Source: Flavobacterium johnsoniae UW101 | GTDB taxonomy: Bacteria > Bacteroidota > Bacteroidia > Flavobacteriales > Flavobacteriaceae | Direction of reading: 5' to 3' | DNA: 64,000 nt | Assembly: GCF_000016645.1 (NCBI RefSeq) | Contig: NC_009441.1 | Coordinates: forward strand, 3,844,001 to 3,908,000 | Part shown: positions 1 to 64,000 of the stretch, in pieces | How positions within the stretch are numbered: position 1 is the first letter of the stretch | Layout of the letters: every line of letters starts with the position of its first letter | Position numbers and translations under genes: made by a program | The notes under the pieces: model-generated | Told to the model about the DNA's origin: nothing | Databases searched by the model: none | The model's input: the letters and a program-made list of their open reading frames with translations, nothing else

Positions 1-158
1 TTCCAGGAATGCAAAATAGTATCTCCTGTTACGGTTAATTCTTCTCGGTATTTATCAGGAGCGTTTAACTCGGTGCGGGAATATTTTTTTCCAACAACGC
101 ACGATGTTAAAATCATACCTGAAAATACCGTTATTCCAATTTTATATAGTATTCTCAT
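1..158 (-). CDS. RND efflux outer-membrane factor (TolC/OprM-like), N-terminal part only
   Basis: The gene runs off the left edge, so only about 52 N-terminal residues are visible. They form a lipoprotein signal: a charged start (MRILYK), a hydrophobic stretch and a lipobox LTSC with the acylated cysteine at residue 20. After it comes text typical of the OprM/NodT outer-membrane factor family (YSRTELNAPDKYREE). It starts 2 bp after the stop of the RND pump gene on the same strand, so it is the last visible gene of a three-gene efflux operon. In such systems this protein is the trimeric outer-membrane exit duct. The family call rests on context and the lipoprotein start, because the channel domain lies outside the window. 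Confidence 0.8.
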   Translation of the reverse strand, partial: MRILYKIGITVFSGMILTSCVVGKKYSRTELNAPDKYREELTVTGDTILHSW

Positions 159-160
159 TA

Positions 161-3100
161 TTATTCTTTTACGGTTTGAACTACATTCTTCTTACCTGAT
201 ACTTTTTCCTGCAGATATTGAAATACAATGAAAAGCAGCGGAATCACAAAAACTCCTAAAATAACACCGCTCAACATTCCAATTGAAGCACTTACACTTA
301 TCGATCTGTTTCCTACAGCAGTTCCTCCCGAAGCAAACATCAATGGAATCATCCCTACAATAAAGGCCAGCGAAGTCATGATAATAGGACGTAATCTCGA
401 TTTTGCACCTTCAAGAGCCGCTTCGGTAATAGTTAATCCTGCGTTTCGTCTCTGCAGCGCAAATTCCACAATAAGAATCGCGTTTTTGGCCAGAAGCCCC
501 ACAAGCATAATTAATCCTACCTGAACGTAAATGTTATTGTCTAAACCAACGGCTTTAATTCCCGCAAAAGCTCCTAAAATTCCGGTTGGAATAGAAAGCA
601 ATACTGCCAATGGCAATAAATAACTTTCGTATTGTGCCGCCAATAAGAAGAACACAAAAAGCAGACACAATCCAAAAATGGCAATGGTTTGGTTTCCTCC
701 TGCTTTTTCTTCCAAACTTAAACCTGTCCATTCGTAACTGTAATCAGACGGAAGTTTATCCAGAACTTTTTCTAAATTCCCCATAATTTGTCCGTTACTA
801 TATCCTGGCAGAGCCATTGCTGTAATATTTACCGAATTATAAAGGTTGTATCGGTTTACCGATTCCGGCCCGTACACTTTATGGAATTTTACAATCGATT
901 TTACCGGAACCATCTGCATATCAGCATTTCTTACGAAAATTTCATTAAACGCATCCTGATCCATTCTAAAAATTCCGTCGGCTTTTACATTCACTCTGTA
1001 AAACTTACCAAATCTGGTAAAATCTGACGATTGATCTCCTGCAAAATAAGTCTGTATATTTCCTAAAAGATCCTTTACATTCACGCCCATTTGACGCGCT
1101 TTATCTTCATCAACTTCTAATTCTAACTGCGGATAATCGGCTCTAAAAGTTGTATAAGCATATTGAACTCCCGGCTGCTGCATAATCTGTCCAATTACTT
1201 TATCAGACATTGCTTTTAAAGTTTCCGGATTTCTTGCCATTCTGTCTTGTAAAACGATTTCGGCACCACTTGTTACTCCAAATCCTTCAACCGGAGGCAT
1301 TCTAAATACCATGATCGAGCCTTCTTTAATAGTCGACAATTTAGCTGTAACGCTATTCAAAATTTCGTCAATATCCTTAACTGCACCTCTTTCTTTTTTA
1401 GGTTTTAATTTGATAAACCCTAATCCGTAAGCTGTACTGGCACTGTTGCTCAAAATATTAAATCCGGTAATACTTGTATTAACATCGATTGCTTTTTCTG
1501 TTTCTAATATTTTTTCCATTCTCTGAACCACTTCAGTTGTACGATCAAGCGCAGTTCCCGGAGGCATTGACAAACTATACACCATGAATCCGTCATCTTC
1601 CAGCGGAACGAAACTTTTTGGAGTCGACATCATCATCCATACAGCAATTGCACTAATTCCTGTTACTAATCCTGCCGCAAGCCATTTTCTGCCAATAAGG
1701 AAACGAACGGCTTTGATGTATCTTCCGGTCAAATTGTTGAAACCTGTATTAAATCCGATGAAAAAACGTTCTTTAAAAGTGGTTTTATGTTCATTTTTTC
1801 CGTGTTCGCCATTATGAACATTCTTTAAAAGCAGGGCACACAATGCCGGAGTAAGCGTAAGTGCATTTACTGCCGAAATAATAATCGCAATAGCCAGCGT
1901 ATAAGCAAACTGCTTGTAGAAAATACCCGATGATCCGGTCATGAAACCAATTGGAATAAATACAGCTGACATTACTAAAGTGATCGAAATAACCGCTCCC
2001 GTAATTTCTGCCATCGCACCGTGAGTGGCTTCTTTGGCTGTTAAACTGCTGTCTTCTTCCATTTTACTGTGTACGGCCTCGACGACCACAATGGCATCAT
2101 CGACGACAATACCAATGGCTAATACGAGGGCAAAAAGCGTCAAAATATTAATGGTAAAACCAAACACAAGCAGAAAGAAAAAAGTACCCACAATGGCTAC
2201 AGGAACAGCAATTGCCGGAATAATCGTCGAGCGAATGTCCTGCAGGAATATAAATACTACTATGAAAACCAGAATGAAAGCTTCTATTAAGGTTGATTTT
2301 ACCTGGCCAGTAGCTTCGTCAAGTCTTTCTTTGGTACTCATTACATTGACGTATTTAATTCCCGGAGGAAAAGATTTTGATAATCTCTCTACCTCTTTGT
2401 TTACGCCAATTTCGATATCATTTGCATTAGAACCCGAAGTCTGTAAAATAGCCATTGTTACAGCATTTAATGAGTTCGATTTGTTATCGCCGCTGTATGA
2501 AATAGAACCAAACTCAACCCTGGCAACGTCTTTAAGTCGTAAAAGACTGCCACCGTTATTTTTAACTACAATATTTTCATATTGTTCCGGTTTGTTTTTC
2601 TTTCCTTTATAACGAATAACATATTCTAAAGCCGCTTTAGATTCTTCTCCCAGCTTTCCCGGCGCCGACTCTAAACTCTGTTCTGCAATGGCCTGCGTAA
2701 CATCTGAAGGTACTAAACCTGCATTTGCCATTTTTCGCGGATCAAGCCATATACGCATCGAATAATCTTTCTGTCCGAAAATCTGAACCTGTCCTACTCC
2801 CGGCACACGTTTTAACTGCGGTACTAAATTGATGTTGGCATAATTTTGTAAAAACAACTCATCGTATTTATTGTTATCATCTGTATAAAGATTGAAAATA
2901 ACAATCATACTGTTTTGCTGTTTCGAAGTGGTAAGTCCCATACGAACAACTTCCTGAGGCAGTTTTGGCGTTGCCTGCTGCACTCTGTTCTGGACGTTTA
3001 CGGCAGCCTGATCCGGGTCGATTCCTTGTTTGAAAATCACGCTGATCGAAAACGATCCGTCGTTACTTGCAGTAGATTTAATATACTGCATATTCTCTAC

Positions 3101-3313
3101 TCCGTTAATTTGTTCTTCGAGCGGCGTTACTACCGAACGAATTACGGTTTCACTGTTTCCTCCCGGATAAGAACCGCTCACCATTACGGTTGGAGGTGAA
3201 ATATCTGGAAATCTTGTAACCGATAATCTGGTAAGACCAATGATACCCAATATCACCAAAACAATGGAGATAACGGTGGCCAGAACCGGCCTGTCTATTA
3301 TATTTTTTAACAT
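161..3313 (-). CDS. RND-family multidrug efflux pump inner-membrane subunit (HAE1, AcrB/MexF-like)
   Basis: This is a proton-driven inner-membrane transporter that exports hydrophobic compounds through a periplasm-spanning tripartite complex. At 1050 residues it has the normal length for the family. It shows the classical start with FPDISPPTV near residues 35-43, repeated large periplasmic loops, and the TM4 proton-relay motif GIVVDDAIVVVE with Asp405/Asp406. A Lys-containing TM10 segment (LLAKNAILIVEF) is also present. It lies between the fusion protein gene upstream (31 bp gap) and the outer-membrane factor gene downstream (2 bp gap), so the three are probably co-transcribed. The substrate cannot be read from the sequence. 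It differs clearly from the second RND pump in this window, which has DN rather than DD in TM4. Confidence 0.96.
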   Translation of the reverse strand: MLKNIIDRPVLATVISIVLVILGIIGLTRLSVTRFPDISPPTVMVSGSYPGGNSETVIRSVVTPLEEQINGVENMQYIKSTASNDGSFSISVIFKQGIDPDQAAVNVQNRVQQATPKLPQEVVRMGLTTSKQQNSMIVIFNLYTDDNNKYDELFLQNYANINLVPQLKRVPGVGQVQIFGQKDYSMRIWLDPRKMANAGLVPSDVTQAIAEQSLESAPGKLGEESKAALEYVIRYKGKKNKPEQYENIVVKNNGGSLLRLKDVARVEFGSISYSGDNKSNSLNAVTMAILQTSGSNANDIEIGVNKEVERLSKSFPPGIKYVNVMSTKERLDEATGQVKSTLIEAFILVFIVVFIFLQDIRSTIIPAIAVPVAIVGTFFFLLVFGFTINILTLFALVLAIGIVVDDAIVVVEAVHSKMEEDSSLTAKEATHGAMAEITGAVISITLVMSAVFIPIGFMTGSSGIFYKQFAYTLAIAIIISAVNALTLTPALCALLLKNVHNGEHGKNEHKTTFKERFFIGFNTGFNNLTGRYIKAVRFLIGRKWLAAGLVTGISAIAVWMMMSTPKSFVPLEDDGFMVYSLSMPPGTALDRTTEVVQRMEKILETEKAIDVNTSITGFNILSNSASTAYGLGFIKLKPKKERGAVKDIDEILNSVTAKLSTIKEGSIMVFRMPPVEGFGVTSGAEIVLQDRMARNPETLKAMSDKVIGQIMQQPGVQYAYTTFRADYPQLELEVDEDKARQMGVNVKDLLGNIQTYFAGDQSSDFTRFGKFYRVNVKADGIFRMDQDAFNEIFVRNADMQMVPVKSIVKFHKVYGPESVNRYNLYNSVNITAMALPGYSNGQIMGNLEKVLDKLPSDYSYEWTGLSLEEKAGGNQTIAIFGLCLLFVFFLLAAQYESYLLPLAVLLSIPTGILGAFAGIKAVGLDNNIYVQVGLIMLVGLLAKNAILIVEFALQRRNAGLTITEAALEGAKSRLRPIIMTSLAFIVGMIPLMFASGGTAVGNRSISVSASIGMLSGVILGVFVIPLLFIVFQYLQEKVSGKKNVVQTVKE

Positions 3314-3343
3314 GGAAAATGTTATTTATATTAAAATCAAAAA

Positions 3344-4480
3344 TTATTTGCTGCTTACCGCTTTTGCCGTTTTTGGCACTACTTCCATACTATCGTAAAG
3401 AACATCAATTGAGTTTAAAGCGATTTTATCACCTTGTTTTAAACCCGATTTTACGAAATAATCTGTTCCGGAACTTCCGCCAATTTCAATAGGAACCATC
3501 GCAACTTTATTTCCAGGTTTTAAAACAAAAACAAAAAATTTGTCCTGAATATCTTTTACGCTCGCCATTGGAACGGTGATGACAGATGATAAACTGTTGT
3601 TTAAAATCACTCTTGCTGAACCTCCAGCGCGAAGCAGTTTTTTAGGATTTGGAAAAATGGCTTTTAAAGAAATTGTTCCGGTTGAACGGTCAATGTTTCC
3701 GCTGGCTACTTCCAGTTTTCCTTTCTGCTCGTATTCGCTGTCATCAGCCATAATAAGGCTTACGGTTTGATTTGATTTAGGATCTTTTGAAAAAGCAAGA
3801 TAATCGGCTTCTGTTAATGAGAAATACACAAAAACGGTATTAATGTCTGAAAGAACCGTTAACGGCACAGCATCTGCCGGCGTAACCAGATTACCAATAC
3901 GATTTGGAATTCGGCTGATATAACCGCTTACAGGTGCTTTAATTAAAGAGAAATCTGCATTTAATTGTGAAGATCCTAAAGCCGCTTTTGCCTGTGCAAC
4001 CTGAGCAACGGCAGCTTCATAATTTGCCTGAGCCGTTTTTAACTGCATATCAGAAAAAACTTTTCCGTCAACAAGCGGTTTGATTTTTTCTACTTCAAGT
4101 TTAGCATTTGCCAGATTTGCCTGAGCGCTTTTATAAGCTGCACGGCTGTTGTTTACCTGTTCTGCATAAACATCTCCTTTAATTTTAAATAGAGACTGGC
4201 CTTTGTTTACATAATCTCCTTCTTTTACATAAATCGCTTCAAGATATCCAGAAACTTGTGCTTTTATGTCAACGTTTACTGTACCTTCAACAGTTCCCGG
4301 ATATTTTTTTTCTACTTCACCTGTAATCGCTTCTGCCTGAAAAAAGTCTACTTCAGGTTTTGGGGCAGCAAAAGCTCCGGCATCTGCCCCGCTTTTACCA
4401 CAAGATGAAAAACCGATGATAACCAATAAAACGGCTGCCTTACTGAGTGTTTTATAATTTTGGAAAAATTGTTTTGTCAT
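3344..4480 (-). CDS. RND efflux periplasmic adaptor (membrane fusion protein, HlyD/AcrA-like) lipoprotein
   Basis: This adaptor links the RND pump to the outer-membrane channel. The 378-residue protein has a lipoprotein signal with lipobox FSSC (Cys27), then a barrel-sandwich (lipoyl) half-motif VSGYLEAIYVKEGDYVNKGQ. A coiled-coil hairpin of about residues 105-165, rich in Ala, Gln and Lys, follows. The second lipoyl half (SLIKAPVSGYISRIPNRIG) and a beta-barrel/membrane-proximal domain complete the normal AcrA order. It is the first gene of the operon with the downstream RND pump. The gene immediately to its right on the same strand is a LytTR regulator, separated by 358 bp filled with repeats, so the efflux operon probably has its own promoter. 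Confidence 0.95.
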   Translation of the reverse strand: MTKQFFQNYKTLSKAAVLLVIIGFSSCGKSGADAGAFAAPKPEVDFFQAEAITGEVEKKYPGTVEGTVNVDIKAQVSGYLEAIYVKEGDYVNKGQSLFKIKGDVYAEQVNNSRAAYKSAQANLANAKLEVEKIKPLVDGKVFSDMQLKTAQANYEAAVAQVAQAKAALGSSQLNADFSLIKAPVSGYISRIPNRIGNLVTPADAVPLTVLSDINTVFVYFSLTEADYLAFSKDPKSNQTVSLIMADDSEYEQKGKLEVASGNIDRSTGTISLKAIFPNPKKLLRAGGSARVILNNSLSSVITVPMASVKDIQDKFFVFVLKPGNKVAMVPIEIGGSSGTDYFVKSGLKQGDKIALNSIDVLYDSMEVVPKTAKAVSSK

Positions 4481-4610
4481 TTTACTTCACTTTAATGAAT
4501 TCGTCTAATTTGACGGCAAAATAACATCTCAAAACACCTTTAAAATGGGATAAATTTACCCAAACGTAATTTTTCGATACTGAAACGAATTAGGATTGAT
4601 ACTGCAGCAA

Positions 4611-4644
4611 AGACACAAGGACACAAAGACACAAAGACACAAAG
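4611..4644. repeat. 8-bp tandem repeat (ACACAAAG) array
   Basis: Just upstream of the efflux operon, about four consecutive copies of an 8-base unit ACACAAAG are visible, the first copy imperfect (ACACAAGG). The array has no coding potential. It lies within the 4481-4838 intergenic stretch together with two other repeat elements. Slippage could change the copy number, but no function is evident. Confidence 0.85.
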
Positions 4645-4660
4645 TTAAATTTATTGAATA

Positions 4661-4779
4661 GCCTCCGGTTTTAACTGGAGGTATTTATAAGCGACAATAC
4701 AAAAGGCTTTAGCCAAACTTGTCTTTTGGCTAAAGCCCTTGTTGATGACTTTATTTTTTCTCCAGTTAAAACTGGAGGC
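4661..4779. repeat. Composite palindromic (REP/MITE-like) element
   Basis: Two 20-base arms at 4661-4680 and 4760-4779 are inverted copies of one another (19 of 20 positions match). Each arm is itself near-palindromic around CTCCAGTT/AACTGGAG. Between them, 4705-4717 and 4725-4737 form a perfect 13-bp hairpin (GGCTTTAGCCAAA). The whole could fold as a cruciform or a three-stem RNA. It lies downstream of the LytTR gene and could also end its transcript. The nested symmetry suggests a repetitive intergenic element mobilised in trans, but no transposase is present in the window. Confidence 0.8.
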
Positions 4780-4801
4780 AATGCAAAAAAGTATGGTTCA
4801 A

Positions 4802-4837
4802 CTTAGAACCTTAGCATCTTAGTACCTCAGAAGCTTA
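4802..4837. repeat. Degenerate 8-bp tandem repeat (CTTAGNAN) array
   Basis: Four to five copies of an 8-base unit, CTTAGAAC, CTTAGCAT, CTTAGTAC, CTCAGAAG, then CTTA, abut the stop codon of the LytTR regulator gene. The fixed CTTAG core with variable positions 6-8 differs from a simple slippage product. It resembles the neighbouring ACACAAAG array only in its 8-bp period. Confidence 0.8.
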
Positions 4838-4838
4838 A

Positions 4839-5591
4839 CTAGCGATCCATCCACTGTTTAAAAAAAGGTGCTTTTTCCCTGCTGATAATTACTTCGCGTT
4901 CAGGATCTGCTTTCAGCTGAATTTTTAGTTTTGCATTAAAATAATTAGCAATCGATTTTATGCTTTCGGCACGAATAAAAAACTGCCTGTTGGCACGAAA
5001 GAAAACATCAGGATCTAATTCCTGCTCCAGTTCTTCCATTGTCTGCGGAATCGGAATTACTATACCCGATTTGAGAACTAAATTTGAAGTTTTAAACTCC
5101 GAGTAAATAAAATCAATATCAGTTACATTTACGCTTTTATAACCGTCACGATACGTAACCAGAAACCGAAGCCGGAAAGTTGGTTTATTGATAAATCCCT
5201 TTAAAATTCCAGCGATGTCATTGTAAGTGTCGGTTTTAGATAAGGTTTTGAATTTCTGCAAAGCAAATTCCAGTTCGCTTTTATCAATAGGTTTCATCAA
5301 ATAATCGATGCTGTTGACTTTAAAAGCCCGAACTGCATATTCATCGTATGCTGTAGTGAATATAACGGGACTGGAAATTTTTATTTCTTCGAAAATTGAA
5401 AAACTGATTCCGTCTGCCAGACGAATATCCATTGTAATTAAATCCGGTTTTTCGTTAGATTTCAGCCATTTTACAGCACCTTCGACTGTATCAATAATAT
5501 CAAGAATCTCGCAATTGGGTTCTAATTCTTCTAACAGTCTTTTGAGCCGGCTGGCATTAATACTCTCATCTTCAATAATCAAAATTCTCAT
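4839..5591 (-). CDS. LytTR-family response regulator
   Basis: This is a cytoplasmic two-component transcription regulator. The N-terminal receiver domain (about residues 1-120) has the acidic pair Glu7/Asp8, the phosphoacceptor Asp55 in TMDIR, a conserved Thr pair in FTTAYDEY and the invariant Lys in YLMKPID. The C-terminal region (about 145-245) is a LytTR DNA-binding domain, with the typical stretches FRANRQFFI and ISREKAPFFKQWM at the end. The length of 250 residues is usual for the family. It starts 5 bp after the stop of the LytS-type kinase gene, so the two form a cognate pair on one transcript. Its targets are unknown. The adjacent efflux operon is one candidate, by position only. Confidence 0.95.
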   Translation of the reverse strand: MRILIIEDESINASRLKRLLEELEPNCEILDIIDTVEGAVKWLKSNEKPDLITMDIRLADGISFSIFEEIKISSPVIFTTAYDEYAVRAFKVNSIDYLMKPIDKSELEFALQKFKTLSKTDTYNDIAGILKGFINKPTFRLRFLVTYRDGYKSVNVTDIDFIYSEFKTSNLVLKSGIVIPIPQTMEELEQELDPDVFFRANRQFFIRAESIKSIANYFNAKLKIQLKADPEREVIISREKAPFFKQWMDR

Positions 5592-5596
5592 ACTCT

Positions 5597-6691
5597 CTAT
5601 ATTAATGGTAAACGCACTGTAAAACTTTCTAACGATTGTGAAAAAACAGGTTTTTTGTTGAATAAAATTTTATATCTAAACTCAATATTCTTACGTCCTA
5701 CGCCTGTAGACACTAAAGTTTTGCCCGATGTTGGCTGTAAATTATTCTTTACGATTATATTTTTTTCTTCAGAATAAATCGAAATAATCAACGGACTTGA
5801 TAAAGTCGCCATGTTGTGTTTTACGGCATTTTCGACCAATAACTGCAGTGATAAAGGCGGTAAATGCATATCAAGGCAGTCGCTGTCTACTTCTAACTCT
5901 AATTGGATTTTTTCGCCTAAACGTTTCTTCAACAAATAAAAATAAGCATTTAAAAATTCTATTTCTTCTCTTACTGTGATAATATCTTTATCTAAGTTCG
6001 AAATCATGTAGCGGTAAACGCGTGTAATATTTTCTAAAAATGAAGCTGCTGCCTGCTGGTCTTCGTGAATTAATTCTGTTAAGGTGCTGAAATTATTGAA
6101 TATAAAATGCGGATCAAGCTGCAGTTTTAAGGATTCTAACTGCGAACGTGTTACGGCTTCCTGAAGTTCTGAAGCTTTTATTTTAAGTTCGGCTGCTTCG
6201 TTTGATGTTAAACGCCAGCGGTTAAGCAAAAATATTCCGGTATGTACAGAGCTGATAAACAATGATAGTATTGCAGCCATGATATTGGACTGCCAAATAA
6301 TAAGCAGTTCGTTTTCTTCTAAACAGGCTCCCGGATATAAGTAATTCCACAAATGGGAAAAAATAAAGTTTAAAAGAATATTTCCGGCTATAAGGCAGAT
6401 AAATTGAGCAATTGCTCTAAAAATGGGATTATGTTCCCAGCGTATTAACCGATTTAAACTGCGTCCTACGAAAAGGCTTAATTCTGTCAATACACCGCAG
6501 TATACCAGAATAATAAAGATGTCAAATGACTTGTCGAATGATATTAAGGAATCTTGTTCGAAATTCTGGTTGGGATTTAAAAGATAGTATGATGACAAAT
6601 ACACCAAAAAAACCACTGGAATTACTATAATTCTATAGTATTTGTAGAAAAAATTCTTTCCTGTAATTTTATTTTGAATACTTGAACCCAT
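5597..6691 (-). CDS. LytS-type sensor histidine kinase (His_kinase family PF06580)
   Basis: This membrane sensor phosphorylates the LytTR regulator encoded 5 bp downstream. The N-terminal half carries four hydrophobic segments (about residues 20-38, 57-75, 92-115 and 132-157). A short coiled coil follows, then the family's phosphoacceptor motif LQLDPHFIFNN with His195. The ATP-binding part has the N-box LQLLVENAVKHN (Asn288, Asn293) and ends without long extra domains. The protein has no recognisable periplasmic sensor domain, so the stimulus probably acts in or near the membrane. The length of 364 residues is usual for Bacteroidota LytS-like kinases. Confidence 0.95.
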   Translation of the reverse strand: MGSSIQNKITGKNFFYKYYRIIVIPVVFLVYLSSYYLLNPNQNFEQDSLISFDKSFDIFIILVYCGVLTELSLFVGRSLNRLIRWEHNPIFRAIAQFICLIAGNILLNFIFSHLWNYLYPGACLEENELLIIWQSNIMAAILSLFISSVHTGIFLLNRWRLTSNEAAELKIKASELQEAVTRSQLESLKLQLDPHFIFNNFSTLTELIHEDQQAAASFLENITRVYRYMISNLDKDIITVREEIEFLNAYFYLLKKRLGEKIQLELEVDSDCLDMHLPPLSLQLLVENAVKHNMATLSSPLIISIYSEEKNIIVKNNLQPTSGKTLVSTGVGRKNIEFRYKILFNKKPVFSQSLESFTVRLPLI

Positions 6692-6729
6692 TAACTTTTT
6701 TAAGAATTGATAATTTATTTTTTGTTATT

Positions 6730-6858
6730 TTAAACACATAGAAACATAGTTTCGAAATCTAAAAAAGGCTTTTCACCTGCATCAATAACATAGCTAAAAG
6801 CGTGCTTTCTTTTAAATTCTTTTTAACCAACAATAAAACTATGTTTCTATGTGTTTAA
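6730..6858. repeat. 129-bp element with 23-bp perfect terminal inverted repeats
   Basis: A 23-base sequence beginning TTAAACACATAG at 6730-6752 returns as an exact inverted copy at 6836-6858, with 83 bp between. It fills the gap between the kinase gene and fabH, both on the minus strand. The interior has no reading frame. A hairpin of this size could end or stabilise the fabH transcript, or the element could be a miniature mobile element. The sequence alone does not decide. Confidence 0.85.
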
Positions 6859-6890
6859 TTTTTTATTACAACTATTTTATTTTTAAAAAT

Positions 6891-7937
6891 TTACGATAGC
6901 TGCGGTTCTAAAACCTCCCATGTATTGCTGCTTTTTACCGCTTTTTGAGATTTTCTTTCTCTCATAACTCCCCATTTTAAGCAAGTTGCACCCCAAGAGA
7001 ATCCGGCGCCAAAAGTAGTAATTAACAGGTTTTGACCTTCTTCAAAATCTGCTGCAAAATCCCATAAACATAAAGGAATCGTAGCCGATGTTGTATTGCC
7101 GTATCGGTCAATATTTACTTTTACTTTCTCTGATCCAATATTTAAACTGTCGCTCACGGCATTGATAATTCTCAGGTTGGCCTGATGCGGAATTACCCAG
7201 TCAATTTCATCAGAATCTAAACCGTTGCTCAATAGAACATCTCTTGAAACGCTCGACATTGCTGCAACTGCTTTTTTAAACACAAACGATCCGTCTTGTT
7301 TAATAAAATGCTTTTTGTGAACAATGCTCTGCATACTGGCCGGAAATTTAGAACCTCCCGCCGGAACGACTAAAGAAGCTGTACCGCTTCCGTCAGTTCG
7401 CAAAATGCTTTTCATTAGTCCGTATTCAGTTTCAGTTTTTTCCAAAAGCACCGCGCCTGCTCCGTCTCCAAAAAGAATGCAGGTATTGCGGTCTTCATAA
7501 TCTACAATTGAGCTCATTTTATCAGCTCCCACTACAATAATCTTTTTATAGCGTCCGCTTTCGATCATTGTGGCACCCATTTCAAGTGCATACAAAAAAC
7601 CGCTGCAGGCACCATTCATATCAAAGCCAAAAGCATTAGTAAGTCCGCTTAACTCGCAGATTTTACTTGCTGTTGGTGCCAAAAGATGATCTGGTGTTGC
7701 AGTTGCGAGTATAAGGGCATCGATTTCTGAAGGATCAACCTCGTAATTACTCATTAAATTTTCGATCGCTGCGCTGGCAAGGTCAGATGTGCCTTTGCCT
7801 ACTGCAATTCGTCTTTCTTTTATTCCGGTTCTTTTTTCAATCCATTCTTCTGTAGTTTCAACAGTTTCTGAAATTGTTTTGTTATTAAGGATCGAAGTGG
7901 GTACAAAACCGCCGATAGCTGTAATCACTGCCTTCAT
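6891..7937 (-). CDS. fabH: 3-oxoacyl-ACP synthase III (KAS III)
   Basis: This thiolase-fold enzyme condenses an acyl-CoA starter with malonyl-ACP to begin a fatty acid chain. The 348-residue protein has the complete catalytic triad: Cys111 in NGACSGF, His251 in IPHQANLR and Asn281 in RYGNTTSATIP. The family motif FGDGAGAVLL (about 156-165) is also present. Compared with core FabH it has a C-terminal tail of about 15 residues after the usual GFSWG end. It is not next to plsX, fabD or acpP, as the housekeeping copy often is, so it may be an accessory KAS III, for instance for branched or special lipids. That role is inferred from context only. Confidence 0.93.
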   Translation of the reverse strand: MKAVITAIGGFVPTSILNNKTISETVETTEEWIEKRTGIKERRIAVGKGTSDLASAAIENLMSNYEVDPSEIDALILATATPDHLLAPTASKICELSGLTNAFGFDMNGACSGFLYALEMGATMIESGRYKKIIVVGADKMSSIVDYEDRNTCILFGDGAGAVLLEKTETEYGLMKSILRTDGSGTASLVVPAGGSKFPASMQSIVHKKHFIKQDGSFVFKKAVAAMSSVSRDVLLSNGLDSDEIDWVIPHQANLRIINAVSDSLNIGSEKVKVNIDRYGNTTSATIPLCLWDFAADFEEGQNLLITTFGAGFSWGATCLKWGVMRERKSQKAVKSSNTWEVLEPQLS

Positions 7938-8107
7938 TTTTGTTGTTTTTTTGTTATTTTATTTTTCTTTAAACAGAATAGAAAATTAGCTTTTTTCACC
8001 GTATTGGAGGGTCGGATTTTCAATAATTAACAAACAATTAATATAAAAAAGCATAAATTTCCAAAAAATCTTACCGCACAATCTTAAAGGTGTTTTTATT
8101 TTTTCCC

Positions 8108-8941
8108 TTAATTCTTCGGAATAGATAGTAACGGAATATCTAAACCTGCTGCCATGATTCTGGTTTTACTTTTATGAACTAATGAATCCCAAAAACCATA
8201 TTTTTGAGGAACCATTACTAAAATATCAGCTTCAAAATTTTTGATTTCTTTTCTTATCTCATTGATTACCGCATTTGAACGTACGTTTTTGTAAATATAT
8301 TTTACGTCTTCAAACTCTTTTTCAATCGAAGAATTCAGTAAAACTTTTCCCTGCTCCTCTTTAATTTCGTCCAGTTTTTCATCAACGCTGAAAAATTCAA
8401 TTTCAGAACCTAAATTTCCAATCACGCGTCTAATCCAGGTAAATCTTTTTATAGAAGATAAACTCAGCGTATCACAGGCATACAGGATTTTTTTAGCATT
8501 TAGAAAACGTGCATTCTGCGGCACAGCCAAAACCGGAATATTCAGGTTTTTTATAACTGCTGTAGTCGAATTTCCCATTAAATCCTGTTCCAGAGAACGT
8601 TCTGCCATTCCCATAACCACTAGATTAGCATTCGTTTGTGTAATGATCGAAGGAAGTTCGTCTTCCAGAAAAGAATAACTGCAGATGCTTTCTACCGAAA
8701 TTTTAAACAAACCTGCGATTTCTGCTCCAAAAGTCTGAAGTCTCAGTGCTGCTTTATCCATTTGTTTCTGCATTGATTCGGCAGTAATTAAAGAATTAGC
8801 GCTGTGAACACTCAAAGAAAATGAATTAAACAAAATAAGTTTAGCACCTGTTGCTTTAGCAAGTCCAGCGGCATAAGTAACAGCGTTGTTGGCAATTGAA
8901 GAAAAATTTGTGGCGGCGATTATAGTAAGTGGAGGAATCAT
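8108..8941 (-). CDS. Universal stress protein, tandem UspA domains
   Basis: This is a cytoplasmic stress protein with two UspA-like alpha/beta domains, about residues 1-145 and 148-277, the usual form in Bacteroidota. The first domain ends with VVMGMAERSLEQDLMGNSTT, a variant of the Usp ATP-binding loop G-2x-G-9x-G-S/T, followed by NIPVLAVPQ. The second domain ends with LDIPLLSIPKN and has no clear G-loop, so only the first half is likely to bind nucleotide. It is transcribed alone, with 166 bp to fabH and over 600 bp to the next gene upstream. The exact stress is unknown. Confidence 0.9.
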   Translation of the reverse strand: MIPPLTIIAATNFSSIANNAVTYAAGLAKATGAKLILFNSFSLSVHSANSLITAESMQKQMDKAALRLQTFGAEIAGLFKISVESICSYSFLEDELPSIITQTNANLVVMGMAERSLEQDLMGNSTTAVIKNLNIPVLAVPQNARFLNAKKILYACDTLSLSSIKRFTWIRRVIGNLGSEIEFFSVDEKLDEIKEEQGKVLLNSSIEKEFEDVKYIYKNVRSNAVINEIRKEIKNFEADILVMVPQKYGFWDSLVHKSKTRIMAAGLDIPLLSIPKN

Positions 8942-9572
8942 AAATATATCTATTAAACATTTTAATTGTAAAAATGCCCAATTAATCTTTTCAGTTTATT
9001 TTAAAGTTACTGAATAATCATTTTTTAGGTCTCAACCGTAAAATTTAGCAGCCGAAAAATGACTGAATAAATCAAAAATATCAGATATTATCTTTTTCTT
9101 AGTTCTAGTTTGCATTTATCAATTCTTAAATAGGAATTAGACGTAATTTCATTTTATGCTGCTTAAACTTTCAAAAAAGGTTCATTCACACATCAAACCT
9201 AACTAATTAAAAATATTTATGGCTTATCTGCTAAAACGGGTATTTTTACTTATTTTAATTTCCTGTTTTTTACTTATTTAAGTTATTTCCTCTTATACAA
9301 ATAACACCATCAAAACTGCCTGTAACTATTTTAAAGAAATATAAAAGCACAAAAAACCTGATGATAAACAAAGTATCAAAAGGTTAGAAATATTTTTAGG
9401 AAGGAAATGCGCTTGAAGTATTAAAAGCAGTGATACCTTTAATAGGATAAATTCTAAAAGAATAAATATTTGAATTTGTAACACGGTACAAACTCTAAAC
9501 AAATGAAGCTGATATAATATAGCATTATCAGGAAAAGATATTATTTCTTTAAATCCTGATAACCAAGAGAGT
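8942..9572. other. 631-bp intergenic region without a gene
   Basis: This AT-rich stretch lies between the universal stress gene (its promoter should be near 8942-9050) and the 83-residue gene. No reading frame above about 20 codons with a plausible start was found on either strand. The only clear structure is a hairpin at 9525-9562, listed separately. Confidence 0.6.
9525..9562 (-). terminator. Hairpin downstream of the 83-residue gene
   Basis: The arms TTATCAGGA (9525-9533) and TCCTGATAA (9554-9562) are perfect inverted repeats of 9 bp, with a further short AAAGA/TCTTT pairing inside the loop. It lies 11 bp after the stop of the minus-strand gene at 9573. There is no T-run, so it may stabilise the 3' end rather than terminate. 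Confidence 0.5.
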
Positions 9573-9824
9573 CTATTTAACCAATACGCTTATAGTGTTA
9601 GTTAGGTTTTCTTTTATGATAAAGTCCTGAATGAATTCTTTAACCTCGTGACTGGCTTCTACTTTGGTTTCAAATGAATTAATATGAAACTCATCATCCT
9701 GATCGCTGATGTGGATAATTTCGGTATAACCTTTAGATATTAAAGTCCCTTTTAGTTTAATTATGTTTGACTGCTGCTTGCCGTCCAGCTCTTTGCGAAC
9801 TTGTAGTTTTATAGCTCTTTCCAT
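9573..9824 (-). CDS. Small uncharacterised protein, 83 residues
   Basis: I do not recognise a family. The protein is soluble and charged, without signal peptide, membrane segment or cysteine. It starts MERAIKLQVRKELDGKQQ and contains an alternating strand-like region (YTEIIHISDQDDEFHINSF), then a helix-like acidic and lysine-rich C-terminus ending in SVLVK. It is a monocistronic gene in an otherwise empty region, followed by a hairpin. The normal amino-acid composition and the absence of a competing frame support it as a real gene. Confidence 0.65.
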   Translation of the reverse strand: MERAIKLQVRKELDGKQQSNIIKLKGTLISKGYTEIIHISDQDDEFHINSFETKVEASHEVKEFIQDFIIKENLTNTISVLVK

Positions 9825-10108
9825 TTGTAAATATTTTTAAATAGTTAACTCTCATTCAATTATTAAATTTATAATAATTAGTAATTCGAAAAAATAATTT
9901 AACACACTCCACAACCTATTATTTATCAACACCTTATGAACATTTCTCAAAACTGCCTAAAATAAAGGATCGAACTATGTCTTTACTAATTAATACATCA
10001 TTATAATTAAATAAACAATCCCAAAAATGCTATAAGACTCCCTGCCAGATATATGATTATTTTTGAATTGAAACTTATATACGATAAATCAATTAAAACA
10101 GATTTTAT

Positions 10109-10462
10109 ATGACAGCAGATACTAACCGATTTTATAATCAGGATGATTATAATTTCACAGATGATAATCAGAGTTATGTTGACCAATATCAACAGGAACA
10201 TATGGGCGACGAAAATTTTGAACAGGAAAAATTATTAAATCAGGATCAAAATTATCTCGATAACGAATTCTCGAATGCGCTTGACAGAGATGAAGATGAT
10301 GAAATCGAACCGGAATACGATGAAGATGGTCTGGAAGAAGATGACTGGGACGAAGACGACGATTTAGATGAAAGTGATCTCGACGATGATCTGGTTGAAG
10401 ATTATGATGAAAATGACCGTGAGATCGAAAGTTTTTCTGATGATGGATATAAAATTGACTAA
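10109..10462 (+). CDS. Extremely acidic low-complexity protein, 117 residues
   Basis: No family is recognised. The first 60 residues are rich in Asn, Gln, Tyr and Asp (YNQDDYNFTDDNQSYVDQYQ). The second half is almost all Asp and Glu, with runs such as EEDDWDEDDDLDESDLDDD. It has no signal peptide, membrane segment or cysteine and is probably intrinsically disordered. Possible roles for such proteins include cation binding or DNA mimicry, but nothing here selects one. The gene stands alone and is followed by a strong hairpin at 10494. Long open frames on the opposite strand here (His-rich or hydrophobic) are by-products of the GAN-rich codons and were rejected. Confidence 0.7.
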   Translation: MTADTNRFYNQDDYNFTDDNQSYVDQYQQEHMGDENFEQEKLLNQDQNYLDNEFSNALDRDEDDEIEPEYDEDGLEEDDWDEDDDLDESDLDDDLVEDYDENDREIESFSDDGYKID

Positions 10463-10493
10463 TGAAAGTCATTTACACTTCTCAAAAAAAAAT

Positions 10494-10562
10494 GCTCAAG
10501 CGGAGCAAAATATGTATAGCATAATTTATTCAAATCTGGCTAGATATTTTGCTCCGCTGAGC
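10494..10562. terminator. Long hairpin between convergent genes
   Basis: The arm GCTCAAGCGGAGCAAAATAT at 10494-10513 pairs with 10544-10562 along about 19 bp, with a single-base bulge and a 30-base loop. It lies between the plus-strand acidic gene (ends 10462) and the minus-strand protease gene (ends 10600). It could serve as a shared, two-way terminator. Confidence 0.65.
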
Positions 10563-10599
10563 TATTTTATACAATATAAAATATTAAAATGGCTAGTAT

Positions 10600-11301
10600 T
10601 TAGTTATTTAAAGCTAGTTTGGTTTTATTAAATTTACTGTCGTAAACAATTACAAATCCTATCCAGATTACCAAAAGAGCCAGAATTACCATTAATTCTT
10701 GTTCGTGAACTCCTTCTTTTACAAAGAAATTGTTCAGCGAATGAACTCCCGCAACGGCAAGAAGTGAACCTGTTTTAGAATATATCTTACCAATTCCCCA
10801 GGTTCCGAAGAAAATAACCCCAAGAAAAATTAGGTTTGAAGTTGTCATATTAAGGTTTAAATGCCATACAAACCAAAGAATAGCAATAATAGCAATTGAA
10901 GTAAACTTTGGAAGCCCTTTTAATTGTTCCTGCAAAAATCCTCTCCAGCCAATTTCTTCTAAAAGTCCGTAAACTAAAACGGTAAAAGCAAATACAATTG
11001 GGAACTTTCCGTATATAAAATAATATAAGGTTGTAATAGAAAGCGCAGGAAGCAGCCAAAAAACAACAAAAGGCAGAATATAATTGCTGTATATTCCTTT
11101 TAAAGACATTGGATTTTGAAGTGAGAATAATTTTATTGCGGCAAAAGCTCCCAGAGCCGGCCCCAGACCTCGAATTAAAATAAATATATAATCATTATGT
11201 TCAACTCCCTTAAATAAATCTGTTTTAACAGCTATAAATCTGCATATAACAGCGATGATGTAAAAAACTGCAATTGCTCCGTAGTTAATTTTTGGTTTCA
11301 T
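10600..11301 (-). CDS. CPBP-family intramembrane metalloprotease (Abi/CAAX-protease type)
   Basis: This is an integral membrane protein of 233 residues with about seven hydrophobic segments. It contains the CPBP/Abi motifs in order: EEIGWRGFL (Glu115, Glu116, Arg120), the second motif with His147 in FVWHLNL, and HSLNN with His187 and Asn191. These residues form the active site of the CAAX-prenyl-endopeptidase-like family. In bacteria the family includes bacteriocin-immunity and membrane-protein processing enzymes, but the substrate here is unknown. The gene is monocistronic, on the strand opposite to the acidic gene, and begins 73 bp after the end of the broken Crp-type gene. Confidence 0.88.
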   Translation of the reverse strand: MKPKINYGAIAVFYIIAVICRFIAVKTDLFKGVEHNDYIFILIRGLGPALGAFAAIKLFSLQNPMSLKGIYSNYILPFVVFWLLPALSITTLYYFIYGKFPIVFAFTVLVYGLLEEIGWRGFLQEQLKGLPKFTSIAIIAILWFVWHLNLNMTTSNLIFLGVIFFGTWGIGKIYSKTGSLLAVAGVHSLNNFFVKEGVHEQELMVILALLVIWIGFVIVYDSKFNKTKLALNN

Positions 11302-11374
11302 AAGTTATCTTTTGATTAGGTTGAGACAAACTTAGTAATAGGAAACAAAAATAAAATTGACTTTGGGTAAGAAA

Positions 11375-11964
11375 TTACTTCTCAATAATTCTTTTTCGAA
11401 TGCGGCTTAAACTTTCTGCTGTTAATCCTAAATACGAGGCAATTATCTTTAAAGGAGTGCGCTGAAAAATTTCTGGTCTGGATTCTATCAGTTTTAAATA
11501 ACGATCCTGTGGCGTAAGCGTTAAAAGATCAATTTGCTGCTGTTGTTTTTGTATGTACAGCATTTCAGAAACTGCTTTTCCTACCCTCAAACCAGCTTGA
11601 GACCGACTGTAAAGTTCTTTTAGGTCTTCATGATGAATTGACCATAAAGTAAGATCTTCCAAAGCTTCAACTTTAATAACAGAAGGTTTTGATTTAAAAA
11701 AGAAAGATAATCACTTATAAAAGACCTTTCATAAAGCAGGTTAATGCAGATATCCCTGTTCCCGTCCCACACAAACAATCCGGCAGAACCTTTAATTATT
11801 ATATTCAAAAACTTTTCGACCTGATTGTATTCCTTTATAATCTGAGATTTTTTAAATCTTCTGACTTCTATCTTGTTAGAAAATCCGTCCCAGATATTGG
11901 TATCTGAGGCGTAATATGAATCAAAAATCTTTTTTACATCTTCTGGAGAAGGATTTTGGGGCAT
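11375..11964 (-). pseudogene. Crp/Fnr-family transcription regulator interrupted by a frameshift
   Basis: Two overlapping frames together make one Crp/Fnr-like protein. The N-terminal part (11964 leftward) carries the cyclic-nucleotide-binding-like barrel (FLNIIIKGSAGLFVWDGNRD). The C-terminal part carries a helix-turn-helix (LKIIASYLGLTAESLSRIRK). The break is at a run of six A on the plus strand (11696-11701). Restoring one base to that run joins the frames as SFFKSKPSVIKVEALEDL, which is normal family sequence. The total length would then be about 196 residues, usual for the family. It is either a recent pseudogene, a slippage-controlled gene or an assembly error. It lies divergent to the small secreted gene and the second efflux operon, which would be natural targets. 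Confidence 0.85.
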
Positions 11965-12151
11965 GGTTTAGAAATTTCGATTTACAAAAACCAAATTACA
12001 AAACAAATTTTAGTAAAATCTTTAAAAAGCCTTTTTTTCTTCATCTTTTTTTGAAAAAATTAAGAAATCCATACTTCACAAATGACTATCTTTGGCCATC
12101 AATTATGAGCCCTTTTTAACAAAACAAATTTATAATCTTCGAATTCAGTCG

Positions 12152-12511
12152 ATGAAAAACACTAAGTTCACTTGTATAATTTTATTATTCCTGCTTCTCT
12201 TTATTAAGAGTACGGAATCTAATAAATATCATGCTGAACAAGACGTGTGCAAAAATCTCTGCGAACTTACTACGTCAGATATTCCGCAGTTTTCATCTAC
12301 GGATATGCACAACAAGGAAATCCAGATTCATTATGTTGTAAAAAAGAAGATGAAGTTTAGAGCAACGACTCTGGACAGCAGCACCTTAAGACCGCCTTAT
12401 TACAGCAATCTGATTAAATTCAGAAATTACAAAAGAAGCTTATTTTATGGAATCGCTTCTATATACCAAATTCAGCGTCACACTTACCTGCACCTGTATC
12501 AATTATTCTAG
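12152..12511 (+). CDS. Small secreted protein of unknown function, 119 residues
   Basis: I do not recognise a family. An in-frame start 60 bp further upstream exists, but the ATG at 12152 gives a clean Sec signal peptide (MKNTKFTCIILLFLLLF), so it was chosen. The mature part is basic, with two cysteines (DVCKNLCEL) and an aromatic- and Arg/His-rich C-terminus. It lies between the broken Crp-type regulator (divergent) and the second efflux operon (same strand, 243 bp downstream). A weak hairpin follows it. It might be a regulator or accessory factor of that efflux system, but this is only positional. Confidence 0.5.
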   Translation: MKNTKFTCIILLFLLLFIKSTESNKYHAEQDVCKNLCELTTSDIPQFSSTDMHNKEIQIHYVVKKKMKFRATTLDSSTLRPPYYSNLIKFRNYKRSLFYGIASIYQIQRHTYLHLYQLF

Positions 12512-12542
12512 TTTTTAGAACCCCGTTTTTATTTTTACAAAA

Positions 12543-12570
12543 ATGCAGTTTTTCAGCTGCAGTATTTTTT
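12543..12570 (+). terminator. Possible weak terminator
   Basis: A short stem TGCAG/CTGCA (12544-12548 with 12557-12561) is followed by a T-rich run at 12565-12571. It lies 32 bp after the small secreted gene. The stem is only 5 bp, so confidence is low. Confidence 0.35.
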
Positions 12571-12754
12571 TGTGTTCCTAACCAAACACAAAGAAGCGTG
12601 TTTTCTATTTGTAAAAATATTAACCCGCTCGAAACGGTCTGAAAAGACAGTATTCGCAGCATTTCCATTTTATTTTCTAAACCCAATTAAAAACTCCCTG
12701 TAGGCTGTCTATAAGGGAGAGAATCTATTTATTTATTATTATAACAAATTAATC

Positions 12755-13861
12755 ATGAGCATTAAAAACAATTCATTTTTCATCTCTATTTTATCACTGT
12801 TCGTTCTGGTCTCGTGCGGTGATAAAGCCAAAAAAAATTCAGATAAAATCAAAACACTGCCCGTTTATAAGGTGACTTTGAGAGATACCGTGGTTTCTAA
12901 CCGATTTGTTGCCGATGTTCACGCCAAAAACAATGTCGAAATTCACGCTCGTATTCCCGGATTACTCGATAAAGTATATGTAAGCGAAGGACAAAAAGTA
13001 AAAAAAGGACAAGTCCTGTTTAAAATAAGCGATGTAGAACTCCAAATACAACTTTTAAAAGCCGAAGCTGTTTATAAAAGCAGTATGGCCGATTTAAGAA
13101 TCGCAACCGTTGAACTGGAACAAGCCCAGACCCTTTTTAATAAAAAAGTAATTGCCGATAAGGAATTAGAATTATCTAAAGCAAAACACGATGCAGCTTC
13201 TGCTAAAGTGGCTCACGCATCTGCAGAAAGAAAAGCGATCAATCAGCAGATTAGTTTTACCACAATCCGCGCTCCATTTGACGGAACGGTTGACCGAATT
13301 CCGTTTAAAGAAGGAAGTCTGGTAGAAAACGGTTCTCTTTTAACCAACGTGTCACAGCTTGATTATATTTACGCTTATTTCTCAATTCCTGAAAATATTT
13401 ATTTCCAGATGATGACAGATAAAAGCCTGAATACTCATGAAGATATTCAACTGGTTTTGCCAAACGGAATTGTCTATAACCAAAAAGGAGAACTTAGAAC
13501 TGCCGACGGAGATATCGACCGACAAACTGGTTCTATTCAATATAAAGCAAAATTTGAAAATCCGCAGGGATTTATCAAACACGGAACATCTGGAAAACTT
13601 ATTATTTCAGAACCCAAAACCAATGCGATCATAATTCCGCAAAAAGCAGTTTTTTCTATTCAGGACAAACAATTCGTATTTCTGGTAAATAAGGAAGGCA
13701 AAGTAAAAATGACCAACGTTACTATTGGAAGTACTCTTGATGATGTATACATTCTAAACAAAGGTTTAAAAAACAACGATTTAATTGTTCAGGAAGGCAT
13801 TCAGTCTTTACGCGACGGCGATAAAATCAATATTAAAGAAACCCAGAACGTAAGCCTGTAA
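12755..13861 (+). CDS. RND efflux periplasmic adaptor (membrane fusion protein) lipoprotein, second system
   Basis: This is the adaptor of the second tripartite pump. The 368-residue protein begins with a lipoprotein signal (FVLVSCGDK, acyl Cys21). It continues with the first lipoyl half (IPGLLDKVYVSEGQKVKKGQ), an alpha-hairpin at about 100-155 and the second lipoyl half (TTIRAPFDGTVDRIPFKEG). The barrel domains come last. It is the first gene of a three-gene operon, with 26 bp to the RND pump. It is only distantly similar to the adaptor at 3344-4480, so the two pumps are not a recent duplication. Confidence 0.95.
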   Translation: MSIKNNSFFISILSLFVLVSCGDKAKKNSDKIKTLPVYKVTLRDTVVSNRFVADVHAKNNVEIHARIPGLLDKVYVSEGQKVKKGQVLFKISDVELQIQLLKAEAVYKSSMADLRIATVELEQAQTLFNKKVIADKELELSKAKHDAASAKVAHASAERKAINQQISFTTIRAPFDGTVDRIPFKEGSLVENGSLLTNVSQLDYIYAYFSIPENIYFQMMTDKSLNTHEDIQLVLPNGIVYNQKGELRTADGDIDRQTGSIQYKAKFENPQGFIKHGTSGKLIISEPKTNAIIIPQKAVFSIQDKQFVFLVNKEGKVKMTNVTIGSTLDDVYILNKGLKNNDLIVQEGIQSLRDGDKINIKETQNVSL

Positions 13862-13887
13862 TTATACATTATTAAAAAGATTTCGAA

Positions 13888-16800
13888 ATGATAGAAATGT
13901 TTATCAAAAGAAAAATATTATCATTAATCATCTCGGTTATGATAGTACTTTTAGGATTACTGGCTTTGTTCCAGCTTCCTATTACACAATTTCCAGATAT
14001 TGTGCCTCCGTCTGTAACGGTTACGGCAAAATATACCGGAGCCAATGCAGAGGTTTCTGCCAATGCCGTAGCGCTTCCGTTAGAACGAGCTATAAACGGT
14101 GTTCCGGGAATGACGTATATGTCTACTGTAACTTCAAATGACGGTTTAACGCTGATTCAGGTTTTCTTTGAAGTAGGAACCGATCCTGATTTGGCAGCCG
14201 TAAACGTTCAAAACCGTGTGACAACAATACTTGACGAACTTCCCGAAGAAGTTATTCGTGCCGGAGTTACCACAGAAAAAGAGGTAAACAGTATGCTGAT
14301 GTACCTGAATATTACTAGTACAGATAAAACTCAGGATGAACAGTTTATCTTCAATTTTACGGATATTAATATTCTTCAGGAATTAAAACGTATTGATGGT
14401 GTCGGCCGTGCTGAAATTATGGGTCAGAAAGAATATTCGATGCGTGTCTGGCTGGATCCGCAAAAAATGCTTTCTTATAATATATCGGCAAATGAAGTCA
14501 TCAATTCTCTTCAAAAGCAAAACATTTCTGCCGCTCCGGGTAAAGTAGGTGAAGGATCCGGACAGCTTGACAATCAGTTACAATATGTAATAAAGTACGG
14601 CGGAAAATTCTTTGAACCAAAACAGTATGAAGAAATTCCGCTGAGAGCCAATCCAGACGGAACGATTCTGCGTTTAAAAGATATTTCGAACATTGAATTT
14701 GGTTCGATGAGTTACGGAATGGTTTCTAAAACCGATGGAAAACCTTCGGCATCTATTATGTTGAAACAGCGTCCAGGTTCGAATGCATCTGAAGTTATTG
14801 CCAGTGTAAAAGAAAAAATGGCAGAACTAAAAGGAACTTCTTTTCCTCCGGGAATGGATTACAACATTGCGTATGACGTTTCGCGTTTTCTTGACGCTTC
14901 TATCGACGAGGTTTTAAGAACACTGATTGAAGCTTTTATTCTGGTTGCATTTGTGGTTTTTATCTTCCTGCAAGACTGGCGTTCGACCTTAATTCCGGTT
15001 TTAGCCGTTCCTGTTGCCTTAATTGGTTCGTTTACGTTTATGTCGATGATGGGATTCTCGATCAACCTGTTAACGCTTTTTGCTTTGGTTCTTTCTATCG
15101 GAATTGTTGTTGATAACGCGATTGTCGTCGTCGAGGCCGTTCACGTAAAAATTTCCGAAGAACATATGGAACCTTTGCCTGCCACAATCAGCGCGATGAA
15201 AGAAATTACCGGAGCTGTAATTGCCATTACCATTGTTATGGCGGCTGTATTTATTCCCGTTGCCTTTTTGAGCGGTCCGGTTGGGGTTTTCTACAGGCAG
15301 TTCTCGTTAACGATGGCAATTAGTATTGTGATTTCGGGAATCAATGCCCTTACGCTTACTCCTGCTTTGTGTGCTATTATGCTGAAAGCGCATGATCCAA
15401 GCAAAGAAAAAAAATCTTTACTGGATAAATTTTTCCACCGATTCAATAAATGGTTTGATAATGTAACGTCTAAATACATTAAAGTATTAGTAAAATTTGC
15501 CGATCGTACTTCGATTACGGTTGGATTATTGGTTTTATTCTGCTTATTTACCTGGGGAACAAGCAAGTTTCTGCCTTCAGGATTTATTCCGTCTGAAGAT
15601 CAGGGAATGGTCTATGTAAACGTAACTACACCTCAGGGAGCAACGGTAGAACGTACCGAAAAAGCATTAGACGAAGTAACACGTCTTGCTAAAGAAATTA
15701 ATGGTGTTGACAACGTAACGACACTTGCGGGATACAGTATTGTAACTGAAATTGCCGGCGCTTCTTACGGAATGGGAATGATCAACTTGAAGGATTGGAA
15801 AGAACGTGATATTTCGGTAAACGAATTTATCGCCAAACTAACCGAAAAAACAAGAGGCATTACAGATGCGCAAATTGAAATTTTTGCACCGCCAACAGTT
15901 CCCGGATTTGGTAATACGAGTGGTTTTGAACTTCGTTTACTCGATAAATCCGGCGGAACTATTAATAATACCGATGAAGTAACTAAAAACTTTATTAAAG
16001 AACTTAATGCTTCACCCGAAATACAAAACTCCTTTACCAGTTTTGATGCAACTTTTCCGCAGTATTTAATTCATATTGATTATGATCTTGCGGCAAAAAA
16101 AGGAATTTCTGTAGACAATGCTATGGCAACTTTACAAACCATGTTAGGTTCGTTTTATGCAACCAACTTTATTCGTTTTTCTCAAATGTATAAAGTAATG
16201 GTTCAGGCAAGTCCGCAGTTTAGAAAAAATCCCGAAAGTATTCTGGATATGTATTTAAAAAATGATGCAGGCGAAATGGTTCCGTTTTCAACTTTTATCA
16301 AATTAGAACGTGTTTATGGTCCAGAAGTTTTAACACGATACAATATGTATATGTCGGCTATGATTAACGGAGAACCGGCAGAAGGCTACAGTTCTGGAGA
16401 AGCTATTGCTGCTGTTGAAAGAATAGCCGAAGAAAAACTCCCTAGCCGATTTGAACTGGAATGGTCGGGAATGACGCGTGAAGAAATTCTCTCCGGAAAT
16501 CAGACTATTTACATTTTCGCTCTTTGTATTCTGTTTGTGTATTTACTGCTTGCGGCACAGTACGAGAGTTTACTGCTTCCGTTTCCGGTATTATTGAGTC
16601 TGCCTGTTGGAGTTTTTGGTTCTTATCTTGCTCTTTTAATGGTTGGTTTAGACAACAATATTTACGCACAGGTAGCACTCGTCATGCTGATTGGTCTGCT
16701 CGCCAAAAATGCCATTTTGATTGTGGAGTTTGCGATGGCACAAAACAAGTTAGGACGAGACATTACCGAAGCAGCGATTGAAGGTGCGAGACTTCGTTTC

Positions 16801-17004
16801 AGACCTATTCTTATGACATCTTTTGCTTTTATTTCAGGATTGATTCCGTTGTGTATTGCCACCGGAGCCGGAGCAGTTGGAAACCGTTCAATTGGTACTG
16901 CAGCAGCTGGAGGAATGCTTATAGGAACTGTTTTCGGACTTGTAATCATTCCGGGACTTTATATCCTGTTTGCCAAATTAGAAAAAGCAATGAATAAAAA
17001 TTAA
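13888..17004 (+). CDS. RND-family efflux pump inner-membrane subunit, second system
   Basis: This is a proton-coupled exporter of 1038 residues, full length for HAE1 pumps, with FPDIVPPSVTV near residue 35 and the usual twelve-helix architecture. The TM4 motif reads GIVVDNAIVVVE, so Asp409 is kept and the second acidic residue is Asn410. In AcrB both positions are Asp, while SwrC-like pumps naturally use Asp-Asn. The TM10 segment LLAKNAILIVEFA with its Lys is present. It is the middle gene of the operon: 26 bp after the adaptor and 3 bp before the outer-membrane factor. The substrate is unknown. Confidence 0.96.
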   Translation: MIEMFIKRKILSLIISVMIVLLGLLALFQLPITQFPDIVPPSVTVTAKYTGANAEVSANAVALPLERAINGVPGMTYMSTVTSNDGLTLIQVFFEVGTDPDLAAVNVQNRVTTILDELPEEVIRAGVTTEKEVNSMLMYLNITSTDKTQDEQFIFNFTDINILQELKRIDGVGRAEIMGQKEYSMRVWLDPQKMLSYNISANEVINSLQKQNISAAPGKVGEGSGQLDNQLQYVIKYGGKFFEPKQYEEIPLRANPDGTILRLKDISNIEFGSMSYGMVSKTDGKPSASIMLKQRPGSNASEVIASVKEKMAELKGTSFPPGMDYNIAYDVSRFLDASIDEVLRTLIEAFILVAFVVFIFLQDWRSTLIPVLAVPVALIGSFTFMSMMGFSINLLTLFALVLSIGIVVDNAIVVVEAVHVKISEEHMEPLPATISAMKEITGAVIAITIVMAAVFIPVAFLSGPVGVFYRQFSLTMAISIVISGINALTLTPALCAIMLKAHDPSKEKKSLLDKFFHRFNKWFDNVTSKYIKVLVKFADRTSITVGLLVLFCLFTWGTSKFLPSGFIPSEDQGMVYVNVTTPQGATVERTEKALDEVTRLAKEINGVDNVTTLAGYSIVTEIAGASYGMGMINLKDWKERDISVNEFIAKLTEKTRGITDAQIEIFAPPTVPGFGNTSGFELRLLDKSGGTINNTDEVTKNFIKELNASPEIQNSFTSFDATFPQYLIHIDYDLAAKKGISVDNAMATLQTMLGSFYATNFIRFSQMYKVMVQASPQFRKNPESILDMYLKNDAGEMVPFSTFIKLERVYGPEVLTRYNMYMSAMINGEPAEGYSSGEAIAAVERIAEEKLPSRFELEWSGMTREEILSGNQTIYIFALCILFVYLLLAAQYESLLLPFPVLLSLPVGVFGSYLALLMVGLDNNIYAQVALVMLIGLLAKNAILIVEFAMAQNKLGRDITEAAIEGARLRFRPILMTSFAFISGLIPLCIATGAGAVGNRSIGTAAAGGMLIGTVFGLVIIPGLYILFAKLEKAMNKN

Positions 17005-17007
17005 AAC

Positions 17008-18462
17008 ATGAAACAAGAAATAAATAGATATATAATCTTCGGAGGCGTTTTACTGCTTACAGCCTGCTCTGCTCCTAAAATCAACAATAATTTCGCGGCA
17101 AAACAACTGCCTGAAAATTTTGATTTGAAAAGAAAAAAAGCAGAAGACAGTCTGCAGGATTTTATTCCGCTAAAAACAGAAACCTATTTTAAAGATGCCA
17201 AACTGGAAAACCTTTTAAAGAAAGCCATTGCCCAAAATCCTGACTATTTAATTATGCAGGAAAGAATTTTAATTGCCAATTCGCATTTAAAAGCAGCAAA
17301 ACTGGGGCTTCTTCCTTCTTTGGATTTTGTGGCTGATGCTTCCGGAACGCATTATGGAAAATACACTATGGACGGTGTAGGGAATTTTGATACCAATTTT
17401 TCGCAAAATATTAATGAAAAACAAAGGATAAACGAAGATGTAACCCCTAACCTCTTTTTAGGCGGAAAAGTTTCGTGGGAAGCTGATATTTGGGGAAAAC
17501 TGAGCAATCGAAAAAAAGCGGCTCGTGAACGTTTCTTTGCTTCTCAGGAAGGAATGCGTTTACTGCAAACCCGATTGTTAAGCGATGTCGCCGATTTGTA
17601 TTATAAACTGATCGCTTTAGACAAACAGGCTTCGATTTACGATAAAAACCTCAAAACACAACAAAAAGCGCTTGATATTATTTCGGCACAACGATCTGTG
17701 GGAAAAGCAACCGAATTGGCTGTACAGCAGTTTAATGCTCAGAATAATAATATTTTAGCCGAAGCTGAACAGCTGAATTTAAGCATTGACCAAACTGAAA
17801 AAGCGTTATTAAATCTTTTAGGGGAATATGGCGGAAAAATCGACAGAAGTTCTGATTTTCTTTCTGGTCATCTTGAGGTGTTAAATCAAAAAATAAGCGT
17901 AGATTCGATTATTCATAAAAGACCCGATGTATCTGAAGCGTATCATGAACTTCGTGCCTCAAATGCCGATGCTAAGGCTGCACGTGCTGCCTTTTTCCCG
18001 ACTTTAAACTTGGGAGGTTATGCCGGATTTAACTCGTTTTCTTTTTCAACTTTTTTTGATAACGGATCGTTTGCCTGGCAATTGCTTGGCGGATTAACAG
18101 CTCCGGTTTTTAATAAGGGACAAATAAAACAAGAATTTTTTGTATCTAATAAAAGACAGCAGATTTCGTTTCTGCAATATCAAAATACAATTACAACAGC
18201 GTATAATGAACTCAGTGCTTTACTGCACAGAACAGAATCTTTTGTTGATGTTTTGAAATATAAATCGAAGGAAATTGAACATCTCGAAATTGCTGTAAAC
18301 GTTTCAAATGATTTGTATTTGAGCGGTTATGCCAATTATCTGGAAATTATTAATGCCCAAAAAAATAAACTGCAGGCCGAACTTGACTTTGTCGACATTC
18401 AATTAAAAAATGCAGAGTCACAGGTTTTATTGTACAAGGCTTTAGGAGGAGGAATTAACTAA
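17008..18462 (+). CDS. RND efflux outer-membrane factor (OprM/NodT-like) lipoprotein
   Basis: This is the outer-membrane duct of the second pump. It has 484 residues with a lipoprotein signal (GGVLLLTACSAPK, Cys20) and two TolC-type repeats of long helices. The typical sentences EADIWGKLSNRKKAARE and KRPDVSEAYHELRASNADAK mark the two halves, followed by FFPTLNLGGYAGF. Its start codon lies 3 bp after the pump stop, so translation is probably coupled. A strong terminator follows at 18520, closing the operon. Confidence 0.95.
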   Translation: MKQEINRYIIFGGVLLLTACSAPKINNNFAAKQLPENFDLKRKKAEDSLQDFIPLKTETYFKDAKLENLLKKAIAQNPDYLIMQERILIANSHLKAAKLGLLPSLDFVADASGTHYGKYTMDGVGNFDTNFSQNINEKQRINEDVTPNLFLGGKVSWEADIWGKLSNRKKAARERFFASQEGMRLLQTRLLSDVADLYYKLIALDKQASIYDKNLKTQQKALDIISAQRSVGKATELAVQQFNAQNNNILAEAEQLNLSIDQTEKALLNLLGEYGGKIDRSSDFLSGHLEVLNQKISVDSIIHKRPDVSEAYHELRASNADAKAARAAFFPTLNLGGYAGFNSFSFSTFFDNGSFAWQLLGGLTAPVFNKGQIKQEFFVSNKRQQISFLQYQNTITTAYNELSALLHRTESFVDVLKYKSKEIEHLEIAVNVSNDLYLSGYANYLEIINAQKNKLQAELDFVDIQLKNAESQVLLYKALGGGIN

Positions 18463-18519
18463 TCTTGAAGCTGCTACTGGTCGTAAACTTTTGAATTAGT
18501 ACTTAAAAACTGCAGTTAT

Positions 18520-18557
18520 AAATCCCACCCGTTTTAACGGATGGGATTTTTTTATTT
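18520..18557 (+). terminator. Rho-independent terminator of the second efflux operon
   Basis: The stem AAATCCCACCCGTT/AACGGATGGGATTT has one mismatch region and a tight TT loop, and is followed by a run of seven T. It lies about 58 bp after the outer-membrane factor stop and just before the convergent nucleosidase gene. Confidence 0.9.
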
Positions 18558-18564
18558 TTAAGAG

Positions 18565-19170
18565 TTATTTTGAAGTTAACTCGTTTACATTCAATTTCAA
18601 AATACTGCCATACGCAACAGCCACTTTGTGAACCTGAACAGTCCAGTCTTCGGCGGCATTATCATCGGCACCATCAGATATGTATTTTAAACATAAAAAC
18701 GGAATATTCTCTTTCATGGCAATCATAGCCAATGCATATGATTCCATATCTACAACATCATAAATGGTTTCAGAATGTTTCATTTCAAAACTGTCTCCCG
18801 TACCGCAGATTCCTATTGGAAGATCCTCCATTTCTAAACCGTATTCTAAAACAGGCGGTAAACCAGATAACGGCGTTTCATATAATTCAAAACCCAATCC
18901 GCGCACGTCCATGTCTCTCTGAACAAATTTGGTACAGCAAACCACATCACCTTTCTTAAAACGTGTACTTCCCGCCGAACCAAGATTTACAATTAATGAA
19001 GGTTTATGTACTTGTATGGCTTTCGTTAATTCGTAAGCAGCATTGACTTTTCCAATTCCGGTTATAAGCGCTGTATGGTCTTTAAAAACTTCTGCCGCTT
19101 CAGAAGCTAATGCAAAAGTGAAAAGAACTTCTTTGAATGGGTATGTATGTTTTTCGTTGATTTTTATCAT
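18565..19170 (-). CDS. Purine nucleosidase/phosphorylase-family protein (MTA/SAH nucleosidase-like)
   Basis: This is a PNP/UDP-family enzyme expected to cleave the glycosidic bond of nucleosides such as 5'-methylthioadenosine or S-adenosylhomocysteine. Motifs are LITGIGKVNAAYELTKA, VNLGSAGSTRFKKGDVV, DVVDMESYALA (the Met-Glu pair that binds ribose) and KYISDGADDNA with the catalytic-type Asp. An upstream TTG would add ten residues, but the ATG at 19170 gives MIKINEKHTYPF and is preferred. The product of about 201 residues is shorter than classical Pfs (about 230), and the exact substrate is uncertain. It is monocistronic. Confidence 0.8.
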   Translation of the reverse strand: MIKINEKHTYPFKEVLFTFALASEAAEVFKDHTALITGIGKVNAAYELTKAIQVHKPSLIVNLGSAGSTRFKKGDVVCCTKFVQRDMDVRGLGFELYETPLSGLPPVLEYGLEMEDLPIGICGTGDSFEMKHSETIYDVVDMESYALAMIAMKENIPFLCLKYISDGADDNAAEDWTVQVHKVAVAYGSILKLNVNELTSK

Positions 19171-19393
19171 AAAAATTAGAAGTGTTTTTTTATGATGCAA
19201 ATATCGGGGATTTTGTTCTGAACTATTTATAAACTTTGTTATTACATTTAAATGAAAATGATAATATTTTATCTTTTGTGAATACTAAAAATAGTTTTTC
19301 CTTTCTTTATTACTACTGCATATCAACTTCAAAATTTTTTGTATTCAAAAATCAAAGTTATGGATTATCTTTAACCATCAAAATTTAATCCTC

Positions 19394-20224
19394 ATGACAG
19401 AAATCTTCAAAATGTTCCGTGTTACAGCCGCAGAGTCTGAAAAAATAATGCAGTCTGTAAACGAACCGCATGCACATAATTTTGAAGAACTGATTATTGG
19501 CAGTAAAGGCCAGCTGGAACATTTTATAGATTTTAGTTCCAAATTAATAGACGCACCTTTTATAAGTTTTGTAACACAGGGCAAAATTCATCGTGTAAAA
19601 CCGCTTATAAAAAACGGCGAATGTGATATGTGGGTTTTACGATTTAAAAGTGAATTTATTGCCGAAACTACTTTTAGCCTGTATGCTTCTTTTCATGATA
19701 AAGCAAATATTAGTTTACAGAGTAATCAGTGTTTTGAAAAACTGGATGTGCTGTGTAAAATGACTTATGATGAATATGTACAGGAATCTCCGGATCTCTC
19801 TGTAATTAAACAATTATTAAGTACTTTGTTTACTATTATCGAATCGGAACGACGTAAATTGAATCTGGATAATGACGAGTCTAAGAAAATTCAGAGTTCG
19901 ACTTTTAAAAACTTCTTGAGATTGTTAGAAGAACATTATAAGGAATCTAAAGATGTAAATTTTTATGCTGAAAAACTTTTTATGACTTCAAGAAACTTAA
20001 ACCTCATCTGCCAGAATATCTTACAGCAGAGTGTTTCAGAAATCATAGAAACCAGAAAACTTACCGAAGCTAAAAACCTATTAATGACTACTGATAAAAA
20101 TGTCGCTGAAATAGGTTACGAACTCGGATTCAACGAAAAGACATATTTTACACACGCCTTTAAACGCAAAGCAGGCATGACTCCAACTGAGTTTAGAGAC
20201 GAAATGCAAAAACTGCTTTCTTAA
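19394..20224 (+). CDS. AraC-family transcription regulator
   Basis: This is a DNA-binding regulator of 276 residues. The N-terminal part has a cupin-like sensor (EPHAHNFEELIIGSKGQLEH). The last 100 residues form the AraC double helix-turn-helix: first helix pair at VNFYAEKLFMTSRNLNLICQ, second at VAEIGYELGFNEKTYFTHAF, ending with the signature KRKAGMTPTEFR. It lies 105 bp upstream of the dioxygenase/esterase pair on the same strand. A cis-acting role on that pair is likely but inferred. Confidence 0.93.
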   Translation: MTEIFKMFRVTAAESEKIMQSVNEPHAHNFEELIIGSKGQLEHFIDFSSKLIDAPFISFVTQGKIHRVKPLIKNGECDMWVLRFKSEFIAETTFSLYASFHDKANISLQSNQCFEKLDVLCKMTYDEYVQESPDLSVIKQLLSTLFTIIESERRKLNLDNDESKKIQSSTFKNFLRLLEEHYKESKDVNFYAEKLFMTSRNLNLICQNILQQSVSEIIETRKLTEAKNLLMTTDKNVAEIGYELGFNEKTYFTHAFKRKAGMTPTEFRDEMQKLLS

Positions 20225-20329
20225 AAACACAACCATTCTTCCGAAAATCGTTACCGCTGCCACTGTTATTAAACAGAACTTTGTATCTCTTTAAAATGAT
20301 ACTTTTTACACGACTAATAACGATATAAA

Positions 20330-21220
20330 ATGGACAGAAAAGATTTTTTAAAAACTATGGCAATTTTACCAATTGGAGCTGCAGCTATGAAACTCAGTTC
20401 TCTTAAAACTGTTTCTGATTCTTTTGCAGCAACTGAAAGAATGCCGGTTCTTTTTCTTGGGCACGGTAATCCGATGAATGCTCTGGCCGATAACAACTTT
20501 ACACAGGGTTTTCAAAACGTTTCTAAAACATTACCTAAACCAAAAGCGATTCTTTGTATTTCTGCACATTGGGAAACAAAAGGAACTTTTGTAACGGCGA
20601 TGGAAAAACCAGAAACGATTCATGATTTTGGAGGTTTCCCTCAGGCTTTATTTGATGTGCAGTATCCGGCACCTGGAAGCCCGGAACTGGCTCTGGAAAC
20701 TCAAAAAATTATCACTTCAACTTCTGTTGGACTGAGTCATGACTGGGGTCTGGATCACGGCTGCTGGACGGTTGTTAAATTCCTTTATCCAGATGCCGAT
20801 ATTCCAGTTATACAAATGAGTATCGATTATACTAAACCCGCTTCTTATCACTACGAATTAGGAAAAGAACTTGCTGCACTAAGACGCAAAGGTGTTCTTA
20901 TTGTGGGAAGCGGCAACTCAGTTCATAATCTTCGATTGGCAGCGTGGGACAAAATGATGCTTCCCGGATATGCTTTTGAGTGGGCTCATATTGCCAATGA
21001 AAAAATGAAAAAAATGATTATTGAAGAAGATCATCAATCTTTAGTGAATTTTGATAAACAAGGAAAAGAATTCCAGCTTGCGGTGCCTACGCCTGAGCAT
21101 TATATGCCGTTATTGTACATTTTATCTCTTAGGGAAAAAGATGAAAAAGCGACCATTTTTAATGATGCTATTGTAGCGGGATCGCTCAACATGATGTCTG
21201 TCAAAATAGATAAGGCATGA
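20330..21220 (+). CDS. Class III extradiol ring-cleavage dioxygenase (LigB family, DODA/YgiD-like)
   Basis: This metal-dependent dioxygenase family cleaves catechol-type rings, for instance DOPA. Metal and active-site residues are visible: His45 in FLGHGNPM, His80 in ISAHWE, His199 in GNSVHNL and His257 in TPEHYMP. His143 in LDHGCW is also conserved. The N-terminus (MDRKDFLKTMAILPIGAAAM) resembles a twin-arginine signal with an RK pair, so export to the periplasm is possible; most YgiD homologues lack this. The gene overlaps the next one by 4 bp (ATGA), which implies coupled translation. The AraC gene upstream may control it. The physiological substrate is unknown. Confidence 0.9.
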   Translation: MDRKDFLKTMAILPIGAAAMKLSSLKTVSDSFAATERMPVLFLGHGNPMNALADNNFTQGFQNVSKTLPKPKAILCISAHWETKGTFVTAMEKPETIHDFGGFPQALFDVQYPAPGSPELALETQKIITSTSVGLSHDWGLDHGCWTVVKFLYPDADIPVIQMSIDYTKPASYHYELGKELAALRRKGVLIVGSGNSVHNLRLAAWDKMMLPGYAFEWAHIANEKMKKMIIEEDHQSLVNFDKQGKEFQLAVPTPEHYMPLLYILSLREKDEKATIFNDAIVAGSLNMMSVKIDKA

Positions 21221-21954
21221 GCATAAAAAAGTCGGTTTGGATTTCTTTTGGAATCCTTTTTCTAATTTCAATTTTCAGTTTTACCATTATGAATTCGAAT
21301 ACTAAAAATACTAAACTGCATTATGTAGTAAGACAGCCCAAAGTTCAAACAACTAATCCGCCTCTGCTTATTTTACTGCACGGCGTAGGCGGTAATGAAC
21401 AAAATCTGTTTTCATTTGCTCCAGAATTACCAGATAATTTTGTTGTGGTTTCAGCAAGAGGTCCGCTCACTTTTGGTCCAAACAGCTTTGCGTGGTTTCA
21501 GGTAGATTTTTCAACCGGAAAACCTCAAATAAATGCAGAACAGGCTGAAAACGCACGAAAAATGATTATTGATTTTATTGACGATTTAAAAACAGAAATC
21601 AGTTTTGATTCTAATCAGGTTTATTTAATGGGATTTAGTCAGGGCGGTATTATGAGTTACAGCGTTTCGCTTACAGCTCCAGAAAAAATAAAAGGAATTG
21701 CAGTTATGAGCGGCAGACTTCTGCCAGAAATCAAACCCTTTATTGCAGATGACAAACGTCTTGAAAAACTTAAAATCTTCATTTCACACGGAAAACAAGA
21801 TGCTGTTTTAAATTATCAATATGCTTTAGACGCTTCTGAATTTTTGAAAACAAAAAACCTAAATCCTGAATTTCATTCTTATGAAGAAGGTCATACGGTC
21901 AATAAACAAATGTTTGATGATGTAAATCTTTGGTTAAAAATCAATTTAAATTAA
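21217..21954 (+). CDS. Phospholipase/carboxylesterase-type alpha/beta hydrolase
   Basis: This is a serine hydrolase of the acyl-protein thioesterase/YpfH type (Abhydrolase_2). The 245-residue protein has an N-terminal hydrophobic segment (about 8-26) acting as anchor or signal. The oxyanion loop is LLHGVGGNEQNL, the nucleophile Ser141 in GFSQGG, Asp195 in HGKQDAVL and His226 in EEGHTV, a complete triad. It overlaps the dioxygenase gene by 4 bp. In related genomes LigB-type dioxygenases are often paired with such esterases, which suggests action on an ester of an aromatic compound, but this is inference. Confidence 0.9.
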   Translation: MSIKKSVWISFGILFLISIFSFTIMNSNTKNTKLHYVVRQPKVQTTNPPLLILLHGVGGNEQNLFSFAPELPDNFVVVSARGPLTFGPNSFAWFQVDFSTGKPQINAEQAENARKMIIDFIDDLKTEISFDSNQVYLMGFSQGGIMSYSVSLTAPEKIKGIAVMSGRLLPEIKPFIADDKRLEKLKIFISHGKQDAVLNYQYALDASEFLKTKNLNPEFHSYEEGHTVNKQMFDDVNLWLKINLN

Positions 21955-21991
21955 ACATATCGAAACAATTTAAAGTTCTATTCTAAAAATT

Positions 21992-22034
21992 AAAAAAGAG
22001 TCTTTCAAAGTAATTTTGCAAGACTCTTTTTTTT
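21992..22034. terminator. Bidirectional terminator between convergent genes
   Basis: The stem AAAAAAGAGTCTT/AAGACTCTTTTTT has a loop of about 15 bases and A/T runs on both sides, so it can work for the plus-strand esterase operon and the minus-strand patatin gene. Confidence 0.9.
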
Positions 22035-22055
22035 GGATGTTGGTTTATTCTAATT

Positions 22056-23180
22056 TTAAGTATTCTGTTTTAATACGTTTACAATATCGAGAAAAATATC
22101 GCTTCCTTCTCCGCTTAAAAAATTTGCTGCTGTATCAATCAGCGAATCCACATTTGACTGCGCTATATTGTCCATTTTGGATTGCTCTCTTGTAATAGAA
22201 GGTTCTAATCTAAAATACGTAAGTCCGCCTTTTTGAAATCCGGATAATTGCTGGCTCGAAACCAATTGAACCGATTCTGTAATGATATTGACAATAGCAC
22301 CACGTCCGTTTTCTGTTCCCGATAAATCATCTAAATCGCTCGCAAGCCATGGTGTAAAACCCCAATTTCCGTAATCAGGATCAGGAAGTCCCTGATGATT
22401 TGTAACCAATCCGGCTCCGCTTGGGTAAGAACCTGTTCCTAAAGATATTAGAATTATATCATCTAATGAAGAAGCTAATTTTGTTCTAAAAGCTTCGCTC
22501 ACTGCCCAAACTGCAGGATTATTTGACATTACACCGCCATCAAGAGCCCATCTTTCGCTGGCATTAGAATTTGGAGCGCTTCCTCCGCCTAATTTCCCAA
22601 CTGGAAAATAAGTTGGTGCTGCACTTGTTGCTCTTGCTGCTTCCCATACCTGATAATCATCTCCTGGATTTGCCGCATCATACCAATTGAACAAATAAGG
22701 ACCGTAATCTTGTCCCAGAGTTGGATTTTGAATACTGTTACCGCTGCTGTTAATAGTATAACTAGTTGTAAAAACATGTTTTGTTCTTGCATTTTCTAAA
22801 GCTGCCATGTTTTGTTTGGCATCATTCAAAGTATAGTTTCCGTATTTCTGCTGTAAAAAGGGTTCTACTCCATTTCCGTTTCCATCATTGGCATAATACA
22901 AAGAATAATAATCTGGTACAATTGACGGTTGAGAAACAAAAATCTGAGAGCCGTCGTTTGTGTAAATTTCGTAGATTTCACTTGCTGTTAATGGTAATTT
23001 GTTATTTACCGGAGAAGATAAAGCAGTGGCAATAATACCTCCTGTCGATGTACCTCCTATTATATCAAACATTTCATAACATGATTTATTCAGCGCTGCT
23101 TCTATCTGCGAAAGAAAATAAGAAGGTATAATTCCTTTTATACCGCCTCCGTCAACTGTTAAAATAATAATTTTACTCAT
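22056..23180 (-). CDS. Patatin-like phospholipase
   Basis: This lipid acyl hydrolase uses a Ser-Asp dyad. It shows the oxyanion-hole sequence DGGGIKG (residues 10-16), the nucleophile elbow GTSTG with Ser45, and the catalytic Asp214 in LDGGVMSNNPA. At 374 residues it has the length of plant-patatin-like bacterial enzymes (CapV-like size range), but no second domain is evident. It has no signal peptide. It is monocistronic, with terminators on both sides. No cyclase or other defence gene lies next to it, so there is no reason to call it an anti-phage effector. A housekeeping or storage lipase role is equally possible. Confidence 0.92.
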   Translation of the reverse strand: MSKIIILTVDGGGIKGIIPSYFLSQIEAALNKSCYEMFDIIGGTSTGGIIATALSSPVNNKLPLTASEIYEIYTNDGSQIFVSQPSIVPDYYSLYYANDGNGNGVEPFLQQKYGNYTLNDAKQNMAALENARTKHVFTTSYTINSSGNSIQNPTLGQDYGPYLFNWYDAANPGDDYQVWEAARATSAAPTYFPVGKLGGGSAPNSNASERWALDGGVMSNNPAVWAVSEAFRTKLASSLDDIILISLGTGSYPSGAGLVTNHQGLPDPDYGNWGFTPWLASDLDDLSGTENGRGAIVNIITESVQLVSSQQLSGFQKGGLTYFRLEPSITREQSKMDNIAQSNVDSLIDTAANFLSGEGSDIFLDIVNVLKQNT

Positions 23181-23320
23181 AACTCTTTGATTTAGTAGTT
23201 TGTATTAGGTCTTTTTGCACAATAAATTTATAGAACCTGAGTGCTGCGAAGAATTAAATTGTCATCTAACGGTTATTTTTGGGTATAAAACCCTTGTTGT
23301 CAAGTATGAGTAATAAGCGA

Positions 23321-23357
23321 AAAAAAAAGAGATGCCAATTAAGACATCTCTTTTTAA
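23321..23357 (-). terminator. Rho-independent terminator of the giant surface-protein operon
   Basis: The stem AAAAAGAGATG/CATCTCTTTTT has an 11-base loop and T-rich flanks on both strands. It lies 5 bp beyond the stop of the minus-strand gene at 23362 and marks the end of the 15-kb transcription unit. Confidence 0.85.
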
Positions 23358-23361
23358 AAAT

Positions 23362-26300
23362 TTATTTAATTAAAAACTTGGCTTTGTAACTCTTATCTGC
23401 ATTTTGCAGTATTAAGAAATAAACTCCAGAAGCTCTTAAATGTGTTTTAATTTCTTTGCTAAAATTACTGTTGATTTCCAATTTAGGCTGTTTGTAAACC
23501 GCTTTTCCATTAGCATCAAAAATAACTAAGTCAAATGTTCCTTCGTCACCATTTAAATGTAAAGTAAAGTTTCCGTCATTTGGAACTGGAGAAATAAAGA
23601 AACCGTTTTTACCCGAAACCGGATTATCAACAGATAACGTCGTATCGACTTTTACTTCTAACGAAGTTGTTTTACTGCATGAAGCCTGAGTCAGATAATT
23701 CAGAGACAAGGTCTGAGTTCCTTTTTCTGTCCATTTAATTATTACAGTGTTGTTGCTTTGATCGATAATTTCTCCGCCAGTAACATTCCATGTATACGCC
23801 TGCATTGACTGCGTTGCGGTATAAGTTACTGTTGTATTATCATTGGTAATCAAAATATCACCTGTAATATCTGCTGTATTATTTAATCCAACCTCAACAT
23901 TGGCAGAAACAATTCCTTTTCCTTGTAAACCGCTTGATTTCTTGTTCAGTTTTGTTAAATCAATTCCAAATGAATGATCTCCAGCAAATTTTTCGATGTT
24001 TCCAATTTCAAATTCTTTATCTGAAACTTTTGTTAAAGTGATATTTTCGTTAGAAACTGAGATGCCGCCCGACTTCACAATAATATCATTTTTCGTTAAT
24101 GCCGAAGCTATAATTTCATCAGCAAATTCAACTTTTATAATATCTTTTTCAGAACAATCGCTGTTTGCCGAACTTAACGGAGTTACTGTACAATTAAGAT
24201 CTACAATATCAATATATACTTCTACTCTGCTGGCATCACTTGCATTTCCAAACTCATCATATACTATTGCTTCAAAAGTATTTTTACCAATATATCCTTT
24301 TATCGGAATTAAAACTTCTTTTGCCGTTTCCTGATTTTGTTTGCTAACCAGAGTTTTTCCGGTTGGCGTTACAGCATATAATTCTACGGTTTGTTTATTT
24401 CCGTTTGTGGTTAAAGCAATCGACAAATCATTACCAGAAGTAATATTATCTGTGGCAGATGTTCCTCTATCCGGCGTAATACGAAGGTTTGATGGTGCCG
24501 AAGGTTTTCCAAACTTCACTTCCCACATAGTACTCGAATTTCCTGTTCCAAAGTTGCCTGAAAGATCTTTAAAGCTTGTTTGGTCTACTACAATTTTATA
24601 ACCGCCTTCTGCTTGTGTATAATCTCCTAAACCTGAAATTAAATAATGTAAATCGTCTTGTTTCGTGACATTTAGATTTGCATTTAAGTTTACACTTCCT
24701 TTGTAAAGCGTAACCCAGTTTTTATCAAAACTACTTATTGGTTTATTCAGAGTTATTACAACATCGGTTACATTCTGGCTGTGAACTGCTCCCTGATATT
24801 TCGGCGTAAAGGCATCAATTTCAGGAATACTTATATCTACTTTCCATTTTTGTGTTTGAACCACTAAACCAAAAGTATTGTCTTCTGCTTTTATTGATGG
24901 CAAATCAACCGCTAATTCATACTGACCGTTTTCTTTGTTGTACTCGTTCAGTCCTACAATGGTGTATTTCAAATTATCTTCGGTCACAATTGAAACGTTG
25001 TCAAGCGCTTTTCCGTTTAACGTCAGTTTGTCTTTTGTAAACTGAACCGGTTTTACGAATTTATTAAACTGAATTTCAACACTATTTACCGCCTGCGCTT
25101 CGATTTGATCTGTTTTAAACTGAACAATTCCCAATTCACCGATTATCTGAATCCATGAAACACTTTTACCTTCTACTCCTTCATTATCTTCTAAATCTTT
25201 AATTCCGGCACATTGAACTGTTAATTCATAATACCCGGAAGCAAGAGACAGTGTTTTTATATTTAAAACATAAGTAGAATCGTTTACTTTACCAATAAAA
25301 CTATCGTTAAACGGAACTTTGGTTCCCTGATGAATTAAAGTAACATTCTGTGCTGTAAATGTAGCCGGATTAATTGCTTTGTTAAAGTTTACCTGAACAG
25401 ATTCTACTGGTTTTGTAGTAGTTGACGGCAGACTTTCAAAAGAAACTACTTTTGGTACATTGGTATTGATAACGGTGTAGTATAAAGTATATCTTTCTAA
25501 TCCCGAAATTTTATCAAGGAAATGAAGTTTGTTTTCATACTTAGGTTCTAATCCGTCTTTTAGCGTAACGTGTGTCTGCCAGAAGTTTTCTATTGGCAGT
25601 TCCAGATTGTCGCTTATTCTCACTACTCTTTCCAGTTTGTATTTGTCTGATCCAGGATCAGCTGTATTTCCATAATTCCATCCTGTTTTAGATGAATTCA
25701 TGGTTAAAGTTGTCGTAAGCAGACTTGGCGAAATAGTATTTGAAACTGTTCCTGCGGCCACTTTATAAACTTCATCGCTTTCTCCGTTTGAATAATAAAT
25801 AGCATCTGGAGTATCATTAGCATCTACAATATCATTTACAAGGAAATCGTTGATGTTATCCTGACCTGCACCATACGCTTTTACGCTCTTAATTAATTCA
25901 TGAACATACGAAGCTTTAATCAGGCTTAGGTTTTTGTTTCCGTAACTGCTTAGATGTTTTATTTTAAGATCGTATTCTACAAAATGTCCTAATAAAGTAC
26001 TGGTAAACCACCATTGCCCAAGTGCAGATTTTTGTGGTTCAATATTTCCGAAATCAACATTTAATAAACCTAATTGTTTTGGTTCGTTGTTAAAGTTGCT
26101 TCCTATAATTTCAAAATCGATTAACAGGCCTTTTTTGTTTTCGATAATTTCCGGCTGAACCGATTCTACCTGAACATTTTTAGCAACTCCGTAACCTTCA
26201 TTTTTAATTAATAAAGCCATTTCTGCCGGAACAATCGGCTCGATTTTATCTGTCAGCGGATCATCTCCTAAAATATCACGCTGCATAAAATAATGCATTA

Positions 26301-29300
26301 CCAAATCTGGACTTGGATTTACTTCAAGAGTCACAGGATATAATTGCACCGTTACTCTTTCGCTTGTATTTGGATCTAAATATGATAATGTTCCTCCAAA
26401 AGAATATGATTTAGCTACAGTTGGAGCAGCTTCTTTTGTTGGTATAAAAATTACAGTTCCAGATTGACTGCTGTTTGGTCCTACAAGTCCTGTTCCGCTA
26501 AGGAAAGCATCTCTATTGATCTGGAACAAATGTGTCATATCGTTTCCGGCCTCATCTCTAATTAATAAATCTAAGTTTAGATCTTTAATTGTATTGGCGT
26601 CACTGCCGTTATTTAATGTAAGAGTTCCTTCGAATGCTTCTCTTGTCATCGTGATTTTTTGAGAAAATTTCACCGTAACGCTGGCACAAACAGATGATTT
26701 AGAAGCTAATTCTTTACCATATTCTTCCATTTCTTTCAGATCGTTCTGATACAATTCTGCTGCAGAAACGAAACCTCTTTTTGCAGTCAGCTCAACTAAT
26801 GCTTTTCTGGTTCTGTCATAGTTCTCAATATCATTTTTATTAATAATATTTGGATATTCTGCATTAGGAGCTTTTATATTTTTACCCCATGCTTCTAAAG
26901 TAGTGTTCCATCTATTACAGAAGCTGTCAATTTCCTGACTTGTAATATCTGTACCTGAAAGATTCGTTTTAATTAGCGCAATATCTGATGCAGAAAATGG
27001 TTTTCCAGCATCCAGATTTGAAGCTGTTTCTTTCATGAAATTTTGAAAGTTAGGGCTTTCTAATAATCTGTCATTGCCTAAATATGCTTTTATCCTATTA
27101 GTTAAGGCTGTTTCAGCATCTGCCATTGCCTGAAAGTCTTCATATTTAGATTGCAAGAAACTGTTTTGAGTGCTTTTACCACTCATAAATTGCTCTATAC
27201 AAGTTTTAGCCATTGACGCAAGTCCAAAATAACATCCTACATTACCTGGAATGCAGCTTCCTAATGCTAAAGTTATATTTATTACATCATTATCAACAGT
27301 CGCAAGAGAAAGTAGGCATGACGCAAGTGTTAAAGGAACAAATGGCGTACAACCCATTGCAGCACTAATAGTCGAAGTTATACAAGGATTTGTACAAATA
27401 GTAGGCAGTTCAGTAATAATATTTCCAATAGCTGTACCTATAGGAATTAATGGTCCAAAACCTCCTCCATTAAAATTAGGCACACCTCCAACAACTGGTG
27501 TAGTTGGTGTTGTACAAGTTATTACATAATAAGGCTGAAATGCCGCCAGATTTTGTTCTGTTTCGCAGACATACGTTCCTTTTGTTATTAAATTATAATT
27601 ACAGTTTTGTCCTGCAGCAGCACTTTTTCCAGTTGATGCCGGTCTTGTAATCAATATTGGTACAATGATAGTCGATTTAGCATTTAATACATCAACTTTA
27701 TCAATCATCAGTTTGAACTTGTAATCTCCCTGACTGTCTACATTAAAAGTTACGTTTGAAAGGGCAATTAAACCGTGATTAGTTACAGTTGCATAACTCA
27801 TTCTGCTTTCTCCTGTATTTAAATCTAAAACAGGATTGTCGATATCGATAACAATTACCGGTTTTGGTACGTTTGTTTCGAATTTAACAACTAAATCAGA
27901 CTGGTATTCATCTGCAATTTCTGTAGGTTTTACAACCCATTCGTAACTTACGGCCTGATACGAAATAAATACTCTTTGATTCGTTACTTTACCCGGATCT
28001 ACCAATAAGTTATTTTGGTAAGAAGCGTGTTTATCTGCCGTTACGGTTACTGTATAATATCCTTCCGGAATTTGAGGTGTGGTAAAAATACCATTATCAT
28101 CACTAAATCCTTCTGCTACAACTGCACCAGAAAACGGATGACGAACGACTACTTTTGCTCCTTTTACGTGAGGCGCTTTTTCTGTATTATACGTGTACTC
28201 ATCAACAACATCGATCAATAAAGAACCTGTTGCTTCTGAAACGGTTTCAATTTTAAAAGGTATGCTTACTCCTCCTCCATTTAAAGGATTTAAAGCTAAG
28301 TTACCGCTTAACGGAACGTTTAACTGCTGTTTGTCTGTTGGTGCTAATTCCAGAATGATTTTTACAGACTCGTTTGGCGCAATTTTGTCAATAACAGCCG
28401 CACTTTTTAATTTCATCCATTCCAGATTTGGAACATCAACTTTTACTTTTTCTGCGTCTATCGCTCCTGTATTTGAAACTGTTACTTCATAAAGACGAGA
28501 GCTTCCTTTTATCATCGTGGTATTGATGCTTACCGGATTTGCCAATAATTTTGGTGTCTGTGCTTTTGCATGATAATACGCTAAAACCGGAAGTTTAGCA
28601 CCTTCATTTGAAGTTACATTAAAATTGATTTCATAATATTTTTGTTCAGCCGATGCTGTTTCTGCCAATATTGTATAGCTTAAAACGGCTTCTTGTCCTG
28701 ATGCTAATGTTAAAGCATCTGTTTGAACTGTAAATCCTGCATCTGCCGGTAATTCTATTTTAATATTGGTTAAAGGAGTTTTACTGTTGTTTTTTAATAC
28801 AAATTCTCCTTTGTACGGAACTTTGGTTACTACTTCCCATTTCAAATAATCTGAAGGTTTGTTCATCCATTCAAAACCAACAATATCAAATTCTGCCTGA
28901 ACTGCATTTTGAGTTCCCGGATATCCTGCGCTTACGGTATAATGACCGCTTTCTGCCTGCAGAGGTTCAAAATCGTAAGCAAAATTTCCTGATGCATTGG
29001 TTTTAACTTTAAATGAACGTGTAAAGCTTCCAGATGCAACGATAATTTCTACTTCCTTATTTACTGCCGGACTGTTGTTTGCCATTTTAGCCGATCCTGT
29101 AATGGCAACCAATTCTCCTGATTTGTAGATTGGCTTAGAAACCGTACTTGTGGCACTGTAACTGGAGAATAATTTTATTGCAGAATATGCTTCGTTATTG
29201 GTATATGATAACTCATTTAATTTTTGATCTGAATTTACAGCCGCTACCAAATAATAGTCACCTGCCTGCTGTGGTAATTTGATCGATTTTACAAGATCCA

Positions 29301-31620
29301 GTTTTTTTCCTGCTTCTATATCAGTATCAATCTGCGATGTAAATACAAGAATTGCATTTTTAGTTAATTTATCTTTAGATAGAAAATATTCTATTTTAGA
29401 ACCTTTAGTTAAAACTGCAAACCCTTGATTGGTAATCGAAGTTGTTATTTCAATTGTATCTTCTCCATTGGCTTGAGCAACTGTTTTAACCGAATTGACA
29501 ACAGCATCTGGTTTGTTTTGATCTGTAACCAGAATCCAGGCAAATCCTGAACTGAAAGTTTCGGCTTCGGCCTGAATACGCGCGGTTTGGTCTCCCGTTT
29601 TCAATGGATCAATAATCGTATTAATTTCTACCTCAACACTTTCTTGTCCTACCGGAATTGAAATTTCTGCCGGAATTGAAACGATTGTAGGAGAATCAGA
29701 TGATAACTTTACTAAAATGGCTTTAGAAGTATCAACCGTATTTCTTGAAATCGTAATTTTTGCTGCTTTTTGTACTCCGGCTTTTACTGTTGCCGGATTG
29801 GCTTTTACAATTAAGGCTGGTCCGTTGCTGTCCAGAATCGTAATGTCTTTACCGGCACTGCTTCCTTCTCCTGCCGGAAAGCTGCAGTTACAAGCTGAAG
29901 AATAAACCTCTGCGGTTACATTAACCACTTTTGTTCCGTCTACAATGCCATTGTTTACAGCTCCAATATTAAACCTTTTTGAATTTACATTGGCTGGAAA
30001 ATCAATAACATCCGGAAGAATCAATGCATTGGCAATACTTGCTTTTAAGCGTACTGCAGTGCTGATTTCTGATTTATTAATTCGTTTTAATGTGGCATAA
30101 GTTGCATAAACGCCATCGCTCTTTGAAATGGTCTGCGGTGCAATTTCCAATTCAAAAGCCGGAACATTTGAGCTTTTTAAAATAACTTCTGTATTTCCTG
30201 CCTGAAATCCTTCTGCCCTCAAAATTAGTTTTCCAGTTACCGTTTGTTCAGGAACTTTATTGTTTTTTACTGTTATCGTAAACGAAGTTGTTTTGCTTCC
30301 TACAGGAAGCGTAACTTCTGCCGGAACGGTCCAGCGAGAGCTTTGATCTGCTGTTATGGTAAATTTTACATCTTTTGTTTTAGCAAAACCGGTTTCTAAA
30401 GTAACCGTAATTGTTTCGCCGTCTGTTGCTGTAATTTTAGACGGAGTTAAAGTAATCGTTGAAAATTCGTTATCAATAATTTCAATAGCATCTGAAACGG
30501 CAGGATACTCATTTCCTGAAATAGTTAAAGATACCGTTCTGTTTCCGTCGTTATCTGAATTGTCAATTGGTTTAATATAAAAAACAACCGACGACTGGTC
30601 TTTTACTATTTTTACCGATGCATCAAACTGAAGCTGTGAAGTCAGAGAAGCTGCTAAAGTATAGGTTTTATCACTGCTTCTGTCACCGCTTTGCGTCAGC
30701 GTTGCTCTGATAACTTCATTTGAATTTTCATCAATAGTTTTTTTATCTAAAGTTAAAAACAAACGCTTTTCAAGTAAAATTGAACTTGCCGCAGTAACTT
30801 TATTATTTGCTTTTAAAGACTCTGGTTCTTTTACTGCGGTATTTGCTATAATATTAATTTTAACTTTAACGTTTCCTTCAATCCCTAAAACTTTCGGAAG
30901 GTTAAATACTGCATTTCGGCTTATTGATTTTTGTTTATCTAAATCTTCATTATAAGATACCGTTCCCAGATTGTATTCTAATCCGGTTTGATCAGAAACA
31001 ATACTTACCTGCTCGATCCATCCGCCAGAAGCAATACGATCTCCAATATTGTCAACTTTCCATGAAACATTAATTTTCCCATCAGGAGTAATGTTAGATT
31101 CGGCTGTAGTGATTCCGGAAATCGTTAAATCCGGATATTGTGCATTTGCGATTGTCAGTTTTCCGTTTACGTGATTTGAACCAATGTCAACTGCATTTTT
31201 AGAACTTAAAACAACACCAGATAAATCTAAATTGTGTGTTTGTCCCGATGTATAATTTAACGGGATTTCGATTGGAATTTCTAATAAAGCACCGCTGTTT
31301 CCTTTAAAAGATGTGCTTGTAAGCGACAAAACTATAAAGTGATAATTTCGCGGATTATTCTTTTCGATATTGACATAAATGGCATGATCGCCTTTACGGC
31401 TTTCGATAATTTTAGTGTCTTTTTCGCTTACAATTAATCCCTGCGGAACAGTCAGCGTAAACTCAGCTCCTACTACTTCATCGGCATTAGCCAAATCAAT
31501 TACAACAGCTGATTTTTCGCCAGGCCCGGCAGATACATTTAATACTTTTAAACTATTCTGCGCCTGCATGAATGTTCCTAAAAATAGCAAGATAAAGACC
31601 AAAAAAGGTTTTATTTTCAT
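23362..31620 (-). CDS. Giant multidomain secreted protein with CARDB/Ig-like repeats and T9SS sorting domain
   Basis: The chosen start (ATG at 31620) gives a clean signal peptide, MKIKPFLVFILLFLGTFMQA; an ATG eight codons upstream is possible. The mature chain is about 2,730 residues and appears to be a string of beta-sandwich domains. It has CARDB-like units (PDLTISGITTAESNITPDGK and a second at PDAVVNSVKTVA), Calx-beta/Ig-like units and a carboxypeptidase-regulatory-like unit (DDNGIFTTPQIPEGYYTVTV). A central helical part with several cysteines (about 1350-1600) is followed by more Ig-like units. The last 80 residues are a type A T9SS domain (FFISPVPNDGNFTL, then ASGVYFLILQN and a Lys-rich end). 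It should be exported by T9SS and surface-attached or released. It begins 34 bp after the LRR gene stop, so it is co-transcribed. A role in adhesion or matrix is inferred. Confidence 0.85.
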   Translation of the reverse strand: MKIKPFLVFILLFLGTFMQAQNSLKVLNVSAGPGEKSAVVIDLANADEVVGAEFTLTVPQGLIVSEKDTKIIESRKGDHAIYVNIEKNNPRNYHFIVLSLTSTSFKGNSGALLEIPIEIPLNYTSGQTHNLDLSGVVLSSKNAVDIGSNHVNGKLTIANAQYPDLTISGITTAESNITPDGKINVSWKVDNIGDRIASGGWIEQVSIVSDQTGLEYNLGTVSYNEDLDKQKSISRNAVFNLPKVLGIEGNVKVKINIIANTAVKEPESLKANNKVTAASSILLEKRLFLTLDKKTIDENSNEVIRATLTQSGDRSSDKTYTLAASLTSQLQFDASVKIVKDQSSVVFYIKPIDNSDNDGNRTVSLTISGNEYPAVSDAIEIIDNEFSTITLTPSKITATDGETITVTLETGFAKTKDVKFTITADQSSRWTVPAEVTLPVGSKTTSFTITVKNNKVPEQTVTGKLILRAEGFQAGNTEVILKSSNVPAFELEIAPQTISKSDGVYATYATLKRINKSEISTAVRLKASIANALILPDVIDFPANVNSKRFNIGAVNNGIVDGTKVVNVTAEVYSSACNCSFPAGEGSSAGKDITILDSNGPALIVKANPATVKAGVQKAAKITISRNTVDTSKAILVKLSSDSPTIVSIPAEISIPVGQESVEVEINTIIDPLKTGDQTARIQAEAETFSSGFAWILVTDQNKPDAVVNSVKTVAQANGEDTIEITTSITNQGFAVLTKGSKIEYFLSKDKLTKNAILVFTSQIDTDIEAGKKLDLVKSIKLPQQAGDYYLVAAVNSDQKLNELSYTNNEAYSAIKLFSSYSATSTVSKPIYKSGELVAITGSAKMANNSPAVNKEVEIIVASGSFTRSFKVKTNASGNFAYDFEPLQAESGHYTVSAGYPGTQNAVQAEFDIVGFEWMNKPSDYLKWEVVTKVPYKGEFVLKNNSKTPLTNIKIELPADAGFTVQTDALTLASGQEAVLSYTILAETASAEQKYYEINFNVTSNEGAKLPVLAYYHAKAQTPKLLANPVSINTTMIKGSSRLYEVTVSNTGAIDAEKVKVDVPNLEWMKLKSAAVIDKIAPNESVKIILELAPTDKQQLNVPLSGNLALNPLNGGGVSIPFKIETVSEATGSLLIDVVDEYTYNTEKAPHVKGAKVVVRHPFSGAVVAEGFSDDNGIFTTPQIPEGYYTVTVTADKHASYQNNLLVDPGKVTNQRVFISYQAVSYEWVVKPTEIADEYQSDLVVKFETNVPKPVIVIDIDNPVLDLNTGESRMSYATVTNHGLIALSNVTFNVDSQGDYKFKLMIDKVDVLNAKSTIIVPILITRPASTGKSAAAGQNCNYNLITKGTYVCETEQNLAAFQPYYVITCTTPTTPVVGGVPNFNGGGFGPLIPIGTAIGNIITELPTICTNPCITSTISAAMGCTPFVPLTLASCLLSLATVDNDVINITLALGSCIPGNVGCYFGLASMAKTCIEQFMSGKSTQNSFLQSKYEDFQAMADAETALTNRIKAYLGNDRLLESPNFQNFMKETASNLDAGKPFSASDIALIKTNLSGTDITSQEIDSFCNRWNTTLEAWGKNIKAPNAEYPNIINKNDIENYDRTRKALVELTAKRGFVSAAELYQNDLKEMEEYGKELASKSSVCASVTVKFSQKITMTREAFEGTLTLNNGSDANTIKDLNLDLLIRDEAGNDMTHLFQINRDAFLSGTGLVGPNSSQSGTVIFIPTKEAAPTVAKSYSFGGTLSYLDPNTSERVTVQLYPVTLEVNPSPDLVMHYFMQRDILGDDPLTDKIEPIVPAEMALLIKNEGYGVAKNVQVESVQPEIIENKKGLLIDFEIIGSNFNNEPKQLGLLNVDFGNIEPQKSALGQWWFTSTLLGHFVEYDLKIKHLSSYGNKNLSLIKASYVHELIKSVKAYGAGQDNINDFLVNDIVDANDTPDAIYYSNGESDEVYKVAAGTVSNTISPSLLTTTLTMNSSKTGWNYGNTADPGSDKYKLERVVRISDNLELPIENFWQTHVTLKDGLEPKYENKLHFLDKISGLERYTLYYTVINTNVPKVVSFESLPSTTTKPVESVQVNFNKAINPATFTAQNVTLIHQGTKVPFNDSFIGKVNDSTYVLNIKTLSLASGYYELTVQCAGIKDLEDNEGVEGKSVSWIQIIGELGIVQFKTDQIEAQAVNSVEIQFNKFVKPVQFTKDKLTLNGKALDNVSIVTEDNLKYTIVGLNEYNKENGQYELAVDLPSIKAEDNTFGLVVQTQKWKVDISIPEIDAFTPKYQGAVHSQNVTDVVITLNKPISSFDKNWVTLYKGSVNLNANLNVTKQDDLHYLISGLGDYTQAEGGYKIVVDQTSFKDLSGNFGTGNSSTMWEVKFGKPSAPSNLRITPDRGTSATDNITSGNDLSIALTTNGNKQTVELYAVTPTGKTLVSKQNQETAKEVLIPIKGYIGKNTFEAIVYDEFGNASDASRVEVYIDIVDLNCTVTPLSSANSDCSEKDIIKVEFADEIIASALTKNDIIVKSGGISVSNENITLTKVSDKEFEIGNIEKFAGDHSFGIDLTKLNKKSSGLQGKGIVSANVEVGLNNTADITGDILITNDNTTVTYTATQSMQAYTWNVTGGEIIDQSNNTVIIKWTEKGTQTLSLNYLTQASCSKTTSLEVKVDTTLSVDNPVSGKNGFFISPVPNDGNFTLHLNGDEGTFDLVIFDANGKAVYKQPKLEINSNFSKEIKTHLRASGVYFLILQNADKSYKAKFLIK

Positions 31621-31654
31621 TGTTTTCAATTCGTTAGATATCATTTTGGTGAGT

Positions 31655-34600
31655 TTATTGTATTAACATTTTTCCTTTAAAAATGGCAGGTTTTGCTCCA
31701 TTTTGTATTTCGATGGTATAGAAATAGATTCCCGATGCAAGATCTCTTCGCTGAAAAGTAAATTCATGATTTCCTTGTGATGCATCAAGATCAGACTGTA
31801 TGTAAACAGTTCTTCCGGTTGTATCAAAAACTTTTAGTGTCGCTTTGTCTTCATTTTCAGGTAAATGATATTGAATTACAGTTTGATCCGTAAATGGATT
31901 TGGATAATTTGAAAGCGCAATTGCATTGTCTTTATTACTATCGTCAACACCCAAATTTTTAGAAATTTTATAGGTCAATGCGTTTGCCTCTGTATTTGAA
32001 ATCACGGCAGATAAAATTTCTGTTTGAGCTGATACTTTTGCAATAGCTTGTTTTCGTGAAAGTGATTTATCCATAGAGAAACCTACAATGCTAATTTCGC
32101 CCTGACGTTCTGCGACTGAAACCGTATAACCCAAACCAGAAAGAAGCTCTTCTGTCTGTGCTTTGCTGCCGCCTTTTAAACGAATATCAAATGCTGCTGT
32201 CGAAACCGACTGATTGTCGATAAAAAGCGTATTATCTTCAATACTTAAAACAACATCTTCATTGTCCGTAAAAGCCATACGTTTTGCGCTTGCAGGATTT
32301 TCAAGTGTTCCGGACTGGATTTTATTAATCAATGAAATAATATCCAGTACGTTTAGGTTTTTATCCTTATTGATATCTGCCGCACCATAATTAAAGAATT
32401 TTGGTTTTTGGCTTAATGTATAATTCAAAGTCGATTGAATATCCAGAATATTTACAATTCCGTCTAAATTAGAATCTCCTTCTCTGTACGTTATGGTATA
32501 CGTTAGTACACTGTTTCTGGCAGATCCGGCGATTTGTCTTAATTCTAAAGTCTGGTTGTTTGGCACATTCCATTCGCTTAAAATATTGGTCAGTTTAATG
32601 CCGTCTTCAGGAACTGTAACCATTTGGAAATAATCCTTCAAAGTCATGTTATACGACTGAGTGGCATTAAAAATCGAATTGGTATGATCGTAACGGTTGA
32701 TTTTTTGATCTTTTAAAACAGCATTTAATGTTAAAGGCAGTTCTCCCAAATTAATTTTCTGACGGTCAATTTTAAAATTCACTGCTGGTAAAAACGCAGC
32801 ATCAATTCCCGTCAGTTCGTTTTCTGAAAGGTCAACTGTTTTTAGCTTGGTTATTTTTGATACACTTTCAGGGATTGTTCCTGTTAGTTTATTTTTAGCC
32901 AGATTTAGGTTTTGCAGTTCGCTGAATTTTCCAATTTCCGGGCTGATATTTCCGGTTAAGTTGTTATCAGGAAGATTAATAGATATTACGTGTCCGTCGT
33001 TTGTCGTTACACCTTTCCATTTCTTTTCATGAAGATTGTTTGATGATGTATCCCAGACTTCTTTCCATCCTGTTCCGCCTGCGCTTTGGAAAAATGCCAC
33101 TAAAGCATCATATTCTTCGGCAATTAAAGGCGTTTCAGAACCATCGGCAATTCCTTTAAATTGAACATAAGTTCCCTGCGAAGTTCCGTTTTTCTGCCAA
33201 ATTGCAATTTTTGCACCCGCAGGTATACCCGCCACAGAAATATTTGGGAATGTTATGGTATTACCTGAAACTGTGGCTTCAGAAATTTTGAAATTATTAG
33301 CCTGCAGTTCAAACTGGTATTGTCCTGAATAATCCTGAGTGGTTTCATTATAAGTTGTAATTGCTGGAAGATCTACAACTATTTCGTCGCCTTTTAAATA
33401 AAGATATTCATCTTTGGCAATAACCTGTCCTCTTAAATTAATGTAAACTTTAGCCAGATCGTAAGTAAATGGTCTTTCTAAAGCATCAAAACCATTGTTT
33501 GAAAGATCAATTTGTTCGATATTTTCGAAATCATTGAAATGCCCCGGAATTGTTCCTTTGAAAGTATTTCCTGCAATTGAAAGTTTTTTCAATCCTGAAA
33601 TTCCCGATAAAACCGGCAGTGTTCCTGTAAATTTGTTCGATTGTAAATTAAGTGTTTTTAAACTGGTCAGCCTTCCTAAATCAGACGGCAGAGCCCCTTC
33701 AATGGCATTCGACTGCAGGTTTAAAGTCTCTAAATGCGTTAAATCAGACAACTCAGCAGGAAGCGATCCTGATAGATTATTGGCAGATAAACTCAACGAA
33801 ACAACGTGTCCGTCTTTTGTTCCAACTCCGTACCAGCTTATTTCATGAAGTTTATTTTGCGAAATATCCCATTTCTGAGTCCACTGTGTTCCGTTTGTAC
33901 TCGCGTAGATTTTTTTCAAAATCTCAAATTCTTCATCTGTTAATGGTTTTCCAAAAACTACCTGAGTATAATTAATAGTAGTTTGCTGTGCTGTACCATC
34001 ATTCTGCTGAATGCTGATTTTGTCAGTTAGTTTAATTCCAAATAAAGCTATGTCTTTGAAGATTAATTTTCCTTCGCTGTTAGAATAATTTGAGGCTTTA
34101 TTAACACCATTAATGTAAAGTGTAAAATAGTTTTTATTATTAATAACACCGCCATTAGTATTAAACAAAAAAGTTGATAAAACCGGCAGGTTTATAACCA
34201 GTTCGTTTGCTCCTACCTCGATAGTTGGAATTGTAATGGTTTGATAACTAAAATCTACTGTTTTTAAAAGAGGTAAATGTGCCAGGGCTTCATCTGCATC
34301 TTCAATGTTATTATTACTTAAATACAACGTTTTTAATGACTGCAGTTTGCTCCATGACGATGGAATAACACCTTTTAACCTTGTATATCTAAGATCTAAA
34401 ATCTCTAAAGATTCAAGGCCTGAAATAATTCCTAAATCAGTTGTGCTTAGATTTTTTGTATAATTTCCTCCAAATAAAGAAAGGTTTTTTAAATATTTTA
34501 AATTGGCAAACGATGCCGGAATTGCTCCGGAAACATTCGAATTATTGTTTAGGTTTAATCCTGTAATATGTCCGTTTTGAATACTTACGCCATACCACGC

Positions 34601-37600
34601 TCCTTCATGCAGATTGTTTTCTGCCGTTACCCATTTATTGTTCCAGTTTGCCCCATTCATGGCATTATAGAAATCTACCAAAGCCTGATATTCTGCATCT
34701 GGAATTTTTGGCTGATCTACTTTTACGTTGGTAAAATAGACACTAGAGTAGTTTGGAGAAGCTTCAGATCCTTCATAAGGCTGATATAAATACAATTCAT
34801 CTCCGGTTTTTAAAGTTGCCAGATAATCTGCCGGAATTGTAATTGTTCCATCGCTGGCAACTGTAATATTACTTCCTATCTGCTCACCTTTTACATACAA
34901 TCTAAAGGGTCTTTGAGCAGAAAAATCGTTGCTTGATTTATTGTAAAGAATAGTGCTTGGAAGATTGCTCACTTTAACATCGGTTCCTTCATATAAAAAG
35001 TTCTCAACGCTTAAAGTCTGATAATTTAAATTCAAGCTTACGCGGTTTGTCAACATTCCCTGAATTACGCCAACTTTATTATTCGATAAATTCAGACTCG
35101 TTAAAGCTGTGTTTTTTTCCAAATCTTTAATAAGCACTTCAATTTTATTATACGATAAATCTAAAGTTTTTAAAGAAGCCAGATTTCCTGTCGAAGCCGG
35201 AATTACTTTTATTTCGTTTGAAGCCAAATCGACTGTTACCAGACTTTCCATTCCTCCAAAATCTTCCGGCAAAGCCGTAAGTGCGTTGTAGCCCAGATAA
35301 AGTGTATTTACCTTTTTTAATTTGTTCCATGAAGCAGGAATATCACCTTTAATTTTGGTATATCTTAAATCTAAATATTCCAGGTTTTCAAGTTCAGATA
35401 AAACTGCCAAGTCTGTGGTATTAAAATCTTTGCTGTAACTTCCGCCGTAAAGAGATAAAGTTTTAAGATATTTTAAATCTTTAATCGAAGCCGGAATCGC
35501 TCCTCTTACTGAACTGTTATTGTTAAGGTTAAGTCCTGAGATATGTCCGTTTTCAATACTTACGCCATACCATGCACCTTCATGAAGATTGTTTTCGGCA
35601 ACATTCCATTTATTTGTCCAGTTTGTACCATTCATAACAGTATAAAAATCAACTAATGCCTGATATTCTTCATCCGGAATTTTTGGCTGGTCTACTTTTA
35701 CATTTACAAAGTTGATTCTTGAATAATTAGTAACACTTCCGTTATAATAATCATAAGGCTGATACAAATAAAACAAATCGCCGGTTTTAATAGACGATAA
35801 ATAAGATGCCGGAATTACAATGCTTCCGTCTTCGTCTGCAGTAATTGTACTGCCCACCTGATTTCCTCCTACATATACCGAAAAGGTTCTTCTGGCTGTA
35901 AAATCGTTGTTTGTTCTGTTGTAATAAACAGGATTAGGCAGTGTTTCGACTTTTAAATCTACGCCGGTATAAATTAGTCCTTCTACATTTATATTTTGAT
36001 AATGAAGATTTAGACTTACATTACTGTTTAGCAATGCTTTGACATCTTTTATATTATTACTTTGAAGATTTAAAGTTCTAAGCGTGCTAATGTTTTCCAA
36101 TTCTTTTATAAGAACTTCTATCTGGTTATCTGATAATTCTAAAGTTACAAGTTTAGTCAGATTACCTATAGAAACCGGAATGCTTTTTAACTGGTTGCCT
36201 TGTACTCCAAGAGTTACAAGACTTTCCATAGCATCAATATTTTCTGGTAAAGCAGTTAAAGTATTATAACCTAAATAGGCTGTTTTTAGTTTTTTCAGTT
36301 TATTCCATGAAGCCGGAATATCGCCTTTTACTTTGCTGTATTGAAGATCTAAAGTTTCTAAAGATTCTAATTCAGAAAAAACGTTTAAATCGGTTGTGCT
36401 TAAATTTTTGCTGTAGCTTCCTGCATAAAATGAAAGATTTTTTAAATATTTAAGATTTCCTATAGAAGCCGGAACTGTTCCTGAAACGTTCCAGGTATTA
36501 TTAAAACTTAATCCTGTAATATGTCCGTTTTCAATGCTCACGCCATACCAAGCTCCTTCATGCAGATTATTTGATGAAACATCCCATTTGTTGTTCCAGT
36601 TTGCACCTCCCATGGCATTGTAAATATCAACCAAAGCCTGATATTCTGCATCCGGGATTTGTGGCTGCTCTACTTTTACATTTACAAAATTGATTCTTGA
36701 ATAATGGGCAGTACCTCCTTCGTTATAATCGTAATTTTGATACAAATAAAACTGATCTCCTGTTCTTATTGAAGATAAATAAGATGCCGGAATTATAACA
36801 CTGCCGTCTGCCGCTGCCGTGATAAGATTTCCTACCTGATTTCCTCCCACGTATACATAGTAGTTTCTTCTGGAAGAAAAATCATTTTTGGTTCTGTTGT
36901 AATACGTTGTATTTGGCAGTGTTTCTATTTTTAAATCAGAACCTGTGTAAATAATGCCTTCAACATTTATGTTTTGAGAAGTAAGATTTAAATTAACCGT
37001 ACTGCTTAACAACGCAGAAACAACCGATATACTGTTGCTGTTAATGTTTAATGTTCTTAATGTATTTACATTTTCCAGTTCTTTTACTAATGTCGTAATC
37101 TGGTTGTAGGATAAATTCAAGGTAACCAGATTCGCGAGATTTCCTACTGAAGCAGGAATCGATTTTATCTGGTTGTTGTTTGCCTCTAATGTAACTAAGC
37201 TTTCTATTTCGCCCAATTCTTCAGGCAGTCCTGCAATAGTGTTACCAGATATAATGATGGTTTTTAGTTTTTTTAATTTACTCCATGAAGACGGAATTGC
37301 ACTCGAAATTCTGCAATATTCTAAATTTAATGTTTCAAGCGATTGCAATTCAGATAAAACGCCTAAATCTGTTGTGCTTAGGTTTTTTGAATAATTTCCA
37401 CCATAAAGCGAAAGATTCTTTAAATACTTTAAATTTCCAAATGAAGCCGGAATTGACCCCGAAACACTGCTTGTATTTCCTAAATCTAAACCTGTAACAT
37501 GTCCGTTTTCGATACTTAAACCTGTCCATGCACCCTGATTCAAATTGTTTTCGTTAATATCCCATTTGTAATTCCAGTTACTGCCGCCCATGGCATTGTA

Positions 37601-38629
37601 AAAATCAACTAATGCCTGATATTCTATTGATGAAACCGCCGGCTGGTTAACCTGTACATTTGTAAAATAAATTCGGCTGTAATTCGATACAGCTCCTGTG
37701 TCATAATCGTATTGCTGATAGAGGTAAACCTCATCACCGTTTTTTAAAGAAGAAAGATAAGATGCCGAAATTGTGATACTTCCGTCGGCAGACATTGCAA
37801 TATTATTGGCAATTTCATATCCTCTCACATAAAGAGCAAATTTTGGTCTGGCGGTAAAATCATTTTTTGTTCTGCTGTACGAAACTACACCAGGCAGATT
37901 GCCTATTTTTAAGTCGGTTCCTCTGTAGGTTATATTTTCAAGACCAAGTGTCTGATACTGTATACTAAGACTTACTATATTAGGCAGTAAAGCTGTAACT
38001 GTGGCAATTTTATTATAAGTTACATTTAAGTTTCTAAGAGCCGTTAAGTTCTCTAATTCTTTAATTAAAGTTGTAATCTGGTTTTGAGAAAGATCAACAG
38101 TTACAAGACTTTCCATCTGCCCAAACCCTGCTGATAATCCAGTAATGTTATTATTACTTAAATAAAGGGTTTGAAGCTTTTTTAATTTTGACCACGATGT
38201 TGGAATTACGCCTTTTAACTTGGTGTATCTTAAATCCAGCGTTTCTAATGCTTCTAATTCTGAAAAAACATTTAAATCTGTCGTGCTGAAATCTTTTGCA
38301 TAACCGCCTCCATACAGAGAAAGCGATTTAAGATATTTCAGATTACCAAATGAAGCTGGAATAGAACCAGAAATGTTACTGGTATTGTTAAGATCGATAG
38401 CAGTAACGTGTCCGTTTTCTACCGTAACGCCATACCAGGCTACTTCATGCAGATTATTTTCTCTCGTATTCCATTTGTTCGTCCAGCTGGCTTCTCCGGT
38501 AGCTTTATAAAAATCTACCAAAGCCTGATATTCTGAATCCGGAATGGGAATATTTAAATTGTTTTTGGCCGATAATAAAGATAGACTGCTAAACAGAAAT
38601 AGCAATCCAATAAGTAGTTTTCTCTTCAT
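31655..38629 (-). CDS. Giant leucine-rich-repeat protein with dockerin-like segment and T9SS sorting domain
   Basis: The 2,324-residue protein has a signal peptide (about 1-21). It has seven modules, each opening with a sentence like EYQALVDFYNAMGG, at residues 33, 336, 662, 988, 1313, 1567 and 1838. A module consists of a helical cap (W...KWD..NNLHEGAWYGV), five to seven leucine-rich repeats of the plant/BspA style (SLVTLDLSYNQI) and a beta domain. Modules 2-4 are each about 326 residues. At 2051-2106 two calcium-loop-like dockerin repeats follow (GDSNLDGIVNILDI, ADINKDKNLNVLDI). Residues 2241-2324 are a type A T9SS domain (NYPNPFTDQT, SGIYFYTI). It is the first gene of the two-gene giant operon. 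It probably binds proteins or polysaccharides at the surface; the partner is unknown. Confidence 0.9.
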   Translation of the reverse strand: MKRKLLIGLLFLFSSLSLLSAKNNLNIPIPDSEYQALVDFYKATGEASWTNKWNTRENNLHEVAWYGVTVENGHVTAIDLNNTSNISGSIPASFGNLKYLKSLSLYGGGYAKDFSTTDLNVFSELEALETLDLRYTKLKGVIPTSWSKLKKLQTLYLSNNNITGLSAGFGQMESLVTVDLSQNQITTLIKELENLTALRNLNVTYNKIATVTALLPNIVSLSIQYQTLGLENITYRGTDLKIGNLPGVVSYSRTKNDFTARPKFALYVRGYEIANNIAMSADGSITISASYLSSLKNGDEVYLYQQYDYDTGAVSNYSRIYFTNVQVNQPAVSSIEYQALVDFYNAMGGSNWNYKWDINENNLNQGAWTGLSIENGHVTGLDLGNTSSVSGSIPASFGNLKYLKNLSLYGGNYSKNLSTTDLGVLSELQSLETLNLEYCRISSAIPSSWSKLKKLKTIIISGNTIAGLPEELGEIESLVTLEANNNQIKSIPASVGNLANLVTLNLSYNQITTLVKELENVNTLRTLNINSNSISVVSALLSSTVNLNLTSQNINVEGIIYTGSDLKIETLPNTTYYNRTKNDFSSRRNYYVYVGGNQVGNLITAAADGSVIIPASYLSSIRTGDQFYLYQNYDYNEGGTAHYSRINFVNVKVEQPQIPDAEYQALVDIYNAMGGANWNNKWDVSSNNLHEGAWYGVSIENGHITGLSFNNTWNVSGTVPASIGNLKYLKNLSFYAGSYSKNLSTTDLNVFSELESLETLDLQYSKVKGDIPASWNKLKKLKTAYLGYNTLTALPENIDAMESLVTLGVQGNQLKSIPVSIGNLTKLVTLELSDNQIEVLIKELENISTLRTLNLQSNNIKDVKALLNSNVSLNLHYQNINVEGLIYTGVDLKVETLPNPVYYNRTNNDFTARRTFSVYVGGNQVGSTITADEDGSIVIPASYLSSIKTGDLFYLYQPYDYYNGSVTNYSRINFVNVKVDQPKIPDEEYQALVDFYTVMNGTNWTNKWNVAENNLHEGAWYGVSIENGHISGLNLNNNSSVRGAIPASIKDLKYLKTLSLYGGSYSKDFNTTDLAVLSELENLEYLDLRYTKIKGDIPASWNKLKKVNTLYLGYNALTALPEDFGGMESLVTVDLASNEIKVIPASTGNLASLKTLDLSYNKIEVLIKDLEKNTALTSLNLSNNKVGVIQGMLTNRVSLNLNYQTLSVENFLYEGTDVKVSNLPSTILYNKSSNDFSAQRPFRLYVKGEQIGSNITVASDGTITIPADYLATLKTGDELYLYQPYEGSEASPNYSSVYFTNVKVDQPKIPDAEYQALVDFYNAMNGANWNNKWVTAENNLHEGAWYGVSIQNGHITGLNLNNNSNVSGAIPASFANLKYLKNLSLFGGNYTKNLSTTDLGIISGLESLEILDLRYTRLKGVIPSSWSKLQSLKTLYLSNNNIEDADEALAHLPLLKTVDFSYQTITIPTIEVGANELVINLPVLSTFLFNTNGGVINNKNYFTLYINGVNKASNYSNSEGKLIFKDIALFGIKLTDKISIQQNDGTAQQTTINYTQVVFGKPLTDEEFEILKKIYASTNGTQWTQKWDISQNKLHEISWYGVGTKDGHVVSLSLSANNLSGSLPAELSDLTHLETLNLQSNAIEGALPSDLGRLTSLKTLNLQSNKFTGTLPVLSGISGLKKLSIAGNTFKGTIPGHFNDFENIEQIDLSNNGFDALERPFTYDLAKVYINLRGQVIAKDEYLYLKGDEIVVDLPAITTYNETTQDYSGQYQFELQANNFKISEATVSGNTITFPNISVAGIPAGAKIAIWQKNGTSQGTYVQFKGIADGSETPLIAEEYDALVAFFQSAGGTGWKEVWDTSSNNLHEKKWKGVTTNDGHVISINLPDNNLTGNISPEIGKFSELQNLNLAKNKLTGTIPESVSKITKLKTVDLSENELTGIDAAFLPAVNFKIDRQKINLGELPLTLNAVLKDQKINRYDHTNSIFNATQSYNMTLKDYFQMVTVPEDGIKLTNILSEWNVPNNQTLELRQIAGSARNSVLTYTITYREGDSNLDGIVNILDIQSTLNYTLSQKPKFFNYGAADINKDKNLNVLDIISLINKIQSGTLENPASAKRMAFTDNEDVVLSIEDNTLFIDNQSVSTAAFDIRLKGGSKAQTEELLSGLGYTVSVAERQGEISIVGFSMDKSLSRKQAIAKVSAQTEILSAVISNTEANALTYKISKNLGVDDSNKDNAIALSNYPNPFTDQTVIQYHLPENEDKATLKVFDTTGRTVYIQSDLDASQGNHEFTFQRRDLASGIYFYTIEIQNGAKPAIFKGKMLIQ
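33932..38540 (-). repeat. Long tandem coding repeats of about 980 bp (LRR modules 1-5)
   Basis: Five similar modules are visible at protein level within the LRR gene. Modules 2, 3 and 4 have almost the same length (326, 326 and 325 residues), module 1 lacks one repeat (303 residues), and module 5 is cut to about 254. DNA sentences such as those coding NNLHEGAWYGVSIENGHI recur in modules 3-5. Such repeats invite unequal recombination and assembly collapse. Confidence 0.85.
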
Positions 38630-38935
38630 AGATTAATGTTTAAGTGCCAGTATTTTAAGAAGATACCTTTTGTTAAAAAATCGACATAAAAGTAGGAAAA
38701 ACATTTCTTTTGTTTTGTTAAATCAAAAACAACAAAACTTAAATATTTAATTATCAATTAATTAACACAAAAAATTACCTGTATTCAGGTAATTTTTAAT
38801 CATACTAAATAGTATAATGAAGAAGCTAATTTACAACCGATTTTTGAAGGTATTTTTTTAATACAAAACATGATTTTTTTGACTAAACTGCTTTGAAAAG
38901 TTTTGTAATATTGACCCGCTAAATATTTATAAAAA
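38630..38935. promoter_or_regulatory. Divergent intergenic region with hairpin
   Basis: This 306-bp region separates the LRR operon (minus) from the kinase gene (plus) and must hold both promoters. At 38769-38798 there is a perfect hairpin AAAAATTACCTG/CAGGTAATTTTT with a 4-base loop and T-run. It would work as a terminator in either direction, so it could insulate the two promoters or attenuate one transcript. A second 8-bp inverted repeat GTTTTGTT/AACAAAAC lies near 38714-38741. No further gene is visible. Confidence 0.6.
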
Positions 38936-39487
38936 ATGAAGATTCATATTTTTGGTGCATCAGGAAGCGGTGTTACCACAACAGGAAATGCATTAGCAGA
39001 AAAACTTGCTTATAGATATTTTGACAGTGATGACTATTTCTGGGAAAAATCAGATGTTCCATTTACTTTAAGGAGAAATCCTGAAGAAAGAAATTCTAAA
39101 ATAAAATCGGATCTTGAAAATTCTGAGAATTGGATTTTGGGCGGTTCTATTTTTCAATGGGGAGAAAATGTTTTTCCTGATTTTGATTTGGTTGTATATT
39201 TATGGATTCCGCCGCAAATTAGAATGGAAAGACTGAAAAAAAGAGAATTTGAACGATATGGAAATGTAATTTATACCAATCCTGACCGCATAAAACAGTT
39301 TGAAGACTTTATGGAATGGGCTGCAGATTATGATAACAACACCGGAATTGCCAGCAGAAATTTTCAAGCTCACGAAAACTGGTTAAATTCTATTGATTTC
39401 CCTGTTTTAAAGATTTCAGGCGATTTAACACTTCAACAGCGAATTGATCTTATTATCGAAAATATAAACAAAAAGCCCCTGCATTAA
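38936..39487 (+). CDS. Small P-loop kinase-like protein (adenylate-kinase/topology-modulation-like)
   Basis: The 183-residue cytoplasmic protein has an N-terminal nucleotide-binding loop, GASGSGVTTTG. The usual Walker A lysine is replaced by Val, as in a P-loop subfamily that typically reads GSGTTT. Further elements are the acidic YFDSDDYFW substrate segment and a VVYLWIPPQIRMERLKKRE region, equivalent to the LID arginines of nucleoside/shikimate kinase folds. The substrate is unknown. It is monocistronic, divergent from the LRR operon, and ends inside a terminator stem shared with the phosphatase gene. Confidence 0.75.
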   Translation: MKIHIFGASGSGVTTTGNALAEKLAYRYFDSDDYFWEKSDVPFTLRRNPEERNSKIKSDLENSENWILGGSIFQWGENVFPDFDLVVYLWIPPQIRMERLKKREFERYGNVIYTNPDRIKQFEDFMEWAADYDNNTGIASRNFQAHENWLNSIDFPVLKISGDLTLQQRIDLIIENINKKPLH

Positions 39488-39500
39488 CAAGGGCTTTTTA
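39471..39500. terminator. Terminator overlapping the end of the kinase gene
   Basis: The stem AAAAGCCC/GGGCTTTT has a loop of about 12 bases that contains the kinase stop codon, with A and T runs on either side. It serves the plus-strand kinase gene and the convergent phosphatase gene. Confidence 0.85.
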
Positions 39501-39516
39501 TTTGAAAAATATTGAA

Positions 39517-41340
39517 TTATTTTATTGAAAGCGATTCTAAAATCTTCGTATAAATCGCTGTGTTTTGATACACTCCTGAAAAGTTTTGAGCACCTGCTCC
39601 GTAAGCAAAAACCGGAACCGGAACTGCTGTATGATCGTTTGTACTAAAACTTCCGTGAACATAACCTTTTTCGATACTTCCGTCAATTAAAGATAATCCG
39701 CCTGTTTCGTGATCTGCTGTTACAATTAAAAGTGTTTCTGGATTATGGTCTACAAATTCCATCGCCTGCCCTACTAGTTTGTCAAAATCAAGCATTTCGC
39801 GAACCACATATTCTACATTATTGCTGTGTCCGCCGTAATCGATTTGAGCACCTTCGGCCATAATGAAAAACGGATTCTTTGTTTTAGAAAAAGTATTGAC
39901 TGTCTTGGCAAATGATTTGGTTAAAAAATCACCTCTTCCGTTTTTCATAGAAACTACTGCTGCATCTTCTAAAACCACAAATCTGCTGTTTTTGATTGTA
40001 TCCAAAGAACTGAATTTATCAGAGAAAGTATATCCTTTTTCGGTCAGGGTTTTAGACAAATCTTTTCCGTCTTTTCTGGCCTTAAACTCTTTTGTTCCGC
40101 CTCCAATTAATATATCCGATGGATTACTCAGGAAATCAAAAGCAATTGGTTCACTGTAACTTCTTTCCGGCTGATGTGCATAAAAAGCGGCCGGAGTAGC
40201 ATCTGTAATATTTCCTGCCGAAATAATAGCGGTTTTGTAATTTTTCTTAGCTAATTGCTGTGTAATTAATTCTAATGTTTTGCCGCTTTCGTCAACGCTT
40301 ATAAATCTGTTGTTGGTTTTATGTCCTGTTGCCATTGCCGTTGCGCCTGCAGCAGAATCTGTAATATAACTGTCTGATGCTTTGGTTATCGAAAATCCCT
40401 GCGTAGGAATATTAAAAAGGCTTAACTGTCCTTTATTCGCTGTGTAACCAGAGTAAATCTGCGTTAACCCCATTCCGTCTCCAATTAAAAGAATAACATT
40501 TTTTGGTTTCTTTTTGGCGAAAGCCGATGCATTTTTAGGAACATACGCCTCATGAAACTCTGTATTTTGATAAAATGTTGATTTGATATTGTTGATAAAA
40601 TGCGTTAATTCTGCCACATTATCTGTTCCTATAAAATCAACTTTCAGGTTCATTAAAGTCATCCAGGTATTTACATTATCCTGAGTAGCCCAAAAACGTA
40701 TTTTTTTATTCTGATTGTGAACTTTTCTAATCGTTGACTGGATTTTTTCTAAATCGGCTTGTGTTAGAACTCCTTTTCCGTTCCAAACGGTTAATTCATG
40801 CAAATCTTCACTGATCATTTCAACTCTTGCTAATTGATCTGCAGTATAGTTTTCATTCAGTCTTCCGTCAAAATAAATAAACTCCGGATAGTCTTTCCAT
40901 TGTGCAGGGTTTGGTCTGTTTCCTGAAATAACCACTTTTATGTTTTTATTTACTGTAATATCAGGATAAGTTTTTAACTGCTGTGCAATTACTTTTAAAG
41001 TCGAATCGGCATCAGATTTAATGTCGATCATTAAAATTAAAGGCTTATTGCCTGGATATGCTTTTGAGCCCAGATTCTTTAATTTAGCAGAAAGCGGTTC
41101 CAAATACATACTTTTTAATGTATTATGCTGTGCAATTTCTTTTGATGTATGGGCAACAAACAATTCATTGTTTACTAAAAATACATCGGCCTCAATAACG
41201 CCTGCTTCGTTAGAATAAGCTCCGTAAAACGGAAGCGCACTGGCATAATCGTTATGAGAATGAATGTTTGATGATGTGTATTCCTGCGCCTGCACGAATA
41301 CAAAAAGCTGGAGGCAAAAAAGGGTGATTATTTTTTTCAT
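39517..41340 (-). CDS. Fusion of a GDPD/PLC-like domain and an alkaline phosphatase domain, secreted
   Basis: The 607-residue protein has a Sec signal (about 1-18). Residues 25-250 look like a PLC/GDPD-type TIM barrel: HSHND (His29-Asn30), the Glu50/Asp52 pair in IEADVFL, His64 in FVAHT and IGTDN near its end. Residues 280-600 are an alkaline phosphatase: metal Asp288 in LLIGDGMG, nucleophile Ser329 in TDSAAGATAMATGH, IDYGGHSNN and TADHETGG. The architecture suggests sequential release of phosphate from a phosphodiester such as glycerophosphodiesters in the periplasm. It lies downstream of the SusCD genes but behind a terminator, so it probably has its own promoter. The N-terminal catalytic state is uncertain. 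Confidence 0.88.
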   Translation of the reverse strand: MKKIITLFCLQLFVFVQAQEYTSSNIHSHNDYASALPFYGAYSNEAGVIEADVFLVNNELFVAHTSKEIAQHNTLKSMYLEPLSAKLKNLGSKAYPGNKPLILMIDIKSDADSTLKVIAQQLKTYPDITVNKNIKVVISGNRPNPAQWKDYPEFIYFDGRLNENYTADQLARVEMISEDLHELTVWNGKGVLTQADLEKIQSTIRKVHNQNKKIRFWATQDNVNTWMTLMNLKVDFIGTDNVAELTHFINNIKSTFYQNTEFHEAYVPKNASAFAKKKPKNVILLIGDGMGLTQIYSGYTANKGQLSLFNIPTQGFSITKASDSYITDSAAGATAMATGHKTNNRFISVDESGKTLELITQQLAKKNYKTAIISAGNITDATPAAFYAHQPERSYSEPIAFDFLSNPSDILIGGGTKEFKARKDGKDLSKTLTEKGYTFSDKFSSLDTIKNSRFVVLEDAAVVSMKNGRGDFLTKSFAKTVNTFSKTKNPFFIMAEGAQIDYGGHSNNVEYVVREMLDFDKLVGQAMEFVDHNPETLLIVTADHETGGLSLIDGSIEKGYVHGSFSTNDHTAVPVPVFAYGAGAQNFSGVYQNTAIYTKILESLSIK

Positions 41341-41401
41341 CGAAAATGGGTTTTATTTTTCTAAAGCCGTAGGTAACTTTTAGAAATTAATTCGAAAACA
41401 T

Positions 41402-41431
41402 AAACCAGTCCTTTAAAAAGACTGGTTTTTA
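41402..41431 (-). terminator. Terminator of the SusCD operon
   Basis: The stem AAACCAGTC/GACTGGTTT has a 9-base loop and a following A/T run. It lies about 100 bp beyond the susD-like stop and upstream of the phosphatase gene start. Confidence 0.85.
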
Positions 41432-41463
41432 TGATATTAAATGCTGTAATATTTTTTTACTGC

Positions 41464-41489
41464 CTGCAGACTCCACAACAAGTCTGCAG
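41464..41489 (-). terminator. Additional 9-bp hairpin after the susD-like gene
   Basis: The arms CTGCAGACT (41464-41472) and AGTCTGCAG (41481-41489) are perfect inverted repeats with an 8-base loop. No T-run follows in the transcript direction, so it may block exonucleases and stabilise the SusCD mRNA rather than terminate. Confidence 0.6.
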
Positions 41490-41531
41490 CGTAAAAAAAA
41501 ATAAACAACAAACTAAACTACTTTTGCTTAA

Positions 41532-43067
41532 TTACCAGCCTTGGTTTTGAGTCAAAGCGCCTTTGCTTACTGCAATTTCATCTGGCGGTATTGGCCAAAC
41601 ATGGTGAATTGCAGGGTTGAAATTACGTGCCGGATAAATTACACTTCCGTCATAATGGTGCAATGGTTTTGCGTAAGTTTCTTTAGCATCTCCCCATCTC
41701 ACTAAATCAAAATGACGATCAGTCCACTCACCTGCCAGCTCACATCTTCTTTCTCTTTTTAAATCGGTCATGGTTGCTCCAGAAAGATCTCCAAGACCAG
41801 CACGGTGACGAATCATATTGATTTCAGTATCGGCATTTTGTCCTTTCATTAATTTTGCCTCAGCCAGCATTAAAATTACATCGGCATAACGTAAAAGCGG
41901 TACGTTTAAAGCTGTTGAAGGTTTATCTCCGTTGGCATTTACATAACGAATATCAATTCCTCCTGAAGTCGTTTTTGGATAACTAAACGGCTCCATGTAT
42001 TTTTTAAACTGATAACCTGTTCTGTTACTTGAGCTTACAATATGAGCACCTTCGTTAAAAGTTACTTCTTCTCCAAAATAAACAAACTTATCGCCTTTTT
42101 GAAGTATTGTAGCGCTTCTTCTTTTATCAGTTGGATCATAGGTATCAAACAATTCTTTTGTTGGATAAAAATTTCCCCAGCCATTGTAAACTCCCCAGCC
42201 TTTATCTTCTAAACAAACTCCCGGAAAAATAGAACCCAAAGAGGTATTTTCGGCACTTGATGTTACAGACCAGATATATTCTGTAGACCAGTTGTTTTTA
42301 ATTTTAAATACATCTTCATAATTATCAAGCAGTTTGTGTTTACCGCTTGCTACAATCATATTGGCATATTTTATAGCATTGTCCCAGTCTTTTGCATACA
42401 AATACGTACGAACTAAATAAGCCCATGCGGCAGTTTTATGAGCGCGCCCGTAATTATCTGCCGAAAGTTCATTAAAATAAGGCAGTAAATCAGCTGCTTT
42501 AATTAAATCGGCAGCGATATATGCGTAGTTTTCTGCAACGTTTTTAGCACGCGGCACGTAAACGTTTGTTGGGTTTTCTCTGTCCTGAATTGGAATTCCC
42601 GCGCGATCGTCTCCATAATGGTAAGCCAATTCTAAATGCATTACTGCATGATTGAAATAAGCTTCGCCCAACATTCCGTTTTTAGTTTTTTCATCTAAAG
42701 GAATATTTGGAATGTTACGAATTACGTCGTTGCATCGTTTCATGATTTCGTAGTGAATTCTCCAGATATCTTTGGTATCTGATTCTGCACCATCAACAAT
42801 AAAGTTTTTAATACGTTCTGCGTTTTGTCTTGGTTTTGTTCCGATGTCATCGCTGGCATTGTTCAGCCAAAAGAAACCGCGGCCGTACATATTATCATCA
42901 GAATACAAAGCGTAAATTGAATTTACACCAGCCTTTGCGTCTGCCGGAGTTTTCCAGAAATTCCCGCTCGAAGGTGCTCCCTGCGGTACAACATCAAGTT
43001 CGCTTTCGCAAGCCGTTGTGCCGACTAAAAGCGTAAAACTCAATAATAAAAGACTTATTTTTTTCAT
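41532..43067 (-). CDS. SusD/RagB-family nutrient-binding outer-membrane lipoprotein
   Basis: This surface lipoprotein caps the SusC-like TonB-dependent channel and binds the ligand. The 511-residue protein has the lipobox TTAC (Cys20), then the SusD opening SELDVVPQGAPSSGNFWKTP. A TPR-like scaffold with HLELAYHYGDDRAGIP and RTYLYAKDWDNAIKYAN follows, and the end is RRCELAGEWTDRHFDLVRWG with HHVWPIPPDEI. It starts 19 bp after the susC-like gene. The ligand cannot be deduced. No glycoside hydrolase is adjacent; the phosphatase fusion further downstream hints at, but does not show, a phosphate-containing ligand. Confidence 0.95.
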   Translation of the reverse strand: MKKISLLLLSFTLLVGTTACESELDVVPQGAPSSGNFWKTPADAKAGVNSIYALYSDDNMYGRGFFWLNNASDDIGTKPRQNAERIKNFIVDGAESDTKDIWRIHYEIMKRCNDVIRNIPNIPLDEKTKNGMLGEAYFNHAVMHLELAYHYGDDRAGIPIQDRENPTNVYVPRAKNVAENYAYIAADLIKAADLLPYFNELSADNYGRAHKTAAWAYLVRTYLYAKDWDNAIKYANMIVASGKHKLLDNYEDVFKIKNNWSTEYIWSVTSSAENTSLGSIFPGVCLEDKGWGVYNGWGNFYPTKELFDTYDPTDKRRSATILQKGDKFVYFGEEVTFNEGAHIVSSSNRTGYQFKKYMEPFSYPKTTSGGIDIRYVNANGDKPSTALNVPLLRYADVILMLAEAKLMKGQNADTEINMIRHRAGLGDLSGATMTDLKRERRCELAGEWTDRHFDLVRWGDAKETYAKPLHHYDGSVIYPARNFNPAIHHVWPIPPDEIAVSKGALTQNQGW

Positions 43068-43086
43068 TGTGTGTTGTTTTTATTTT

Positions 43087-46000
43087 TTAAAAAGTTGCGT
43101 TAACACCTGTCATATAAATACGTGAAAGCGGATATCTGCCTAAATCCATTCCAAAGTTTTTAAGTCCTACTTCAGGATCCATTCCAGAATATTTAGTAAT
43201 TGTAAATAGGTTTTGTCCAGAAATAAAGAATCTCAATTTTGCTTTTCCGTTTAACCAGCTTTCTTTAATTGTGTACCCAAGAGAAAGATTTTTTAATCTT
43301 AAGAAAGATGCATCTTCAATATACAAATCTGAAATACGCCCGAAGTTGTTATTGTTATCTGTTGATGAAAGAACCGGAACATTTGTATCTCTGTTTGTTG
43401 GCGACCACGCATCTTTAGAATCAGCTAATAAGTTGTACCCTGGGAAAGAAGCGTTTAAACCTGTATGTTTTACAGCATTGAAAACACTGTTTCCTGCTGC
43501 TCCGCTGAAAAAGATATTCATATCGAAACCTTTGTATCTGAAATTAGCATTTAAGCTGTAAGTTGTTTTTGGAAACGGACTTCCTAATACTTTTCTGTCG
43601 CTGTTGTTGATTACACCGTCGCCGTTTTCATCTTTAAATTTGATATCTCCCGCTACTGCGTTTGGCTGATATGCCACACCATCTTTGTTTACATACGCTT
43701 TTGCTTCTTCATTACTTTGGAATAAACCGTCAGTTTCATATCCGTAGAAAGCACCAACCGGGCTTCCAACCTGATAGATATTAGCTAATGGTAAACTACG
43801 AACTCTGCTTAAACCCAGAGGCTCTAATGAATTTAAATCGTCTTTAATAGAAACAATTTTGTTGCTTAAGAATCCGGCATTTGCAGTAACATCATATTTA
43901 AATTCTCCGCGGGTTTTCTGGTACGTTAAACTAACCTCAATTCCTCTGTTTTCAACATCTCCAGAGTTAACAATTCTTCCTTGCGGTGTTCCTGAAACTC
44001 CCGGTAATTGGTCACGAACCAACATGTCTTTGTTTTTCTTCACATAAGCATCAACAGATCCTACCAAAGTATTATTCAGCATTGTGAAGTCTAAACCGAT
44101 ATTGGTCTGTTCAGAACTTTCCCATTTTAAATTCGGGTTTGATAATTCGCTTTCAGCATAACCATAATTAATTGATGGCACTGCTCCAATTAAAGCCTGA
44201 GTCTGCACCAAAGGAACACTAAACTGATAGGGTCCAAGGTTTCCTAAGTTTCCTATTTGTCCCCAGCTTGCACGTAATTTTAAATTGCTTACAATTGGGT
44301 TTAGACCTTTCATGAATTCTTCTTCAGAAATTAACCATCCTGCCGAAACTGACGGATATACTTTCCAACGGTTATTTTCTAATAATTTTGAAGTTCCGTC
44401 ACGACGAACAATTCCTGAGATTAAATATTTTTGATTGAAATCGTAATTAATTCTTCCTACATAAGAAGAAATAATTTCATCTGATCTTCCGGCTGCTGTC
44501 TGCTGAATTAATTTTGCATTCAATAAATAACGCTGTGATGGATCTTCGTTATCAAAACCAGTTCCTTCAACAGTATAAAAATCTTTTTTAGTTTCCTGGT
44601 ATGTATATCCCGCTAAAGCTTTAAGATTATGTTTTCCAAATGATTTTTCATAAGAAATAGTCTGTTCGCTTAATAAATCCGTAACGGTTAAGTTTTTCAA
44701 TGTCAATCTATTGAAATCAAATATTTTTCCCGGCTCTGTAACTTTTACCGTAAAATCTGTTGCATTATCCTGAATTCTGGTATATCCCCAGTTAGATTTT
44801 ACTTTTAAGCCCGGAACAATTTCCCATTCAGCATAAGGATTAATCAAAATGGTAGAAATTGGATTTTTATTGTCTAATCTTTTCAAATACGCTACCGGAT
44901 TGATAACGTCTCCATAAGAACCAATATATTTTTCAGGAACTCCTCCAAATTGTCCTGAACCGTCTTCTCTGTAAATAGTTGCGTTTGGCGGATATAAAAT
45001 TGCCGCTTGAATTGCTCCTGTATACGAACTTGAAGTATTAGCTGTCTGTCCGTCTGTTAATGAGTACGAAAGATTCTCACCAATTGTAAAATTAGGTGCC
45101 AGTTTAAAAGATGAATTCGCTCTAACTGTATAACGCTCTCCATAAGTATTTAGCAAAATCCCTTCATTTTTTCTATAACTTCCAGAAAGAAAGAAATTAG
45201 ATTTTTCAGTTCTTCCGTTTACAGAAATCGATAAATCGTTTATTTGTCCTGTACGGAAAATTTCATCCATCCAGTTTGTTTTTGTAGTTCTTGCAGTTGG
45301 TTCAAATGCGGGATCAAAAGCCGGAATTCTTGGTAATCCTGCGTTATCACGAGCTGTATTCATTGCATCAGCATATTCTGCTGCATTTAAAACCTCCAGT
45401 TTTTTTGCTACATTTTGAAAACCTCCCTGAAAATTGACATCAACATTAATTTTGTCTGAGATTCCTTTTTTCGAAGTAATTAAAATTACCCCTCCAGAAG
45501 CTCTTGCTCCGTAAATCGCCGCCGATGCCGCATCTTTTAAAACACTTATCGAAGCAATATCATTTGGGTTAATAGTATTTAATGAACCGCTGTAAATAAT
45601 TCCGTCTAAAACGATTAGCGGAGTTTCAGCATTTAAAGATCCAATACCACGAATATTAATTGTTGGCGATGCAGTTGGGTCACCACCGTCATTAATAACC
45701 GTAACACCCGCAACAGTTCCCTGCAATAATTCGGCTGCACTATTGTAAGTTCTGCTAGAAGTTTCTTTCATGGAAACAGAACCTACAGCTCCCAGAACTT
45801 CGTTCTTTTTTACACTTCCATACCCCATTACTACAACTTCCTGAAGCTGTTTCATATCGGCTGGTAATTTTACTGTAATAGTGCTTGTCTGGCTTACTTT
45901 TACTTCCTGCGTAACATATCCTACATACGAGAAAACTAAATTAGCTTCAGATGCGTTGATTTCCAATTTAAAAGTTCCGTCGAAATCTGTTGTTCCCGCT

Positions 46001-46473
46001 GCATTAGAACCTTTATCTTTAATTCCAACACCTGGTAAAGGCATATTATCGTCTCCGCCGTAAACGGTTCCAGAAACTATAATTTTGTTTTGATCATCTG
46101 CAGAAACTACTTTTTGTGTTTTTTTGATAACGATATTGTTGCTTACAATTTCATATTTAAGCGAAAAATTGCCGCATATTTTGTCTAATGCCTGCTCAAG
46201 CGAAACATTAGTAAGTTTTAAACTGATTTTTTGGTTGGTATTAACTTGATTGGATTCGTACATAAAATGTACATTAGCCTGATTTTCAATTTTTTGAAAA
46301 ACATTCTTTAAACTTTCATTTTCTACTTTTAAAGTTACTTTTTTATCGAAATCAATGTTTTCGGCGTTTATTAATCCGGTAAAAAACAAAGCAATAAATA
46401 AGATTACTTTTGCCAACATAGCTTTTTTAATGCTTTGAAACTTTACGACGTACCGCTTTTGTTTTTCATTCAT
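43087..46473 (-). CDS. SusC/RagA-family TonB-dependent transducer-transporter with STN domain
   Basis: This outer-membrane channel of 1128 residues carries regulated uptake. Domain order: signal segment (about 17-37), STN/secretin-TonB N-terminal domain (about 50-118, SLKNVFQKIENQANVHFMYE), carboxypeptidase-D-like domain (131-206), TonB box (QEVVVMGYGSVKK), plug with TINIRGIGSLN, then the 22-strand barrel ending in GMDLGRYPLSRIYMTGVNATF. The STN domain normally contacts a FecR-type anti-sigma factor. The sigma/fecR pair directly upstream fits a trans-envelope switch in which substrate binding activates this operon. The gap to fecR (82 bp) is filled by tandem repeats. Confidence 0.96.
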   Translation of the reverse strand: MNEKQKRYVVKFQSIKKAMLAKVILFIALFFTGLINAENIDFDKKVTLKVENESLKNVFQKIENQANVHFMYESNQVNTNQKISLKLTNVSLEQALDKICGNFSLKYEIVSNNIVIKKTQKVVSADDQNKIIVSGTVYGGDDNMPLPGVGIKDKGSNAAGTTDFDGTFKLEINASEANLVFSYVGYVTQEVKVSQTSTITVKLPADMKQLQEVVVMGYGSVKKNEVLGAVGSVSMKETSSRTYNSAAELLQGTVAGVTVINDGGDPTASPTINIRGIGSLNAETPLIVLDGIIYSGSLNTINPNDIASISVLKDAASAAIYGARASGGVILITSKKGISDKINVDVNFQGGFQNVAKKLEVLNAAEYADAMNTARDNAGLPRIPAFDPAFEPTARTTKTNWMDEIFRTGQINDLSISVNGRTEKSNFFLSGSYRKNEGILLNTYGERYTVRANSSFKLAPNFTIGENLSYSLTDGQTANTSSSYTGAIQAAILYPPNATIYREDGSGQFGGVPEKYIGSYGDVINPVAYLKRLDNKNPISTILINPYAEWEIVPGLKVKSNWGYTRIQDNATDFTVKVTEPGKIFDFNRLTLKNLTVTDLLSEQTISYEKSFGKHNLKALAGYTYQETKKDFYTVEGTGFDNEDPSQRYLLNAKLIQQTAAGRSDEIISSYVGRINYDFNQKYLISGIVRRDGTSKLLENNRWKVYPSVSAGWLISEEEFMKGLNPIVSNLKLRASWGQIGNLGNLGPYQFSVPLVQTQALIGAVPSINYGYAESELSNPNLKWESSEQTNIGLDFTMLNNTLVGSVDAYVKKNKDMLVRDQLPGVSGTPQGRIVNSGDVENRGIEVSLTYQKTRGEFKYDVTANAGFLSNKIVSIKDDLNSLEPLGLSRVRSLPLANIYQVGSPVGAFYGYETDGLFQSNEEAKAYVNKDGVAYQPNAVAGDIKFKDENGDGVINNSDRKVLGSPFPKTTYSLNANFRYKGFDMNIFFSGAAGNSVFNAVKHTGLNASFPGYNLLADSKDAWSPTNRDTNVPVLSSTDNNNNFGRISDLYIEDASFLRLKNLSLGYTIKESWLNGKAKLRFFISGQNLFTITKYSGMDPEVGLKNFGMDLGRYPLSRIYMTGVNATF

Positions 46474-46481
46474 AGTTTTTT

Positions 46482-46549
46482 AATTTTAGATTTTAGACTT
46501 TTAGATTTCAGATTTTCTCACTTTTATTTCTCACTTTTTACTTTTCACA
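46482..46549. repeat. Two adjacent A/T-rich tandem repeat tracts between fecR and the susC-like gene
   Basis: 46482-46517 repeats a TTTTAGA(T/C)TT-like unit about four times, and 46515-46549 repeats a CTCACTTTT-like unit about three to four times. The tract fills most of the 82-bp gap. Copy-number change would alter the spacing or leader between fecR and the transporter gene and so possibly its expression. Confidence 0.7.
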
Positions 46550-46554
46550 AAAAC

Positions 46555-47481
46555 CTATTGTATTTTATACACACCGCCTTCTACTTTGTATTCAGCATTT
46601 ACAATATTGCATACCAAAGCCACTACCTGATCTGCAGAGAGTTCTTTGAAATAGGCATTTATTTTGAGTGCGTTTAGGTTCTTGTTTTTAATTTCGATTG
46701 CCACATTATAATTCCGGTTTATAGTTGCAATTACCTCTGGTAAAGGTGTTTCTTCAAAAACCATAATGTTTTTACGCCATAATGAAATGGTGTTTACCGG
46801 AATATCTTTAAATGCCTGCAGTTTGTTGTTTTTTGATTTAAAAACCACTTTTTGTCCCGGAGTTACATATACATTTTCCTCTGTTACCGTCGATTTTACA
46901 TTTACTCTTCCGGTTAAAACCGAAACTTCCTGCGTGGTTTGATCAGGATAAGCCTGAACATTAAAACTTGTTCCCAGAACTTTGGTATCCATTTTATCAG
47001 TATGAATTATAAAAGGATGTTTTTTGTCTTTGGCTACATCAAAAAAAGCTTCTCCGGTTAAATACACTTCTCTGGTATTGCCTTTAAATTCTTTTGGATA
47101 TTTTAAAAAGCTTCCTGCATTTAACCATATCTGCGTTCCATCGCTTAAAGTTACTTTTGCGCGTTCGCCTGGTTTTGTTGCATAATGTTTAGTTTCTACA
47201 GCTGCTAATGTTGATTGGTAAAAAAACATTGACAACCCTATTAAAGCAATTAAAGAGGCCGCAACGGTCCAGTTTTTATAATCAAGATTAAAAACTCTAA
47301 TATTGGTTTTCTTGATTTGTTTTAATTCTTTTTTTAGTTTCGAACGATCTGATTGTATCATTTCTATATTCTCCGGAAATTCATTAGTACGATCGTACCA
47401 TTTATTCCACATTTCTTGTCCTTTTGGAGAATACTTCCCGTCTAAAAAATGTTTTATTTCTTCTTGTAATTTGTCAGGCAT
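46555..47481 (-). CDS. FecR-family anti-sigma factor
   Basis: This inner-membrane regulator relays the signal from the SusC-like STN domain to the ECF sigma factor. It has 308 residues. A cytoplasmic N-terminal sigma-binding region (about 1-68) contains the WNKWYDRTNEF segment, and one membrane helix lies near 71-90 (AASLIALIGLSMFFYQ). The periplasmic FecR domain (about 97-205) holds ATKPGERAKVTLSDGTQIWL and YLTGEAFFDVAKDKKHPFII. A C-terminal DUF4974-type STN-contacting domain reaches the end. It lies between sigma (114 bp gap) and the susC-like gene. A bipartite motif lies directly upstream. Confidence 0.95.
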   Translation of the reverse strand: MPDKLQEEIKHFLDGKYSPKGQEMWNKWYDRTNEFPENIEMIQSDRSKLKKELKQIKKTNIRVFNLDYKNWTVAASLIALIGLSMFFYQSTLAAVETKHYATKPGERAKVTLSDGTQIWLNAGSFLKYPKEFKGNTREVYLTGEAFFDVAKDKKHPFIIHTDKMDTKVLGTSFNVQAYPDQTTQEVSVLTGRVNVKSTVTEENVYVTPGQKVVFKSKNNKLQAFKDIPVNTISLWRKNIMVFEETPLPEVIATINRNYNVAIEIKNKNLNALKINAYFKELSADQVVALVCNIVNAEYKVEGGVYKIQ

Positions 47482-47506
47482 TATAATTTCTTTATGTCTT
47501 TAATAG

Positions 47507-47565
47507 TATGTCTTGGAAATTGAAATTTTGGGTAGGCGCATCAGGTTACGCTTGTGTTAAGAAAA
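47507..47565 (-). promoter_or_regulatory. Bipartite element upstream of fecR (copy 2)
   Basis: On the plus strand this reads GGGTAGG (47530-47536), seven variable bases, then GGTTACG (47544-47550), in a 59-bp block that aligns without gaps to a block upstream of the sigma gene. The two 7-base words are identical in both copies, while the spacer agrees at only one of seven positions. In the gene direction it is CGTAACC-N7-CCTACCC, placed 49-69 bp before the fecR start. It is proposed as an ECF-sigma promoter or an operator. Confidence 0.55.
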
Positions 47566-47595
47566 ATTGACTGGATTAGAGTCCGAGAATTTGTA

Positions 47596-48153
47596 TCAAT
47601 TAAATTCACCTAAATAAGTCCGCATAAATTTCAATGCATAGGTTATATGATACTTTACTGTTTCGATGGAGACGTTTAGTTCTTCGGCAATTTCTTTATT
47701 AGAATAATGTTTGATGCGGCTTAGAATAAAAACCTCTTTTGCTTTTTTGGGAAGTAAGTCTGCAGCTTTGTCAACCGCATCCTGAAGCTCTTCATAGTAA
47801 ATAGAGTCTTCTGTAGTATTAGTATAAGTTTGAGTAACGGTATTTCTGTCCAGAACTTCCTGTATGTACTGATCTGTAACAGAATGCGATTTTATATAAT
47901 CTAAAGTTTTGTAACGTACTGAAGTATAAATGTATGCCATAAAACTTTTTTGAATTAGAATTGTCGTACGTCGTTCCCAAATTGTGGTAAAAACTTCCTG
48001 AACAATTTCTTCTGATATTGGAACCGATTTCATTCTTGCATAAACAAACCGAACCAGTAAATCTCTATATCGAAAGTACAATTCATCAAATGCTTTGTCT
48101 TTACCTTTTTTTAATAATTCGACAAGTTGTTCGTCTGTATATCCTTTATACAT
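47596..48153 (-). CDS. ECF-type RNA polymerase sigma factor (FecI-like)
   Basis: This 185-residue alternative sigma factor has region 2 (LYFRYRDLLVRFVYARMKS with a YIYTSVRYKTLDYIK segment) and region 4 (LPKKAKEVFILSRIKHYSNKEIAEELNVSIETVKYHI). It lacks region 3, as expected for ECF sigmas. It is the first gene of the sigma/fecR/susC/susD set and is expected to be held by the FecR-like protein and released upon substrate binding. A motif shared with the fecR upstream region lies 125-184 bp upstream of its start and suggests autoregulation. Confidence 0.95.
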   Translation of the reverse strand: MYKGYTDEQLVELLKKGKDKAFDELYFRYRDLLVRFVYARMKSVPISEEIVQEVFTTIWERRTTILIQKSFMAYIYTSVRYKTLDYIKSHSVTDQYIQEVLDRNTVTQTYTNTTEDSIYYEELQDAVDKAADLLPKKAKEVFILSRIKHYSNKEIAEELNVSIETVKYHITYALKFMRTYLGEFN

Positions 48154-48528
48154 AATACTTCACTTTTGAATTATTGATGGGCAAAAAAATAGGGGCTGAA
48201 AAACTTGTGCGGAGAGTTTTCTTACGGTGTTTTTTAATTTTAAAGAATGACATATACAACAGTAGTTTGTTTAATAATATGTCTCCAAAATTAGAAATGA
48301 GGGTAGGTCAGCAAGGTTACGTTTACATTAATAAAACACCTCTTAAATGAAACATTATATTAACATATCATAATAATTAAAGCGCCAAATAACAGTGCCT
48401 TGATTTTTTATTGACAACAAGGAAATAGGGATTTTTTATTATGAAGATAATTCTTGTTTAAATAAAATTGTGACGGCATTTCTTTCGATGAAAAAAATAT
48501 TGAGAGAGTATATTAAAGAAAATAACAA
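48154..48528. other. Intergenic region upstream of the ECF sigma gene
   Basis: Apart from the bipartite element at 48278-48336 this AT-rich stretch shows no gene. It is bounded on the right by the terminator of the T6SS operon, so it must hold the sigma-gene promoter. If the bipartite element is a promoter, the leader would be more than 100 nt long. Confidence 0.6.
48278..48336 (-). promoter_or_regulatory. Bipartite element upstream of the ECF sigma gene (copy 1)
   Basis: It contains GGGTAGG (48301-48307), seven bases, then GGTTACG (48315-48321), the same words and spacing as the block upstream of fecR. Over 59 ungapped positions the two copies agree at about 40, and both 7-base words are fully conserved. 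Repetition before two genes of one regulon points to a regulatory site. Confidence 0.55.
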
Positions 48529-48564
48529 AAAAAAACGCTTCTCGATTGAGAAGCGTTTTTTTTA
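48529..48564 (-). terminator. Terminator at the end of the T6SS operon
   Basis: A strong perfect stem (about 16 bp, AAACGCTTCTC paired with GAGAAGCGTTT, loop GATT) is flanked by A and T runs of eight to nine. It overlaps the tssF stop codon at 48562. Confidence 0.95.
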
Positions 48565-50397
48565 ATTTACAAATATTCGATAAGGAAACACATTTGAGGA
48601 TCTGTTTTTGAGCTGTTTCATAAAACTATCGCATAAATAATCCCATTCTGTTTCTGATAAATAATCTTTTTCAACAGGGTTTACCTGCAGATGAATATCT
48701 ACTGTACGACTGAAACCAGCTTTTACAGATATTTCTTTTCGCGTGCCTTTTTCTATTCTAATGTCTGTTATACAACTTTTGAAATGATTAAATCCAAAAG
48801 CTTTTATATCAGCAAATGTTACAATTCGGCCGCGTGTCAGCAAAGCATTTCTGTACGCTAAAATACGGTCTTTGTTATTCTGTTTGTTCATACCGCCAAC
48901 AGTATTTGTAATCAGCACCGACTCTTTGCTTACAAAAAGCATGTCATCTTTGGCCTCTAAAACTGTTCCTGCTTTTATATCGTTTCCTTCTTCGGCACAT
49001 GTTGACCAGTAATGTATAGAAAATGATTTTCCTATAGATTCATCAAACTTTGGCTTAATCATTAAATAAGGATCATTATTTTTAGAAAAGCTGCTTTCTC
49101 TTGCCTGCTGTTCTACAGAAGCTAAGAGCTGATTGATTTCGACTAAAGAGCTGTTCATAAAATCTTTACCTAAACCAGCAAAAGAAGAACTTTCGTCTTT
49201 TAGTAAGTCTAATACATTTTGAAGCAATTCTGATGCGCTTCTTGAATCGAATCTGGAAACTCCGCCTGTTCGTAATACAGCATTTCCTTCTTCAATTACA
49301 CCATCTTTAAATTCTTTTATCTCATAATGATTATTGAATCCATCGATAACAGTGTCAACATCGAGATAAATATTGTTATCTGTTTCTAATGCAATATAGG
49401 ATAAGAAGTTACCAAGCGTTTTATTTATAATGTGTTTCTTTTTGTTGATTACCGGAAAGCAATTTGCTGTAAAAGAAACGTTATCTAATATTTGAGGAAT
49501 CAGCGATTCCGGGAAAATCATTTTTACCCAAATAATAGGATTGTCATTTCCGCTGGTTACAGCTTCAAAATATTTATATTCTTCACTGTATTCATTAATT
49601 GCTTTGTGCTTTAAAGAACCTTTCAGGGTATAGAAATTATCAAAATAAAATTCATTTACCTCCTGCATAATTTCACTCAAATGTGTGTAATTACGGTTGA
49701 TAATATTCTCAATGTCTATATTGTTTACAGGAACATTATAGCCTTCTTCTACTGTAATCTGCACATCATCCTGAAAGCATTTCATTTGCTTTAAATAGTA
49801 ATGAAACATCTCTTTCTGATGTGTATTTTTAATGTCGATATACAACATTAAATCTTCTATCTCTTCAACTTTCGGATTCGTTAATTCAATTCCTAAGAAC
49901 ACAACACCTGAAGGCAGTGAATGTTTGTAATCTCGTATGGCATCTTTATAAAAAAGATTCGAAATTTCGAACAAATTGCGTTCATAAGCTACATATTTTA
50001 TTTCTGCCGAAGACAGCTTTACTTCTAACGTTGGCGATAAAGCGATCTCTTTAGTAATTGGTGCTAAAGGATTGTAAATATTATGAATTCTTCGACTTGC
50101 CGACATTTGGTTCTGCAATGAAACTTTCATACCATTCTCTATTGGTAAAGCATGTAAAATGGCTCGTGCAGGTTTTACTCCTGCTGTAACTTCAGGAAAC
50201 ATAATTTCCAGAACTCTTTCTACAACTCTTGTTTTAGAGTCTTCGAGTTCGTGGGCTACTTTTTCTAATTCGTAAGACAATGCATTAAGCATCATTGATA
50301 CAACAGGATCAAATGATGTTTCCATCTCAACATCAGAAAAGCCCCATGATCTAGCCGCTCTTTTTAGCACTCTGTCTTTTATTCGATCTTGTCTCAT
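48562..50397 (-). CDS. tssF: Type VI secretion baseplate subunit TssF
   Basis: This cytoplasmic baseplate wedge component of the T6SS has 611 residues, the family's size. It opens with the TssF-like segment RAARSWGFSDVEMETSFDPVV and a conserved region around RVLEIMFPEVTAGVKPARAI. C-terminally there is IDIHLQVNPVEKDYLSETEW and the ending SSNVFPYRIFVN. It is the last gene of the T6SS operon and is placed after the effector/immunity array, overlapping the preceding lipoprotein gene by 4 bp. That puts an exchangeable array inside the structural operon. The assignment rests on N-terminal resemblance and on the surrounding T6SS genes. Confidence 0.85.
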   Translation of the reverse strand: MRQDRIKDRVLKRAARSWGFSDVEMETSFDPVVSMMLNALSYELEKVAHELEDSKTRVVERVLEIMFPEVTAGVKPARAILHALPIENGMKVSLQNQMSASRRIHNIYNPLAPITKEIALSPTLEVKLSSAEIKYVAYERNLFEISNLFYKDAIRDYKHSLPSGVVFLGIELTNPKVEEIEDLMLYIDIKNTHQKEMFHYYLKQMKCFQDDVQITVEEGYNVPVNNIDIENIINRNYTHLSEIMQEVNEFYFDNFYTLKGSLKHKAINEYSEEYKYFEAVTSGNDNPIIWVKMIFPESLIPQILDNVSFTANCFPVINKKKHIINKTLGNFLSYIALETDNNIYLDVDTVIDGFNNHYEIKEFKDGVIEEGNAVLRTGGVSRFDSRSASELLQNVLDLLKDESSSFAGLGKDFMNSSLVEINQLLASVEQQARESSFSKNNDPYLMIKPKFDESIGKSFSIHYWSTCAEEGNDIKAGTVLEAKDDMLFVSKESVLITNTVGGMNKQNNKDRILAYRNALLTRGRIVTFADIKAFGFNHFKSCITDIRIEKGTRKEISVKAGFSRTVDIHLQVNPVEKDYLSETEWDYLCDSFMKQLKNRSSNVFPYRIFVN

Positions 50398-50747
50398 TTT
50401 TTTATTCTTTGCATATACAATGTGTCAGATTCTTTTCTAATAAATCTATACTTTAAATTTTCGCCATGTTGTGAGCGAACTGTAACAATAGTATCTGTTT
50501 TATAACCATCACAAATAAAAATTAAGTCTCCTATAGACTCTGAATTATTTTCAATCTTAAAATATCCATTTTCATTACTAAATGTAGATTTGAAATTCTG
50601 ACTGAAATTTTCCTTAACAAATACTCGGTTTATTGGTTTTCTTGAAGTTTCATCATACACGTATCCACTATAACATTTTTGTAATTTGGTGCAATTTATC
50701 AGCATCATTAAAACTGGCAGTAGTATATATTTTTGATTCTGTTTCAA
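50394..50747 (-). CDS. Small lipoprotein with carboxypeptidase-regulatory-like fold, putative immunity protein
   Basis: The 117-residue protein has a lipobox (LMMLINC, Cys19). The mature part resembles a CarboxypepD-regulatory/Ig-like beta-sandwich: YSGYVYDETSRKPINRVFV, then FSNENGYFKIEN. The start codon is TTG, directly after an in-frame TGA, inside a 109-bp direct repeat whose other copy provides the start of the gene at 50891. It overlaps tssF by 4 bp. Position after effector genes and periplasmic anchoring make an orphan immunity role plausible. No matching effector lies directly upstream; a remnant gene does. Confidence 0.6.
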   Translation of the reverse strand: MKQNQKYILLPVLMMLINCTKLQKCYSGYVYDETSRKPINRVFVKENFSQNFKSTFSNENGYFKIENNSESIGDLIFICDGYKTDTIVTVRSQHGENLKYRFIRKESDTLYMQRIKK

Positions 50748-50849
50748 TCAGCAACTATTTAATTATTAATTCCCATTCGTCAGCTTTGTATTTTTCTTGT
50801 ACTTTTCCAATTTTTGGTTCTGATTTTGATTCTTTATAAAATAATTCTT
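50740..50849. repeat. Direct repeat, copy A
   Basis: This copy matches 51372-51481 (offset 632 bp) along about 109 bp with three substitutions. It contains the last 30 or so codons of an immunity-like gene, its TAG stop and the TTG start of the next gene. Confidence 0.95.
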
Positions 50850-50907
50850 TATAACCTTCACTGTCCGCTTTTAAAAATTTCGTATAAAAGCTACTCCAGA
50901 AAAACAT
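50755..50907 (-). pseudogene. Remnant of a T6SS immunity-like gene (C-terminal end only)
   Basis: A 50-codon frame, ATG at 50907 to TAG at 50755, overlaps the end of the gene at 50891. Its last about 31 residues (KELFYKESKSEPKIGKVQEK onward, ending DEWELIIK) are nearly identical to the C-terminus of the membrane protein at 51387-51947. The N-terminal two-membrane-helix part is absent. It is best read as the scar of a duplication followed by deletion. Whether the short peptide is made is unknown. Confidence 0.75.
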
Positions 50908-51379
50908 TTATAGTATCGAAATTCTCAGAACTATCTTCAAAATCTTTGTTAGAAGGAATACTCTTATAATAAAGATTACAATAATATTCGCCTCTATTCT
51001 TTCCTGCGTTAATTTTTGATGCAGTATTTTTAAAATCAAAAAATTTGTATTTCTTATCTCCTTCTGTTTCAATTATGAGAGTATCCGACTTTAAAATTTT
51101 AGATTCGATATAATATTTAGTGTCTGAATCTTTAATTCTTTGATATTCTACTTTCTTAGCTTTTCCATCTTTTCCAATTAAGATTATTTGAAAGTTTTTT
51201 ACCATTTTCGTTTTACTTATATTTCTATAAAAAGAAATATAAATTCTTCCGCCATCTGCAATAAATTCAGATGAATTACAACTCTCATTATGATTATAAT
51301 CTTTTATATTATAAAAGATATAACGAAATCCAAGAACAATAAGAATTACTCCTAATAAAATTGATAATATTTGTTTCAA
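50891..51379 (-). CDS. Membrane-anchored uncharacterised protein, putative immunity protein
   Basis: No family is recognised. The 162-residue protein has one N-terminal membrane helix (about 3-24, ILSILLGVILIVLGFRYIF). A soluble, probably periplasmic, Lys/Asp-rich beta domain with two cysteines and the stretch GRIYISFYRNISKTKM follows. The start is a TTG immediately after an in-frame stop; the next Met is at residue 59 and would lose the anchor. It begins 7 bp after the stop of the membrane protein at 51387. A second protective protein, or an orphan immunity gene, is the likeliest role by position. Confidence 0.6.
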   Translation of the reverse strand: MKQILSILLGVILIVLGFRYIFYNIKDYNHNESCNSSEFIADGGRIYISFYRNISKTKMVKNFQIILIGKDGKAKKVEYQRIKDSDTKYYIESKILKSDTLIIETEGDKKYKFFDFKNTASKINAGKNRGEYYCNLYYKSIPSNKDFEDSSENFDTINVFLE

Positions 51380-51481
51380 TCAGCAACTATTTAATTATTA
51401 ATTCCCATTCGTCAGATTTGTATTTTTCTTGTACTTTTTCAATTTTTGGCTCTGATTTTGATTCTTTATAAAATAATTCTT
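51372..51481. repeat. Direct repeat, copy B
   Basis: This is the partner of 50740-50849. Here it forms the true 3' end of the intact immunity-like gene and the TTG start of the gene at 50891. Confidence 0.95.
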
Positions 51482-51947
51482 CATCATAACTTTTAATTAC
51501 TTTAGATACGGAATCTTTGATTGTAACTTTAAAATTTATTGGAAATCGAACAAATGTATTATTGTAAACTGGCAGGAAAATGCTATTCTTTTCGTTTGGT
51601 TTTAATAGTATAGAATCTGTTTTATTATAAAAATCAACAATTTTTAAATTATTTTTTTTTATCTCATCTTTAGTGTATTCAAAATTGATAATTACATACA
51701 CTTTTTTATTAAACTGATTATTGAACAAAATTGTTTTAAAGTTTTGCACTTGATATTCATTCACCTGCTGAATATCTTCTCTTTTATCCGTCGATGAATT
51801 CCAAAGTACTGCTAATAAAACAACATATATAATCACTGTAATGATTACTGTACAAATTGCTATTAAAATCTTTCTTTTAGTCTGCCATTTTTTTAAATAA
51901 ATGAAAATAATTTCTAACAACAGAATAATCAATAAAGTATAAATCAT
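51387..51947 (-). CDS. Two-helix membrane protein, putative immunity to the zinc-protease effector
   Basis: No named family is recognised. The 186-residue protein has membrane helix 1 (about 2-17), a basic cytoplasmic turn (KKWQTKRK), helix 2 (about 27-50), then a periplasmic domain of about 135 residues. The C-terminal tail is Lys/Glu-rich (KESKSEPKIEKVQEKYKSD). It overlaps the stop of the metalloprotease effector gene by 4 bp, the arrangement expected of an effector/immunity pair. The topology would protect the periplasmic side. Its 3' end is duplicated as a remnant further on. Confidence 0.65.
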   Translation of the reverse strand: MIYTLLIILLLEIIFIYLKKWQTKRKILIAICTVIITVIIYVVLLAVLWNSSTDKREDIQQVNEYQVQNFKTILFNNQFNKKVYVIINFEYTKDEIKKNNLKIVDFYNKTDSILLKPNEKNSIFLPVYNNTFVRFPINFKVTIKDSVSKVIKSYDEELFYKESKSEPKIEKVQEKYKSDEWELIIK

Positions 51948-53596
51948 TGTATTTTAAGTTTTGTTAACCATATCAGACCTAATACGTCCTTTTCTGCAGC
52001 AATTGTTCTTTTTAAATCAGCCCCTGCAACAAATTTCCCTGCTTTATCAGTAGTATTATAATATTTCATTAGGTCTATTTCACCATTCTTAGGATAATAT
52101 TCTCCTGAAGTTTCAGGCATTTCATCCATATGAGTCATTTTACCCCAAAAGGTTTCATCTCCCTTTATAGGCTTAGTATCTTGAGGTAAATAATATGAAC
52201 TTCCTTTGTGCTGCCATGAGAATGCTGTTCCTGCATAGGCTTGTAAAAATTCATGTCCTAATTCATGAGCAGCTGTTTCTTTAAAATTTGAAACTTCATC
52301 ATAATACGTATTTGAATCTTTTTCAATATGATAGCGCCATCCGTTGTGAGCATCATTTTTCCAATCATGTTTAATATATCCTGCATTATAAGATAATCTT
52401 TGTATTACACCTAAATCTGGAAGAGCATTTAACAAATCATCATCTAAATTACCATCATCATAGCTTGCTCCAGGATTACCTGACCGCATCCATCCTCCAT
52501 TAGTATTATACACCAACGGTAGAGAATTTAGAGCATTTTTAGTAGTATCAATTGGTTTTATAAATACTTCATAAGAATCAATAATATTTACATTATTACC
52601 AACAATATTATTTTTATTTCTTCCCCAATATCTTTCCAGACCTTCAAAAGCAAGTTTTTTTAATTCTTCAAAAGATTTTGTTCTAGTCTTTAAAACCGGT
52701 TGTGCAGGATTTAATTCCGAAGCCGGTATTTTATCCCAATCGCAAATAGTTGTTTTATACCCTTTAAGAGGATCAGTTCCTGTAGTCGGGGTAAACGTTT
52801 CATAACTTGACTCCTCAGGTAAATTATAAGTATAACAATTCAAACCTTTTGTACCACCATCCCTTAAATCTACTCTTAAGGTTATATCAATTCGTTTCTT
52901 GCTTCTATCAATTTTTACGTCAGTCCATTGTACTTGAGTATAATTAGTAGAAAAATCTATTGTCAAACTTTTTTGCTTATCACCTTTGGTAGCCGTAATT
53001 CTAGCCTTTAACTTCTTATTATTGAATTTGGTGCTGTCATAAACATCATTATTATCAAAACCATCCCAATGAATAACATATTCACCTTCTTTAGTGTAAT
53101 CACCTGGTGAAGATGCAAATTCATTATAAATTTTTTGAAAATCCCAAATTTTAGATAAAATTGGTTCTTGTGTTGATTTGGGTATATTTGAAAAGATTTT
53201 AGGAAGTTCAGAAGCTTTTACTATAATCGTTTGTAAGTAGGTCATTTGATAAATAATTTCATCATTTTCACCTATTATTTGAAAATTTAAAGAATCAATT
53301 GATGTCTTCTTTAAACCAAATTTAAAGCAGAAATAAGGATTTTCTGCATTATTCTTAAAATCTAAAATACCCAAAGGAACAACTGACTTTGTTTTTTTAT
53401 CTAATTCAAATGTAATATCAAAATCATCATTTTTTCTTTGAGGGATATCTTTCGGATCTCCGTACTTAATTCCTGTGTCACTCGTCTCGGTTACAGCCTG
53501 ACCAGAATTATATACAATATTACCTTCAGAATAAATATTGTGATCACCTCCGGTAGTTTTTGTTATAGTACCTCTAACTAATCTTATTCTGCTCAT
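51944..53596 (-). CDS. Putative T6SS effector: zinc-metallopeptidase with shared N-terminal tag
   Basis: The 550-residue protein lacks a signal peptide. Residues 1-49 match the start of the effector at 54194 at 41 of 49 positions (GGDHNIYSEGNIVYNSG inside). Residues about 60-240 form one or two beta domains (GEYVIHWDGFDNNDVYDSTK at 171-190). The C-terminal part has a zincin motif, AAHELGHEF, with His444, Glu445 and His448; His463 is a possible third ligand. This fits an antibacterial peptidase or peptide amidase, but the target is unknown. The next gene (4-bp overlap) is the candidate immunity protein. Its DNA and that of the next three genes is visibly more AT-rich than the structural T6SS genes. 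Confidence 0.75.
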   Translation of the reverse strand: MSRIRLVRGTITKTTGGDHNIYSEGNIVYNSGQAVTETSDTGIKYGDPKDIPQRKNDDFDITFELDKKTKSVVPLGILDFKNNAENPYFCFKFGLKKTSIDSLNFQIIGENDEIIYQMTYLQTIIVKASELPKIFSNIPKSTQEPILSKIWDFQKIYNEFASSPGDYTKEGEYVIHWDGFDNNDVYDSTKFNNKKLKARITATKGDKQKSLTIDFSTNYTQVQWTDVKIDRSKKRIDITLRVDLRDGGTKGLNCYTYNLPEESSYETFTPTTGTDPLKGYKTTICDWDKIPASELNPAQPVLKTRTKSFEELKKLAFEGLERYWGRNKNNIVGNNVNIIDSYEVFIKPIDTTKNALNSLPLVYNTNGGWMRSGNPGASYDDGNLDDDLLNALPDLGVIQRLSYNAGYIKHDWKNDAHNGWRYHIEKDSNTYYDEVSNFKETAAHELGHEFLQAYAGTAFSWQHKGSSYYLPQDTKPIKGDETFWGKMTHMDEMPETSGEYYPKNGEIDLMKYYNTTDKAGKFVAGADLKRTIAAEKDVLGLIWLTKLKIQ

Positions 53597-53689
53597 AATG
53601 GATCTGTCTGTAATTTTAATTCAATTAATTTAATATTTACTTTGGGGAGATTTAATTATTTTAAAAGTGATTAAAACTCATGGACGATT

Positions 53690-54187
53690 TTACTTTTTAT
53701 CATTCTTACAATTGTATAAAATAGTATCTTTTAAATTTCTTTGCATATCAAAATACGAAATTTTGGCTGTCCAATCTTTGTCATTTCCGCATTTATCAAT
53801 CGTAATTTCTCCAATACCATTTTTTGAATAGTAATCTTGTAAAACCTGACTTGTTAGTCCACCTGGATCATCTGCATTTTCAATGAAATAGGATGTAGAA
53901 TTATTTTTCTCGTAAAGAAAAACAGTAAATGAATAAGCATCTTTGTTTATAGCAGCATCTTTCAAATTTTGATTTTTATATTTAATAAGCATATCTAGTA
54001 TTTCTTTATCTCCATGAGGAGCATTCTCTACTAAAATGCTTTTATAAATAAATTTTTCTCCTTCGCGATCTCCTCTGTCAAAAAAACCTTCTCCGCTGTG
54101 TTTTTCTAAATTTACAAACGTAACTTTCTTCTCATGGCAAGAAGATAAAAATGCTGTTATGATTATTAAAAAAAATAGTTTTTTCAT
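53690..54187 (-). CDS. Lipoprotein, putative immunity to the first effector
   Basis: No family is recognised. The 165-residue protein has a lipobox (AFLSSCHEK, Cys17) and a small, charged mature domain with residues such as FIENADDPGGLTSQ and two further cysteines near the end. It begins 6 bp after the stop of the effector gene at 54194 and is separated from the next effector by 93 bp, so it pairs with the former. Anchoring in the periplasm suggests that the effector acts there. Confidence 0.65.
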   Translation of the reverse strand: MKKLFFLIIITAFLSSCHEKKVTFVNLEKHSGEGFFDRGDREGEKFIYKSILVENAPHGDKEILDMLIKYKNQNLKDAAINKDAYSFTVFLYEKNNSTSYFIENADDPGGLTSQVLQDYYSKNGIGEITIDKCGNDKDWTAKISYFDMQRNLKDTILYNCKNDKK

Positions 54188-54193
54188 TCTTTT

Positions 54194-55840
54194 TTAAAAT
54201 TTTGGCCCCCTCATCATTTTTGCTCGTTCTTCCTCTGCCCATTTTTGTGCTTTTGCACGTTCTTCAGATTTTCTTTTGTCTGTTCTTTCTTTTTTACCTT
54301 CTTTAATATTACCTGAAAATGTTCTTTCGAAAGTCATTTTAGTGATAAAAGGCTTGTATCCTCTTAAATGCTGTAAAACAAACCATGTTACAAAAGTTTC
54401 TCCAACACTTGGTATAATATTAAAAACTTTTTCCATATCGGGTAAATCAAGTCCAAAATGATCCCATAGAGTTACTTGATATTTTCCTGTATAGTTGTCT
54501 TTATCAAATTTTAATTCTTGTAAAAGTACTTCTGCAGCCCAAATATCATTTAAAGCAATAGTTAAACCACCTGTTACATTACTTAAATTGTCATAAGAAT
54601 ACATTGGTTTAGTAAAATACTCTTTATTCTTCGTTTTTCGATTTCTCGTTATGGTTTCAGGACTTCCGAAATAAGGTTTAGCATCTTCTGCTTTTTTCAA
54701 ATCTGCCACATTTTGCTTTAACTGTTCTGCAATATAATCCTCAACATTCATACAATATTTTTTTGTATTCGGATTATCACTTACATATTTAGTTAATATT
54801 CTATCTTCATAAACACCACCTTCATTTTTTTTGAATTTAGCAATCATACGCTCAATATTTCCTTGTAACTCGCCAGAAGCAAAATATAAAGTTGCTGTCT
54901 GCTCAAAATCCCAAAACAAACTCTCTGTAGAAAGTTTATCAAATAATCGTACATCTAAACCTGTTGAAATTTCCGGAATTAATTTCTTTATAATTGGAAT
55001 GTTAACTTTGTAACTAGTCTTATAGCATTCCTCTTTGCTGTATTTGGCTTTATTTTCGACATTGTCCTGATGTGAAAAAGAGGCATGCTTTTGATTATCA
55101 AAACCTCCCTCTTCATACTCTTTTTTAAATTTTTCAAGGACATCCTTAGAATATACTTCTCCAATATGCTTTACACCTTTTCCGTAGGTCATATCGTCAG
55201 CAATCTTTGAGCCATCACTGTTTAATCCAGGCATTTTGTAGCGGTCAATGACTATGGAACCTACTTCCAGATAATTTTTCCTGTCTGCTGGATATTGAAC
55301 ATTTTCACTTTTATAACTGCAGCGAAAATAAAGTTCTAAACATTTATCCTGTTCTTCAGCAATTAATGATCCTAAACCTGTTAAGTTTATTTCTTGTACT
55401 ATTTTATTATCTGTTACTTTGGCAACAAGAACTTGTTTTTTTGATTTTGTATTAATTAATTTAATCGCATCATCTTTATCTTTCCTGCCATCTTTATTTG
55501 GACCTTCTTCTTTTTCATGATTGTCTTCATCAAACAAGGATAAAAATACTGCATTACCATTAGGGATTTCTTTAGTTTTTAAATGAAAAAAAACTGTCAT
55601 ACCTGGTACTGCTCTTTTTATTTTTTTCTGTCCTTCTCTATCCAAAGCCCACCAGCCGTCAACGAAATGTAATTTTGAAACAGGTGGAGAACTTTTAGGT
55701 TCTCCGTAAGTAATCCCTGCATCACTTGTTTCGGTAACAACTTTACCAGAATTATACACAATATTACCATCAGAATATATATTGTGATCGCCGCCTGTAG
55801 TTTTTGTTATAGTACCTCCAACTAATCTAACCCTGCTCAT
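54194..55840 (-). CDS. Putative T6SS effector with shared N-terminal tag, directly downstream of vgrG
   Basis: The 548-residue protein starts 3 bp after the vgrG stop. Residues 1-49 are the tag shared with the zinc-protease effector (MSRVRLVGGTITKTTGGDHN). The middle (about 55-220) looks like the beta domain seen in such effectors but is not similar at word level. The C-terminal region (about 425-520) contains LTIALNDIWAAEVLL, LWDHFGLDLPDMEK and HLRGYKPFITKMTF. This reminds me of DUF3289-type domains found in polymorphic toxins, although I cannot verify this. The end is a basic Lys/Arg-Glu helix. The enzymatic activity is unknown; no catalytic motif is clear. The lipoprotein gene following it is the likely immunity gene. 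Confidence 0.65.
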   Translation of the reverse strand: MSRVRLVGGTITKTTGGDHNIYSDGNIVYNSGKVVTETSDAGITYGEPKSSPPVSKLHFVDGWWALDREGQKKIKRAVPGMTVFFHLKTKEIPNGNAVFLSLFDEDNHEKEEGPNKDGRKDKDDAIKLINTKSKKQVLVAKVTDNKIVQEINLTGLGSLIAEEQDKCLELYFRCSYKSENVQYPADRKNYLEVGSIVIDRYKMPGLNSDGSKIADDMTYGKGVKHIGEVYSKDVLEKFKKEYEEGGFDNQKHASFSHQDNVENKAKYSKEECYKTSYKVNIPIIKKLIPEISTGLDVRLFDKLSTESLFWDFEQTATLYFASGELQGNIERMIAKFKKNEGGVYEDRILTKYVSDNPNTKKYCMNVEDYIAEQLKQNVADLKKAEDAKPYFGSPETITRNRKTKNKEYFTKPMYSYDNLSNVTGGLTIALNDIWAAEVLLQELKFDKDNYTGKYQVTLWDHFGLDLPDMEKVFNIIPSVGETFVTWFVLQHLRGYKPFITKMTFERTFSGNIKEGKKERTDKRKSEERAKAQKWAEEERAKMMRGPKF

Positions 55841-55843
55841 ACA

Positions 55844-57652
55844 TTAGTAAGATTTAGATTTTTCGGCGCTGTTAATTTGCATTTCTTTTTTAGAGTGTTT
55901 ATTTATCCCTCCTTCACTGCTTGTATCAATTCCTTTAACTCCAACTTCCTGTCTTTCTTTAGCCGTATGAGATTCAAGATTTCCTTCAATGTTTTCCATG
56001 AAGTTTCCTGTAACATTAAGCATATGATCACCTCCTACAGTAGTATTAAGCATCATACCTACAATACTCATTTTGTCGGCTCCGGCACTTTCTGTAATAT
56101 TCATTCCTGCATTAGCAGTAATATTTTGAGAAGCATTAAGATTGATGTTTTGTGCGTTTAGATCAATGGTGTTGTTTGCTGTAATAGTTATGTTACCTCC
56201 AACAGTATCCAATAGTATCTCATTACCGTTCTTATCAGCAATTAAGATGCTCTCATCTTCTGTGAATTTTATTACATGACCGCTTCTCGTATGAATCGCT
56301 TTAATGTTATTCTGTGCATCTGCATAACCACTTGAATCTTGTCCGTTATACTGCGCACCAATTACATAAGGATTCTGGACGTTATTGCCTTCAAAACCAA
56401 TTAAAACTTCTTCTCCGATTTCAGGAACAAAATAAAATCCTTTTCCTGAACCAGAATAAGGCTGCACCATTCTTATCCAATCTGTAACTGCTGTACCGCT
56501 TGCACCATAAAATTCTACTCTTACACGTCCTAATCCTTCAGGATCATTATTATCTTTTACTTGTGCAGGCTGTGTTTCGGCTTTGCCATAAACAAATACA
56601 TTTGTATAGTGTGGTGCTGACACATCTGCAGGAATTGCTTTAAACTCACAAGAATAATTTCCATGCACCTGAGAATGATGTACAACTTCAATAGCAATTA
56701 ATTCATGTGCTACTGTTTGGTTTACTATTGTAAATACCTGTCCAAGACCAATTGGAAAATAAGAAATACCGCTGTAATAAACACTGTTGGCATCACTGCC
56801 CGCAGTCTGCAGTTTTATCATTTCATCAAGTTCGTCTTTGTTTGTGGCATTTGCGGTATAAGCCCCATTATTTAAATCAGAATTTGCTACAGTTCCTTGA
56901 TTATAACCTACAATAGCGGCAAAGCTGTCTTTACTTCCAGATGAAGTCTTAGGTGCTGACTCACGAAAAGTTGCTACATTTTTATAATCATAACCGTTCA
57001 GCGAAATTTTATGTGAAGCCATATTAGCTTGTATCTTAAAGCTGTGTAATGAAGCTCCATTTATAAGCTTGGTCTGGCTGCTTTTTGTCTGTCCGAACTG
57101 CATACGCATTCCGTCAAAATAAAACCATTGTCCATAACGTGCTGCTATTCTTTTTAAAAATTCAAAACTAGTTTCGTTATATTGTAAAAGATTTTTAAAT
57201 TCTTTAAGATAAGTCGATTTAATAGAATCTCTTTGATAAAATTCTCCCGGTCCTTCAGCAAAAATCCCCAATACGATATCATCCATACTGCGGTCTTTAA
57301 ATGTTCTTGATTTTTTCATATCATCAATAACAATACTGTGACTTACACCAGAAACGTGTAATCCTGCCGGACTTCCATCAACATCAATCGATGAAAGTTC
57401 AGTAATTATACCTTTGCTCATTAATCTGATCCCAGTAAGACTTTTAAAAGTAAAAATTACTTCGTCTCCAAGATAGCTTCTAAGAGCCTTAGCCTGATCT
57501 GCCGGGTTAATTACGGCTTTACCTGTATATTGCCAAACAAAAGAAAAATGATGATGATCGGCCATTTTTTGAGATAGCTTTAAATCATAATAAACAACGT
57601 TTTGGGTAAAACTTCCTATAGTTATATGTACTTGTTCTGAAAAATGTGCCAT
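55844..57652 (-). CDS. vgrG: Type VI secretion spike protein VgrG (TssI)
   Basis: This trimeric needle tip of the T6SS carries effectors. It has 602 residues. The gp27-like N-terminal part includes YNETSFEFLKRIAARYGQWFY. The gp5-type OB domain begins about 365 (DNNDPEGLGRVRVEFYG, then VLIGFEGNNVQNPYVIG). The C-terminal beta-helix spike, about 445-560, has repeats such as NITITANNTIDLNAQNINL. A flexible tail of about 44 residues follows. No enzymatic extension is present, so cargo must be bound in trans. It sits 38 bp after an hcp gene and 3 bp before the effector gene. A PAAR-type tip protein was not seen in the window. Confidence 0.95.
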   Translation of the reverse strand: MAHFSEQVHITIGSFTQNVVYYDLKLSQKMADHHHFSFVWQYTGKAVINPADQAKALRSYLGDEVIFTFKSLTGIRLMSKGIITELSSIDVDGSPAGLHVSGVSHSIVIDDMKKSRTFKDRSMDDIVLGIFAEGPGEFYQRDSIKSTYLKEFKNLLQYNETSFEFLKRIAARYGQWFYFDGMRMQFGQTKSSQTKLINGASLHSFKIQANMASHKISLNGYDYKNVATFRESAPKTSSGSKDSFAAIVGYNQGTVANSDLNNGAYTANATNKDELDEMIKLQTAGSDANSVYYSGISYFPIGLGQVFTIVNQTVAHELIAIEVVHHSQVHGNYSCEFKAIPADVSAPHYTNVFVYGKAETQPAQVKDNNDPEGLGRVRVEFYGASGTAVTDWIRMVQPYSGSGKGFYFVPEIGEEVLIGFEGNNVQNPYVIGAQYNGQDSSGYADAQNNIKAIHTRSGHVIKFTEDESILIADKNGNEILLDTVGGNITITANNTIDLNAQNINLNASQNITANAGMNITESAGADKMSIVGMMLNTTVGGDHMLNVTGNFMENIEGNLESHTAKERQEVGVKGIDTSSEGGINKHSKKEMQINSAEKSKSY

Positions 57653-57690
57653 AATGATGTCCTTGGGGTTTTTAATTAGCTTTTAAACAA

Positions 57691-58086
57691 TTAATCTAAA
57701 GCAATCCAATTGTTTGAGAATTTAGCGTCGCCAAAAGTCAATTCTTTTGCTACTAGCTCCATAGTAATTCTCATTGGTATTTCGGTAGTGCTTGTAAACT
57801 GTTCATCATAACCGACACAAAATGCCTTAGTAAACGTAAGTTCTTTCATTTTACTTAAAGCATCTCTTCTGTAAAAAACAATTTTTCCGTCTTTGGTTAA
57901 ATCACCATTTAACATCCATGATAAAAAATGGCTATTCTGACTTGCTTCAATAATCATTCTTATAACCCCGCCTTTTGCATTACCGGTAGGTTTACTTGTT
58001 GTATCAATTTCTTGTTTAAAACCAATATTAAATTCAAGAACATTATATTCTTCTCCGTCTATATGTAATTTAGATAAAAAACTCAT
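57691..58086 (-). CDS. Type VI secretion tube protein TssD (Hcp), copy 2
   Basis: The 131-residue beta-barrel tube subunit of Bacteroidota type starts MSFLSKLHIDGEEYNVLEFN. The next Hcp features are GGVIRMIIEASQNSHFLSWM and ELTFTKAFCVGYDEQF. It is clearly homologous to the copy at 58237 but only moderately similar. It has its own place next to vgrG, so it may be a cargo-specialised Hcp. A terminator lies between the two copies, so expression may differ. Confidence 0.85.
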   Translation of the reverse strand: MSFLSKLHIDGEEYNVLEFNIGFKQEIDTTSKPTGNAKGGVIRMIIEASQNSHFLSWMLNGDLTKDGKIVFYRRDALSKMKELTFTKAFCVGYDEQFTSTTEIPMRITMELVAKELTFGDAKFSNNWIALD

Positions 58087-58169
58087 TTGTAGATTTGTTT
58101 AGATGATTAATTTAGGAAGTGCGAAAATCCAGTGCTTTACGAATTGAAGACCGGATATTTCAAAATAGA

Positions 58170-58212
58170 AAACAAAAAAGGAAGTCCAGTTATCGGACTC
58201 CCTTTTGTTTAA
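58170..58212 (-). terminator. Terminator between the two hcp genes
   Basis: The stem AACAAAAAAGGAAGTCC/GGACTCCCTTTTGTT, with one mismatch and a 6-base loop, sits just downstream of the first hcp. A partial stop here would make Hcp copy 1 much more abundant than downstream vgrG and effector transcripts. Confidence 0.85.
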
Positions 58213-58236
58213 TTAAGATTGATAAAGTCCAAAGGA

Positions 58237-58623
58237 TTATACCCAAGCATTATCAAATTCTCCTCCACCCATCGAAATTTTACGAGCAGAAATCATAAAA
58301 GTTTCAGTTAATGGATTTTCACTGTTATGATCAAAGTTTTCTTTGTACTTAACCATGTAAGCCTCTGTAAACTTTAGCTCTTTTAAAGTAGCATTTGAAT
58401 CACGTTTGATGAATTTTACTGACCCGTCTTTTCTTTCGAAATTGTTAGTCATCCATTCAAATAATTCAGTACTTCCAGTTGATTCAACTTCGATCATGAT
58501 TCTTCCTCCGCGTGTTACCGTAGATGGACGCCCAGAAGCATCTGTTTCTTGAGCTAAATCATAACTTACGTTTAATACTTTGTAATCTTTTCCTGCTACT
58601 GTTAATGATGTTAAAAACGACAT
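58237..58623 (-). CDS. Type VI secretion tube protein TssD (Hcp), copy 1
   Basis: The 128-residue inner-tube protein begins MSFLTSLTVAGKDYKVLNVS. Conserved parts are GGRIMIEVESTGSTELFEWM and ELKFTEAYMVKYKENF, ending GGGEFDNAWV. This closely matches the common Bacteroidota Hcp, so it is probably the main structural tube subunit. It has a long AT-rich leader (58624-58804) likely holding a strong promoter, and a terminator right after it. Confidence 0.93.
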   Translation of the reverse strand: MSFLTSLTVAGKDYKVLNVSYDLAQETDASGRPSTVTRGGRIMIEVESTGSTELFEWMTNNFERKDGSVKFIKRDSNATLKELKFTEAYMVKYKENFDHNSENPLTETFMISARKISMGGGEFDNAWV

Positions 58624-58804
58624 AATGAAAAATTTTTAATTATTAATTTATTTATTTATGCTGTAAATATATAAATAAAATCTTATTATAATAATTTATT
58701 TAATAAAATTTTATTTACAATATATAAGAATCAAATTATCAAGTATTTAACAAATTAAAAACTGTGATTTTCAAATAAAATGATATAAAAATATTACTAA
58801 AAAT

Positions 58805-59236
58805 CTATTTATATGATAAAGGCCCAACGAAAAAATAGCCTCTAAAATCAAAATCTCTGTTTGTACTTTTAATAGTGGCTTCAATTATAATATCAACTTT
58901 CTTTTTAGCTCTGCTCACATCATCAACCAGATACATTGTTTCAGATAATTCTACCTTCAGTTCATTTACTTTTATTCTTTTTTCATGAAAAAGAAGCGAT
59001 TGTTTCATTGTTTTTGAAATGATTTCTTTGAGGGTATTTTCATTCATCAGCAAATCAAAATCAATCTCCCAGATTTTTGAGCCAAACGTTTCATCAAACT
59101 TACATTCTCCAAATGTGGTTGTAGCCAATAAAATAATCTGCTGTGCGATAGAGTGTTCTATTGATGTTTTTTCCAGCTCCTTTTTTTGCATGACGCTGTT
59201 AAAGTCTATAGGCAGTTTGTAAAATGCTCCTTTCAT
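58805..59236 (-). CDS. tssE: Type VI secretion baseplate protein TssE (gp25-like)
   Basis: The 143-residue cytoplasmic protein is of the gp25/TssE fold. Features are SIAQQIILLATTTFGECKFDETFGS (residues 28-52), a conserved start for this family in which Glu-Cys-Lys/Phe precede the sheath-binding core, and a downstream KRIKVNELKVELSE strand. It is part of the wedge that seeds the contractile sheath. It is 13 bp after the gene at 59250 and followed by the hcp promoter region. Confidence 0.82.
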   Translation of the reverse strand: MKGAFYKLPIDFNSVMQKKELEKTSIEHSIAQQIILLATTTFGECKFDETFGSKIWEIDFDLLMNENTLKEIISKTMKQSLLFHEKRIKVNELKVELSETMYLVDDVSRAKKKVDIIIEATIKSTNRDFDFRGYFFVGPLSYK

Positions 59237-59249
59237 ATTTTGGTATTTA

Positions 59250-59963
59250 TTAAATATAAATCAATCTGTCTGTACGTCCCTTTTTATCGGTTTCCATTTC
59301 TTTTGAAACCTGTTTGCGCTTAATGATATGCAGTTTTACCGAAGGCGTAAGTTTTAGAAATTTCTCTCTGTATAATATGTCGCCTATGAAACGCTGTCCC
59401 TTTTTTTCATCTACAATTACAAAATAGCTGATTCCTTTTTCTACTTTCAGCGTATTTATATCACCAGCAAAAATTTGAATGTTTTGTTCGTCTTTTTGAA
59501 AGCTGTAAGTGAGTTCATCTTTATTTAATTTCCTATATCTGGAAATGTCATAGGTTTCCATTTCTTCTTTTAAAGGTTCGAAAGGAATGTTTTCAAAAAG
59601 AAAGTTTTTAGGTGCTAAAAATTTCAGTCCAAAAAAACGCCACAATCCTTTTTTCTTTGTCTGCTGTTTATAGAAAAAAGTATCACGGGTGACTTTATAA
59701 ATTTCTTTTTCGTTTGTTTTATCATCTGTAACAATCATTTGATAAGTCGGCACTTCAATTTCAGCAGGAATTTCGGCACCTTCAAAATGAGTTTTCAAAT
59801 ACACAGATCCAATCTGCTGTTCTGAGATAATGATATTAATACTGTGTTTTTTTAGCGCAGAATCTGTTCTTACAATCACTTTTCCTTCTCCGCTTCCTGC
59901 ATAAAAAACAGAACCGTCGTTATCTGTAAGTCCTAATGAAAGGTTTAATTCCGGAAATGGCAT
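59250..59963 (-). CDS. T6SS-locus protein of unknown function, 237 residues
   Basis: No family is recognised. It is a soluble protein without signal peptide, rich in beta-like stretches (IGSVYLKTHFEGAEIPAEIE). It has a central basic-aromatic segment (KKKGLWRFFGLKFLAPKNFL, 103-122) and ends with KGRTDRLIYI. The constant position between tssC and tssE, on one transcript with tssE (13 bp), makes it a T6SS component, possibly a cytoplasmic baseplate accessory. It may correspond to one of the Bacteroidota-specific Tss proteins, but I cannot decide which. Confidence 0.7.
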   Translation of the reverse strand: MPFPELNLSLGLTDNDGSVFYAGSGEGKVIVRTDSALKKHSINIIISEQQIGSVYLKTHFEGAEIPAEIEVPTYQMIVTDDKTNEKEIYKVTRDTFFYKQQTKKKGLWRFFGLKFLAPKNFLFENIPFEPLKEEMETYDISRYRKLNKDELTYSFQKDEQNIQIFAGDINTLKVEKGISYFVIVDEKKGQRFIGDILYREKFLKLTPSVKLHIIKRKQVSKEMETDKKGRTDRLIYI

Positions 59964-60021
59964 ATTTTGATTTTTTTGATATTATACTTGAGTGTTGTTT
60001 GAGTTTCTTTCGACTAAAAAA

Positions 60022-60549
60022 TTATCTTTTTTTCCTCACTTTATAGAGTTTTAAACAGTGCAGATAAAACTTTATATTTTGATTATCAACTTCTGTCGGG
60101 CTAAATTCATAGTCCTTCTTTAATGTGAAAAATTTTATGGTATTGATATTATTTGACATTAATTTTTTTATGTCTCTTCGCGTAAGTTCAAGGGCTGCGA
60201 TTCCATCACAATTTACCTTAAAAGTATTTTTAAGGATATACATTTCTCCATTTTTAAAATAGAGTTCCAACGGCTGTTCTTGTTTTACACAGACATTATC
60301 TGTGAAAATTTTAAAATATAAATAAATACTGCCTCTTCTTTTTCCTAACTGAAAAACAGCATATTCATAATCTTCATTATAAACACGAAGTAAAATTGGT
60401 GCCGCACTTGCAAATAACTTTCCTGAAAGCAATAAATCGTTTTGCGTTATAGGGCAGCTTAAAGTATCAATTTGATTTACTTTTTGTGCTTTAATCGAAT
60501 TTGAAATTGAAAACAAACCGACTAAAAGTAAAATTTTAAGTACGTTCAT
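60022..60549 (-). CDS. T6SS-locus secreted protein of unknown function, 175 residues
   Basis: It has a Sec signal peptide (MNVLKILLLVGLFSISNSIKA). The mature part is beta-rich with three or four cysteines (DTLSCPI, DNVCVKQ, VNCDGI, LHCLKL) and a basic end (VRKKR). It has no lipobox, so it is probably periplasmic. It is located between a terminator after tssC and the gene at 59250. A role in the trans-envelope part of the T6SS is suggested by location only. Confidence 0.65.
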   Translation of the reverse strand: MNVLKILLLVGLFSISNSIKAQKVNQIDTLSCPITQNDLLLSGKLFASAAPILLRVYNEDYEYAVFQLGKRRGSIYLYFKIFTDNVCVKQEQPLELYFKNGEMYILKNTFKVNCDGIAALELTRRDIKKLMSNNINTIKFFTLKKDYEFSPTEVDNQNIKFYLHCLKLYKVRKKR

Positions 60550-60596
60550 GAATTTGAATTATTTGGTTTGATCATTCAAAAGATCAATGTTTTGTT

Positions 60597-60634
60597 TAAA
60601 AAAGGAAACACATATAGCGTGTTTCCTTTTTTTT
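60597..60634 (-). terminator. Terminator after tssC
   Basis: The perfect stem AAAAAAGGAAACAC/GTGTTTCCTTTTTT has a 7-base loop and lies 16 bp after the tssC stop. It would raise sheath gene transcripts over downstream ones. Confidence 0.92.
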
Positions 60635-60649
60635 GAATTTACTGTACAA

Positions 60650-62020
60650 TTATTTTTGTTCGTAATCTGTATCCCATTCTGTTCCGTCGTCACCTTTGTG
60701 ACCATCCATTTTAATAAGGAAGTTTTTAGCAGGGAAATAAGGTTTCATATGGATATCCATATAAATTCTGTCTTTTTGAATTGGATCTTGTTCAAATCTG
60801 CGGATTTCAAAATTCTCAATTAATTTATCCGGACCAGTGATTCCGTCAAGGAAAGCAACGATCTGATTCATAATCTCTTTACGTGTTTTAGCAGTAAAGT
60901 TTTCGAAAGCACGACGATTAAGGAAATCCATTAATACTTTAGTCACATAATCAAAAACACGAACTACAGAGTACGTTTGCAATCCTAAATTATCTCCGCT
61001 GAATAATGTTTTAGCAGAAAAAGCCATTACTTTTCCGTATTCATTTACCATCGGAACTAATCCTAAGTTTTCAAGATTAGCGATTTCGCTTTTCTTAAGA
61101 TCAAATTTCACTCCGTCAACTTCATTAATTCCTCCAAATTTCTTACCTGCAGTAACCTGAGACATTAATGTTTTGTATATTTTTCCTGCTAATGCAGCCG
61201 AAGGCGCAACGTGTAAATCTTCGTTTTCTCCAATTTGATCAAATCTGCCGCGGCCAACAAGCCAGTTGCAAGTCATGATTACGTTAGAACGATAAACATC
61301 TCCTCCAGTCAATGAAGCAGCATCAAACATTTCCATTACATCATCCGGTTCATCAAGATGTTCGAAATCTGTAACTAACATTACTTTGTTTTCATGCGCA
61401 ATTTTTGCCCATTTTTCAATCACTTTGTTAGATCCTAAATATCCTGGAATTACCAAAATACCGTAGTTATTTTTAAGATCTAAACGATCGTAATTATCAA
61501 CTAATTCTGAGTGAATTGCATCAATAAAACGAGTGTTATCAAGGTCTTTTAACTGATCTAATTCTGCGTTTACAATTGTAACATTTTTTACTTTGTCAGA
61601 TTCTGTGTTTTTAAAGAATAAAGCCAGTGTTCTGTAAGCAGCTTCAATTTCTCTTGTATCTTCAACAGCTTTAGCAAGGTTTTTTTGAAGCAAAGCTTCA
61701 GATTCTTTGCATTTATCTTCACTTTGTGCCACCATATCAGTCAAAGCTTCATTATTGCTTAAAACTGAAGACCAAAGTTCTAAAGTCTTTAAAAGAGTTT
61801 CTCTTTCTTTTGCTTTGTTTACTTCACCTAAAAAGATTTTTCTTCTTGCTTTTCTATCCGGGTTAAGGTTTTGAACTCCTTCAATTGCCATTTCTAATAA
61901 ATCAAAACCGCCGTATTTAGCCAGTTTTTCAACATTTTTTTCAATTGAAATTCCTTTTACTGCTTTTGGTTCTAATACTGCTGTATCAAGATCACCTTTA
62001 TATGCTTCTTTGCTTGACAT
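60650..62020 (-). CDS. tssC: Type VI secretion contractile sheath large subunit TssC (VipB)
   Basis: This 456-residue sheath protein pairs with TssB. It has VAFLDGITGPDKLIENFEIR near the C-terminus and MQ-like sheath motifs such as YGILVIPGYLGSNKVIEKWA. An earlier part reads NPDRKARRKIFLGEVNKAKE. The end carries the YPAKNFLIKMDGHKGDD segment. It is 20 bp after tssB, with the usual order tssB-tssC. The assembled sheath contracts to drive the Hcp/VgrG needle. Confidence 0.95.
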   Translation of the reverse strand: MSSKEAYKGDLDTAVLEPKAVKGISIEKNVEKLAKYGGFDLLEMAIEGVQNLNPDRKARRKIFLGEVNKAKERETLLKTLELWSSVLSNNEALTDMVAQSEDKCKESEALLQKNLAKAVEDTREIEAAYRTLALFFKNTESDKVKNVTIVNAELDQLKDLDNTRFIDAIHSELVDNYDRLDLKNNYGILVIPGYLGSNKVIEKWAKIAHENKVMLVTDFEHLDEPDDVMEMFDAASLTGGDVYRSNVIMTCNWLVGRGRFDQIGENEDLHVAPSAALAGKIYKTLMSQVTAGKKFGGINEVDGVKFDLKKSEIANLENLGLVPMVNEYGKVMAFSAKTLFSGDNLGLQTYSVVRVFDYVTKVLMDFLNRRAFENFTAKTRKEIMNQIVAFLDGITGPDKLIENFEIRRFEQDPIQKDRIYMDIHMKPYFPAKNFLIKMDGHKGDDGTEWDTDYEQK

Positions 62021-62040
62021 ATCTAAAATATTTTAATTTC

Positions 62041-62490
62041 TTATTTGTTTTCTTTTAACTCGTTGATCAGTGCTCCAAGACTTTCTAACAAAGCCTGTTT
62101 TGCTTCTCCGTCTTCTAAAGCCGCTTTTAAAATCTTATTTGATTTTAACTGACGGATAATTTTTTGATATTGATCTTTTTCTGTTTCAAGATCAGATAAA
62201 AAACTGCTTTGTGTTGTAATTCCTTTTATACCAAAATCACCTAAGTTTTTAAAGTTTAAAGGCTCAACTTTAGTTGCACCATCAGCAGTTTCAAAATTTA
62301 CTTTTACTTCTGGTTTAAAATGTTCAAATGCTTTTTCGATACTTGTAATTCCTTCTACCAATTCTGGTTTTACAGGAGCATCTACTGTTAATTTTTGAGC
62401 AACAAGTGTTCTGTTCTGAGGGATTGCAGTGATCGCTTCATCTGCATCAATTTTTACTTCATTACCTCCAATTCCATAGTTTGACAACAT
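62041..62490 (-). CDS. tssB: Type VI secretion contractile sheath small subunit TssB (VipA)
   Basis: The 149-residue sheath subunit contains the family stretch EHFKPEVKVNFETADG and EPLNFKNLGDFGIKGI. Its C-terminal helices (KQALLESLGALINELKENK) interlock with TssC. It is 54 bp after the tssO gene. Confidence 0.95.
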   Translation of the reverse strand: MLSNYGIGGNEVKIDADEAITAIPQNRTLVAQKLTVDAPVKPELVEGITSIEKAFEHFKPEVKVNFETADGATKVEPLNFKNLGDFGIKGITTQSSFLSDLETEKDQYQKIIRQLKSNKILKAALEDGEAKQALLESLGALINELKENK

Positions 62491-62544
62491 AATTTCAAAT
62501 TTTTAAATGATTAGTTTATTGATTTCTTTACTCTAAATTTCTAA

Positions 62545-63057
62545 TTATTGATTTTGATAAATCTGACGGCATACATCCAGATCTCTGCTTACTTTTTCTA
62601 ATTCTTCTTTGTATGTTTTAGCCGACTGGTTCAAACTGTCTATTAAGTGCGAATTGTGTGTAAGGCTTCTAATTTGTTTTTTATAATCAATAATATTCTT
62701 GTAGGCCAGAATAACATTGTTATATAATTTTTTGTTTTCAGTTGTGTCTTTTGGCACTTTTTGATAAATATTCGCAATCATAACATTTGCCAGACGCTGC
62801 TGAAAATCATTATCAACTTTTGGCGAATTGATTGAGTCTATTGTCATTCTGATACTGTCAATTTTTACCGAAAAATTAGTTTGATAATCGTATTCTCTTT
62901 TCATCATTTCATTTTCTGCTTTCAACATTTTATTTTCTGCCACGGGCATATAAAAGTTGAACGAAACTGCAATCAGCATAACACAGAATGTCAGGGTAAA
63001 GGCAATTAAAAAAGCGATAAATGCTTTCTGGCGTTCTTGTTTATTTAATACTTCCAT
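62545..63057 (-). CDS. tssO: Type VI secretion protein TssO (Bacteroidota-specific)
   Basis: The 170-residue protein has one N-terminal membrane helix (about 15-35, AFLIAFTLTFCVMLIAVSF). A long periplasmic coiled-coil-like part with heptads (KMLKAENEMMKREYDY, YNNVILAYKNIIDYKKQI) follows. This anchored coiled-coil design and the position between tssK and tssB are those of TssO of the T6SS subtype iii, which lacks TssJLM and uses TssN-TssR. The name is given on that basis. It lies 25 bp after tssK. Confidence 0.8.
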   Translation of the reverse strand: MEVLNKQERQKAFIAFLIAFTLTFCVMLIAVSFNFYMPVAENKMLKAENEMMKREYDYQTNFSVKIDSIRMTIDSINSPKVDNDFQQRLANVMIANIYQKVPKDTTENKKLYNNVILAYKNIIDYKKQIRSLTHNSHLIDSLNQSAKTYKEELEKVSRDLDVCRQIYQNQ

Positions 63058-63082
63058 AATTTTATATTACTATTTTATTTTT

Positions 63083-64000
63083 TTAATCTTTTATAAAGAA
63101 ACCGTGACGTTTTGGATTATGAACGATGTCTTTTTTCTCTGTTTCGGCAACAAACAATTCGATGTTTTCTTTTTTCTTACCGATGTAATCCAGTTTATTC
63201 AGTGTTTCGAATAGTTTCTCTATTCTCGTTAAAGCATTTATTACAAGCGTAGCAGTTTTATCAATATGCACGTGATCGTAACCGGCATTTATAAGAGTGG
63301 TAAACATTATTTCAAGATCTCCTTGTGAAATATCACACCATTCGGCAAAATAATTTAGCAGCTCTTCTTTTCCAGCTCCCGATTTTGAATCGATAAAATT
63401 CTTCATCACTCTGGCAAATGCTACAACCGTACTTAACATTGAAGCTGGATGCTGGTGCATTGAAAACCAGCGGAATTGCGTTAAACAGCTTCCTAAATAA
63501 TATCCTGTATTATCTGCCAGCTGCATTACTGTTTGAGGCAAAACTCCTGCCTGTTGTCCTCTGTTTATTTTTTGAGAAATCTGAACTGAGTAAATTTCAA
63601 TTTGACCAAAAGAACGTGCAATTTGTGCTTGTATATCTACTAATTTTGGATGACAAGCCACTGTTACAGAAGGCGGAATATAATCTTCATCTAAAACTGT
63701 TGTATCTCCAATAAGAACTTTACCAATAGCAAGATAGAAACCTCCATATCCAATTCCTGAACGGAATTCTTCGGCTTTAATTAAATGAAGTTTGTATTCT
63801 GGCTGTGTGTACGGATATCTTGGCGGTACTTCATCTGGATCTGGCTCGCCAAAAGGGATTCTCTTTTTTGAATTAACCGATATACAGGCCAATAAAACCA
63901 ATTGTTCGCCGTCTTTTATTTCATAAGTATCTTCAGGATACGGAACCTGAAGGTCTAATGTATCAGTATTACTTTTACTGATTTCAATTCTGGATCCGTT
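63083..64000 (-). CDS. tssK: Type VI secretion baseplate protein TssK, C-terminal part
   Basis: The frame stays open through the right edge; the TTG at 63901 is internal, so the gene is cut by the window. About 305 C-terminal residues are visible. Typical stretches are YKLHLIKAEEFRSGIGYGGF, IPPSVTVACHPKLVDIQAQI, and FRWFSMHQHPASMLSTVVAF, which match Bacteroidota TssK, the baseplate trimer resembling phage receptor-binding proteins. It leads the visible part of the T6SS operon, with tssO 25 bp downstream. The N-terminal shoulder domain and any tssN/tssR genes lie outside. Confidence 0.88.
   Translation of the reverse strand, partial: NGSRIEISKSNTDTLDLQVPYPEDTYEIKDGEQLVLLACISVNSKKRIPFGEPDPDEVPPRYPYTQPEYKLHLIKAEEFRSGIGYGGFYLAIGKVLIGDTTVLDEDYIPPSVTVACHPKLVDIQAQIARSFGQIEIYSVQISQKINRGQQAGVLPQTVMQLADNTGYYLGSCLTQFRWFSMHQHPASMLSTVVAFARVMKNFIDSKSGAGKEELLNYFAEWCDISQGDLEIMFTTLINAGYDHVHIDKTATLVINALTRIEKLFETLNKLDYIGKKKENIELFVAETEKKDIVHNPKRHGFFIKD

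What the first reader, a model, noticed from the sequence alone, without database searches (positions are those of the whole stretch)
51944..55840. Two unrelated effectors share a near-identical 49-residue N-terminal segment: a probable new T6SS delivery tag
The proteins at 51944 and 54194 agree at 41 of their first 49 residues, and their DNA is close there too. After that point they are dissimilar: one ends in a zinc-protease motif, the other in an unassigned region. Both lack signal peptides and sit after vgrG with candidate immunity genes. This is the layout of polymorphic toxins with a constant trafficking domain. I do not recognise the segment as MIX, FIX, PAAR or a known marker. If it occurs on many effectors it would be a tag for Bacteroidota T6SS cargo.
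Basis: partly seen in the sequence, partly recalled or inferred. Interest (0 to 1): 0.9.

Follow-up and report, generated by a model that had tools for sequence, protein, structure and literature searches.

The report
VgrG-docking tag on T6SS toxins
A stretch of about 49 amino acids at the front of many unrelated bacterial toxins looks like a piece of the needle that injects them, and matches the tip of the needle protein encoded beside it, so it is probably the clip that loads each toxin onto its own needle.

Summary
The two proteins share 41 of 49 N-terminal residues, then differ. A profile of the segment found it in 33 of 249 Flavobacterium genomes (one doubtful) and in other Flavobacteriales (Capnocytophaga; a second family). 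Of 113 unique tagged ORFs, 85 follow a vgrG gene directly or with one ~114-aa ORF between, and 13 follow another tagged gene. The parts behind the tag form 29 clusters, including DUF3289, Het-C, Tle1-like lipase, muramidase and GH19. The tag also sits on short proteins encoded beside Tae4 amidases. Tag-bearing genomes are enriched for T6SS. Both refutation tests fail, so the tag reading is supported, restricted so far to Flavobacteriales.

New here: the tag tracks the last 70 residues of its own VgrG (r 0.78; 0.75 after removing VgrG-core distance), not the VgrG core or the cargo. This also holds within genomes and for second, distant tags. Tag and VgrG needle share spike-like sequence (all 8 weak PDB hits are gp5/VgrG) and an 8-residue periodicity. 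Best explanation: a short beta-helix-like module that docks cargo on the cognate VgrG tip. No binding or secretion experiment exists, and AlphaFold2 gave no confident fold.

The parts
55694..55840 (-). tag, residues 1-49 of the 548-aa protein
   Evidence: 41 of 49 identical to the second tag; starts 3 bases behind vgrG
54194..55693 (-). cargo part of the 548-aa protein
   Evidence: ORF; relatives over most of the cargo in 4 distinct tagged loci, L072/L137, L066/L129, L114, L100
54329..54922 (-). DUF3289 domain of that cargo
   Evidence: PF11692 E 2.1e-18, residues 307-504
53690..54187 (-). candidate immunity lipoprotein of the DUF3289 cargo
   Evidence: homologs sit directly behind the DUF3289-type cargo in 3 of those 4 loci (L072/L137, L066/L129, L114; not L100); weak LPAM_1 signal, below cut-off
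53450..53596 (-). tag, residues 1-49 of the 550-aa protein
   Evidence: profile A1
51944..53449 (-). cargo part of the 550-aa protein, putative zinc metalloprotease
   Evidence: HExxH with H444, E445, H448 invariant in 4 aligned sequences; no convincing Pfam relative and no PDB relative
52253..52267 (-). HExxH motif (residues 444-448)
51387..51947 (-). gene overlapping the protease ORF by 4 bases; candidate immunity, possibly a membrane protein
   Evidence: the only other match in the loci is a 30-residue fragment in the window
50891..51379 (-). further downstream gene, possible immunity
   Evidence: homologs 1.1-1.6 kb behind other tagged genes in L194, L112, L115
50394..50747 (-). 117-aa CarboxypepD_reg-like protein; another candidate immunity of the protease
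   Evidence: PF13715 E 2.8e-8; homologs near protease-type cargo in L105/L142, L051/L148, L049; one also in L077/L138 not behind a tagged gene
55844..57652 (-). vgrG (602 aa)
   Evidence: PF04717 E 4.2e-22, PF05954 E 1.6e-15
55847..56056 (-). last 70 residues of VgrG, the inferred docking site
   Evidence: co-varies with the tag; lag-8 periodicity
57691..58086 (-). Hcp (TssD)
   Evidence: PF17642 E 2.3e-44
58237..58623 (-). second Hcp (TssD)
   Evidence: PF17642 over cut-off (G000:C1:3902240-3902623)
60656..61945 (-). TssC
   Evidence: PF17541 E 2.1e-236 (G000:C1:3904656-3905945)
48562..50397 (-). TssF
   Evidence: PF05947 E 6.5e-7

Best explanation
The segment is a short delivery module of the Flavobacteriales T6SS. 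It is a roughly 45-residue piece with the sequence character of the VgrG/gp5 needle (beta-helix octads). It docks the cargo onto the C-terminal tip of the VgrG encoded upstream, probably by pairing with or prolonging that needle. Sheath contraction then carries the cargo into the neighbouring cell, where the variable C-terminal part acts; the gene behind it protects the producer. Tag and VgrG tip form matched pairs, so each VgrG loads its own cargo while cargo domains are exchanged behind the tag. Shown by computation: N-terminal position, unrelated cargo parts, vgrG linkage, T6SS association, tag-tail covariation. Indicated but weak: beta-helix character. Inferred: physical docking, stoichiometry, secretion, killing, immunity.
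For: Tag at residue 10 or earlier in 129 of 134 hits, duplicates included. 85 of 113 unique tagged ORFs are directly behind vgrG or separated by one ~114-aa ORF; 13 more are behind another tagged gene. All 5 T6SS-type vgrGs of the own genome are followed by a tagged gene. 29 C-terminal clusters include DUF3289, Het-C, Tle1-like, muramidase and GH19 over their cut-offs. Short tagged proteins precede Tae4 genes in 2 loci scanned. Tag versus VgrG last 70 residues r 0.78, partial 0.75 (0 of 2000 permutations); tag versus VgrG core 0.32, partial -0.04; tag versus cargo 0.18 (70 pairs). Within genomes: tail 0.69 (2 of 2000), core -0.23. Second tags behind unrelated genes: tail 0.93, partial 0.80 (12 second tags in 11 loci). 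Spike resemblance: all 8 PDB hits are gp5/VgrG, the reversed and one shuffled control give no spike; profile-profile score 29.3 against at most 20.7 in 100 column shuffles. Hydrophobicity peaks at lag 8 in tag and VgrG needle, not in the VgrG core.
Against: No binding or secretion data. The spike hits are individually insignificant (E 0.5-2.3), the narrower alignment A4 gives none, hhalign probabilities are 31-55%, and the lag-8 signal in the tag is modest (133 of 5000, one of 11 lags, noticed before tested). AlphaFold2 gave no fold for the tag alone (pLDDT 47, pTM 0.15). 8 of 33 tag-positive Flavobacterium genomes have no TssC. Of 113 tags, 12 have no vgrG in the stretch, 1 has it 1270 bases away and 2 lie at edges. 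For second tags the plain correlation with the VgrG core is also high (0.80); only the partial value separates tail from core. Tag and VgrG tail are adjacent in DNA, so co-transfer could add to the correlation.
Confidence: 0.82

Rival explanations
1. The tag is a spike-tip cap: a short substitute for PAAR that seals the VgrG trimer, so that the tagged proteins are structural tip subunits rather than cargo clipped on.
For: The only solved relatives by weak profile match are spike proteins. All 5 own-genome T6SS vgrGs carry tagged genes, and the one PAAR gene over the cut-off lies by a separate VgrG-like gene. RIX is described as replacing PAAR and VgrG in some modules (PMC10435454, passages).
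Against: The own genome also has four DUF4280 PAAR-like matches, one at 3915180, about 7 kb beyond the window end. No compact monomeric cone is predicted (low confidence). No PAAR or DUF4280 family match on any of 41 tags.
Confidence: 0.25
2. The shared segment matters as DNA: a conserved 5-prime stretch serving as a recombination arm for exchanging toxin cassettes, with the protein similarity a by-product.
For: DNA of the two window copies is 84% identical over 147 bases; cargo changes behind the tag.
Against: 12 of 20 differing codons are synonymous. Protein features (V7, G9, G17, G46, P48 in 90% or more) persist although some of the 41 aligned tags are only 22-30% identical to the first. 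Tags match the VgrG tail at protein level even when 2-6 kb away.
Confidence: 0.06
3. Tag and VgrG tail only travel together as one DNA block; the covariation reflects co-inheritance, and the tag is recognised by another component such as Hcp, the baseplate or the ~114-aa protein.
For: Tail and tag are adjacent; a ~114-aa ORF stands between them in 19 of 113 cases.
Against: Correlation drops to 0.32 in the VgrG segment just before the tail. Second tags beyond unrelated cargo and immunity genes still match. Within-genome test 2 of 2000.
Confidence: 0.12
4. The tag is a chaperone-binding or stabilising N-terminus not needed for export.
For: Small ORFs between vgrG and some tagged genes could be chaperones.
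Against: 66 of 113 have no such gene, and the tag tracks VgrG, not the cargo.
Confidence: 0.05

Closest known systems
RIX domain (PMC10435454, passages read)
   Same: Short N-terminal region before diverse toxins; also on secreted adaptors, among them one for Tae4; the first 60 residues of Tme1 are needed for secretion.
   Different: Vibrionaceae and arginine-rich; not compared by sequence here. The tag is in Flavobacteriales and tracks the VgrG tail.
DUF2345 beta-helix, fused to VgrG, alone, or at the toxin N-terminus (PMC10673891, passages read)
   Same: A needle-like domain at the front of a toxin that joins it to VgrG; stands alone in some loci.
   Different: None of 41 tags matches PF10106; the tag is about 45 residues. 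There DUF2345 groups correlate with the toxin; here the tag correlates with the VgrG tail and hardly with the cargo.
WHIX domain (PMC12135965, passages read)
   Same: Docks the effector on the C-terminal tail of the neighbouring VgrG.
   Different: Bipartite domain predicted to cap the tail with a deep cavity; the tag is short, N-terminal and spike-like.
MIX and FIX markers (named in PMC10435454 and PMC11925235, passages)
   Same: N-terminal T6SS markers before polymorphic toxins.
   Different: No match reported by Pfam or NCBIfam for any of 41 tags; whether these libraries hold MIX or FIX models was not checked.
PAAR and DUF4280 PAAR-like tips, e.g. Fte1/Fjoh_3275 of F. johnsoniae (PMC5014421, PMC9846239, passages)
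   Same: Spike-associated domains that can carry toxins.
   Different: No PAAR or DUF4280 match on the tag; no cysteine among the three commonest residues of any tag column.

Membership tests
polymorphic T6SS effectors with an N-terminal delivery marker | constant segment at the N-terminus | tested here: met
   129 of 134 hits start at residue 10 or earlier, 4 by residue 30 (start-codon choice), 1 is a VgrG
polymorphic T6SS effectors with an N-terminal delivery marker | several unrelated C-terminal toxin domains | tested here: met
   29 clusters among 109 of 113 proteins with 80 or more residues behind the tag; 18 if any shared stretch counts
polymorphic T6SS effectors with an N-terminal delivery marker | found in genomes with a T6SS | tested here: met
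   TssD: 28 of 33 tag+ against 28 of 216 tag- Flavobacterium; TssC: 37 of 48 tag+ genomes (doubtful hits included), 10 of 12 tag-/TssD+, 0 of 20 tag-/TssD- controls. 8 of 33 Flavobacterium are exceptions for TssC
polymorphic T6SS effectors with an N-terminal delivery marker | encoded beside a secreted T6SS component | tested here: met
   85 of 113 behind vgrG
polymorphic T6SS effectors with an N-terminal delivery marker | segment needed and sufficient for T6SS secretion | not testable with these tools
   needs experiment
DUF2345 (PF10106) | sequence match to the family | tested here: not met
   0 of 41 tags (HMMER's filters drop most matches above E 0.1)
VgrG/gp5 needle repeats (works like) | octad beta-helix sequence | tested here: inconclusive
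   8 of 8 weak PDB hits are spikes, controls have none, narrower alignment has no hit; hhalign probability only 31-55%; lag-8 0.29, 133 of 5000
PAAR (PF05488) / DUF4280 (PF14107) | sequence match to the family | tested here: not met
RIX | arginine-rich conserved sequence of the published domain | not tested
   no RIX model or alignment was at hand; arginine is the commonest residue only at columns 3 and 5 of the tag
WHIX | bipartite domain with cavity | not tested
   no WHIX model or alignment was compared; the tag is one stretch of about 50 residues

The most novel reading that the evidence does not exclude
Flavobacteriales T6SS needles carry an address code: the last ~70 residues of each VgrG and the ~45-residue front of each toxin are matched halves of one beta-helix. 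The toxin's front completes the needle tip (possibly three copies per VgrG trimer), replacing the PAAR tip. Toxins are therefore structural parts of their own needle and are swapped by exchanging what follows the code.
Probability: 0.3. Interest if true: 0.85.

Novelty: new variant of a known kind. Interest (0 to 1): 0.72.

Why it matters
None of the nine paper searches listed in the full report turned up an N-terminal delivery domain for T6SS cargo in Bacteroidota. This one gives a way to find new toxins in Flavobacteriales from sequence alone (a protein with this front behind vgrG, even with an unknown C-terminus) and predicts which VgrG carries which toxin. It also makes the question of how cargo recognises its own VgrG testable with a ~45-residue peptide and a ~70-residue tail.

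Tried and rejected
Viral contigs: 114 pattern matches, none a relative. PF05943 (VipB) as T6SS marker: misses the Bacteroidota type, including the own genome; replaced by PF17541. One profile comparison used only 2 rows by mistake; repeated correctly. AlphaFold2: tag alone, 33 sequences, pLDDT 47.3, pTM 0.15; 550-aa protein, 4 sequences, pLDDT 31.1, pTM 0.29; neither was used and no fold search was made. PDB profile search with the 550-aa family: nothing at E 5 or better. PADLOC: nothing for both window proteins and one ~114-aa protein. Doubtful hits: G617 (frame of 12,978 aa), G643 (a VgrG needle itself), G062 (2745-aa frame) and G290 (59-aa ORF). They are left in the genome counts; G643 was dropped from the 113 ORFs. 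Considered and rejected: chance similarity; one recent duplication (12 synonymous of 20 codon changes, four further copies in the genome); prophage origin (only bears on it).
Full report
WHERE. The window is bases 3844001-3908000 of one 6,096,872-base contig. That length equals the chromosome of Flavobacterium johnsoniae UW101 as I recall it; no call gave the name. The genus is Flavobacterium: unnamed same-genus contigs (e.g. G367:C3, 532669 bases; G201:C6, 170030 bases) have the lengths of contigs titled Flavobacterium. The finding lies beside a Bacteroidota-type T6SS cluster: Hcp/TssD twice, VgrG, TssF and TssC.

OBSERVATION. 41 of 49 residues and 124 of 147 bases are identical; the best of 10,000 shuffles gives 12. 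Beyond that the proteins are unrelated. The 548-aa protein ends in DUF3289 (PF11692, E 2.1e-18), so it is not unassigned. The 550-aa protein has an HExxH conserved in 4 of 4 aligned sequences, only insignificant Pfam matches and no PDB relative.

SPREAD. The own genome has six copies, the two in the window and four more. One search finds six VgrG-like genes there; five are T6SS-type and each is followed by a tagged gene. The sixth is a weak match by a PAAR gene and has no tagged ORF in the roughly 2 kb held behind it. Across Flavobacterium 33 of 249 genomes match, one of them doubtful (G290). Across 199 genomes sampled mostly one per genus in the family, 7 match, of which one (G062) is a probable chance hit in a 2745-aa frame. 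Across 392 genomes of the phylum 15 match; two (G617, G643) are not tags, and the other 13 are 7 Flavobacterium and 6 of a second family of the same order. A scan of named genomes returned 26 loci, from Flavobacterium, Capnocytophaga and one record named only as Flavobacteriaceae. Viral contigs gave none.

T6SS LINK. Flavobacterium: TssD in 28 of 33 tag-positive and 28 of 216 tag-negative genomes, odds ratio 38, p 1e-16; phylum: 11 of 15 against 14 of 377, p 7e-12. TssC, in 80 chosen genomes: 37 of 48 tag-positive, 10 of 12 tag-negative TssD-positive, 0 of 20 negatives of both. Against the reading: 8 of 33 tag-positive Flavobacterium genomes lack TssC, one of them (G247) with four tags. Seven of the eight (not G290) still have a vgrG before a tag; they may be orphan islands.

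The tag count is an underestimate. I inspected 12 vgrG loci from nine tag-negative, TssD-positive genomes (not all vgrGs of those genomes). In 5 the next gene begins with a divergent tag (E under 1e-3 in a small ORF set), in 2 it is borderline (0.003, 0.016), in 5 there is none.

GENE ORDER. I re-called ORFs around the hits and scored them with the 41-row profile: 134 hits. One was a VgrG and was dropped; duplicates (same first 200 residues) were removed, leaving 113, of which 10 are under 200 aa, some cut by contig ends. 66 lie directly behind vgrG (130 bases or less), 19 behind vgrG with one ~114-aa ORF between (by distance), 13 behind another tagged gene, 1 has vgrG 1270 bases away, 2 are at an edge, 12 have no vgrG in the stretch.

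CARGO. 109 of 113 have 80 or more residues behind the tag; their ends fall into 29 clusters, or 18 if any shared stretch counts. Of the 27 tagged proteins scanned, matches over Pfam's cut-off are Het-C, Tle1-like lipase, muramidase, GH19, LysM, Peptidase_C15, DUF6765 and DUF3289 (the last also in the window); below cut-off are among others GIY-YIG, Ntox23, M43, Zn-PLC, DUF915 and Tox-MPTase2; 11 of the 27 had no match at the thresholds used. Proteins of 143-151 aa (L077, L067, L094) carry the tag and about 100 more residues. Behind L077 and L094 stands a separate Tae4 amidase gene (E 9.6e-21, 1.4e-19); the L067 neighbour looks alike at its start but was not scanned. Two other short ones, L071 and L059, are followed by genes without a Pfam match. 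The Tae4 arrangement is that of RIX secreted adaptors, one of which serves Tae4 (PMC10435454, passages). Candidate immunity genes travel with cargo type: the 53690-54187 family follows the DUF3289 cargo in 3 of 4 other distinct loci, and relatives of 50394-50747 lie near the protease cargo in 3.

THE TAG MATCHES THE VGRG TIP. For 70 adjacent vgrG-tag pairs with VgrG over 560 aa (of 85) I compared distance matrices. Tag versus the last 70 residues of VgrG: 0.78. Versus the 80 residues before: 0.32. Versus the core: 0.32. Versus the cargo: 0.18. With core distance removed, tag-tail stays 0.75 (0 of 2000 permutations); with tail removed, tag-core is -0.04. The nearest-tail partner from another genome has median tag rank 2, the nearest-core partner 23, among 70. 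Over all 33 within-genome island pairs in 14 genomes the correlations are tail 0.52, preceding segment 0.26, core -0.18. Within six genomes with three or more islands, shuffling tags among that genome's own VgrGs: tail 0.69 (2 of 2000), preceding segment 0.28 (152), core -0.23 (686). Adjacency in DNA could mimic this, so I tested second tags separated from vgrG by another toxin and other genes, 2-6 kb away: 12 second tags in 11 loci, tail 0.93, core 0.80; tail given core 0.80, core given tail 0.03. Of 13 tandem tags, 12 have a scored partner in the locus; it ranks 1 to 10 of 85 by similarity in all 12 (five rank 1, three rank 2, then 3, 8, 9, 10).

WHAT THE TAG LOOKS LIKE. No Pfam or NCBIfam family is shared by more than one of 41 tags; one of the single matches is a VgrG model (E 0.024). 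The 41-row profile against 177,635 PDB sequences has 8 hits at E 10 or better, all gp5 or VgrG spike proteins (E 0.5-2.3). A reversed profile of 24 rows has 3 hits, none a spike; a column-shuffled one none; a narrower 33-row tag alignment none. Profile-profile comparison puts the tag on the VgrG needle with score 29.3, against at most 20.7 in 100 column shuffles and 21.5 reversed; core 11.6, cargo 7.7. hhalign probabilities are low (31-55%). Hydrophobic columns repeat best at lag 8 in the tag (0.29, 133 of 5000), in the VgrG needle (0.39, 4 of 5000) and in the VgrG last 70 (0.41, 4 of 5000), not in the core (0.01). I noticed the lag in the tag before testing it. AlphaFold2 gives the tag alone no fold (pLDDT 47.3, pTM 0.15). 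That agrees with a segment that needs a partner, but a shallow alignment could give the same.

MECHANISM. Tag and VgrG tip are read as matched halves of a docking joint; the cargo rides on the spike. Whether the tag prolongs the trimeric needle, pairs with its side, or caps it is open. DUF4280 PAAR-like proteins are also in this genome. One F. johnsoniae DUF4280 protein, Fjoh_3275/Fte1, is described as PAAR-like and as a T6SS metallopeptidase effector (PMC5014421 and PMC9846239, passages; original paper not held). So cap and tag may compete or stack.

COMPARISON. The kind is known: N-terminal T6SS markers (MIX, FIX, RIX), the DUF2345 needle domain at a toxin front (PMC10673891, passages), and WHIX docking on the VgrG tail (PMC12135965, passages). 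What differs is family, size, taxonomic range and the tip-matching code. The nine paper searches (listings, plus passages in eight papers) showed no description of this segment. Subscription papers and preprints are mostly not held, so a prior description there is possible.

Noticed in passing
L050:6648-6995 (own genome), L055:6522-6866, L095:5173-5517 and others: A ~114-aa protein family stands between vgrG and the tagged gene in 19 of 113 cases by distance (16 such ORFs read), next to several cargo types; no significant Pfam match in 3 of 3 scanned. Possibly an adaptor or chaperone.
   Followed up: partly
L077:4521-5763, L094:5760-6950: Short tagged proteins directly upstream of separate Tae4 amidase genes: apparently tag-bearing adaptors, like RIX adaptors.
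   Followed up: partly
G111, G203, G205, G240, G243, G247, G283, G290: Flavobacterium genomes with tag matches but no TssC (G290 is a doubtful hit); five of them also lack TssD. Possible orphan vgrG-toxin islands in genomes that lost or never had the machine.
   Followed up: partly
window 50755-50907: A short ORF of which 30 residues are 93% identical to part of the 51387-51947 gene: apparent decayed duplicate beside the candidate immunity genes.
   Followed up: no
G000:C1:3748312-3750253 (outside the window): A distant VgrG-like gene followed by the only PAAR gene over the cut-off and no tagged ORF in the roughly 2 kb held; probably another contractile system.
   Followed up: no
L136:8001-8225 (Flavobacterium covae), L118:4734-4853: Tag ORFs of 74 and 39 aa without cargo, apparently truncated remnants.
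   Followed up: no
L206:538-2373 and following ORF: A VgrG whose tail lacks the usual end is followed by a protein that resembles PAAR-like DUF4280 by eye instead of a tagged gene: tails may sort into tag-type and PAAR-type.
   Followed up: no
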